This document shows positions 1-34,741 of a DNA stretch of 34,741 bases, one piece after another. Within the stretch, counting starts at the first letter, position 1; each line of letters begins with the position of its first letter. The translations under genes were made by a program, and so were the position numbers. The notes under the pieces were generated by a model, which was not told the DNA's origin, made no database searches, and worked only from the letters and a program-made list of their open reading frames with translations. This DNA comes from Flavobacteriaceae bacterium (GTDB taxonomy: Bacteria; Bacteroidota; Bacteroidia; Flavobacteriales; Flavobacteriaceae), in NCBI GenBank assembly GCA_020854235.1, contig JADZFW010000067.1:1-34741 (forward strand), written 5' to 3'.

Positions 1-92
1 AAATTTGTAGTCAATCACAAATATTACTTAGTCTATTTGGTTACCAGTATTTCTGATATGTATTAATCTGTTCTTCTGTTAAAACTAAATTC

Positions 93-129
93 AAAATCCC
101 CATCAAACCAACATTTGATGGGGATTTTT
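93..129 (-). terminator. Intrinsic terminator downstream of leuS
   Basis: A hairpin with arms CCCCATCAAA and TTTGATGGGG around a 6-nt loop is flanked by A and T runs, so it could act in both directions. It lies about 70 bp past the leuS stop and probably ends that transcript. It could also serve a plus-strand gene to the left of the window. Confidence 0.8.
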
Positions 130-199
130 ATTATATAAATTTAAATTTTAGATAATATCTTTCTAACAAAAAAATAACTCAACTACCTATATCAAAACA

Positions 200-3109
200 T
201 CAACCCACCACATTGACAATCTTCCCTGGAACCACAATCACATTTTTGGGAGTACGTCCTTCCAAGATTTGTTGCGTTTTCTCATGGTTCAACACGATGT
301 TTTTCACTTCTTCCTGCGTTAAATCCAAAGGTAATTCCAAGGTAAATTTCATTTTACCATTGAAAGAAATCGGATAGTTTTTGGTGCTTTCTACCAAGTA
401 CTTTTCATCAAAAACAGGGAATGCAGCGTTGGAAATACTGTTTGAATGACCTAATTGCTCCCACAATTCTTCAGCAATATGAGGAGCATAAGGAGAAAGC
501 AAAACTGCCAAGGGTTCTAAAATTGCCCGTTGATTGCATTTTTGTTCGGTCAATTCATTGACGCAAATCATAAACGAACTCACCGATGTATTAAATGAAA
601 AGTTGGTGATATCTTCATCCACCTTTTTAATGGTTTTGTGTAAAGTCTTTAAAGAATCGGCAGATGCCGGTTCGTTACTCACAAAGAAACTTTCCTCCAA
701 ACCGTTGTGGTACAAGCGCCACAATTTTTTCAAAAATCCGTGTACACCTGTAATTCCAGCTGTATTCCATGGTTTGGCTTGTTCCAATGGACCTAAAAAC
801 ATTTCGTACATTCGCAAGGTATCGGCACCGTATTGGGTACAAATATCATCGGGATTGACGACGTTGTATTTGGATTTGGACATTTTTTCCACCTCGCGGT
901 TCACGAAAAATTTCCCGTTTGCTTCGGTGATAAACTCTGCATCTTTGTATTCGGGACGCCAGTTTTTTAAGGCTTCTATATCCAATTCATCGGATGCATT
1001 TACAAAGGAAACATCAGCATGAATCGGGGTAAACTGCGACCATTTTTTTTCATTGTCAGCCTTCATTCCGGCTTGAGCTCTTTCTTGAACGATAGATTCC
1101 ATTTTGTTTTTACTCACAAAAATGGTTTTTTGACGATTGTTGGTGCTTTCATAATCCCAACGATAAACAAAAGCACTCATCCCCAAAATCATCCCTTGAT
1201 TGATGAGTTTTTTGGCAAATTCATCAACTGGAACATAACCTCTGTCAAATAGAAACTTTTGCCAGAAACGGGCGTACAACAAGTGACCGGTGGCATGTTC
1301 GCTTCCGCCGATATACAAATCCACATCTTTCCAATATTGGAGTGCTTCCACCGATGCAAAACTCGTCTTATTGTGCGCATCCATATACCGGTTGAAATAC
1401 CAACTGCTACCTGCCCAACCCGGCATGGTGTTGAGTTCTAAGGGAAATATGGTTTGGTGGTTGATCAATTCATTGCTTACCACCTTGTTTTGAATCGTAT
1501 CCCAAGCCCAAGTATGGGCATTTCCCAATGGAGGTTTGCCGTCATCGGTAGGTAAATATTTTTCAACTTCAGGCAATATAATAGGTAGGTGTTCCGACGC
1601 AATCAACTGTGGCATTCCTTCTTTGTAATACACCGGAAAAGGTTCGCCCCAATAGCGTTGACGACTGAAAACTGCATCCCGCAAACGGTAATTGACTTTG
1701 GCACTTCCCGCTCCAATTTTTTCCAATTCTGCTATGATTTTATAGGTCGCTTCTTTATAGTCCAAACCATTTAAAAAGTCGGAATTTTGAAGTTTGAAGC
1801 CGCCTTTATCCGTAAAAGCCGTTTCCGAAATATCCTGATCAAAAATATTTTTAATGTCAGACATTCCTACTTGTCCTTTGAAAAAATTGGCGAATGCATA
1901 ATCTCTGTCATCACCTGCCGGAACAGCCATAACGGCTCCGGTACCATAGCCAGCCAACACGTAATCCCCAATCCAGATAGGAATTTGTTCACCGGTAAAC
2001 GGATGCAAGGCATAGGCGCCGGTAAACACACCTGATATCGTTTTGACATCACTCATACGATCACGCTCACTGCGTTTGGCGGTGGCTTCTATATAATTTT
2101 GAATGGCTGAGCGTTGTGCTTCTGTGGAAATTTGGGCAACCAATTCATGTTCGGGAGCCAAAGTCATAAAGGTAACGCCAAATAAGGTATCGGGTCTTGT
2201 AGTGAATACTTCAATGCTGAATGCTGAATGCTGAATTTTAAATGCAATAGAAGCACCTACTGATTTTCCAATCCAATTGCGTTGCATTTCTTTCAAATTG
2301 TCGGTCCAATCCAAACCATCCAATCCCTGTAACAAACGCTCCGAATAAGCCGAAATGCGCATAGACCATTGTTTCATTTTCTTGCGAACCACGGGATGTC
2401 CACCTCTTTCTGAAACCCCATTGACTACTTCGTCATTGGCTAGTACAGTTCCTAAGACCGGACACCAATTGACTTCCGTATCCGACAGATAAGTCAAGCG
2501 ATATTTGAGCAATACTTCTTGCTTTTCTACGTCGGAATAAGCACCCCATTCGGAAGCAGAAAATACCGGTGTATCTTCGTCGCAAACGGCGTTGATTCGG
2601 GTATTTCCTTCTTGAGTAAACACTTCGATTAATTCGGCGATAGGTCTAGCTTGATCGGAATCTTTGCAGTAATAAGATTCAAATAATTGGATAAAAATCC
2701 ATTGGGTATGCTTGTAATAATCCGAATCGGAAGTGCGTACTTCTCTACTCCAATCAAAAGAGAAACCCATTTGATCCAATTGACGACGGTAAGTAGTAAT
2801 ATTGGCTTCGGTAGTTTTGGCAGGATGCTGACCGGTTTGAATCGCATATTGTTCGGCGGGTAAACCGAAAGAATCGTATCCCATAGGATGCAACACGTTG
2901 TATCCTTTGTGACGCATAAAGCGACTGTAAATATCTGAAGCGATGTATCCCAATGGATGGCCTACGTGTAAACCCGCTCCCGACGGATAGGGAAACATAT
3001 CCAATACATAAAATTTGGGTTTATCAGCATGGTTTTCAGCTTTGAATGTTTGGTGCTCCGACCAATACTTTTGCCATTTGGCTTCAATTTCATTAAAATG
3101 ATATTTCAT
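200..3109 (-). CDS. leuS: Leucyl-tRNA synthetase
   Basis: This cytoplasmic class I synthetase charges tRNA-Leu with leucine, using ATP. The 969 residues carry the HIGH-type motif HVGH at residues 48-51, the KMSKS signature at 742-746, and an inserted CP1 editing domain recognisable by TTRPDTLFGVTF near residue 305 and GTGAVMAVPAGDDRDYAFA further on. It is about 100 residues longer than E. coli LeuS; part of the extra length is an insertion just before KMSKS (roughly residues 650-730), which I recall as typical of Bacteroidota LeuS. The ATG start gives the usual MKYHFNEIEAKWQ N-terminus. It is transcribed divergently from pyrH and ends at a strong hairpin. One oddity is a 7-nt direct tandem repeat inside the reading frame, just before the editing domain, described separately. 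Confidence 0.97.
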   Translation of the reverse strand: MKYHFNEIEAKWQKYWSEHQTFKAENHADKPKFYVLDMFPYPSGAGLHVGHPLGYIASDIYSRFMRHKGYNVLHPMGYDSFGLPAEQYAIQTGQHPAKTTEANITTYRRQLDQMGFSFDWSREVRTSDSDYYKHTQWIFIQLFESYYCKDSDQARPIAELIEVFTQEGNTRINAVCDEDTPVFSASEWGAYSDVEKQEVLLKYRLTYLSDTEVNWCPVLGTVLANDEVVNGVSERGGHPVVRKKMKQWSMRISAYSERLLQGLDGLDWTDNLKEMQRNWIGKSVGASIAFKIQHSAFSIEVFTTRPDTLFGVTFMTLAPEHELVAQISTEAQRSAIQNYIEATAKRSERDRMSDVKTISGVFTGAYALHPFTGEQIPIWIGDYVLAGYGTGAVMAVPAGDDRDYAFANFFKGQVGMSDIKNIFDQDISETAFTDKGGFKLQNSDFLNGLDYKEATYKIIAELEKIGAGSAKVNYRLRDAVFSRQRYWGEPFPVYYKEGMPQLIASEHLPIILPEVEKYLPTDDGKPPLGNAHTWAWDTIQNKVVSNELINHQTIFPLELNTMPGWAGSSWYFNRYMDAHNKTSFASVEALQYWKDVDLYIGGSEHATGHLLYARFWQKFLFDRGYVPVDEFAKKLINQGMILGMSAFVYRWDYESTNNRQKTIFVSKNKMESIVQERAQAGMKADNEKKWSQFTPIHADVSFVNASDELDIEALKNWRPEYKDAEFITEANGKFFVNREVEKMSKSKYNVVNPDDICTQYGADTLRMYEMFLGPLEQAKPWNTAGITGVHGFLKKLWRLYHNGLEESFFVSNEPASADSLKTLHKTIKKVDEDITNFSFNTSVSSFMICVNELTEQKCNQRAILEPLAVLLSPYAPHIAEELWEQLGHSNSISNAAFPVFDEKYLVESTKNYPISFNGKMKFTLELPLDLTQEEVKNIVLNHEKTQQILEGRTPKNVIVVPGKIVNVVG
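2215..2235 (-). repeat. Three TGCTGAA heptamers inside leuS
   Basis: Three perfect tandem copies of TGCTGAA (TTCAGCA on the coding strand) total 21 nt and so keep the reading frame. They encode the stretch IQHSAFSI just before EVFTTRPDT of the editing domain. The heptamer structure resembles the intergenic AAACTTT repeats elsewhere in the window, but here it sits within an essential gene. Confidence 0.85.
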
Positions 3110-3293
3110 CAGGTATAGATTCGATGTTTTAATTTCTTGGATTGTTACTTAAATGTTGACCCGTTGTTAATTGGTTGTTTCGATTATTCATTAGCTGAGA
3201 ATATATTTTTATATCACCTATCGAAAAAATCAAAATGAGTCGGCAAATTTACAAATTAGACCCTAGTATTCTTTTAAATTGCCGTTTTTTTAA

Positions 3294-3301
3294 TAATTTT
3301 G
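3294..3301 (+). promoter_or_regulatory. Candidate -7 box for pyrH-frr
   Basis: TAATTTTG fits the Bacteroidota -7 consensus TAnnTTTG and lies 16 bp before the pyrH ATG. No well-spaced -33 TTTG is visible (a TTG lies only about 12 bp upstream), so this is tentative. The remaining divergent leuS/pyrH spacer (3110-3317) is AT-rich, and I see no other feature in it. Confidence 0.35.
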
Positions 3302-3317
3302 CCCAAATTAAATTAAA

Positions 3318-4025
3318 ATGCATTACAAACGAGTTTTACTGAAGTTAAGTGGAGAGGCTTTGATGGGCGAACGTACGCATGGGATTGATCCCAAACGGCT
3401 GTCGATCTATGCAGAGGAAATCAAGCAAGTGGTTGAAAAGGGAGTAGAGGTGGCCATTGTTATCGGAGGCGGAAATATATTCAGAGGTGTAGCAGGAGCT
3501 AGCAATGGATTGGATCGCGTACAGGGAGATTATATGGGTATGTTGGCCACTTCCATCAACGGATTGGCTTTGCAAAGTGCCTTGGAAAGTACCGGAATTC
3601 CCACTCGATTACAGTCAGCTATCAAAATGGAGCAAGTTGCCGAACCTTTTATCAAGAGAAGAGCGGTGAGACATTTGGAAAAAGGTAGAGTTGTTATTTT
3701 TACAGGTGGAACCGGTAATCCGTTCTTCACAACCGATACTGCAGCAGTATTGAGAGCTGCTGAAATCAATGCCGATGTGATTTTGAAAGGCACACGTGTA
3801 GATGGTATTTACACAGCAGATCCTGAAAAATTTAAGGATGCCGTCAAATTCAACAATATTTCATATAAAGAGGTGATGGATAAAGGTTTGAAAGTAATGG
3901 ATATGACCGCTTTTACCTTGAGTGAAGAAAATAAATTGCCCATTATTGTATTTGATATGAATACTCCGGGAAATTTGATCAAACTCATCATGGGTGAAGA
4001 TATTGGAACTTTAGTAGAAAATTAA
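3318..4025 (+). CDS. pyrH: UMP kinase
   Basis: This cytoplasmic enzyme phosphorylates UMP to UDP with ATP in pyrimidine nucleotide synthesis. It belongs to the amino-acid-kinase fold and is unrelated to eukaryotic UMP/CMP kinases. The 235 residues have the family's usual length and carry [14 protein letters not shown] at the N-terminus, the glycine-rich GGGNIFRG at residues 50-57, the [15 protein letters not shown] segment in the middle, and [13 protein letters not shown]. The ATG gives the canonical [13 protein letters not shown] start. It lies 70 bp upstream of frr, a pairing common across bacteria, so co-transcription is likely. An AAACTTT repeat tract separates the two genes. Confidence 0.97.
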
Positions 4026-4031
4026 TAGCTT

Positions 4032-4087
4032 AAACTTTAAACTTTAAACTTTAAACTTTATAACTTTAAACTTTATAACTTTAAACC
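4032..4087 (+). repeat. AAACTTT heptamer tandem repeat between pyrH and frr
   Basis: The first part holds four perfect tandem AAACTTT units. They continue as alternating AAACTTT and ATAACTTT units for about eight copies in all, filling nearly the whole gap between the pyrH stop and the frr start. The same heptamer recurs upstream of panB (25191-25223). Confidence 0.92.
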
Positions 4088-4095
4088 CATAAGAA

Positions 4096-4650
4096 ATGGA
4101 AGACGAAATTCAATTTTTGTTAGACACTTTAAAAGAACAAATGAACAAATCAATTGCGCATTTGGAACATGAATACCGTTCCATTCGGGCAGGAAAAGCC
4201 AATCCGGCTATGTTGAGTACTGTAATGGTGGACTATTATGGATCCATGACTCCATTACAGCAAATTGCCAACTTGAGTATCATGGATGCGCATACCTTAA
4301 CGGTGCAACCATGGGAACGCAATATGCTCAATGTAATTGAAAAAGCCATTCATGTTGCCAATTTAGGTTTCAATCCTACCAATAATGGAGAGATACTCAT
4401 CATCAATGTTCCGGTTTTGACAGAAGAACGCCGTCGTGAATTGGCCAAACAAGCCAAAGCCGAATCCGAGCTAGCCAAAGTAAGTTTGAGAAATGACCGC
4501 AGAGAAGCCTTACATGAATTGAAAAAATTGGATTTACCCGAAGACATTGAAAAGGATACAGAGGAACGCATTCAAAAAACAATTGATAAATATTCTAGAT
4601 TAGTTGAAGAACATTTGGCCGCCAAGGAAAAAGAAATCATGACGGTTTAA
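4096..4650 (+). CDS. frr: Ribosome recycling factor
   Basis: With EF-G, this protein splits the post-termination ribosome so its subunits can be reused. The 184 residues match the family's normal size. Recognisable segments are the HLEHEYRSIRAGKANPAML region of the helical bundle (residues ~22-40), MTPLQQIANLSI in the hinge/domain II part, and the C-terminal helix with RRELAKQAKAESELAKVSLRNDRR leading into the EDIEKDTEERIQKTIDKY segment. The ATG at 4096 gives MEDEIQFLLDTLKEQM and directly follows the heptamer repeat tract. It is second in the pyrH-frr pair and is followed by a strong terminator. Confidence 0.97.
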   Translation: MEDEIQFLLDTLKEQMNKSIAHLEHEYRSIRAGKANPAMLSTVMVDYYGSMTPLQQIANLSIMDAHTLTVQPWERNMLNVIEKAIHVANLGFNPTNNGEILIINVPVLTEERRRELAKQAKAESELAKVSLRNDRREALHELKKLDLPEDIEKDTEERIQKTIDKYSRLVEEHLAAKEKEIMTV

Positions 4651-4675
4651 TCTAGTTAAATCTCATATAAAAAGT

Positions 4676-4707
4676 AAAAAGTCGGTTGTTTCCAACCGAC
4701 TTTTTTT
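4676..4707. terminator. Bidirectional terminator between frr and the DUF805 gene
   Basis: Perfect 8-bp stem GTCGGTTG/CAACCGAC with a TTTC loop, preceded by five A and followed by seven T. It lies between the convergent frr (plus) and DUF805 (minus) genes and can serve both. Confidence 0.88.
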
Positions 4708-4723
4708 ATAATTTATTTTGAAA

Positions 4724-5089
4724 TTATGCCTTTGGATCAGGACCATATTGATTGTCTCCTTTATTTCCTTCTGTAACAAACAAAACGAGTAACCATATTC
4801 CTCCAACAAATGGAATTAATACAATTAAATACATCCATCCACTTTTTCCAATGTCATGCAATCTTCTAACTCCGACTGAAATAGATGGAATTAAAGAAAA
4901 TAATGCCACCGCAAGATATAAATATCCGTATGGTATGCCTTCCATAAAAGTTAATCCCAATAGATTATCTAAAACTGCTGCAATAATTAAAGTAACTAGA
5001 TAGATAAGAACAAACATCCAATATTCTGTTCTTCTAGCTCTGCCATTGAAGTCGGCATACTGTTTCAAAACTTTTAAGTACCAATTCAT
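4724..5089 (-). CDS. DUF805 family inner-membrane protein
   Basis: A 121-residue hydrophobic protein with the DUF805 pattern: an N-terminal WYLKVLKQYADFNGRARRTEYW segment, three to four membrane helices, the central SVGVRRLHDIGKSGWMYL motif, and a C-terminal soluble tail ending GNKGDNQYGPDPKA. The family occurs widely in bacteria (E. coli YhaH/YhaI type). Its molecular function is not established, so none is assigned. It converges on frr, sharing the 4676-4707 terminator, and lies 165 bp beyond the end of the first TonB gene, which has its own terminator. It is probably a separate transcription unit. Confidence 0.88.
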   Translation of the reverse strand: MNWYLKVLKQYADFNGRARRTEYWMFVLIYLVTLIIAAVLDNLLGLTFMEGIPYGYLYLAVALFSLIPSISVGVRRLHDIGKSGWMYLIVLIPFVGGIWLLVLFVTEGNKGDNQYGPDPKA

Positions 5090-5206
5090 AATAATAAATG
5101 ATTTAAATGGTTAATCCTACTCGTAAGGCTTTTCGGTTCCGCCCTGAATAATCAGAATTTTGTTCAAATATAAGCAAATTTTAACATTTACTTTTAATTA
5201 TGTAAA

Positions 5207-5240
5207 AAAAACCGCCTCAATTCACATGGAGACGGTTTAG
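5207..5240 (-). terminator. Terminator after the first TonB gene
   Basis: On the minus strand, AAACCGTCTC pairs with GAGGCGGTTT (10 bp with one G-U), and the downstream arm runs into eight T. It lies just past the stop of the TonB gene at 5255-6001. Confidence 0.82.
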
Positions 5241-5254
5241 AAAAAACAAAATCT

Positions 5255-6001
5255 TTAGTCTTGAATATCAAAAACAATTGGCAAATTGTATTTCACTCTT
5301 ACAGGATTTTTCTGTTGTTGACCGGGAGTCATTTGAGGTAACAATTCAATAACTCTTTGTGCTTCTTTTTCTAATCTTTTGTGAGGCGCTCTCACTTTTA
5401 CATCCACAATATTTCCCACTTGATCTACTACAAATTGAACGGAGATTCTCTGTCTACCGGAAAGCTCCAATCCTTCTGAAACAGACACATCAAACTTATC
5501 ATTAACCAAATCATTTACTTTTTGGGAAAAACACTTTTTTAATTCTTCATTGCTTCCTTTGCAGCCTGGAAAAGCAGGTACAATTTCTACTTTATTAAAA
5601 TCGGCTGTAATTTCTTCATGTGTTCGTGCTTCAGGAATAGCATCCAATCTTTTATCCAAATTAAGCTTTTCACCCGGTGAATCATCATTGGCTTTCACTA
5701 CTGATTCAACGATTGGTTTGTCATTTTTAACAACAACCAATGTACTTAAATCTGGTTCAGGTTGAGGTTTAGGAGCATTTGGTTGGTCAATAGGGACTTC
5801 TGGGATATCATCTTCGTCATCTACAAGTATTATCGGAGTAGATGCAAAGTTTTCGGCTTTAACTGCTGTCTTGGCTTCAATAGCCAAATACACCATTAAA
5901 AGTGAAAAAACTAAACCCAATTGAATAAAAATAGCGGGTGATTTGTGTTGTACATCATCTTTTTGTACATTTGGACTGTTTTGGTTTTGTGAATTTTTCA
6001 T
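5255..6001 (-). CDS. TonB-like energy transducer (copy 1)
   Basis: A 248-residue protein with the TonB layout: a short cytoplasmic N-terminus, one membrane helix (about residues 23-42), an acidic DDEDDIPEVP stretch, a Pro-rich periplasmic linker, and a C-terminal domain with the Bacteroidota signature VPAFPGCKGSNEELKKCFSQ followed by RISVQFVVDQVGNIVDVKV and LLPQMTPGQQ. TonB proteins pass inner-membrane proton-motive energy to outer-membrane receptors. The copy at 6168-6899 is clearly homologous, sharing the FPGCKG, KKCFS, APHKRLE and LLPQMTPG segments, and each copy has its own terminator, suggesting a tandem duplication followed by independent expression. No exbB or exbD gene is visible in the window. 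Which receptor it serves cannot be read from sequence; proximity to sprA is only suggestive. Confidence 0.85.
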   Translation of the reverse strand: MKNSQNQNSPNVQKDDVQHKSPAIFIQLGLVFSLLMVYLAIEAKTAVKAENFASTPIILVDDEDDIPEVPIDQPNAPKPQPEPDLSTLVVVKNDKPIVESVVKANDDSPGEKLNLDKRLDAIPEARTHEEITADFNKVEIVPAFPGCKGSNEELKKCFSQKVNDLVNDKFDVSVSEGLELSGRQRISVQFVVDQVGNIVDVKVRAPHKRLEKEAQRVIELLPQMTPGQQQKNPVRVKYNLPIVFDIQD

Positions 6002-6116
6002 AAAATATTAAATTTAGATGCTATTTATTCATGAAATCAGTAAGGCCTATTTGATTTTTACAAAAATAAATAGCGGTTGTTAATGATTTGTTAAACACAA
6101 AAGTTATGCCAAAACA

Positions 6117-6147
6117 AAAACCGCCTTGAGTTTCCTCAAGGCGGTTT
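6117..6147 (-). terminator. Terminator after the second TonB gene
   Basis: Perfect 13-bp stem (AAACCGCCTTGAG with its complement) around a 4-nt loop, followed on the minus strand by a T-rich tail. It ends the run that begins at ruvA or at this TonB gene and separates the two TonB copies. Confidence 0.88.
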
Positions 6148-6167
6148 GCATTTATAAATAAAATTCT

Positions 6168-6899
6168 TTATTCTTGAATTAAGAACGTAATAGGTAAACT
6201 ATATTTTACAGGAACAGCTCTACCTCTTTGTTTACCGGGAGTCATTTGAGGTAATAAACTTACGACTCTAATCGCTTCAGCTTCCAAACGTTTGTGAGGT
6301 GCTCGGGCTTGAATATCGGTAATTTTTCCTGTTTTATCAATTTTAAACATCACATTGATACGTTGTTTTCCTGGAGTAAGTCCCAATTCATTGGCCAATT
6401 CCATATTAAACTTATCATTGACCAATTTTTGAACTTTTTCTGAAAAGCACTTCTTCAACTCTTCTTTTCCTCCTTTGCAACCAGGATAAATAGGAGCATC
6501 TTCAATAATATTGAAAGGGACATCTTCTATTACTTCCTCTTCAACTTCAACCTCTTTAATCTCGTGAATGACCACTTTTTGTTGTTCGTTGGTTTCTGTA
6601 GACTCTACTGCAGTTTCCACGATTTGCTTATTATCTTCCACTACCTTAATATCCTCCAACACAGGTGGTGGTGGTGGTAAATCTTGAGGTTTGATTTCCT
6701 CTAATTTTTGATCTGTTTCGGGAATATCCTCTTCATCATCTACTTTAGTATTTGCATCAGCAGTAATATTAGTATCTACTACTTTGGATTTGAATTCAAT
6801 GGCTCCATAAGTAACCAATAAGGCTAATACCAATCCAAGCAACATAAAGAGTTTGCTAAAATTCTCCAAATTGGAGCGAGAACTTTTCTTTGCTTCCAT
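6168..6899 (-). CDS. TonB-like energy transducer (copy 2)
   Basis: A 243-residue paralogue of the neighbouring TonB protein. Its membrane helix lies at about residues 16-36, followed by DDEEDIPETDQ, a Pro-rich PPPPPVLEDIKVVEDNKQI linker with a long Glu/Val-rich stretch, and the periplasmic C-terminal domain with APIYPGCKGGKEELKKCFSEK, RINVMFKIDKTGKI and LLPQMTPGKQ. It would couple inner-membrane proton-motive force to outer-membrane transport. In flavobacteria I recall a TonB gene downstream of the sprA-gcvH-vanZ run, and this copy occupies that position, 91 bp past vanZ, so it is more likely than copy 1 to be the conserved member. Co-transcription with vanZ is possible but not shown. Confidence 0.87.
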   Translation of the reverse strand: MEAKKSSRSNLENFSKLFMLLGLVLALLVTYGAIEFKSKVVDTNITADANTKVDDEEDIPETDQKLEEIKPQDLPPPPPVLEDIKVVEDNKQIVETAVESTETNEQQKVVIHEIKEVEVEEEVIEDVPFNIIEDAPIYPGCKGGKEELKKCFSEKVQKLVNDKFNMELANELGLTPGKQRINVMFKIDKTGKITDIQARAPHKRLEAEAIRVVSLLPQMTPGKQRGRAVPVKYSLPITFLIQE

Positions 6900-6990
6900 G
6901 TGTAATGGGTTTAATTAATTGCGTGCTAATTTATAAAAATTTATTATACAAAAACTAATTTGATTTATATAAAATGAATTTTGAAAAAAT

Positions 6991-7398
6991 TTAACGTTTG
7001 TCTTGATTTATCGACCTGTAATATAACCAATTAAAGGTTGTCATACCTAAAATTAACCCTATAAAATTGGCTACGGCATCCTTCCAATCAGCTGTTCTAC
7101 TTTCTGTTATTGACGCTTGCAAACCTTCAACAACAATGCCAAAGATGGTCAAAGCTATCAAAAGTATCAAAAGACTTTTTGACATACTATGTTTTTTAAG
7201 CAACATCATCCATACCCACATCATGACCATATAAGCAGAGGCGTGAAGAATTTTATCTGAGATTTGAAATGTTTGAATCTGAATAGAATTACTATTTATC
7301 AAACTCATCGTCAATATAAAAACAGTAAAGGAAATGGCTATCCAAAGGGAATTAACCAGCCAAAAGTTCAGTATACGCTTTAGCATCCAATAATTCAT
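6991..7398 (-). CDS. VanZ family membrane protein
   Basis: A 135-residue protein with about four membrane helices: an N-terminal [18 protein letters not shown] helix, the [19 protein letters not shown] helix bearing the family's conserved histidine region, and the [32 protein letters not shown] segment, whose E-x(9-10)-R-xx-D-xxD-xxxNxxG pattern is the VanZ hallmark. The namesake contributes to low-level teicoplanin resistance in enterococci, but the role of these flavobacterial homologues is unknown. Its start overlaps the end of gcvH by 47 bp, so the two are translationally linked. The first ATG (7398) is given; the in-frame ATG at 7386 (MLKRILN) is equally plausible. Confidence 0.85.
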
Positions 7399-7732
7399 CT
7401 AATTCAGATGGATTTGAAATTTTAACTTTAATAATCCAACCCTTTCCATATGGATCTTTATTGATGTTTTCGGGTGCATTTTCCAAATCTTCATTAAATG
7501 CTATGACCTCTCCTGATACAGGTAAAAACAAATCGGATACAGTTTTAACAGCTTCAACTGAACCAAAAACAGCATCTTTATCCAATGTTTCATCCAAAGA
7601 AGGTATATCAACATATACGATGTCGCCTAATTCAGATTGAGCAAACTCAGTGATTCCAATGGTTCCTATTTCACCTTCGACCAAAATCCATTCATGGTCA
7701 TTCGTGTATTTTAAATTGGTTGGGATATTCAT
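7352..7732 (-). CDS. gcvH: Glycine cleavage system H protein
   Basis: GcvH is the lipoyl carrier that shuttles the aminomethyl group between the P, T and L proteins of glycine cleavage. The 126 residues have the normal length. The lipoylation site is Lys63 in [14 protein letters not shown], preceded by [19 protein letters not shown] and followed by the conserved N[13 protein letters not shown] segment. The start [15 protein letters not shown] matches the family. The gene lies 40 bp downstream of sprA and overlaps vanZ. The other glycine-cleavage genes are not in the window; the position of gcvH next to sprA is a recurring flavobacterial arrangement, not a functional pairing I can explain. Confidence 0.96.
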
Positions 7733-7772
7733 TATATTTACGATTTACGATTTAAGAAAAAAAGATTAAATA

Positions 7773-10700
7773 TTATTGATTGCCTAAATTATACTTAAAA
7801 CTGATTCCTGCACTAATGGATTGACGAGGATACGTTGTTGAAATGGCATATCGGGAAGCGTCTTGAATATAATACAATCCCGACTGTAGATTTTTGGTCA
7901 AATTGTAATCGGCTATGAACCTTAAATTAAACATTTTCTGTCCACCGGTTACTTGATTATTTTCTAAATCTTCATCTTCACCAAAATAACGTACCATCAA
8001 TAAATCATCGCGCAAAGATACATCTAATTTTAAATTTAAATCACCTTTAAACTTCATCTTTTTACCTTGTAAACGCATGTTAAACGGCACATCTTTGAAT
8101 CTGTAACCCAATCCAATAACGTACTCTTTTCCATTGTCTTGTGTAAGTGTATTGTTGTTAAAATTGAGTGTCATTGCACGATCCATGTTGATTCTACCCG
8201 ATAAGGTAAATGAATTTTTCAATTTCATCTCTACTTTTACTAATGGAGAAAACTCTTCTATCAACCCGACATTTGTAAACAATTGCTTGCTGAAATAATT
8301 GCCCGAAATATCTAAAGCATCAGGAACATTAGCATTGTATTGCGAATTGTTGGAAAAATTAACAATGGTGTAGGAGGAGCGATAGGCATGTGAAATGGAA
8401 AAACTGCTGAAATTCTTCTTAAACCAATTGAATTTCATCAAACCTCTATAGTTGATTTGCCAATTGGGTAAAGGAACATCACGGAAAGGATTGAGTTTAA
8501 CTTGATCTACCGATTGACCTGAATAAGCGGATAAAAATGCAGGTAAGATAACCATCTGACTATTGTTACCATAGCCATTTACATCCAATCCAGATTGGGC
8601 AGACAAACGTTGGGCTATGATTTGACGATTGGCTTTAAAATTATCAAACAAGGCATCGGGATCATCAAAACTCGTTCCCAACATCATATAACTCATACTA
8701 AAGTTACCGGTTTCAGTAACGACTGATGGCGCAAAATACGGATCAGAACCAATATTATCGGTTACAATATCCATTTGTTCAGAAAGATTGCGCGTATAAA
8801 TTTTATTGGCTTTGACATCTATATCTAAATCTTTAAATGGCGTAACTTTGGCAGAAACATCCAATTTATTATAATGGGTTCGCGCAAATATTTTACTATA
8901 ATAGGGATCATTGATATTCCTAGAAAGTAACCAACCGTTTTCCAACGCCTGATTTCTGATATCTACTTGACTTCCAAACACAAAACCAAATGTTGGAGCA
9001 AAACCTCCGGAGAAATTATCTCTTCCCAACAATCCGATTGAAGGGGTATACCCAGGTAATAAAGTACCATTATTTTCTGAGTAACTTATTTTAACTGACT
9101 TTAAAGAAGTAACCAAATCGAATAGGCCGACCACAATACTTTGACCCGTAGTTTTCTTTTTGGAATTATTCAAAAGCGAAGGTTGAGTCAATTTAGGTTT
9201 GACATAAACAGCATCTTCTCCTCCTTCTTCCTTTTTCTTTTTGGCTGCCATTCGAGCATTTTTGTCTTTATCTTTTTCTGCCTTGGTACGCATTAAACTT
9301 TCCAATCCCAACTCTTTGTAGAACTTCTTCATATCCAAATCTACAGATAAATTATGCGTGTTGGCATTTTGAATGGTATTACCCAAGCTACTGACGTAAT
9401 CGGCTGAAGCTCCTTGCCAATCAAAATCAGCTGTATAAGCATAATTGGATTTGATAAAACTGAATAACGGTAATTTATCGATGGGAATTTGATAGGAACC
9501 ATCTAAAGTTTGATGATAATGTACCGGACTTCCGGCGTCAAAAAAGTTAGTGTACAATCTAACATCATCATTATAACTGTAATCATCGTACACATAGTTA
9601 TTCAACGCTCTGAAATTGAGTCGGATGGATTGAGTAGGTTTTAATCCGATGTTGTAGTCCCAATCAAACATGAAATTGCGTTGCTTTAAAGTGGGCAAAC
9701 TGGGCAAACCTTCAATTAAGGTTCTAGACAATTGTTCATTATAACTTCTAATGATGCTAGAATTAACCGATATCGTAGTAGGTATTGGATTAAAATTTAA
9801 ATCTTTGATGATTTTCAAAAACTCACCTTTGAGAACAGTGGAATTTTTAAAAGGGCTCCATTGCATGGCTTTAAAATTGTAATTATAACCCAAAGAAGCT
9901 CTTACATTTTGATCCAAATACTTTTCAACATTGTAATCATGGTGATATACTTGATTGAAAGCATAGGAAACTCCCAAATTTTCTACATCATAAAACCGTT
10001 GTTTTTTAGTAGATTCGGGATTTCGCATTTTTTTCATGTTGATGATACTAAAACTGGTACGTTTAGTATAATCTTGCGCATCATTGCGGTGTGGACTATT
10101 GGTATCATTGGTATCTTCCAAAAGAATATCTTGATACTGCGCATCATATTTGGGATCTCTTATTTCTTCACTGATACTCAAGTTGACCGGTATTTGCATC
10201 CCTACTTTTTCAGGTAATAGTTTTCCGGCATTGATGGAAGCCACAGCATCATATTGCTTGGTATCCTCCTGACTTCGCTCGTTGACAGATTGATCTACAT
10301 TTCCATAACCCATAGTGGACATGCGACCGGCTACAGATACATCCATCAAATCGGATAGGTTGGCATCGGCGCTTACCACTGCAGCCCATCCGCCTTCATT
10401 GTCAAATTCGGAAACTCTGAGTTCGTTAAACCACAATTCAGCAGAACGATCATTGGCTGCTTCATTTTTAACGCCCAACATAATGGTTTTAATTTTACCC
10501 AAGTTGGGATTTCCTTTGACTCTAATTCTATATTCAACCGGTTCGCCAACAACCGGAATTGGATACAATACATTGGAAGCAACACCTTCCTCAAAACGTT
10601 CTAATTTTAATTTTTTCAAAGCTTCCAAATCAACATTGAGTTCGTTTTCTTCCGGCCAAACATCGGATGCCGTTGAGGTTCCAAATGCCGTAATTTTTAA

Positions 10701-13700
10701 TGGTTTTTCAATTTGATAGTAGTTTTCACTCAAGTCACTACCAATTCTTATAATCGCAACCATTTCATCATCTGCTACTTCGGCTTGGTTGACTAAACTT
10801 TCGGCATGGATAAACATTTGGAGTTTTTTGAACATTCTCATGTCGAAACTCACGTTTTTAAATAAACTACGTCCTTCACCCGACATTAAATCCCGAACTT
10901 TCAAAACCAAAGATTGTTCATTTTGTAATTGAACGGTTGTAGTTCCTTGTAATCTTTCTCTTTCAATTCCGGGAGGCAATACATATGGAATCGGACTTCT
11001 ACCATCATTTTCTTCAATATTAACCACTCCTGATTCGAAATTATCCAATTCAGTAATAGGAATATTGCCATCGGCCAATTCGTATTTATAACGACGCCAC
11101 TCGCCTCGTACCATTTCCATTTGTCCAAAACGCAATACCACCGGCATTTTGAATTGGGTCAAAAACATTCTCATAAAGCGGATGGAATGGAAATTATTGA
11201 TGCCACCTATAGGCGTACCTTCAGCAATTGGAATTCTAAATTGATACCATGTAGTGTTTTGAGTTCCTCCATTGGCTAATGTATTGGTTGTAACACGTTG
11301 GTCAACGATGTAATTTTGTCCGACAACTAAATCGGGTTTATTCAAAGAAACCTTGTACTGGAAATAACCTTCCACAGTACTCATGGTTTGGTCTTTATTG
11401 ATATCTTCCGTATCAGGATATTGGGTTGCAGCTGTTGAATAATCCTCGGGAGACATATTGGCTGTCGGAGAATTTCCCTGCGTTCGGTTGTATTTTTTAT
11501 AACGAGTTAAGATACCTGCATTCAAATCGTCGTATTCTGAACTCTTGTAAAACATGTAATTATCTGAGGCAGGGTCGGCTTGTAATGAAGGTATTGTAGA
11601 TACAAAAGATGCATAAACATTTTGTTCTTCAGTATCGCTTAATCCATCCAAACCAATATCCTGAACCAATCTATGGTCATCATCATCATCAAATGCGTAG
11701 AGTAAAGATTGATTGGTTGGAATTTTCCCCCAAATTGTCGAAGCCGTATTGTCTATTCCACCGTCTTCGGGTAATCCATTTTCGTACATTTTTCTATTGT
11801 CCTTCAAAATATCCTCAGACACATTTCCTAGATTGAAATACAACTCTCCAACTTGATTAGCCGGATCTTGCGGATTGACACCTGTAGGCAAACCTTCAGT
11901 GTTGGTAATGGAATAGTTTTCATAAGGATCCATCATCCAGAATTGAATGTATTCGATATTGGAATTTTCAAAATCCGTAACAGTCATGGGACGTGTTATA
12001 CCAGCCCATCTATTTTCAGGATCGGTAAATGTACCATCTGGATTAACGTTATTGGTGTCAAAATTGTATTCGCCTCTTTCGCTAGGATAATAAGCTAAAT
12101 CCAACGTTCTCAAAATGGTTGATTCCGTCAAATCCAATTCGTCATTGGGAAATAATTCGCTTACATTGATTCTACGTACCTCGGCTCTGGATAATTCATT
12201 GTTGTCAATACTAGTAGGTTGATTGGTTCCTCCGTGCATGTCATTATCAATATTGTACCAAGCCAAACGAGCTCTTTTCTTTCCATAATCCAGTGAATTT
12301 ACTGCATCTCCACCTAAATTGGCAAGGTAAGATATCGATTGATTTTGCGGAGTTGCTGCCAAATACCATTGTAATTGAGAGCGCACATCAACCGGAATTT
12401 GAGTCCCTTCAAAATCATCAACATAAGAGGCAGCAACGCCATTGATATCGATACTTTTCGGCGTTCCAGGAATTAAATAGGCCACATCGCCTCGAATGGA
12501 AAAATTGGATTCTGCTTCGGTTTCTCCAAATGAAATCTTATTAGCCAAGCGCGTTAAGAAATCGGACTTGTTGTGATAACTAGCATTCATTCCAAAAATG
12601 GAATTTTTAATAGGCTCTTGACCGTAAAGAACTTTATTGGTAAAAGGTTGTTCGGTTAAATTGAGAAATGATGCACCTACTACTAAATTATCTGAAAACT
12701 TATGTTCGATATCTAATCCAAAGAAACTGCGTCGTTGTTGGTTGAAAATAGCATTTTGTTCCAATGACACCTCGATTGGGGCATTGGCTGCTTCCAAAGA
12801 AGGATTGATGATTTTAACTCTTCCTATTTGGTAATCTACCACATAGTCAACTCCTTCTACCAATTCACGTCCACCACTGGTTACACGTACAGAACCTTGA
12901 GGGACATTAAACGCTCCCAAAGCAATTCCTTGTGCACTATCAGATTTATAGTAGCCTTTGATTTCGTATTTATCTCTTTGTTGGTAATTGTTTTTAACTT
13001 CGGTTTGCGTGTATTGATACAATTCATTGAATAAGAAACCTGAATCGTTAACATTTGATAATTCTGAAGCTAAATAGCTTCCAAAGGGTTGTACTTTTGG
13101 AAACATCATATATCCTTTTTCCGGAAATATCGTGATACCGGTAACATAATCAAAATAGCCATCACCTTCCGGCAATTGGGCTTGATTGGAATCCAAGCGA
13201 TCAATGTGGAATAAATTGAGTAATGTGCGGTCGGCAACACCTACAGTTTGTGCATTTTGCAAACTATTAATAGGCACTCCGGTAGCATCATTGGCATATA
13301 ATAATTCCAATCTAAAACCCTCTTGTTGCAGTTGATAGGCTTGAAGGTTGTATATATTTTTCATCATCAGATGCCACATGGGTACATCTGTGATAACCAA
13401 TTCACTTCTCAAGAGTTTGACAACCAAATTTCCAGGAGCACCTTCAGAAGTTCCGGGTATACCATCGGAAGACAATTCCCCAACTTTATACACTTCCGAG
13501 CTTCCATTGACCGTATATTCATAGGCAACAGCCAAAACTTCACTATCAGCCAATTTTCGATTCAAAGAAATGTAACCCAACTGTTTGTTAATGATAAAAT
13601 CCACACCTTCTACCAAGCGACGTGCATTTTCCAACACTGAAAAATCGCGACCTTGTGCCATAGTAGCGATTCCTAGAAAAGCATTGGGAACTGTTGAAAT

Positions 13701-14888
13701 ATTGCGAATTGGACTATTGGCAGTCAAAACACTTTGTAGTTCGTTTACGTCATTATCGGGAATAAAATTGAATAAAGGTGCTGTTACACTGATATCTGTA
13801 TTGCCAATATTTGAAGTAACGGATTCTCCCAAATCGGCTAGAGCCACTATATTTCTTACGTTTTCGGTTGATCTATTGGTATTGGTAATCCACAACTCAA
13901 CCTTTGTGATTTGAGCTGACGAGTTGACCAATGGATAGTTGATTAAGGCATTGTCAAAGTTGTCTTTAAAGTATTGTGCCAAGAAGAAGTGACGATCAGC
14001 ATCGTAATCACTGGCTTTCAATTCAAATTCTTCAATAATAGAGCCACCTTGGGCTACTACACTTTTGGTTTGAGATTGTTGTTTGGCAAAAGCTGTTGTA
14101 ATGGTAGTGCGACCAAATTGCAATTCGGTTTTAAAACCAAATAAGTTTTGAGCGCCACTTATCAATGTATTGCGCATCGGCATACTCACATTTCCTACTT
14201 CAATTTTACGTACAATTCCATCGTCATCATATCCTATACTTGGGTCAAACTCGAGTTTGATGATATTTTGAAAATCAAAAGTGGATTGGGTATCATAATT
14301 AGCAGAAATTTTAAGTCTTTTACCAACTTTAGCGGTAATACTAGCCCCAATATTTTGATCAAAATCAAAAATGGTACTGGTTCTATTGGTTTCATTGAGT
14401 TGAGGATTGTCTACTTTTTGGTATAAAACCCCGAGTTTGACCTCAATATTACCCTGCATTTTAACTTCTATTTCATTACTACCAAATAAAGTGGCAAACA
14501 AATCGGAATTGACATAATATTTAGGTAATAGATCTTTCTGTTCGTCTGCACTATTTTGTTTATTTCCACTTACAGCACTCACTTTTCGTTTGTAATAATC
14601 GTGCATTTCTTTTTTGAGTCTGTATTTGGCATACTCTTCCTGAGTCATAACAATGGGAATGCGGATTTCGAAATTTCCAATCAAAGAAACTACAACATAT
14701 CGATCGTTTTCGGCATCATAGATGACTTCGTAATTGTCAAAATCAGACAAATACAAACTTCCATCTTGTTGGGAAGTAAAAGGATAAGGTAGTGGCGGGA
14801 TACTATCGTTGGTTACCTGAGCTGAACCGTTTACCCATAAGAAGAAGGTAAACATCAGTAGCGAGATTTTAAATATAATCTTGTTCAT
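7773..14888 (-). CDS. sprA: T9SS outer-membrane translocon SprA
   Basis: SprA is the giant beta-barrel pore through which type IX secretion cargo crosses the outer membrane; it is needed for gliding motility and surface-protein secretion in Flavobacterium johnsoniae. The 2371 residues are close to the roughly 2400 of known SprA. A signal peptide is evident (residues 1-24, ending GSAQ). The N-terminal part has the motifs PKYYVNSDLFATLFGSNEIEV and ITAKVGKRLKISANYDTQ, and a long repetitive beta-strand-rich body follows, including the NELRVSEFDNEGGWA region. The C-terminus ends in alternating strands closing with GISFKYNLGNQ, as in an outer-membrane barrel. It lies 61 bp after ruvA and 40 bp before gcvH and is probably co-transcribed with both. 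The frame is intact throughout. The PorV, plug and other T9SS components lie outside the window. Confidence 0.96.
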   Translation of the reverse strand: MNKIIFKISLLMFTFFLWVNGSAQVTNDSIPPLPYPFTSQQDGSLYLSDFDNYEVIYDAENDRYVVVSLIGNFEIRIPIVMTQEEYAKYRLKKEMHDYYKRKVSAVSGNKQNSADEQKDLLPKYYVNSDLFATLFGSNEIEVKMQGNIEVKLGVLYQKVDNPQLNETNRTSTIFDFDQNIGASITAKVGKRLKISANYDTQSTFDFQNIIKLEFDPSIGYDDDGIVRKIEVGNVSMPMRNTLISGAQNLFGFKTELQFGRTTITTAFAKQQSQTKSVVAQGGSIIEEFELKASDYDADRHFFLAQYFKDNFDNALINYPLVNSSAQITKVELWITNTNRSTENVRNIVALADLGESVTSNIGNTDISVTAPLFNFIPDNDVNELQSVLTANSPIRNISTVPNAFLGIATMAQGRDFSVLENARRLVEGVDFIINKQLGYISLNRKLADSEVLAVAYEYTVNGSSEVYKVGELSSDGIPGTSEGAPGNLVVKLLRSELVITDVPMWHLMMKNIYNLQAYQLQQEGFRLELLYANDATGVPINSLQNAQTVGVADRTLLNLFHIDRLDSNQAQLPEGDGYFDYVTGITIFPEKGYMMFPKVQPFGSYLASELSNVNDSGFLFNELYQYTQTEVKNNYQQRDKYEIKGYYKSDSAQGIALGAFNVPQGSVRVTSGGRELVEGVDYVVDYQIGRVKIINPSLEAANAPIEVSLEQNAIFNQQRRSFFGLDIEHKFSDNLVVGASFLNLTEQPFTNKVLYGQEPIKNSIFGMNASYHNKSDFLTRLANKISFGETEAESNFSIRGDVAYLIPGTPKSIDINGVAASYVDDFEGTQIPVDVRSQLQWYLAATPQNQSISYLANLGGDAVNSLDYGKKRARLAWYNIDNDMHGGTNQPTSIDNNELSRAEVRRINVSELFPNDELDLTESTILRTLDLAYYPSERGEYNFDTNNVNPDGTFTDPENRWAGITRPMTVTDFENSNIEYIQFWMMDPYENYSITNTEGLPTGVNPQDPANQVGELYFNLGNVSEDILKDNRKMYENGLPEDGGIDNTASTIWGKIPTNQSLLYAFDDDDDHRLVQDIGLDGLSDTEEQNVYASFVSTIPSLQADPASDNYMFYKSSEYDDLNAGILTRYKKYNRTQGNSPTANMSPEDYSTAATQYPDTEDINKDQTMSTVEGYFQYKVSLNKPDLVVGQNYIVDQRVTTNTLANGGTQNTTWYQFRIPIAEGTPIGGINNFHSIRFMRMFLTQFKMPVVLRFGQMEMVRGEWRRYKYELADGNIPITELDNFESGVVNIEENDGRSPIPYVLPPGIERERLQGTTTVQLQNEQSLVLKVRDLMSGEGRSLFKNVSFDMRMFKKLQMFIHAESLVNQAEVADDEMVAIIRIGSDLSENYYQIEKPLKITAFGTSTASDVWPEENELNVDLEALKKLKLERFEEGVASNVLYPIPVVGEPVEYRIRVKGNPNLGKIKTIMLGVKNEAANDRSAELWFNELRVSEFDNEGGWAAVVSADANLSDLMDVSVAGRMSTMGYGNVDQSVNERSQEDTKQYDAVASINAGKLLPEKVGMQIPVNLSISEEIRDPKYDAQYQDILLEDTNDTNSPHRNDAQDYTKRTSFSIINMKKMRNPESTKKQRFYDVENLGVSYAFNQVYHHDYNVEKYLDQNVRASLGYNYNFKAMQWSPFKNSTVLKGEFLKIIKDLNFNPIPTTISVNSSIIRSYNEQLSRTLIEGLPSLPTLKQRNFMFDWDYNIGLKPTQSIRLNFRALNNYVYDDYSYNDDVRLYTNFFDAGSPVHYHQTLDGSYQIPIDKLPLFSFIKSNYAYTADFDWQGASADYVSSLGNTIQNANTHNLSVDLDMKKFYKELGLESLMRTKAEKDKDKNARMAAKKKKEEGGEDAVYVKPKLTQPSLLNNSKKKTTGQSIVVGLFDLVTSLKSVKISYSENNGTLLPGYTPSIGLLGRDNFSGGFAPTFGFVFGSQVDIRNQALENGWLLSRNINDPYYSKIFARTHYNKLDVSAKVTPFKDLDIDVKANKIYTRNLSEQMDIVTDNIGSDPYFAPSVVTETGNFSMSYMMLGTSFDDPDALFDNFKANRQIIAQRLSAQSGLDVNGYGNNSQMVILPAFLSAYSGQSVDQVKLNPFRDVPLPNWQINYRGLMKFNWFKKNFSSFSISHAYRSSYTIVNFSNNSQYNANVPDALDISGNYFSKQLFTNVGLIEEFSPLVKVEMKLKNSFTLSGRINMDRAMTLNFNNNTLTQDNGKEYVIGLGYRFKDVPFNMRLQGKKMKFKGDLNLKLDVSLRDDLLMVRYFGEDEDLENNQVTGGQKMFNLRFIADYNLTKNLQSGLYYIQDASRYAISTTYPRQSISAGISFKYNLGNQ

Positions 14889-14949
14889 TGGATAGTGTAG
14901 GACTTTTTATATTTCAAATTTCAAAATACATTTTTGAAATTGTGGCTTT

Positions 14950-15531
14950 CTATAAATTCTTTAATGCTTGTTTAATCAATGATTTAACATCTGTTTTGGG
15001 ATTTTCTTTGAGAATAGCATCTACCACTCTTTCGGTTTGTTTACGAACAAAGCCCAAAACGTCTAATGCAGATAACGATTCTTCTCTAATTGTATTGTTT
15101 GATCCGGCAGAAATAGTTTCTATATCAATGGTTTTTAATATTTTATCTCTCAAATCTACAATAACTCTTTCAGCTGTTTTAACCCCAATCCCTTTTACTT
15201 TTTTAATCAATGCAACATTTCCGGATGCTATAGCATGTTGAATTTCCTCGGGACTCATGGAAGAAAGCATGACCATTGCTGTTCCAACGCCAACACCTGA
15301 AACAGAAATCAATTGTTTGAATACTTCACGTTCTGTTCTGGTGTAAAACCCATACAAGGAGTGCGCATCTTCCCTAATATGAAGGTGTGTGTAGAGTTTC
15401 AAGGATTCTTCATCAGGAAGGGAAGCAAATGTATGCAGGGAATTATGAATAAAATATCCCACACCATGTGCTTCAATAACTGAATAAGTTGGGGTTTTTT
15501 CTATCAATTTTCCTTGAATGTATGTAATCAT
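14950..15531 (-). CDS. ruvA: Holliday junction DNA helicase subunit RuvA
   Basis: RuvA tetramers bind Holliday junctions and load the RuvB motor for branch migration during recombinational repair. The ATG at 15531 gives MITYIQGKLIEKTPTYSVIEAHGVGYFI, the standard beginning of the family, and a 193-residue protein; an upstream in-frame start at 15561 would add ten unconserved residues and is rejected. Visible parts are the OB-fold domain I (residues ~1-65, with the LYTHLHIREDAHSLYGF segment), the helix-hairpin-helix domain II with ISVSGVGVGTAMVMLS and VKKVKGIGVKTAERVIVDLRDK, and the small C-terminal domain III with ALDVLGF. It appears to be first in the ruvA-sprA-gcvH-vanZ run. The malic-enzyme gene I remember upstream of ruvA in relatives is not here. 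Confidence 0.95.
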   Translation of the reverse strand: MITYIQGKLIEKTPTYSVIEAHGVGYFIHNSLHTFASLPDEESLKLYTHLHIREDAHSLYGFYTRTEREVFKQLISVSGVGVGTAMVMLSSMSPEEIQHAIASGNVALIKKVKGIGVKTAERVIVDLRDKILKTIDIETISAGSNNTIREESLSALDVLGFVRKQTERVVDAILKENPKTDVKSLIKQALKNL

Positions 15532-15641
15532 GTAGTTGTTTCTTTTTGATAAAAGTCCCAATAAACAAAGGTTTTTCGATTAAAAAAACCCATTTTGGGA
15601 AAAGGTTCAATCCAAATAGGATTTGAGACCAAATTAATCTT

Positions 15642-15675
15642 CAAAAATAACAAAAAAAATAATAGAAATATCAAA
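15642..15675 (-). promoter_or_regulatory. Candidate promoter for the ruvA-sprA run
   Basis: On the minus strand, TTTG (15675-15672), a 22-bp gap and TATTTTTG (15649-15642) fit the Bacteroidota TTTG/TAnnTTTG promoter pattern, about 110 bp before the ruvA start. In such AT-rich DNA chance matches are common. Confidence 0.35.
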
Positions 15676-15767
15676 TTTCAAATGAGTATGACAATTGATT
15701 GGGAAAAAAGAAAAATAAAATTGTAATAAAATTAAAATTTATTGGTCAGAATTAATTAAGACAAAGT

Positions 15768-16088
15768 TTACAGGTAATTCAAAAACGACCATAACTTTCT
15801 CTTGTGAATATAGCTGACATCCGATTCATGGGTATAAGCTTCCTTCTCAAAACTGATGGAACGGTAAGCTTTATCCCAATTTCGTTGACGTATCAAATGA
15901 AACGTAAATTCAGTTGAATACCAAATAAAAAAGAAAATCCATAACATTTCAATTTGCTGGCGAAAATGAATTTTTTCATGATTCAACAAAGTCGGACTGA
16001 TGTGAATCGTTTTATCTCGCACGAATATAAAAGGCCAAATTGCCATAGCTACATACCGACGCGGAAAAAATTTAAAAAGGATAATCAT
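15768..16088 (-). CDS. Small membrane protein with HEKIH zinc-protease-like motif
   Basis: A 106-residue protein from ATG 16088; an upstream in-frame TTG at 16154 would add 22 residues but is less likely. An N-terminal FPRRYVAMAIWPFIFVRD segment is followed by NHEKIHFRQQIEML (HEKIH at residues 37-41), a membrane helix WIFFFIWYSTEF, and FEKEAYTHESD, whose Glu81 or Glu83 could be a third metal ligand. HExxH is the zincin catalytic motif (two His bind zinc, Glu activates water), so a minimal membrane metallopeptidase is possible. I recall similar short unnamed proteins in Bacteroidota with the same NHEKIH...FExEAY pattern, but no function. It stands alone between ruvA and the giant surface protein, oriented minus. 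Confidence 0.7.
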   Translation of the reverse strand: MIILFKFFPRRYVAMAIWPFIFVRDKTIHISPTLLNHEKIHFRQQIEMLWIFFFIWYSTEFTFHLIRQRNWDKAYRSISFEKEAYTHESDVSYIHKRKLWSFLNYL

Positions 16089-16581
16089 TTGGCAAAAGTA
16101 AAATATGATTTGGAATTTATGATGTATAAGCGATAATAAATTTAGAAATGCCAAGTATTTTAAACTTTGAATTCACTTATAAATCCTTTGTCTCTAAAAA
16201 CAATTTAATAAATTATCAAAACTCAATCTAAAATAAATATCAAGGTAATGTAAATATTCAAATCAATCATTGGAATGAAAAAGATACCTACTCTTAGTCC
16301 CAAATATAAAGTAAATTAGACTTTGAAAACGGTCTATCTTGATTTTGATATAAATTATTTGAGATACAGTATTATTCAAAATCTTCACCTTCGTAGGTAA
16401 AAGATTTAAATTAATTGATCCAAACCCCAATATTACTTTGATTGAGTTACTGAAAAATTGATTTTTTTTAATAGCCTTATATAGTATTGAAAACTTATAA
16501 AAACATAACATTTATCATAAAATTAGTTGTGTTTTTATTGGTAACTTGCGGAGATTTTTTATTAACCAATAATTTTTTTTT
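16089..16581. other. AT-rich intergenic region, no gene recognised
   Basis: About 490 bp of very AT-rich DNA between the HEKIH protein gene and the giant T9SS cargo gene. A possible 82-codon frame on minus (16263-16511) has low-complexity Ile/Phe/Lys/Asn composition and no recognisable family, so I do not call it. A short inverted repeat, ATTGGT (16537-16542) and ACCAAT (16565-16570), lies in the probable leader of the plus-strand gene. No convincing TAnnTTTG box precedes 16582. Confidence 0.6.
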
Positions 16582-19500
16582 ATGAGAAAAATTTACTTTT
16601 GGTTGCTACTTGTGTTTATAACATGGGGAGTAACGGGACAAACAACTCTTATCAATCCTGCTACTGACGGCGGATTTGAAAATGGAAGTACATTTACAGC
16701 TAACGGATGGACTGCAGTAAATGGTGCAAATAACACCCTTACTGTTGGTGCATTGCCTGTTTCATATGCCGGAAGTTCTTGTGCATATTCATGGAGTGGT
16801 ACCGCGTGGGCAGGTACAGCTAATGCAACAGTGAATCACATTTACAAAGATGTGATTTTTCCTGCTGGAGAAACTAGTATTACACTTTCATTTTATTATA
16901 AATTAAGTGCGACAGATTTAACTTATGATTTTTTAAAGGTTTTTTTAGTGCCAACAAGTACAACACCAGTTGCCGGTACTCAATTGACTTCAGGCCAGCT
17001 TGGTTTAACTGCAGGTTATGATTCAGCAACAGCTTGGACACAGATTACTATTACTATTCCTGAATCAGCAGCTGGAACTACTCAAAGATTAGTCTTTTCA
17101 TGGAAAACGGATAGCGTTTCTCCTCATGTAGCTGTTGCTTTAGACAATATTGATATAACATCAAGAATCCCAATTGCACCTGATGCGGCTCCAATTTCGT
17201 TTACTACAACTGATGTAACTCAGTTGGGTATGACAGTTGGATGGACCGATAATTCTACAAACGAGACAGCATTTAAAGTTTATAGATCAACTGATAATGT
17301 TAACTTTACTCAGGTGGGAGCCAATATAGCATCCACTACGATTGCTACAACAGGAACTACCTATTCACAAGTTCAAACCGGGTTGTTACCTGGAAACACT
17401 TACTATTACAGAATTGTAGCTTTAGCAGATTTAGAATCTTCATATTTAACTGGTTCCCAAGCTACAAATCCGGCAGGAAATATGTTTTCAGTAGCTTCTG
17501 GAAATTGGAGTGATCCCTTAACATGGTCAACAAATGCAGTACCTACTGCAACTGATAATGTATTGATTTCTGATGGACATACCGTAACAATTGATGTCGT
17601 AGCGCCAACTTGTTTAAATTTAACAATAGGACAAGGAGTATCAGGTATTTTGACATTCACAAGTGTTGCAGCATCCACTTTGACAGTAAATGGAAGCATA
17701 ACAGTTGCTGCAGGAGGTAATTTTAACGCCGGAAGTATTGCAACTATCGTTCATGCTGTTAAACTTGGTGGAGATACTGCTACAAGCCCATATGCAAGTA
17801 ATCTAACAGTTAATGGAGTTTTTGACATGTGGGAAACTTCAACCACTGGTAGAGCTACTTTATCTTTCTTTGGAAATCAAAATTCATTAATTTCAGGAAA
17901 TGGACTAATCGATTTCAACAACACCAATATTATAAATAAAGGTAATATAGTTGCTACATCAACCGCAACTCCAACGATTTTAGAAATTCAAAGTCCTTAT
18001 ACTGTTCAAGGTGTCAACACTACTGGATTTGTTGCCACATTAACAGCAGGTACTTTGAAAATTGGAGGAACTTTTACACAAGTTAATCCGGTTTTCACTG
18101 CAGTAGGTTATTCAATACCAGCAACAGCAGGTATTTGGTTGAATAATGCTAACTTCACCATTAGCGGATTGGCAGGATCACCTACAGTTACCGGATTATT
18201 TAAAGTGAGCTTAGGAAATTACAATATTGGAACTTCTTCAGGAAATTCAATGGGAAGTGGCACAGGTGGTGTCTTTATCATTGAAGGTGGTGTCGTTACC
18301 GTTGCAGGAAGGTTTAATTTAACCTCTGCAGGTGTTTATTACAAACAAACGGGAGGAATCATTTATGTAGCAAACATAACAAATGCTTCGGCTTCAAATG
18401 CTAGTTTTGGAATAACATCAGCAACTGGAACCAACTTTATTATGAGTGGAGGCACTATTGTATTGGTTCAAAGAAATAGTGGAACGTTGGGAAGTACTTC
18501 AAAGGATTATTATGTTGTGGCAACCCCCAATATTACTGGAGGAACTTTACAAGTAGGTACAGGTCTAACAGCTACCAATTTTAATTTCCGATTGTATGGA
18601 TATGCCCCAAATGTGGTCATTGATAATACAACCAATAATAAAAATGTTGAAGTTTATCAAACCTCAGGAATTTTAATTATTTACGGGAATTTAACTGTAA
18701 ATTCAGGAACAACTTTCGATTGTTTAGGTATGACCGCAAATGTTACTGGAAATATTTTCAATGAAGGTGTCATTCAAGGTTTAACGACTGGAAGTAGATT
18801 TGATTTTATTGGAACAACTCCACAAAATTATACTGGTGCTGGTACATTTGGAACTGCTTCAGCTCCTTTTATTGGAATAGGGGTTGGAATCTCCAATTTA
18901 ACAACTGTTACTTTAATGTCTCCTATTTACACTACACGTGTTAATTTATTCCAAGGAACTTTTGTAAATAGTAATCAATTCAATCTTGGAATTGGTGGAA
19001 CTTCAAGCGTTTATATTCAAAGAGGAGGAGGATTAGCTGTTGCCGGTTCATTTGACGTAGCACCTATTTTCAATATTGGTTCAGCGGGTATTACAGTTAA
19101 TTACTTTACTTCTACTACAAACACAGTTTCTGGATATGAAATTCCAACTCCTCGCAGTATTACAAATTTATTAGTAAATAATACGGGTAACGGAATGACA
19201 TTGTCTGGAGGTAATTTAGAAGTTACAGGAACTTTAACTATGACAGCAGGTAAGATCTTTACTAGTTCTACCAACCTATTAAGTTTAGGAAATGCGACAA
19301 CTGCCGGAACTTTATCAGGGACACCAAGTGATACTAATATGATAGTAGGACCTTTTGCAAGAACTATTGCTTCAGGAAATGCCAATTCAAATTATATACT
19401 TTATCCAGTTGGAAAGACCACCTACAATCCAATATGGTTGGCTCCAACGACAAGTGATGTTTCCATCCTGAAAGCAGAGGTATTTGACACTAATTCTGGC

Positions 19501-22500
19501 ACAACAGATGGTTCAATTTTGAATTTAGCAACTACTAGAAGATGGGAAGCCCCATTAATTTCTGGAACGATATCCAATGTAAATGTAAGATTAGGAGATG
19601 CCAATTTGGTTACAAGTAATATTCCGGTTCAAGCTCCAAGTGCTGCAGGTGTTTATACAAGTGCGTTTGGTTCAACTGCTACTTTTGTAGCGGGTACTCC
19701 AAATACTGTGCAATCTTCAATTGCTTCAACTTCATATACTGGATTTATTTCATACGCTGAATCAAATCTTTGCTCAGGTTCTCCAAATCCAGGAAATACT
19801 ACTGCTACAAATTCAACTTTGTGTTTAGGAGAAAGCACTACTTTAGGTATTGAAACTATTCCAACCGGATCTGGGGTTACATACCAATGGAAAGTCTCTA
19901 TAAATGGAGGTGTAGATTATTCAGATATTAGTTTAGCTACAGATCCAACTTATGTTGCTACTCCAAGCGCTGTTTCCTACTATAAATGTGCTGTAACTTG
20001 TACTAGTAGTAGTCAAACAACTGAATCAAATCCTATTCAAATAATGTTTACTAATAGTGTTGCCTCTACAACACCAGGAACAAGATGTGGAACTGGTACC
20101 GTTGGTTTAGGAGCAACAACTTCTAGTGGTACTTTGAATTGGTATGCTGCTGCAACAGGAGGTACTAGTTTAGGAACAGGTACAACTTTTAATACGCCAA
20201 GTATTAGTGCAACTACTGATTTTTATGTGGCAGCACAAACAGCTAACACGGGAAATTCCGTTATTGGAACCAATACCACATTAACCAATAGTTCATTGGA
20301 TGTAACTGTATTTAATAATTACAATCAGTCTTATAAAATGCAAACGCTTTATACTGCTGCTGAATTATCTGCTTCTGGTCTATATGCAGGTGATATTACA
20401 GCTATTAAGTATAAAGTTTCTACCATGGGTGATGCAGCTACAAATGCTAATTTTACTGTTAAAATTGGAACAACATCTGTTTCAGCATTGACGAGTACAT
20501 TCCAAAATAATACAAGTTATACCACAGTATTCCCCGCTGCCACGTTTACACACGTTGTTGGAGAAAACACGATAACTTTTAGTACTCCATTTACATGGGA
20601 TGGAACTTCAAATATAATTATAGAAATTTCTCAAAGTGGGGCAGATTTGTATGCAAATTCACAAACATATTATACTGCAACAACTGCCAATACAGTTGCC
20701 TATTCTATCAATGGTAGTCCTACAGCTACAGTAAGTACAAAAAGACCCAATATTACTTTTTATGGTCAAGTGGGTTGTTCCTCTCCAAGAGTAGCAGTAA
20801 CAGCTACCGTAACGCCTCCACCGGCATTGACTTTAAATGCTACTTCTGGAACCATTTGTGAAGGAGAATCAACCCCATTAATTACAATAACTTCTGGTGC
20901 ATCAGATTATGATACTTATTCATGGATACCTACAACAGGTGTAAGCGGAGATGCTGCTAGCGGCTGGGTATTTAATCCAACCGTTACAACAAGTTATGTT
21001 TTAAATGCTTCAAATTCTGTATCTGGATGCAACACAACTGTAAATGGTTTGATTACTGTTGATCCTCTTCCAAGTGCATTGGTTATAACACCTTCTCCAT
21101 TAGAAGTTTGTGTTGATGCTATTGCTACGTTAAATGTAACTGGAGGATTAAGTAATTTAGTACTTATTGATGAAGGATTTAATGCTCCAACAAACAATTG
21201 GGTTGCTACAAATAATTCAACTGGAGGGACACCTGCTGATGCGGCTTGGACTTTGAGACCCAATGGATATGTTTATACCAACTCAACACTTTTACCTACA
21301 TTCTATAGTAATGATAATTCTCAATTCTATATGAGTAATAGTGATGATCAAGGATCGGGAACAACTGCTACTTTGCTGACTTCTCCTTCATTTGATTTAA
21401 CTGGGTTAACTTCTGCCAATTTAAGTTTCTGGCATTTCTATAGAGACTATGATTCTTCAGATTCAGCTAAAGTTGAAGTATCAATCGATAATGGTGGAAC
21501 TTGGACAACTTTAGTAACTTATACAACCACTCAAGGAGCATTAGCAGCTTTTGCAAATGCCAATCTAAATTTAACTCCATATATAGGGCAATCCAATGTT
21601 AAAGTTAGATTTAATTATAATGCATCCTACGCTTATTATTGGAATATAGACAATGTTAAAATTACAGGTATTAAATCCAATCCAATAACTTGGCAACCAG
21701 TTACTAATTTATATACCGATGCAACAGCAACTACAGCTTATGTAGATGGAGCCGATGCTTCAACAGTATATTTTAAATCTAATGTTGTAGGTGGACCTGT
21801 GACCTATACGGTTACTTCTACTCCAAGTACCCTTTGCGAAAGAATCAATACTGTCAATGTTACAGTTTTACCCAATACAACTTTTGCATGGACTTCAGGA
21901 GATGATACTCAAACAGTTTGTGTCGAAACAGCAATAACTGATATCGTTTATACAGTTACCAATGGTACCGGAGCATCTGCTTCAGGATTACCAACTGGTG
22001 TAATTGGAACTTATAGTTCTGGAACATATACATTGAGTGGAACACCAACTGCAGTAGGAACTTTTGATTATGCAGTTTGGGGAACCGGTACTTGTGAACC
22101 TTCAATGGCATTGACAGGTACAATCGTTGTGGATCCAAATACTACTTTGGCTTTAACATCTGGAGAAACCAATCAAACTGTTAACAATGGTTCATCCATT
22201 ACGGATATTGTATATACAGTAACCAATGGAACTTCTGCAAACGTAACAGGATTACCAACCGGTGTCTCTGGAACTTATAACGCAGGTGTCTTCACTATCA
22301 GTGGTTTACCTACACAAGTGGGAACCTTTAATTATTCTGTTACAGGAACAGGTACTTGTGCTTCTTCAGCAGCAATGACCGGTACTATCACTGTAAATAG
22401 TTGTGATATAGGTTGGGCTAACTTACAGTGGCCAGGTTCAGGAACAATTAATACATGTGGAACATATGATGTGTATGCACAAGTATGGATGTCTGGAGTT

Positions 22501-24975
22501 ACCGAAGCAGCAGGTGCCGGAGATGGCATAACTGCGTGGATGGGTATTTCAACTACCGATACAGATCCTTCTACATGGACAGAAGCCAATTGGTATCCGG
22601 CAACATTTAATGTACAATCGGGTAATAATGATGAATTCATGCATACATTCTCCAATTTAACAGCAGGTAATTATTTTATTGCCAGTAGATTTAAATATAC
22701 TTGTGGTTCTTATTATTATGGAGCCTACAATGCTGGTGGCGGTGGCGCATGGGATGGAACCAATAATATTAATGCAACTCTTACCGTAAATGCAATTGCT
22801 CCCCCAACCGGAGATGCCACTCAAACATTCTGTAATGCAGGAACTATCGCTGATTTAATTGCCGTTGGTGATAATTTGAAATGGTATGATGCAGCTACTC
22901 TTGGTAATGAATTGACTTTGTCAACAGCATTGGTTAATGGAACACACTATTTTGCTTCTCAAACGGTAAGTAGTTGTGAAAGCACCGCTAGATTAGATGT
23001 TACCGCTGTGGTTAATATCACTGCAGCTCCTATGTCTGTTGCCGCTAAATGGACTTATGAACCCGTTCAAGGAACCAATATTAATCCAACTCCAAATATA
23101 GGAACCGGAACTTCTGCTTTAGTAGGAGTAATGACAGGTGCGGGAACTGCAACTGGAATGAATACTGCTACAGGTTGTGGTACTCAAACATCAGGTACTA
23201 CTGCTTGGGCTATTGGAACAGCCAATCCTGGAACAGTAAATGAAAGTAGTGGCGCACAATGGAATGTGTCTACTGTTGGATTGAGTAATGTAAAATTGGC
23301 TTGGGAACAAAGATTCTCAAATACGGCAACAAATACTTTGAGATTACAATATACAACTGATGGTAGTACTTGGAACAATTTTGAAATGACCGAATCCAAT
23401 ACTACATATTGTTTAGGTACTTTAAACAATGGCCGATTTGAAACTGATATAACAGGTGATTCATATAGAAGAATCAATGTTGATTTATCAGCGATAACTG
23501 GTGCCAACAACAATCCTAATTTCGGTTGGAGAGTTGTTGCAGCTCATTATCAAAGTACAGGTGAATTTAGAAGGGTTACTGTTCCAACAACAATTGCAAC
23601 AGGTGGAACTTGGCGTTTTGACAATGTTACTTTGAGTGGTTCTTCCACACAAACTTTCTGCGAAGGTGCAACTGTGGCAAATTTAGTCGCAACAGGTACT
23701 GCTCTAAAATGGTATGCCGATGCATCTGGTGGAACTGAATTGGTTTCTACCGAAGTGTTAACCACCGGAACCTATTATGCTTCTCAAACATTAAATGCTT
23801 GTGAAAGTCAAACAAGATTGGCTGTTCAAGTGGTCATTAATCCGAATACTACAATCGCATTGACAAGTGGTGATGTGAATCAAACTGTATTGAATGGAAT
23901 TGATATTACTGATATCGTATATACCATAACTAATGGAACAGGTGCAACTGTGACCGGTTTACCAAATGGAGTTATCGCTACTTATCTTGCTGGAACTTTA
24001 ACCATCAGCGGAACACCAATTGAAAATGGCACATTCAATTACTCCATTTATGGAACAGGTACTTGTGCTTCGTCTTCAGTATTAACCGGAACCATCACCG
24101 TTAATGATTGTGTTATCGGATGGGCAAATCTACAATGGCCTGGAAACGGAACCATCAATACTTGTAATCCTTATGGTGTTTATGCACAGATTTGGATTGA
24201 CGGTGTTACCAATGCTCCCGGTGCCGGTGCCAATATCACGGCTTGGATTGGTTTATCTACTGAAAATACCGACCCATCTACATGGACTGAAACAATTTGG
24301 TATCCTGCTAGCTTTAATGTACAAGTAGGTAACAATGATGAATTCTGGTATGACTTCAGTAATCTGCCAGCGGGTACTTATTATATTGCCAGTAGATTCA
24401 AATATGCTTGTAGCCCATATTACTATGGTGGATTCCAAGGTGGTGCATGGAATGGTACATCCAATGTCAATGCGCAGTTGACCGTTAATGCCATTACAAT
24501 GCCAACAGGAAATACAACTCAGTATATGTGTAGTACTTCGCCTTTTACAACTTTGAATGATTTGAATGTTGTGGCAGGTGGTACATTAATATGGTATGAT
24601 GCTGCTTCAGGTGGTAACGTACTACCGGGGACTACAAGTATGATAGCCGGTACGACCTATTATGCAGCCAACCAACAAGATGGTTGTGAAAGTGCTCGTC
24701 TAGCCGTTTTAGTCCAAGAAGATTGTAGCCTTGCTATAGATCCGGAAACTGAAATGATACGCATGTATCCCAATCCAACTGCCGACTTCTTAAATCTTGT
24801 ATCCGAAACAGGTATCAAAGATGTAGAAGTATTCAACCAATTGGGTCAAAAGGTACAAGTTTCATTACTTACTCCAGAAAAATTGGATGTTACCCAACTT
24901 GCAATTGGCACGTATGTAATTCGATTAACGCTGATGAATGGAAACATTTCCTCACAAATTTTTATAAAGAAATGA
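16582..24975 (+). CDS. Giant T9SS-secreted multidomain surface protein
   Basis: A 2797-residue predicted extracellular protein. It has a signal peptide (residues 1-19, cleaved near VTGQ), a lectin/MAM-like N-terminal domain (~25-190), a fibronectin type III domain (~199-290), and a G8-like GNWSDPLTWS segment near 307. A long Gly/Thr/Asn-rich beta-helix-like region (~320-930), Ig/PKD-like domains around 1066-1250 and a choice-of-anchor-like region (~1526-1700) follow, then three SGxxNQTV...ITDIVYTVTNG modules (starting at 1765, 1853 and 2422) and two GWANLQWPG modules (1944 and 2513). It ends with a type A T9SS sorting domain (about 2725-2797: RMYPNPTADFLNL, GIKDVEVFNQLGQKV, IGTYVIRL, QIFIKK). 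SprA in the same window would form the export pore. The function is unknown: adhesin or matrix protein is a guess, and I see no catalytic domain. It is monocistronic, with its own terminator. Confidence 0.9.
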   Translation: MRKIYFWLLLVFITWGVTGQTTLINPATDGGFENGSTFTANGWTAVNGANNTLTVGALPVSYAGSSCAYSWSGTAWAGTANATVNHIYKDVIFPAGETSITLSFYYKLSATDLTYDFLKVFLVPTSTTPVAGTQLTSGQLGLTAGYDSATAWTQITITIPESAAGTTQRLVFSWKTDSVSPHVAVALDNIDITSRIPIAPDAAPISFTTTDVTQLGMTVGWTDNSTNETAFKVYRSTDNVNFTQVGANIASTTIATTGTTYSQVQTGLLPGNTYYYRIVALADLESSYLTGSQATNPAGNMFSVASGNWSDPLTWSTNAVPTATDNVLISDGHTVTIDVVAPTCLNLTIGQGVSGILTFTSVAASTLTVNGSITVAAGGNFNAGSIATIVHAVKLGGDTATSPYASNLTVNGVFDMWETSTTGRATLSFFGNQNSLISGNGLIDFNNTNIINKGNIVATSTATPTILEIQSPYTVQGVNTTGFVATLTAGTLKIGGTFTQVNPVFTAVGYSIPATAGIWLNNANFTISGLAGSPTVTGLFKVSLGNYNIGTSSGNSMGSGTGGVFIIEGGVVTVAGRFNLTSAGVYYKQTGGIIYVANITNASASNASFGITSATGTNFIMSGGTIVLVQRNSGTLGSTSKDYYVVATPNITGGTLQVGTGLTATNFNFRLYGYAPNVVIDNTTNNKNVEVYQTSGILIIYGNLTVNSGTTFDCLGMTANVTGNIFNEGVIQGLTTGSRFDFIGTTPQNYTGAGTFGTASAPFIGIGVGISNLTTVTLMSPIYTTRVNLFQGTFVNSNQFNLGIGGTSSVYIQRGGGLAVAGSFDVAPIFNIGSAGITVNYFTSTTNTVSGYEIPTPRSITNLLVNNTGNGMTLSGGNLEVTGTLTMTAGKIFTSSTNLLSLGNATTAGTLSGTPSDTNMIVGPFARTIASGNANSNYILYPVGKTTYNPIWLAPTTSDVSILKAEVFDTNSGTTDGSILNLATTRRWEAPLISGTISNVNVRLGDANLVTSNIPVQAPSAAGVYTSAFGSTATFVAGTPNTVQSSIASTSYTGFISYAESNLCSGSPNPGNTTATNSTLCLGESTTLGIETIPTGSGVTYQWKVSINGGVDYSDISLATDPTYVATPSAVSYYKCAVTCTSSSQTTESNPIQIMFTNSVASTTPGTRCGTGTVGLGATTSSGTLNWYAAATGGTSLGTGTTFNTPSISATTDFYVAAQTANTGNSVIGTNTTLTNSSLDVTVFNNYNQSYKMQTLYTAAELSASGLYAGDITAIKYKVSTMGDAATNANFTVKIGTTSVSALTSTFQNNTSYTTVFPAATFTHVVGENTITFSTPFTWDGTSNIIIEISQSGADLYANSQTYYTATTANTVAYSINGSPTATVSTKRPNITFYGQVGCSSPRVAVTATVTPPPALTLNATSGTICEGESTPLITITSGASDYDTYSWIPTTGVSGDAASGWVFNPTVTTSYVLNASNSVSGCNTTVNGLITVDPLPSALVITPSPLEVCVDAIATLNVTGGLSNLVLIDEGFNAPTNNWVATNNSTGGTPADAAWTLRPNGYVYTNSTLLPTFYSNDNSQFYMSNSDDQGSGTTATLLTSPSFDLTGLTSANLSFWHFYRDYDSSDSAKVEVSIDNGGTWTTLVTYTTTQGALAAFANANLNLTPYIGQSNVKVRFNYNASYAYYWNIDNVKITGIKSNPITWQPVTNLYTDATATTAYVDGADASTVYFKSNVVGGPVTYTVTSTPSTLCERINTVNVTVLPNTTFAWTSGDDTQTVCVETAITDIVYTVTNGTGASASGLPTGVIGTYSSGTYTLSGTPTAVGTFDYAVWGTGTCEPSMALTGTIVVDPNTTLALTSGETNQTVNNGSSITDIVYTVTNGTSANVTGLPTGVSGTYNAGVFTISGLPTQVGTFNYSVTGTGTCASSAAMTGTITVNSCDIGWANLQWPGSGTINTCGTYDVYAQVWMSGVTEAAGAGDGITAWMGISTTDTDPSTWTEANWYPATFNVQSGNNDEFMHTFSNLTAGNYFIASRFKYTCGSYYYGAYNAGGGGAWDGTNNINATLTVNAIAPPTGDATQTFCNAGTIADLIAVGDNLKWYDAATLGNELTLSTALVNGTHYFASQTVSSCESTARLDVTAVVNITAAPMSVAAKWTYEPVQGTNINPTPNIGTGTSALVGVMTGAGTATGMNTATGCGTQTSGTTAWAIGTANPGTVNESSGAQWNVSTVGLSNVKLAWEQRFSNTATNTLRLQYTTDGSTWNNFEMTESNTTYCLGTLNNGRFETDITGDSYRRINVDLSAITGANNNPNFGWRVVAAHYQSTGEFRRVTVPTTIATGGTWRFDNVTLSGSSTQTFCEGATVANLVATGTALKWYADASGGTELVSTEVLTTGTYYASQTLNACESQTRLAVQVVINPNTTIALTSGDVNQTVLNGIDITDIVYTITNGTGATVTGLPNGVIATYLAGTLTISGTPIENGTFNYSIYGTGTCASSSVLTGTITVNDCVIGWANLQWPGNGTINTCNPYGVYAQIWIDGVTNAPGAGANITAWIGLSTENTDPSTWTETIWYPASFNVQVGNNDEFWYDFSNLPAGTYYIASRFKYACSPYYYGGFQGGAWNGTSNVNAQLTVNAITMPTGNTTQYMCSTSPFTTLNDLNVVAGGTLIWYDAASGGNVLPGTTSMIAGTTYYAANQQDGCESARLAVLVQEDCSLAIDPETEMIRMYPNPTADFLNLVSETGIKDVEVFNQLGQKVQVSLLTPEKLDVTQLAIGTYVIRLTLMNGNISSQIFIKK
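22138..22794 (+). repeat. Internal duplicated module, first copy
   Basis: Encodes residues 1853-2071 of the giant protein: an NTTLALTSGETNQTV Ig-like module followed by the GWANLQWPGSGTINTC module and closing near ATLTVNA. The second copy lies exactly 1707 nt (569 residues) downstream; both sub-modules keep this offset, so one segment was duplicated as a unit. Confidence 0.85.
23845..24492 (+). repeat. Internal duplicated module, second copy
   Basis: Encodes residues 2422-2637: NTTIALTSGDVNQTV followed by GWANLQWPGNGTINTC and closing near AQLTVNA. It is homologous to 22138-22794 at the protein level, with many synonymous and some coding differences, so the duplication is not recent. A third, partial relative (the Ig-like part only) begins at 21874. 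Confidence 0.85.
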
Positions 24976-25018
24976 TAGGTATTAAAACCAATATCTAAAC
25001 TTTTGAACTTTTAAAAAT

Positions 25019-25050
25019 GAAAGGCTGCCTGATTCATAAGGCAGCCTTTC
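25019..25050 (+). terminator. Terminator after the giant surface-protein gene
   Basis: Perfect 11-bp stem AAAGGCTGCCT/AGGCAGCCTTT around an 8-nt loop, 44 bp after the stop. The T tail is short and interrupted, but this is the strongest hairpin in the gap. Confidence 0.82.
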
Positions 25051-25190
25051 CTGTTTTAAAACAACACATATTTGCAGACTTTCAAATCAAAATGGAAATC
25101 TTTAAGGCAAATAAACTATCTTTACCAACATTTTTCTGAGCAAGTTTTTTTTATTTAAAACAGTTTCAATTTTCATTCCTACCCAAAGAA

Positions 25191-25223
25191 AAACTTTAAA
25201 CTTTAAACCTTAAACTTTAAACT
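25191..25223 (+). repeat. AAACTTT heptamer repeat upstream of panB
   Basis: AAACTTT, AAACTTT, AAACCTT, AAACTTT and a partial fifth unit end 7 bp before the panB ATG. It is the same heptamer as between pyrH and frr and also sits immediately upstream of a start codon. Confidence 0.9.
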
Positions 25224-25230
25224 ATTCATC

Positions 25231-26049
25231 ATGTCAGCCATAACCAAAGAATATAAAAGAGTAACGGTAAAATCTCTGATTGAGATGAAAGCCAATAAAG
25301 AAAAAATTGCCATGCTTACCGCTTATGATTATACCATGGCCAAAATAGTGGATCACGCCGGAATAGATATAATCCTAGTTGGCGATTCGGCATCCAATGT
25401 TATGGCCGGACATGAAACAACACTTCCCATCACTTTGGAACAAATGATCTATCATGCCAGTTCGGTTATCCGAGCAGTCAAAAGAGCTTTGGTCGTTGTA
25501 GATTTACCTTTTGGCTCCTACCAAGGCAATTCCCGAGTAGCATTGGAAGCCGCTATCAGAATCATGAAAGAATCGGGTGGACATGCTGTAAAAATGGAAG
25601 GCGGAAGCGAAATTCAAGAATCTGTCATTCGGATTTTATCGGCTGGAATACCGGTAATGGCACATTTGGGCTTGACCCCACAATCCATCTATAAATTTGG
25701 AACTTATACTGTAAGAGCCAAGGAACAGGCAGAAGCTGAAAAACTCAAATCCGACGCCAAACTCATGCAGGAATTAGGTTGTTTTGCCCTAGTTTTGGAA
25801 AAAGTACCGGCAAAATTGGCAGCTGAAGTGGCGAAAGATTTAACCATTCCCGTCATAGGAATTGGCGCTGGCGGTGGTGTAGATGGTCAGGTATTGGTAA
25901 CCCACGATATGTTGGGTATGACCCATGAATTTAGTCCTCGTTTTCTGAGAAGATACTTGGATTTATTCAATGAAATGAGCCAAGCTTTCACCAAATATAC
26001 CGAAGATGTGAAAAGTGGAGATTTTCCAAATGCTGAGGAACAATATTGA
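25231..26049 (+). CDS. panB: 3-methyl-2-oxobutanoate hydroxymethyltransferase
   Basis: PanB adds a hydroxymethyl group from methylene-tetrahydrofolate to alpha-ketoisovalerate, giving ketopantoate, the first committed step of pantothenate and CoA synthesis. The 272 residues are of normal length. Family motifs are [22 protein letters not shown] (N-terminal strand/helix), the metal-binding [52 protein letters not shown], and [25 protein letters not shown]. The N-terminal extension [13 protein letters not shown] is usual in Bacteroidota. Other pan genes are absent; DUF2238 and zinc-finger genes follow at short spacing (27 and 9 bp), so a three-gene transcript is likely. Confidence 0.97.
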
Positions 26050-26076
26050 GTTTTACATTTTTCAATTGCATCAAAA

Positions 26077-26691
26077 ATGAAAAAGTACAAATATATTTTG
26101 ATTGGATTTCTTGTATTGTTGGGAGTCCTGACCACATGGAAACCTCTTTTTCCGCACGACCAACTCTTGCAACACATTGGAACATTAGGATTAATCATCA
26201 TCTTGATCCATGATGCTCAAACTTCCAAACAATGGTTGGGTTTTCTAGGAATATTCGGATTTACGGTATTGCATATTATCGCAGCCCGTTATGTTTATTC
26301 CAATGTACCTTATTACGAATGGTTTCCTTCCTTGTTTTCCTATACAGAACGCAATCATTTCGACCGATTCGTACATCTTGGATTTGGTATTTTATTCTTT
26401 CCCTATCTCTTTCAAATCGCATCAAAATGGGGTATGCATTCCATTTTTAAAACGCTTTTGGTCACTTGGATGATGCTTCAAAGCATGAGCTTGATATACG
26501 AATTGCTCGAATGGAATCTCACCTTGATGGCTTCACCCGAAGATGCCGAAACCTACAATGGACAACAAGGCGATAGATGGGATGCACAGAAAGACATGGC
26601 ATTGGCTATGTTGGGGTCAACTCTTGTCGGACTCATCTATTTGTTTTTCAATTTCCGTAAAAACAAGTACAATACCCTTCAAAAAACTTAA
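26077..26691 (+). CDS. DUF2238 (YjdF-type) integral membrane protein
   Basis: A 204-residue protein with about five to six membrane helices. The DUF2238 pattern is visible in the HFDRFVHLGFGILFFPYLFQI helix, the SLIYELLEWNLTLMASPEDAETYNGQQGDRWDAQKDMALAMLGSTL stretch with its acidic ELLEW and the G-x-GDxWDxQKDM motif, and a basic C-terminal tail. The family is widespread but its function is unknown to me; no transport role is claimed. It starts 27 bp after panB and ends 9 bp before the zinc-finger gene, so it is probably co-transcribed with both, without an obvious pathway link. Confidence 0.85.
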   Translation: MKKYKYILIGFLVLLGVLTTWKPLFPHDQLLQHIGTLGLIIILIHDAQTSKQWLGFLGIFGFTVLHIIAARYVYSNVPYYEWFPSLFSYTERNHFDRFVHLGFGILFFPYLFQIASKWGMHSIFKTLLVTWMMLQSMSLIYELLEWNLTLMASPEDAETYNGQQGDRWDAQKDMALAMLGSTLVGLIYLFFNFRKNKYNTLQKT

Positions 26692-26700
26692 TTACTCAAT

Positions 26701-27024
26701 ATGAATATTGGAGAAATCAGGAATCTCATTGAGGAGGAAATTGAAAAAACCCGTCAAAATATTGAAAGTTATAAAGAAAAAACACAACCTACACCTCCTG
26801 ATTGTGCTGTTGACATTGCTTCTCGAATGGATGCACTTCAACATAAAAACATTTATGCCGCCTCTTTAATTCAAGCTGAAATAAAACTTCATAATTTGGA
26901 AAAAGCAATGAATTCTTTAGGAACAAAAGATTTTGGAATTTGTAGAAAATGTAAACAACCCATTCCAATCGCAAGAATACTCATTCGCCCAGAGAGTTTA
27001 TATTGTGTGCGTTGTACGGAATAA
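26701..27024 (+). CDS. DksA/TraR-type C4 zinc-finger protein
   Basis: A 107-residue protein with the DksA/TraR layout: an N-terminal helical coiled-coil region (residues ~1-70, with IRNLIEEEIEKTRQNIESYKEK and the D-xx-S-RMDALQ segment) and a C-terminal four-Cys zinc finger. Cys81, Cys84, Cys102 and Cys105 make CRKC and CVRC, preceded by FGIC and followed by P-I-P-x-AR-x-LIRPES as in the family. Such proteins bind RNA polymerase through the secondary channel or act as small regulators; the short coiled coil makes this closer to TraR/YbiI-type proteins than to full DksA. It probably ends the panB transcript and is followed by a terminator. Confidence 0.87.
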   Translation: MNIGEIRNLIEEEIEKTRQNIESYKEKTQPTPPDCAVDIASRMDALQHKNIYAASLIQAEIKLHNLEKAMNSLGTKDFGICRKCKQPIPIARILIRPESLYCVRCTE

Positions 27025-27032
27025 AAAACTAT

Positions 27033-27065
27033 AAACCCCAAAGGTTTTGAAAACCTTCGGGGTTT
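27033..27065. terminator. Bidirectional terminator between the zinc-finger gene and the alkyltransferase-like gene
   Basis: A long hairpin, AAACCCC with AAGGTTTT opposite AAACCTT and GGGGTTT, with one internal mismatch and a 2-nt loop. It lies between convergent genes and could serve both. Confidence 0.85.
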
Positions 27066-27093
27066 GATCTTAAAATATAAAACTTGAAATCCC

Positions 27094-27414
27094 TTACGGT
27101 TCCCAGTATAATTCTTTAAAATTCACAATTTGGTTGTTTTCAATCACGGCACCTTCACTTTCCAACAATTGTTGCATCAGGTTTGTGCCTTCAAAATGAT
27201 GTTTACCGGTGAGGATTCCTTTGCTGTTCACCACTCTATGCGCAGGAACATCTTCTAATCCATGAGAGGCATTCATCGCCCATCCAACCATTCGGGCACT
27301 GCGTCCCGAACCCAAATGACGGGCGATAGCACCGTAACTCGTCACCCTACCATACGGAATTAGACGGGCAATTTGATAAACTCTTTCAAAAAAATTAAGA
27401 TCATTTTCCTGCAT
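27094..27414 (-). CDS. Alkyltransferase-like protein (MGMT fold, no acceptor Cys)
   Basis: A 106-residue protein matching the DNA-binding domain of O6-alkylguanine-DNA alkyltransferase: IPYGRVTSYGAIARHLG (helix-turn-helix, residues 19-35), SARMVGWAMNAS (residues 39-50, with the arginine-finger position Arg41), and PAHRVVNSKGILTG (57-70). In active methyltransferases the last motif is PCHRV, whose Cys accepts the alkyl group. Here it is Ala58, so the protein should not repair by direct transfer. This is the hallmark of alkyltransferase-like (ATL) proteins, which bind O6-alkylguanine and hand it to nucleotide excision repair. The short length (no N-terminal domain) fits ATL. The gene is followed by trmB upstream on the same strand (69 bp gap). 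Confidence 0.9.
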   Translation of the reverse strand: MQENDLNFFERVYQIARLIPYGRVTSYGAIARHLGSGRSARMVGWAMNASHGLEDVPAHRVVNSKGILTGKHHFEGTNLMQQLLESEGAVIENNQIVNFKELYWEP

Positions 27415-27483
27415 GAATTTACTTTTACTTTGATACTATTACTTTATAGGGGTCTATTCTTTTCCGCTTTTTAAGCTATTCAA

Positions 27484-28149
27484 TTAACCGGGAAATCTAA
27501 ATTGCAAATACGTAATGGGTTTTTCGGAAAATATTTTTTCGTAAAAAGTTTGGACTTCGGTTACGATAGCCGGTGCGCCTTCTTGTCTATAAACATCGTT
27601 ATTGGCGTATAAAATAGGATAACCCAATCCGGTGAGTAAACCCAAAGTATATCCATGTAGAAACTCACTGTCGGTTTTGAGGTGTACCAATCCTTTTGGT
27701 TTTAAAATTTGGTGATATTTATCCAAAAAAGTCGGATTGGTCAAACGGTGTTTGGTGCGTTTGAATTTGATTTGAGGATCGGGAAAGGTAATCCAGATTT
27801 CATCAACTTCCCCATTTGCAAAACAAAAATCTATCAACTCTATTTGGGTTCTGATGAATGCTACATTGGTAATTTGATTTTCAACAGCCGTTTTGGCTCC
27901 TCTCCAAAAACGAGCGCCTTTGATGTCGATGCCAATAAAATTGACTTGTGGATTTCTTTCAGCTAATGCTAAGGTATATTCACCTTTGCCACATCCCAAT
28001 TCCAATACAATCGGGTTTGAGTTTTTAAAAAAAGAATGCCATTTACCCTTCCAAGAAAAATTGCTGAGAACTTCCTCTCTGGTAGGTTGAATGACATTTT
28101 CAAACGTTTCGTTTTCACGAAAGCGTTTCAGTTTATTTTTACTGCCCAC
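27484..28149 (-). CDS. trmB: tRNA (guanine-N7-)-methyltransferase
   Basis: TrmB uses S-adenosylmethionine to methylate G46 of tRNA. The 221 residues contain the SAM-binding VLELGCGKGEYTLALAERNP (LGCGKGE at residues 51-57), FIGIDIKGARFWRGAKTA, the IWITFPDPQIKFKRTKHRLTNPTFL segment, and FLHGYTLGLL further on. The start is GTG at 28149, giving MGSKNKLKRFRENETF, the N-terminus I recall for flavobacterial TrmB; no ATG lies nearby. It follows the DUF6341 gene by only 6 bp, so the two are very likely co-transcribed. Confidence 0.96.
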   Translation of the reverse strand: MGSKNKLKRFRENETFENVIQPTREEVLSNFSWKGKWHSFFKNSNPIVLELGCGKGEYTLALAERNPQVNFIGIDIKGARFWRGAKTAVENQITNVAFIRTQIELIDFCFANGEVDEIWITFPDPQIKFKRTKHRLTNPTFLDKYHQILKPKGLVHLKTDSEFLHGYTLGLLTGLGYPILYANNDVYRQEGAPAIVTEVQTFYEKIFSEKPITYLQFRFPG

Positions 28150-28155
28150 TTTTGA

Positions 28156-28365
28156 TTATGCCAGGTCTTCTTTACCTTCTTTTTTGTATTTGAACATTTG
28201 CCCCATCCAATAGAAAAGAGCAATAAATCCGATGAGGATTAAAACCCAACTCATGGCATTGGAAGCCCACCATCCTGAAATTCCCTTTCTAAAAAAGTCA
28301 TAAGGTAAAAAAAGTACATTTTCAAAAAGACTTGCCAATAAAGTCCAGATATTATTTGCTAACAT
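28156..28365 (-). CDS. DUF6341-like small membrane protein
   Basis: A 69-residue protein with an N-terminal amphipathic or membrane segment (ANNIWTLLASLFENVLFLPYDFFR), a WWASNAMSWVLILIGFIALFYWMGQM membrane helix, and a charged C-terminal tail (KYKKEGKEDLA). The LPYDFFR...WWASN...YWM pattern is what I remember for DUF6341, a flavobacterial family of unknown function. It lies 6 bp upstream of trmB and starts divergently from the DUF6427 gene; the same two families are neighbours in other flavobacteria. The ATG at 28365 gives the shortest sensible start. Confidence 0.75.
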   Translation of the reverse strand: MLANNIWTLLASLFENVLFLPYDFFRKGISGWWASNAMSWVLILIGFIALFYWMGQMFKYKKEGKEDLA

Positions 28366-28388
28366 AACTCAGTATTTGTTTACTTTTG
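28355..28388 (+). promoter_or_regulatory. Candidate promoter for the DUF6427 gene
   Basis: TTTG (28355-28358), a 22-bp gap and TACTTTTG (28381-28388) fit the Bacteroidota promoter pattern on the plus strand. It overlaps the start of the divergent DUF6341 gene and would leave a leader of about 120 nt, so it is tentative. Confidence 0.35.
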
Positions 28389-28512
28389 CAAAACTACATT
28401 TTTTTTTTAATTTTATACTTTTCAGGTGAGATTTGTAAAACTTTCTTCCTAAAATCGAGAAAAAAAGTGTGGATTATTACGTAATCATAAACATTTACCA
28501 AAGCAATCGTTC

Positions 28513-29439
28513 ATGCTAGCTAAATTTTTCCACAAATCGGAGCCCATCAGTTTGATTAGCTTAGTATTGCTATTGGCTGTGTGGGTATTTTACTATCAGT
28601 TTTCTATAGCCCATATTCCTTTTAACTTAAGCAATTTGGGGATGGCATTGGGCGTTTTCATGTTTTTTATTTTTATACTGGTATTGTACGATTTTCTCTT
28701 TCAAAAATACCGATTGACGCTAGCCAATCACTATGCAATCTTCGTTTTAATTGTACTCATTGGGGTTTTTCCGGAAGTATTGCATGTCTCCAATATTACC
28801 ATCTCCAATGTGTTAATAATCTTGTCTTTTCGGAAACTCTTGAGTTTGAGAAACAAGGATAATCTTTTATCCAAATTATTTGACAGTGGGTTTTTAATAG
28901 GTATTTCCTATTTGGTTTATCCCAATAGTATTATTTTTCTAATACTGATTTATTTGAGCTATTTTGTCTACTTGAAAATTATTGACAAACGGTTGCTCAT
29001 TCCCTTGATTGGGTTTGTCACACCTTTGTTTTTAACCTTTACCTATTTGTTATTTTTCGATAAGATTGGGCAATTTAAAACCCTTACCGAATTCAATTTC
29101 AACATAACATTTTCTTGGTTTCACCAATGGCATTTTTCAATTCCATTTATGATTTTGGGATTTGTGTTGTTGATATTGATTTTCAAATATGCTTCGGTCA
29201 ATGTATTTTCAGACCTCGAGGAAGAACGTAATTACAAATTGGTCATCGCCCAATTACTCATAGGAATGCTATTGCTGGTATTGAATGGAGCAGAAATAAA
29301 AGATAGTATCATTTTGATTTTCTTTCCCGCCGCCATATTGGTTGGTAATTCTTTAAAGTCTGTCAAAAGGGAATGGTTACAAGAGTTGCTCCTTTACCTA
29401 TTGTTGTTTTTGACATTATTCCTTTTCTTCTTTGTTTAG
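28513..29439 (+). CDS. DUF6427 family polytopic membrane protein
   Basis: A 308-residue, strongly hydrophobic protein with roughly ten membrane helices. The N-terminus MLAKFFHKSEPISLISLVLLLAVWVFYY, the VLHVSNITISNVLIILSFRKLLSLRNK stretch with its basic loop, and the FDSGFLIGISYLVYPNSIIF segment match the DUF6427 pattern I remember from flavobacteria, where it sits beside DUF6341 and upp as here. Function is unknown; the polytopic fold with few polar residues suggests a membrane assembly or transport role, but nothing specific can be claimed. Its stop is 16 bp from the stop of the convergent upp gene. Confidence 0.8.
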   Translation: MLAKFFHKSEPISLISLVLLLAVWVFYYQFSIAHIPFNLSNLGMALGVFMFFIFILVLYDFLFQKYRLTLANHYAIFVLIVLIGVFPEVLHVSNITISNVLIILSFRKLLSLRNKDNLLSKLFDSGFLIGISYLVYPNSIIFLILIYLSYFVYLKIIDKRLLIPLIGFVTPLFLTFTYLLFFDKIGQFKTLTEFNFNITFSWFHQWHFSIPFMILGFVLLILIFKYASVNVFSDLEEERNYKLVIAQLLIGMLLLVLNGAEIKDSIILIFFPAAILVGNSLKSVKREWLQELLLYLLLFLTLFLFFFV

Positions 29440-29455
29440 AATCAAATAATTTTCC

Positions 29456-30106
29456 TTACAATTTTCCTCCAAAAGCCAAATCACCGGCATCTCCCAATCC
29501 TGGAACTATATAGGCTTTTTGATTCAAATGTTCATCAATCGCTGCGACCCATAAATGAAACGCATCTCCAAAATGCTTGGAAATATAGTCAATGCCTTCC
29601 GCTGATGCAATTACAGCAAAAATATGCACTTCTTTAGGTGTCCCATGTGACAGTAATGCTTGGTAAGTACTCACCAAAGACTGACCTGTAGCCAACATAG
29701 GATCGGCTAAAATCAAGGTTTTTCCTTCCAATGAGGGAGAAGCAAAGTACTCCACTCTGATGTCAAAACTACCATCGGCATGTACTTTTCTGTAGGCAGA
29801 AATAAAAGCGTTTTCTGCTTTGTCAAAATAATTCAACAAACCCTGATGCAAAGGCAAACCCGCGCGGAGTATCGAACACAATACCAATTCTGTCTCGGGT
29901 AAAGACATGAGTTTGGTTCCCAATGGCGTCGTGACAGCCTGCGTTTTATAAGGTAAAATCTTGCTCAATTCATACGCCATAATTTCCCCAATACGTTCAA
30001 TATTTCTTCTGAAACGCATGGAATCCTTTTGGATGACTTGGTCTCTGATTTCTGCAATAAAAGTGTTGAGAATGGTATTTTGGTCGGAGAGATGATGGAT
30101 TTGCAT
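29456..30106 (-). CDS. upp: Uracil phosphoribosyltransferase
   Basis: Upp converts uracil and PRPP to UMP in pyrimidine salvage. The ATG at 30106 gives MQIHHLSDQNTILNTFIAEIRD and 216 residues, the normal size; the longer frame up to 30175 begins at TTG and adds a low-complexity Ser/Phe/Leu segment encoded by the 12-nt repeat, so it is rejected. The PRPP-binding loop is LADPMLATGQSL (residues 133-144). CSILRAGLPLHQGLL and a C-terminal PGLGDAGDLAFGG (uracil-binding) are also present. The leader has a 12-nt tandem repeat and a possible terminator/antiterminator pair, described separately. Confidence 0.96.
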   Translation of the reverse strand: MQIHHLSDQNTILNTFIAEIRDQVIQKDSMRFRRNIERIGEIMAYELSKILPYKTQAVTTPLGTKLMSLPETELVLCSILRAGLPLHQGLLNYFDKAENAFISAYRKVHADGSFDIRVEYFASPSLEGKTLILADPMLATGQSLVSTYQALLSHGTPKEVHIFAVIASAEGIDYISKHFGDAFHLWVAAIDEHLNQKAYIVPGLGDAGDLAFGGKL

Positions 30107-30149
30107 GATGTATGGTAAAAAGTTACTGCTAAAAATATGCTGTAAAATT

Positions 30150-30184
30150 AAAGAAAAACTCAAAGAAAAACTCAAAGAAAACTC
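30150..30184 (-). repeat. 12-nt tandem repeat in the upp leader
   Basis: Two perfect AAAGAAAAACTC units and a third lacking one A (AAAGAAAACTC), 44-78 bp upstream of the upp ATG. This repeat produces the spurious SFSLSFSL extension of the upp frame. Confidence 0.9.
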
Positions 30185-30192
30185 GAAGTGTT

Positions 30193-30238
30193 GAAAAAAA
30201 CAGGAAAAACCCTTATGAAAATTCAGGATTTTTCCTGT
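30193..30238 (-). promoter_or_regulatory. Terminator-like hairpin with alternative fold upstream of upp
   Basis: On the minus strand a 10-bp stem, ACAGGAAAAA with TTTTTCCTGT, is followed directly by a seven-T run, an intrinsic-terminator shape about 90 nt before the upp ATG. The left arm can instead form CAGGA-AAAA-TCCTG, which would exclude the terminator. This looks like an attenuator for upp, but the stem is AU-rich and the effect is unproven. Confidence 0.4.
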
Positions 30239-30389
30239 ATTGAAATCGAAAGTAGTTATTTAATTTTATCATATCAATTAAAGCATGAACCAAACCACCA
30301 TTTTATACTAATTATTACACTATTAAACTACTAATTAATCAACTTTAAACATTTTTTTTACACATTTATTAATTTTAATTTTTTACTTT

Positions 30390-30872
30390 ATGAGAAAATT
30401 CATTGCTACGATGCCCTCAAAAACCGTTACAGATGCCCTTGTAACAGCGGTCAACAATGCTTTAACGCCCTTTGCAGCGTTTAAAATCAACTTGACCAAC
30501 GAAGAGAAACTCGGAACGCGCTCCATGGCAGAGGGACGAGAAGGCTACGCCCGATTGATCTCTAGAATTGCAACGCAATTCCCCAACTCGCTTAGCCGAG
30601 CCGATGTTCCTACCGATTTATCCAATTTATTGGATTATTATCAAAACTTGGAAGCGGTTCGTTTGGCTTATGTCCAAGGGATTGAAACCATTACGGAAAC
30701 CCAATTGGGAGCAGCCACCGACATCATGACCTTGGTAGACCGCTACGCGCAGAGTTTACAAATTTCACGTGCCAACGAAGGTGCTTTGGATGGAGCCATG
30801 CAGGAAGTGGACGACTGGAATAAACGGTTTGCAAGCAATAAAAATGAAACTCCTTCCAAACCTGAAGTTTAA
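30390..30872 (+). CDS. Hypothetical soluble helical protein beside the 21-bp array
   Basis: A 160-residue protein from ATG 30390. No signal peptide or membrane helix is seen. It looks mostly helical: KTVTDALVTAVNNALTPFAAFKINL, EEKLGTRSMAEGREGYARLISRIATQFP, NLLDYYQNLEAVRLAYVQGIETITETQLGAATDIMTLVDRYAQSLQISRANEGALDGAMQEVDDWNKRF, then a polar tail. I do not recognise a domain; my memory is of similar unnamed proteins in other Flavobacteriia. The sequence is somewhat richer in G and C than the surrounding intergenic DNA. It has its own terminator and is followed by the 21-bp-period repeat and then the CRISPR-like relic. The start is not supported by a clear ribosome-binding site, as is usual in this phylum. 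Confidence 0.75.
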   Translation: MRKFIATMPSKTVTDALVTAVNNALTPFAAFKINLTNEEKLGTRSMAEGREGYARLISRIATQFPNSLSRADVPTDLSNLLDYYQNLEAVRLAYVQGIETITETQLGAATDIMTLVDRYAQSLQISRANEGALDGAMQEVDDWNKRFASNKNETPSKPEV

Positions 30873-30891
30873 GCTATAGAGTTGCTTTGAT

Positions 30892-30917
30892 AAACACGCT
30901 TTTTACAAGCGTGTTTT
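30892..30917 (+). terminator. Terminator after the hypothetical helical protein gene
   Basis: Perfect 10-bp stem AAACACGCTT/AAGCGTGTTT around a 5-nt loop, continuing into TTTTATTTT. It lies 20 bp past the stop and 20 bp before the 21-bp array, so the array is probably not part of the mRNA. Confidence 0.85.
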
Positions 30918-30936
30918 ATTTTGCTATAATTTTAAA

Positions 30937-31200
30937 TAGGTTGACCTATCCTTATGATAGGTAGACCTACGGATTGGATAGGTCGACCTATGGATTTGGT
31001 AGGTTGACCTATCTTATTACTAGGTAGACCTATGGATTTGGTAGGTTGACCTACAGATTTGATAGGTTGACCTTTAGATTTAGTAGGTTGACCTATCCTT
31101 ATGATAGGTAGACCTATGAATTTGGTAGGTTGACCTACGAAAAAGGTAGGTTGACCTCAATATTTACTAGGTCGACTAAATTAAAAGATAGGCGTACGTA
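30937..31200. repeat. 21-bp-period array of 13 near-palindromic TAGGTNGACCTA boxes
   Basis: Thirteen 12-bp boxes begin at 30937, 30958, 30979, 31000, 31021, 31042, 31063, 31084, 31105, 31126, 31147, 31168 and 31189, exactly 21 bp apart with no slippage. Boxes 1-6 and 8-10 read TAGGTNGACCTA with N=T, A or C; boxes 7 and 11 differ in the last base; box 12 is TAGGTCGACTAA and box 13 TAGGCGTACGTA, so the right end decays. The perfect palindrome would be TAGGTCGACCTA (box 3). Spacers of 9 bp vary but often resemble TGGATTTGG; TCCTTATGA occurs twice, 147 bp (seven units) apart, and there creates a 7-bp hairpin. Two helical turns per unit put every box on the same face of the DNA, as at multi-site protein-binding arrays. 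Function unknown. Confidence 0.93.
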
Positions 31201-31292
31201 GAAAGTGTGCATGGAGGTATAAAAAATCTTCAATTTCAAGCAAGTAACTGTATCTTAGTTCAAGCTAAAAACCCATACACTCTTTGACATAG

Positions 31293-31392
31293 TTTTAAAA
31301 GACTTTTTTAATTTCTACTATTGTAGATCTTAATAAGGTTCATGTAGAAGAAACCTATTTAAAAGACTTTTTTAATTTTTCAAGGCTACATT
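31293..31392 (+). CRISPR. Relic one-spacer CRISPR array with type V-A (Cas12a) repeat
   Basis: A 36-nt repeat at 31293-31328 ends in AATTTCTACTATTGTAGAT, the conserved 19-nt Cas12a crRNA handle (stem TCTAC/GTAGA, loop TATT; FnCas12a has G in place of one A). A 28-nt spacer follows (31329-31356), then a second repeat at 31357-31392 that matches the first for 21 nt (TTTAAAAGACTTTTTTAATT and one further T) but has lost the hairpin. Repeat and spacer lengths both fit type V-A. Handle and spacer order imply transcription on plus, with the leader probably in 31201-31292. No cas gene is in the window. A degenerate last repeat is normal at the leader-distal end, so this may be the remnant of a longer array or an orphan mini-array. 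The region 31201-31292 shows no other feature. Confidence 0.7.
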
Positions 31393-31430
31393 ACCCCAAT
31401 AAATTCCAAAAAAACATTCAATTTTTCCAC

Positions 31431-31465
31431 AAAAAAAGAGCAATACGCTTCAGTATTGCTCTTTT
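31431..31465 (-). terminator. Terminator of the tRNA-Asn gene
   Basis: Perfect stem GAGCAATAC/GTATTGCTC extended by four A-T pairs, 6-nt loop, followed on the minus strand by a T run. It lies immediately downstream of the tRNA. Confidence 0.9.
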
Positions 31466-31466
31466 G

Positions 31467-31540
31467 CTCCCCCTCTTGGACTTGAACCAAGGACCCTCTG
31501 ATTAACAGTCAGATGCTCTAACCGACTGAGCTAAGGAGGA
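31467..31540 (-). tRNA. tRNA-Asn (GUU anticodon)
   Basis: The minus strand folds as a 74-nt cloverleaf: acceptor arms TCCTCCT and AGGGGGA (with one G-U), D arm with AGCTCAGTCGGTTAGAGC, anticodon stem TCTGA/TCAGA with loop CTGTTAA (anticodon GTT, Asn), and T arm CTTGG-TTCAAGT-CCAAG. The discriminator is G73 and CCA is not encoded. A strong terminator follows. It lies divergently from lysA and next to the CRISPR-like relic; tRNA genes are frequent integration sites, but I see no att duplication here. Confidence 0.95.
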
Positions 31541-31619
31541 TTGTTTTATTTTGGAGTGCAAATATAAATGTTTTTTGTAAAATTGCAAGAGGTTTATAAT
31601 TTTTTTTCAAATGAATTTT

Positions 31620-31627
31620 TACTTTTG
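31620..31627 (+). promoter_or_regulatory. Candidate -7 box for lysA-asd
   Basis: TACTTTTG fits TAnnTTTG and lies 22 bp before the lysA ATG. No correctly spaced TTTG -33 element was found, so this is a weak call. Confidence 0.35.
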
Positions 31628-31649
31628 TCCCTTCAATCTTTAAATTCAT

Positions 31650-32855
31650 ATGAACCAACACCTTTTAGTATCTATTGCACAAGAACATGGTCTTCCGGTC
31701 TATGTTTATGACGCTTCCAAAATCACATCTCAATACCAACGTTTGACCCAAGCTTTCAGTGCTGTTAAAAAGCTGAAAATCAATTATGCGGTTAAGGCTT
31801 TGAACAATATCAATGTTTTGAAGATTTTTAAAAAGTTGGGTTCGGGTTTGGATACAGTTTCCATTCAAGAGGTGTTGCTGGGTCTTGAAGCCGGATTTGA
31901 TCCACACGAAATCATTTATACACCCAACGGGGTTTCCATGGAAGAAATCGAACAAGTAGCTGCCATGGGTGTGCAAATCAACATCGACAATCTTTCCATT
32001 TTGGAACAATTTGGTCAAAAACACCCCAATATTCCGGTTTGTATCCGCATCAATCCACATGTGATGGCAGGTGGTAATTCCAAAATATCCGTAGGTCATA
32101 TTGATTCCAAATTTGGAATTTCCATACATCAGACACCGCATATCAAACGCATTGTAACGTTGACCAAAATGCACATCAACGGCATTCATATGCATACCGG
32201 ATCGGACATCTTGGATGTGGATACGTTTTTAAGAGCCACTGAAATACTATTGGATGTGGTTAAAGAATTTGATACCATTGAATTTGTAGATTTTGGAAGC
32301 GGTTTCAAAGTTCCTTATAAAGAAGGCGATATCGCTACCGATGTAGAAGAATTGGGCGAAAAACTGAGTGCTCGATTCAATGATTTTTGTGTGGAGTATG
32401 GAAAAGATTTATGTCTCATGTTTGAACCCGGTAAATTTTTAGTGAGTGCTGCGGGTAGCTTTTTGACTAAAGTCAATGTCATCAAGCAAACCACTTCGAC
32501 TGTTTTTGCCGGAGTGGACAGTGGTTTCAACCATTTGATCAGACCTATGTTTTACGATTCTTACCACCATATTGTCAACATTTCAAATCCCGAAGGAAAA
32601 GAAAGGTATTACAGTGTTGTGGGGTATATTTGCGAAACCGATACCTTTGCCAGCAACCGCAAAATCAATGAAATCAGAGAGAATGATATTTTGTGTTTCA
32701 ACAATGCCGGAGCTTACAGTTATACTATGGCTTCCAATTACAATTCCCGTTACCGTCCGGCAGAAGTGTTGGTAAAAGATGGAAAGGCATTTCTGATTCG
32801 GGAACGAGAAACCTTTGAAGATTTGATTCGCAACCAAGTTATTTTAGACATTTAA
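31650..32855 (+). CDS. lysA: Diaminopimelate decarboxylase
   Basis: LysA decarboxylates meso-diaminopimelate to L-lysine with PLP, the last step of the DAP pathway. The 401 residues show the alanine-racemase-like PLP barrel with NYAVKALNN (Lys49 should form the Schiff base), SGLDTVSIQEVLLGLEAGFD, HMHTGSDI, the phosphate-binding VDFGSGFKVPYKEGD region, FEPGKFLVSAAGSFLTKV, and the active-site CETDTFA in the C-terminal beta domain, with FNNAGAYSYTMASNYNSR near the end. It is followed 21 bp later by asd, making a compact lysine/DAP operon. The order (lysA before asd) is sensible but not chronological for the pathway. Confidence 0.96.
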   Translation: MNQHLLVSIAQEHGLPVYVYDASKITSQYQRLTQAFSAVKKLKINYAVKALNNINVLKIFKKLGSGLDTVSIQEVLLGLEAGFDPHEIIYTPNGVSMEEIEQVAAMGVQINIDNLSILEQFGQKHPNIPVCIRINPHVMAGGNSKISVGHIDSKFGISIHQTPHIKRIVTLTKMHINGIHMHTGSDILDVDTFLRATEILLDVVKEFDTIEFVDFGSGFKVPYKEGDIATDVEELGEKLSARFNDFCVEYGKDLCLMFEPGKFLVSAAGSFLTKVNVIKQTTSTVFAGVDSGFNHLIRPMFYDSYHHIVNISNPEGKERYYSVVGYICETDTFASNRKINEIRENDILCFNNAGAYSYTMASNYNSRYRPAEVLVKDGKAFLIRERETFEDLIRNQVILDI

Positions 32856-32876
32856 AAACCCTTAACCGTACACATC

Positions 32877-33869
32877 ATGAAATTAGCAGTTGTAGGAGCC
32901 ACCGGACTTGTAGGCACAGTTATGTTACAAGTATTAGCTGAAAGAAAATTCCCATTTACCGAATTGTTATTGGTTGCTTCTGCCAAATCTGTTGGGAAGA
33001 AAATGACTTTTCAAGGGAAGGAATATACCATTGTGAGTATGGAGGATGCTGTACAAGCCCAACCGGATATTGCCATTTTTTCGGCTGGTGGAAGCACTTC
33101 ATTGGAATGGGCTCCTAAATTTGCCGAAGTTGGAACAGTAGTTATTGACAATTCATCGGCTTGGCGTATGGATGTTACCAAAAAATTGGTAGTTCCCGAA
33201 ATCAACGCTACCCAAATCACCGCACAGGATAAAATCATTGCCAATCCCAATTGTTCGACCATTCAAATGGTGATGGCATTACATCCTTTGCATCAAAAAT
33301 ACACCATCAAACGCGTGGTAGTTTCAACCTATCAATCGGTTACCGGGACTGGAGTCAAAGCAGTAGAGCAACTTGAAAATGAAAGAAAAGGGATCGAAGG
33401 AGTCAAAGCCTATCCGCATCCTATCGACTTAAACTGTTTTCCTCATGGAGGTAGTTTTGAGGACAACGGTTATACCACCGAAGAGACTAAATTACTCAAT
33501 GAAACCCGAAAAATATTGGGAGCCGATAGTATCCAAGTAACGGCAACTGTCGTGCGAATTCCTACTTATGGCGGACATTCGGAAGCGGTAAATGTCGAAT
33601 TTGAAAACGAATTTGAAATAGCGGATGTCATCACCCTTTTGAAAGAAATGCCGGGTGTAACAGTCCTCGACAATCCGGCTCAAAATGAATATCCTATGCC
33701 CTTGACAGCCAAAGGAAAAGACGAAGTTTTTGTAGGAAGAATCCGTCGAGATTTCTCCCAACCCAAATCTTTGAATCTATGGATTGTTTCAGACAATCTG
33801 AGAAAAGGAGCAGCTACGAATGCGGTGCAGATTGCGGAGTTTTTGGTTAGGGATTTTGGGAGAAAGTAG
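32877..33869 (+). CDS. asd: Aspartate-semialdehyde dehydrogenase
   Basis: Asd reduces beta-aspartyl phosphate to aspartate semialdehyde with NADPH, feeding the lysine/DAP, threonine and methionine branches. The 330 residues have the N-terminal dinucleotide motif VVGATGLVGTVMLQVL, the FSAGGSTS segment, the active-site Cys126 in NPNCSTIQMV, and the catalytic His234 in TYGGHSEAVNVEF. The RKGIEGVKAYPHPIDLNCFPHGG stretch is also typical. It follows lysA at 21 bp and is followed by the inverted octamer repeat at 33882. Confidence 0.97.
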   Translation: MKLAVVGATGLVGTVMLQVLAERKFPFTELLLVASAKSVGKKMTFQGKEYTIVSMEDAVQAQPDIAIFSAGGSTSLEWAPKFAEVGTVVIDNSSAWRMDVTKKLVVPEINATQITAQDKIIANPNCSTIQMVMALHPLHQKYTIKRVVVSTYQSVTGTGVKAVEQLENERKGIEGVKAYPHPIDLNCFPHGGSFEDNGYTTEETKLLNETRKILGADSIQVTATVVRIPTYGGHSEAVNVEFENEFEIADVITLLKEMPGVTVLDNPAQNEYPMPLTAKGKDEVFVGRIRRDFSQPKSLNLWIVSDNLRKGAATNAVQIAEFLVRDFGRK

Positions 33870-33881
33870 TAGTTGTTTGAG

Positions 33882-33945
33882 GAGTTATTAAGTTATTGGG
33901 TTATTGAGTTATTGGTGATTGGGTGATGGTAGTTGAGTAGGATTG
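33882..33945 (-). repeat. Left octamer array flanking the four-helix-bundle gene
   Basis: Four clean units, GAGTTATT, AAGTTATT, GGGTTATT and GAGTTATT (33882-33913), then degenerate TGATT/TGATGG-type units to about 33945. Each is the reverse complement of a unit class in the right-hand array (34592 onward: AATAACTC, AATAACTT, AATAACCC). The 250 bp between this array and the next gene hold only AT-rich DNA and a candidate promoter. Confidence 0.88.
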
Positions 33946-34024
33946 AATAATTGGGATTTAATCGCTTTTGCTGTTGGGATCGAATTTGGTTATAGGGAAA
34001 GATGATATGAGATTTTTTTTTGAA

Positions 34025-34032
34025 TATCTTTG
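34025..34032 (+). promoter_or_regulatory. Candidate -7 box for the four-helix-bundle gene
   Basis: TATCTTTG fits TAnnTTTG, about 130 bp before the ATG. No well-spaced -33 element is visible. Confidence 0.3.
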
Positions 34033-34161
34033 CTATCTTAACTTAAGATGTAAATCATTTGCTATATTTACAACTGAATAATAAGTTGCTTGTAATTATT
34101 TATTTTTTGGAATTTGTTTTAAATACAATTGGTTTTTTGTGAAATCAAATTGAAAATAGCT

Positions 34162-34533
34162 ATGGAAAATTTTAAAACTTTTGAAGATTTAGAATGCTGG
34201 AAAGAGGCAAGGAAACTTCGCATTCATGTAAAAATTAATATACTTTCTAAATTTCCTGAAAATGAAAAGTTTGATCTTACCTTACAACTCAGTAGGTCGT
34301 CTCGATCTATAGGAAATAATATTTCAGAGGGTTTTGGAAGATTTCACTATCAGGAAAATATTCAATTTTGCAGGATAGCCAGAGGGTCATTAACCGAAAC
34401 GCTAGATCATTGTATAATCGCATTTGATGAGTCCTATATTTCACAAGATGAACTACTTGAAGTTCGAAAAATATACAATAAAACACTGTTGCTTTTGAAT
34501 GGTTATATCAAATATCTCAATACTAAAAAGTAA
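34162..34533 (+). CDS. Four-helix-bundle protein (23S rRNA intervening-sequence family)
   Basis: A 123-residue protein from ATG 34162 (a longer frame begins at TTG 34129 and adds 11 unconserved residues). It has the family pattern: MENFKTFEDLECWKEARKLR, then FPENEKFDLTLQLSRSSRSIGNNISEGFGR, then IARGSLTETLDHCIIAFDESYISQDEL, and a final helix ending IKYLNTKK. Relatives include proteins encoded within intervening sequences of 23S rRNA genes and the Avd accessory protein of diversity-generating retroelements; they form four-helix bundles and probably bind nucleic acid. I see no rRNA, reverse transcriptase or variable-repeat pair nearby. The gene is bracketed by inverted arrays of one octamer, which suggests it moves or is copied as a unit. 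Confidence 0.87.
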   Translation: MENFKTFEDLECWKEARKLRIHVKINILSKFPENEKFDLTLQLSRSSRSIGNNISEGFGRFHYQENIQFCRIARGSLTETLDHCIIAFDESYISQDELLEVRKIYNKTLLLLNGYIKYLNTKK

Positions 34534-34591
34534 ATTAATGATTAATTATAGAAAAAACATGAAAAACTGACCAAACAGCATTTGTCTCTAC

Positions 34592-34741
34592 AATAACTCA
34601 ATAAATCAATAACCCAATAACTCAATAACTCAATAACTTAATAACTTAATAACTTAATAACTTAATAACTTAATAACTTAATAACTTAATAACTTAATAA
34701 CTTAATAACTTAATAACTTAATAACTTAATAACTTAATAAC
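34592..34741 (+). repeat. Right octamer array (AATAACYY), continuing past the window
   Basis: Starts AATAACTC, AATAAATC, AATAACCC, AATAACTC, AATAACTC, then about 13.75 perfect AATAACTT units from 34632 to the last base, roughly 19 units visible. The gene-proximal units vary while the distal ones are identical, implying recent expansion at the outer end. The array does not end inside the window. Confidence 0.95.

Follow-up and report, generated by a model that had tools for sequence, protein, structure and literature searches.

A probable orphan remnant of a type V-A CRISPR array, with a single spacer, between housekeeping genes of a Flavobacteriaceae bacterium

Between a short protein gene and a tRNA-Asn gene of a Flavobacteriaceae bacterium lies a unit with the repeat of a type V-A CRISPR array and a single spacer, which raises the question of whether it is a working array, a leftover of one, or something that only resembles one. 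The window analysed, that is, the whole 34.7-kb stretch of DNA, contains the following features at and around this unit.

30390-30872, + strand: left-hand neighbour, gene for a 160-aa protein of no assigned family, neither phage- nor defence-like
31160-31292, + strand: expected leader position; no leader or Bacteroidota-type promoter recognised
31293-31328, + strand: complete 36-nt type V-A direct repeat, TTTTAAAAGACTTTTTTAATTTCTACTATTGTAGAT, by direct reading and by 33/36 identity to two Bacteroidota repeats
31310-31328, + strand: exact V-A handle, AATTTCTACTATTGTAGAT, the 3' end of the complete repeat
31329-31356, + strand: 28-nt spacer, CTTAATAAGGTTCATGTAGAAGAAACCT, without target match
31357-31392, + strand: second, terminal repeat, ATTTAAAAGACTTTTTTAATTTTTCAAGGCTACATT, with its 5' half exact (31358-31378) and its 3' half replaced
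31434-31465, no strand assigned: perfect 13-bp inverted repeat with a 6-nt loop, probable tRNA-Asn terminator as judged from sequence
31466-31540, - strand: tRNA-Asn (GTT), convergent right-hand neighbour
31650-32855, + strand: PLP-dependent decarboxylase (diaminopimelate decarboxylase / lysA type), housekeeping neighbour

The earlier note had described a 36-nt repeat, a 28-nt spacer and a partly matching second repeat at these coordinates, with a V-A repeat 3' end; direct reading agrees on each point, and the handle is exact. The complete repeat contains the conserved V-A 3' hairpin AATTTCTACT-N-TTGTAGAT, which is predicted to be intact when the first repeat is folded in isolation. Both copies have 21 consecutive exact bases in common (31294-31314 and 31358-31378) and start 64 nt apart, which equals 36 + 28; they are identical at 23 of 36 positions overall and at 2 of the last 14. 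With one full repeat, one half repeat and a spacer inside the range of 26-32 nt, the unit is the minimal case of a V-A array of at least two repeats. A search at distances of 60-68 nt on either side, and through the rest of the window, gave no further repeat copy.

When one genome for each of 84,980 species was scanned with a degenerate version of the repeat, two records only matched, both of type V-A; the exact repeat is absent from this set. The 33/36 identity is to the repeats of Bacteroidia bacterium MS502-39 and of Prevotella RUG536. In MS502-39 (BNTV01000004.1; loci L039 and L068), an array of at least 19 repeats shares a contig with Cas2, Cas1 and Cas4, with a 1208-aa Cas12a and with a 1213-aa protein matching PDB 8d49 (E = 4e-237), so that the repeat studied here resembles that of an array beside cas12a. 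We take PDB 8d49 to be the Cas12a2 of Sulfuricurvum, and the Zn-ribbon of the 1213-aa protein agrees with this. The cas12a and cas12a2 genes of MS502-39 stand in tandem, together with cas4-cas1-cas2 and one shared array. Since Cas12a2 and Cas12a share crRNAs with the same handle (PMC9811890), the original partner of the repeat could equally have been either of them. In Prevotella RUG536, cas12a is cut off at about 130 aa and is followed directly by a single V-A repeat (locus L040, 14-511), which looks like a deletion scar.

In the second repeat the 5' half is intact and runs on into unrelated sequence, and no stem is predicted on folding; 21 exact bases followed by 2 matches in 14 show that it is not an evenly diverged copy. 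Handle-breaking changes occur in 11 of 14 native V-A terminal repeats, where they prevent an extra crRNA from the array end (PMC6610086). Like these, the second repeat keeps its 5' half and loses the handle; it differs from them in that the whole 14-nt 3' end is replaced, which goes beyond a few substitutions. Genome G061 of the same family carries, on contig C137 (locus L132, 48-218 and about 392-4870), a Cas12a2-like effector and a three-repeat mini-array (CTCTAATAGACCTATTAAATTTCTACTTTTGTAGAT) whose terminal repeat is identical over the first 30 of 36 nt and has its 3' handle arm replaced. That terminal repeat diverts into a self-complementary hairpin, AGACCTATTAAA...TTTAATAGGTCT. By this analogy, the second repeat studied here fits a normal V-A terminal repeat and need not reflect decay, since V-A arrays normally end in a broken repeat. 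The match ends abruptly, so that a deletion with its edge near 31378/31379 could also account for it. The earlier note had called the array genuine but decayed: repeat, spacer and period bear out the first word, and the second repeat does not establish the second. A handle-less second repeat should thus be read first as a normal V-A terminal repeat and only then as decay.

The surroundings are those of a housekeeping region, with leuS, pyrH, frr, sprA, panB, upp, lysA and asd assigned by reading; comparison of six window proteins with phage families gave no hint of a prophage, and five were compared with defence families without a match. Genus member G003 shares upp, but there the next gene is another one, of cysteine synthase type; DNA searches of the three incomplete genus genomes did not find lysA, and in 12 family genomes no tRNA gene was found inside the 4.2-kb lysA locus. 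Upstream of the array, the leader region shares only the 11-mer TCTTTGACATA with the leader of MS502-39, and 31 of 200 shuffles score as well; there is no TTG/TAnnTTTG promoter, and promoter and terminator scans gave nothing above shuffles. The inverted repeat at 31434-31465, which the terminator consensus scan did not list, is by its sequence the probable terminator of the convergent tRNA-Asn gene, and could also stop a + strand transcript of the array.

Other elements were noted in the window. The stretch 30936-31176 holds at least 10 repeat units, each 21 bp long and built around the palindrome TAGGTTGACCTA; contig C23 of the host and genome G002 have similar blocks, which makes this a genus-level repeat family. 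An element of about 46 bp at 30194-30240 (caggaaaaacccttatgaaaattcaggatttttcctg, partly palindromic) recurs at 84-92% identity on several contigs of the host and its genus mates, and a gene of the 23S rRNA intervening-sequence protein family (PF05635) lies at 34129-34533, outside an rRNA operon.

No cas gene lies nearby, as had been noted for the 34.7-kb window, and the genome-wide search that had been proposed, for cas genes and further repeats, returned no match to Cas12a (TIGR04330), to a Cas12a2 query or to Cas1 in the host assembly, which is 76% complete, and no further copy of the repeat handle. The separate Cas12a2 query was made because TIGR04330 alone misses this effector, leaving the Cas12a2 of genome G774 unlisted. 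The effector searches do give matches in the positive controls G695, G774 and G061, and the Cas1 search in 9 of 14 control genomes; of the adaptation genes, the genome-wide search covered Cas1. Absence of Cas12a, Cas12a2 and Cas1 from the host genome is therefore probable, not proven or final, given the completeness of the assembly. Among the sampled family genomes a type V-A-like effector occurs in 1 of 299 (G061), and the repeat, at up to three mismatches, occurs in none of 396, nor in any of three genus members. The unit is accordingly not an ancestral conserved element, and lateral acquisition of a V-A locus by the host is likely.

We conclude, with a probability of about 0.72, that the unit is an orphan one-spacer remnant of a V-A array (of Cas12a and/or Cas12a2), lying between housekeeping genes and most likely inert in this host. 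An exact handle together with a V-A type 5' half, the 64-nt period, the failure to recognise a leader, and the lack of Cas12a, Cas12a2 and Cas1 all argue for it. A plausible history would begin with lateral acquisition of a V-A locus, followed by contraction of the array through recombination between repeats, or through a deletion with its edge near 31378/31379, the leader and the cas genes being lost alongside. By what is known of the family, rightward transcription in the presence of Cas12a or Cas12a2 would let the nuclease bind the hairpin of the handle, cleave immediately 5' of it and take up a guide that starts at 31329; having no handle, the second repeat would close the array and give no extra crRNA. 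Two points weigh against a remnant: cas genes may sit in the missing quarter of the assembly, and a perfect repeat and handle are not required of a long-dead relic; yet a target of 36 nt mutates slowly.

The alternative that survives best is a working minimal array, in which the single crRNA is processed in trans, for defence or regulation, by a Cas12a or Cas12a2 whose gene lies in the quarter of the genome missing from the assembly. The intact repeat, the hairpin predicted to be intact in isolation, the handle-broken form normal for a terminal repeat and the 76% completeness would suit it, and the mini-array of G061, with two spacers beside a Cas12a2-like effector, shows that small arrays of this sort exist in the family. 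However, no Cas12a, Cas12a2 or Cas1 is found in the assembly, very few genomes of the family have such an effector, and the array has neither adjoining cas genes nor a recognised leader. The spacer itself also speaks against function in trans, as its GTAGAAGAAA is predicted to pair with TTTCTAC of the handle. With guides of 22-24 nt the handle stem is predicted to be formed at only 3%, with 20 nt at 31% and with 28 nt at 57%; for real V-A guides the median is 97%. Such pairing would unfold the handle, which is a hint only, as Cas12a may override it. We consider a working array unlikely, and the suggestion that the unit could still yield one functional crRNA finds no support, with no nuclease found and the handle stem predicted to be 3-57% formed.

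Nor does the spacer point to a target. The alignments and PAM check suggested for it yielded no credible match in phages, plasmids, viral contigs or the host's own genome: comparison with phages and plasmids gave nothing above chance, searches of viral contigs by 19-nt halves or by PAM plus seed gave no match, and the best of the viral contigs sharing any of three spacer 16-mers agreed at 21 of 28 positions. Among the spacer matches listed, none had an intact seed beside a T-rich PAM, and no mobile element was matched in that way. One inverted match of the spacer 3' end, to 30930-30942, is probably a chance one, the DNA there being AT-rich.

An RNA anti-CRISPR (Racr) is a weaker alternative, though a serious one: a phage or mobile element would have left behind a mimic of the repeat, and this mimic would titrate Cas12a. 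Three V-A Racrs do inhibit a type V-A system (PMC10651486), and solitary V-A repeats are found on a mobile-looking stretch in the same phylum. The latter, on the minus strand of contig C15 of genome G439 (locus L053), are two lone 36-nt V-A repeats (1501-1536 and 1950-1985, 449 nt apart), one with an intact handle inside a 79-aa ORF and the other intergenic with a broken handle; they adjoin an XRE/ImmA-IrrE (M78) regulator, of a kind that mobile elements typically carry, and form a candidate pair of Racr-like solitary repeat units. The unit studied here shares with the solitary V-A units (PMC10651486) a full repeat without cas genes. It differs in that a spacer follows the repeat and a half-repeat comes after this at exactly the CRISPR period, and in its housekeeping surroundings, where the six proteins compared with phage families show no sign of a prophage; a Racr, as defined, is carried by a phage or mobile element and has no second repeat copy. 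A phage-borne Racr is therefore unlikely from the flanking genes and the spacing. The repeat studied here, moreover, was not found in 2.9 million viral contigs, and the relatives searched have no Cas12a host system, all of which leaves a Racr very unlikely.

We regard as likewise very unlikely a lone chromosomal V-A crRNA that is kept without a cas locus of its own and is used in trans for regulation or as a decoy, its Cas12a or Cas12a2 being unassembled or borne on a mobile element. Chance resemblance or an unrelated repeated element can practically be dismissed: the intergenic stretch is AT-rich (window GC 37%) and adjoins other repeats, but only about 1e-13 full repeats are expected in both strands of the assembly under Markov models built from the window, a second copy lies 64 nt away, the handle is unique in the genome, and the block matches no Rfam family and is not conserved in relatives. 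Exact handles, under Markov models of orders 1-4, are expected in both strands at 7e-5 to 5e-4; the handle occurs once in the 2.49-Mb host assembly, where the next-best match has two mismatches, and once in the window (chance 0.04 at up to three mismatches). The earlier note had named two observations that would tell against its reading, a handle recurring in many non-CRISPR contexts of the genome and a block belonging to a conserved RNA or repeat family of relatives; neither was seen, and the second idea was rejected.

The orphan remnant reading has two consequences. V-A systems would have passed through a bacterial family from which they are now nearly absent, and one-spacer traces of this sort fall below the limits of array finders. 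The array is otherwise ordinary, an orphan remnant of a known immune system. Orphan CRISPR arrays, which stand alone with no cas genes, are already known (PMC5294841), and the unit, like those surveyed there, lies away from any cas locus; it differs in being of type V-A, which is rare in the family, and in having one spacer, below the usual detection limits. With the array of MS502-39 it shares the exact handle, the 33/36 repeat and a similar repeat-spacer period (62-68 nt there), whereas that array has at least 19 repeats, a leader and adjoining cas2, cas1, cas4, cas12a2 and cas12a, and here there is one spacer and no cas gene. The comparable wreck is that of Prevotella RUG536, with its cut cas12a and its lone repeat.

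Follow-up and report, generated by a model that had tools for sequence, protein, structure and literature searches.

Elements of the intervening-sequence (IVS) class are known from 23S rRNA genes, where their complementary ends pair into a stem and the loop is excised by RNase III. To our knowledge, no role has been established for the S23/IVP proteins, which figure in the literature chiefly as passengers of rRNA IVSs. The IVS of Coxiella burnetii is described as 428 nt long, with terminal inverted repeats that form a 28-bp stem, and as being excised by RNase III (PMC4990558), and the protein family, PF05635, has been described as resembling Avd of diversity-generating retroelements (2GSC versus 4DWL; PMC10053308). 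Inverted repeats also flank the genes of RAYT transposases, which have been proposed to spread these REPs (PMC3733652). Stems built from heptad repeats are known from the P6b element of the Nostoc tRNA-Leu intron (Class I, TDNGATT; Class II, NNTGAGT; PMC4476775), and intergenic heptamer arrays, with an origin left unexplained, occur in Xanthomonas (GGGAATC, with about 70 convergent inverted pairs), Nostoc (GGGGAYT) and Beggiatoaceae (TAACTGA) (PMC4692102, PMC4679880). No link to PF05635 was found in the accessible parts of this heptamer-array literature. The open-access literature likewise yielded no report joining 'four helix bundle protein' with inverted repeats and, at the level of titles and abstracts on the PF05635 family and its look-alikes, no earlier description of an arm-bounded unit.

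The window analysed here, a stretch of 34,741 nt, is the entire contig C67 of a Flavobacteriaceae genome that is 76% complete and comprises 201 contigs. Towards its right end, an asd-like (aspartate-semialdehyde dehydrogenase) ORF, judged by inspection of its translation, occupies positions 32877–33869 on the plus strand, co-directional with the gene that follows. The left (5′) arm begins 12 nt past the asd stop codon (33882–33927, plus strand) and consists of an array of the octamer GTTATTNN, with four copies at 33884–33913 and similarity reaching 33927. It is followed by a leader to which no ORF was assigned (33928–34161, plus strand); the resulting spacer of about 235–250 nt between left arm and ATG corrects the preliminary description and is unusually long compared with the arm-to-start distances at most other loci. 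The plus-strand gene itself runs from the ATG at 34162 to the stop at 34533 and encodes a four-helix-bundle protein (23S rRNA IVP, S23) of 123 aa, which matches PF05635 (23S_rRNA_IVP; E = 5e-29, 101 bits against a cut-off of 33.8) and TIGR02436 (E = 1e-25, 89.8 against a curated cut-off of 24) over its full length, with 2gsc and 2rld as PDB homologues. The right (3′) arm (34592–34741, minus strand) is an inverted array of the left-arm octamers, AATAACNN, present in 18.8 copies by TRF and reaching the contig end; the right end of the element is therefore open, because the assembly breaks within the array. In the relative G001, the asd homologue (contig C57) had no PF05635 gene in the ∼300 nt read downstream.

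The preliminary description had proposed that octamer arrays stand inverted around the four-helix gene, and this bracket is real: aligning the left flank with the reverse-complemented right flank gave a best local score of 32, compared with a mean of 9.1 and a maximum of 13 among 817 window pairs of the same geometry. A chance inverted match was ruled out by this null and by the permuted locus sets given below. The element is not inserted in a 16S or 23S rRNA gene; the copy sits after asd, Rfam gave no match at the element and the window contains no rRNA. The PF05635 gene is its sole ORF, and no HuH/Y1 (IS200-like) transposase is encoded. Like the 23S rRNA IVSs with an S23p ORF (Coxiella burnetii, Leptospira; 0.4–0.5 kb), the element carries an S23/IVP ORF inside complementary ends able to form a closing stem. 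With ORF, size and closing arms as in IVSs, the stand-alone units have IVS anatomy; unlike rRNA IVSs, they lie between protein genes, and their excision is predicted by analogy. Because the defining rRNA location is absent, we file them as IVS-type rather than as rRNA IVSs. On balance, we think it probable that a compact IVS-class element of about 0.4–0.7 kb is present once in the window, made up of an arm, an S23/IVP four-helix-bundle ORF and an inverted arm, and situated between protein genes.

Other repeats were also seen in the window. At 30936–31192, units of about 21 nt based on the palindrome TAGGTTGACCTA / TAGGTAGACCTA are repeated in tandem between genes and form the strongest hairpin among the window's spacers, and a tRNA gene lies nearby on the minus strand (31467–31540). 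Solo heptamer arrays of TTAAACT / AAACTTT occupy spacers at 4030–4086 and 25191–25223, and their word family is that of the arms of another element in the same genome, on contig C104.

All six PF05635 genes of the source genome have inverted short arrays on both flanks, and the word differs by locus: GTTATTNN on C67 and C2, TAAAGTT on C104, GGGTGAT on C18, TAGATTT on C101 and TAGAAAT on C115. The expectation that four-helix genes would be flanked by the octamer thus held for the bracket and failed for the word. The idea that the octamer marks the gene also had to be given up, as the genome, whose arrays were sampled through searches and stretches, carries octamer arrays at no fewer than a dozen other sites, mostly in a single orientation and without the PF05635 gene. 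As far as the word is concerned, this is the outcome that the preliminary description had named as refuting. In a strict pattern scan, arrays in opposite orientation occurred at two loci, the window and C2, both with a PF05635 gene. It is therefore the bracket, and not the octamer word, that is specific to the gene. The earlier observation is correct and undersells itself: the general rule, inverted heptad or octad arms with a word that changes from locus to locus, is not visible from one window. At L040, L044 and L046, and at L049 and window position 34580, solo octamer arrays adjoin REP-like palindromes such as CCCGATAGCTATCGGG or the half palindrome TTGTCTCTAC.

To compare loci, each left flank was scored against the reverse-complemented right flank of the same locus and against those of mismatched pairs. 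The collection comprised 43, then 102 loci from Flavobacteriaceae and 80 further loci from public genomes, 182 PF05635 loci in total, covering Flavobacteriaceae, other Bacteroidota and 30 loci from other phyla (including Planctomycetes, Acidobacteria, Verrucomicrobia, Clostridia, Chloroflexi, Proteobacteria and Ignavibacteria). At the 102 Flavobacteriaceae loci, matched flanks scored 14.63 versus 9.17 for mismatched ones (largest of 10,000 permuted means, 10.05), with only about half of the loci passing the 95% cut-off of mismatched pairs; sliding-window and shifted-neighbour controls gave 9.11 and 8.78. The excess was also present at 50 wider Bacteroidota loci (15.08 versus 8.91) and at the 30 loci from other phyla (16.02 versus 8.68), reached by 0 of 10,000 permutations in both cases. 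For 15 loci on cyanobacterial plasmids, the means were 18.47 and 8.95, and with the Azospirillum plasmid added, none of 10,000 permutations reached the value for all 16 plasmid loci. At three of the cyanobacterial plasmid loci (L321, L323 and L330), an element with heptad arms lies within a CRISPR-Cas operon, the insertion points being between cas6 and cas4 and between cas10/cmr2 and cmr3.

The arms are degenerate arrays of 7-mers, sometimes 8-mers, with a locus-specific word. Identity within arms was 0.62 at a lag of 7 and 0.61 at a lag of 14, compared with 0.26–0.37 at other lags, and the dominant lag was 7 at 75 of 101 loci and 8 at 16. In Flavobacteriaceae, G far outnumbers C in the 5′ arm (412 versus 82). 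The P6b stem of Nostoc is similar in that its 7-nt repeats are degenerate and can switch from one class to the other, and some arms contain similar words, for example TATTGAGT; it differs in lying within a group I intron and containing no four-helix ORF.

Elements measured 395–699 nt (median 478 nt) and fit tightly between cistrons: the median gap to the outer end of the arm was 5 nt after the upstream stop codon and 7 nt before the downstream start codon. Both neighbours were co-directional with the PF05635 gene in 153 of 173 cases; a few cyanobacterial copies are antisense to their neighbours. Such inserts of ∼480 nt in the operons of many phyla suggest a widespread, largely overlooked type of inserted element. 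The preliminary description had also offered an RNA stem closing around the gene. That the arms can close is borne out by prediction, since they pair in the MFE structure at 89 of 101 loci (13 with a shuffled arm); a wobble signature at the RNA level, which was tested, is absent, G-U-compatible mismatches between arms showing no excess (75 versus 75). There is thus no sign of RNA pairing keeping the arms alike.

Comparison of homologous sites, at which host gene names are readings of translations, revealed occupied and empty pairs within the genus, as anticipated for a mobile unit. The element between nuoI and nuoJ is present in G002, and G000 and G003 have a 1-nt spacer there; between nuoJ and nuoK, it is present in G003 and the spacer is short in G000 and G002. 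Occupied and empty states were also found at etfB/etfA (occupied in G000, empty in G002), sdhA/sdhB (G002; empty in G001), EamA/tsaB (G000; empty in G002 and G003) and YciI/mmcQ (G002; empty in G000). Between atpA and atpG, the element of G003 includes the gene, and in its place G000 has a hairpin of inverted TAGAAAT-type arrays that lacks it. Furthermore, the elements at EamA/tsaB in G000 (L032) and YciI/mmcQ in G002 (L058) are close relatives at unrelated loci, with arms retained and with homology that starts and stops around them. Their arm-to-ATG leader of about 140 nt is highly similar, although the dS of the genes is near 1, and may carry a functional signal. No target-site duplication of the kind left by classical DNA transposons or MITEs was evident at the occupied/empty junctions read by eye, where repeat-rich ends hinder the comparison. 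These comparisons of sites support mobility of the element. The proposed non-autonomous mobile unit is thus backed in its inverted-repeat-like ends and its occupied and empty sites; the attribute 'non-autonomous' is conjectural, since no enzyme that mobilises the unit was identified.

Movement is rare, as vertical inheritance has kept many copies in place: of the 102 loci, 23 lie at a common site (fadN/fadA by its translations), and 21 of these belong to one protein clade. Within this fadN/fadA-type site, matched arms scored 12.87 and mismatched ones 10.53 (4 of 20,000 permutations), and at the second-largest site 14.56 and 11.09 (34 of 20,000), indicating that left and right arms tend to change together; the excess was absent at two smaller sites. 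Across sites, arm word and protein relatedness were weakly associated, mainly through close pairs (Mantel r 0.13, 18 of 5000). With a dN/dS of 0.05–0.16 in pairs with measurable dS, the protein is under purifying selection, that is, selection to work.

How far the arrays extend beyond the genes bears on the alternatives to an IVS-class element. Array density was 1.94/kb beside the gene versus 0.15/kb elsewhere in the same loci, and gene-less arrays or hairpins near an element matched its resident word better than the words of other loci (11.7 versus 5.8; 21 of 40 at p < 0.05). The shared words are what would be expected of a REPtron-like DNA element, in which heptad hairpins would be recognised as DNA by the four-helix protein, possibly aided by a nuclease or recombinase of the host, and both gene-bearing units and gene-less hairpins would be spread. 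The lack of a G-U bias and the joint change of both arms within the fadN/fadA-type site point the same way. Even so, we regard such an element as rather unlikely. We know of no catalytic transposase signature in PF05635, the near-absolute co-direction with the host operon would be more natural for an RNA-linked element, and solo arrays also occur at a distance from all PF05635 genes, or in a genome that lacks the family. In seven Flavobacteriaceae genomes tested, none of the TAACTGA arrays lay close to a PF05635 gene, and such arrays are present in one genome that has no PF05635 gene at all; a link between these arrays and PF05635 was therefore rejected, and not every heptamer array can be attributed to the elements described here. 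The reversed control word AGTCAAT was itself arrayed in G074, G112, G165, G295 and others, which marks another heptamer family in those genomes. The elements do resemble REPtrons and REPINs (PMC3733652) in combining inverted repeats around a gene with scattered gene-less hairpins of the same words; unlike these, they carry no HuH/Y1 transposase, their arms are degenerate heptad arrays, and they do not share the GTAG-tagged palindromes.

It is very improbable that the arrays are passive, that is, 7-nt repeats formed by polymerase slippage in spacers, with the inverted match a by-product of local sequence habits around an ordinary chromosomal gene. Heptamer and octamer arrays are indeed common on their own, and among the longer simple repeats of many genomes, heptamers are known to be the most abundant (PMC4679880, PMC4692102). 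However, the Flavobacteriaceae flanks compared in direct orientation stayed near background (10.43 versus 9.19) and those compared in inverted orientation rose well above it, a contrast that largely refutes passive arrays; that the flanks are inverted rather than direct also disfavours an insertion that split a pre-existing array. All 46 inverted array pairs with loops of 330–700 nt contain a PF05635 ORF, which describes loci picked for having this gene, where other genes are unbracketed, and is not a genome-wide rate. Gene-less inverted pairs (10 cases) had loops of up to about 95 nt, resembling the inverted GGGAATC pairs of Xanthomonas, and four pairs with loops above 700 nt had mixed content. 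Occupied and empty sites, and homology bounded by the arms, are further points against passive arrays. Finally, a non-mobile regulatory cassette, in which the arms would serve the host operon in processing or attenuation and the four-helix protein would regulate that operon, could account for the purifying selection on the protein, for its long vertical persistence at some sites and for a position exactly between stop and start codons, yet is scarcely credible for sites that are functionally unrelated and polymorphic within a genus, and for an element type that is also found in 23S rRNA.

The last point rests on L334, on a plasmid of Azospirillum lipoferum. The Rfam LSU match spans this locus, which places it within a 23S rRNA gene and makes it a true IVS; its arm heptads TCAGAGG ACGGATG ACAGAGG ACGGAGG ACAGAAA face an inverted copy (score 23.5). 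It is a single example of a heptad-armed rRNA IVS rather than the outcome of a survey, and the accessible part of the Coxiella report (PMC4990558) does not mention a heptad arm structure.

For the IVS-class element that we favour, the following course can be envisaged. The element would be transcribed along with its host operon, and pairing of the arms in the transcript is predicted to enclose the ORF in a loop, which could limit damage to the flanking cistrons; by analogy with rRNA, RNase III may cut this loop. The four-helix protein, with a putative Avd-like pentamer fold, would bind the nucleic acid of its own element and might aid its maintenance or spread via host or other enzymes. The arms probably lengthen through 7-nt slippage, and strand-switch copying between them would keep them matched; since wobble pairs are not enriched, arm matching may come from such copying at the DNA level. 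More tentatively, PF05635 elements could form a pan-bacterial mobile class, of which rRNA IVSs are a special case and whose heptad-repeat hairpins would be maintained and spread by the four-helix protein through a catalytic activity that has so far gone unrecognised; we consider this possible rather than probable. If true, it would provide an origin for many unexplained bacterial heptamer arrays.

The S23/IVP gene, formerly known mainly from inserts that split rRNA, is now found in operon spacers across many phyla, which explains why 'four helix bundle protein' genes are scattered within core operons. The elements are also a possible source of the heptamer arrays that have been reported as being of unknown origin. 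With free-standing copies in arm-bounded units, the boundaries, site polymorphism and function of the element become testable in tractable strains.
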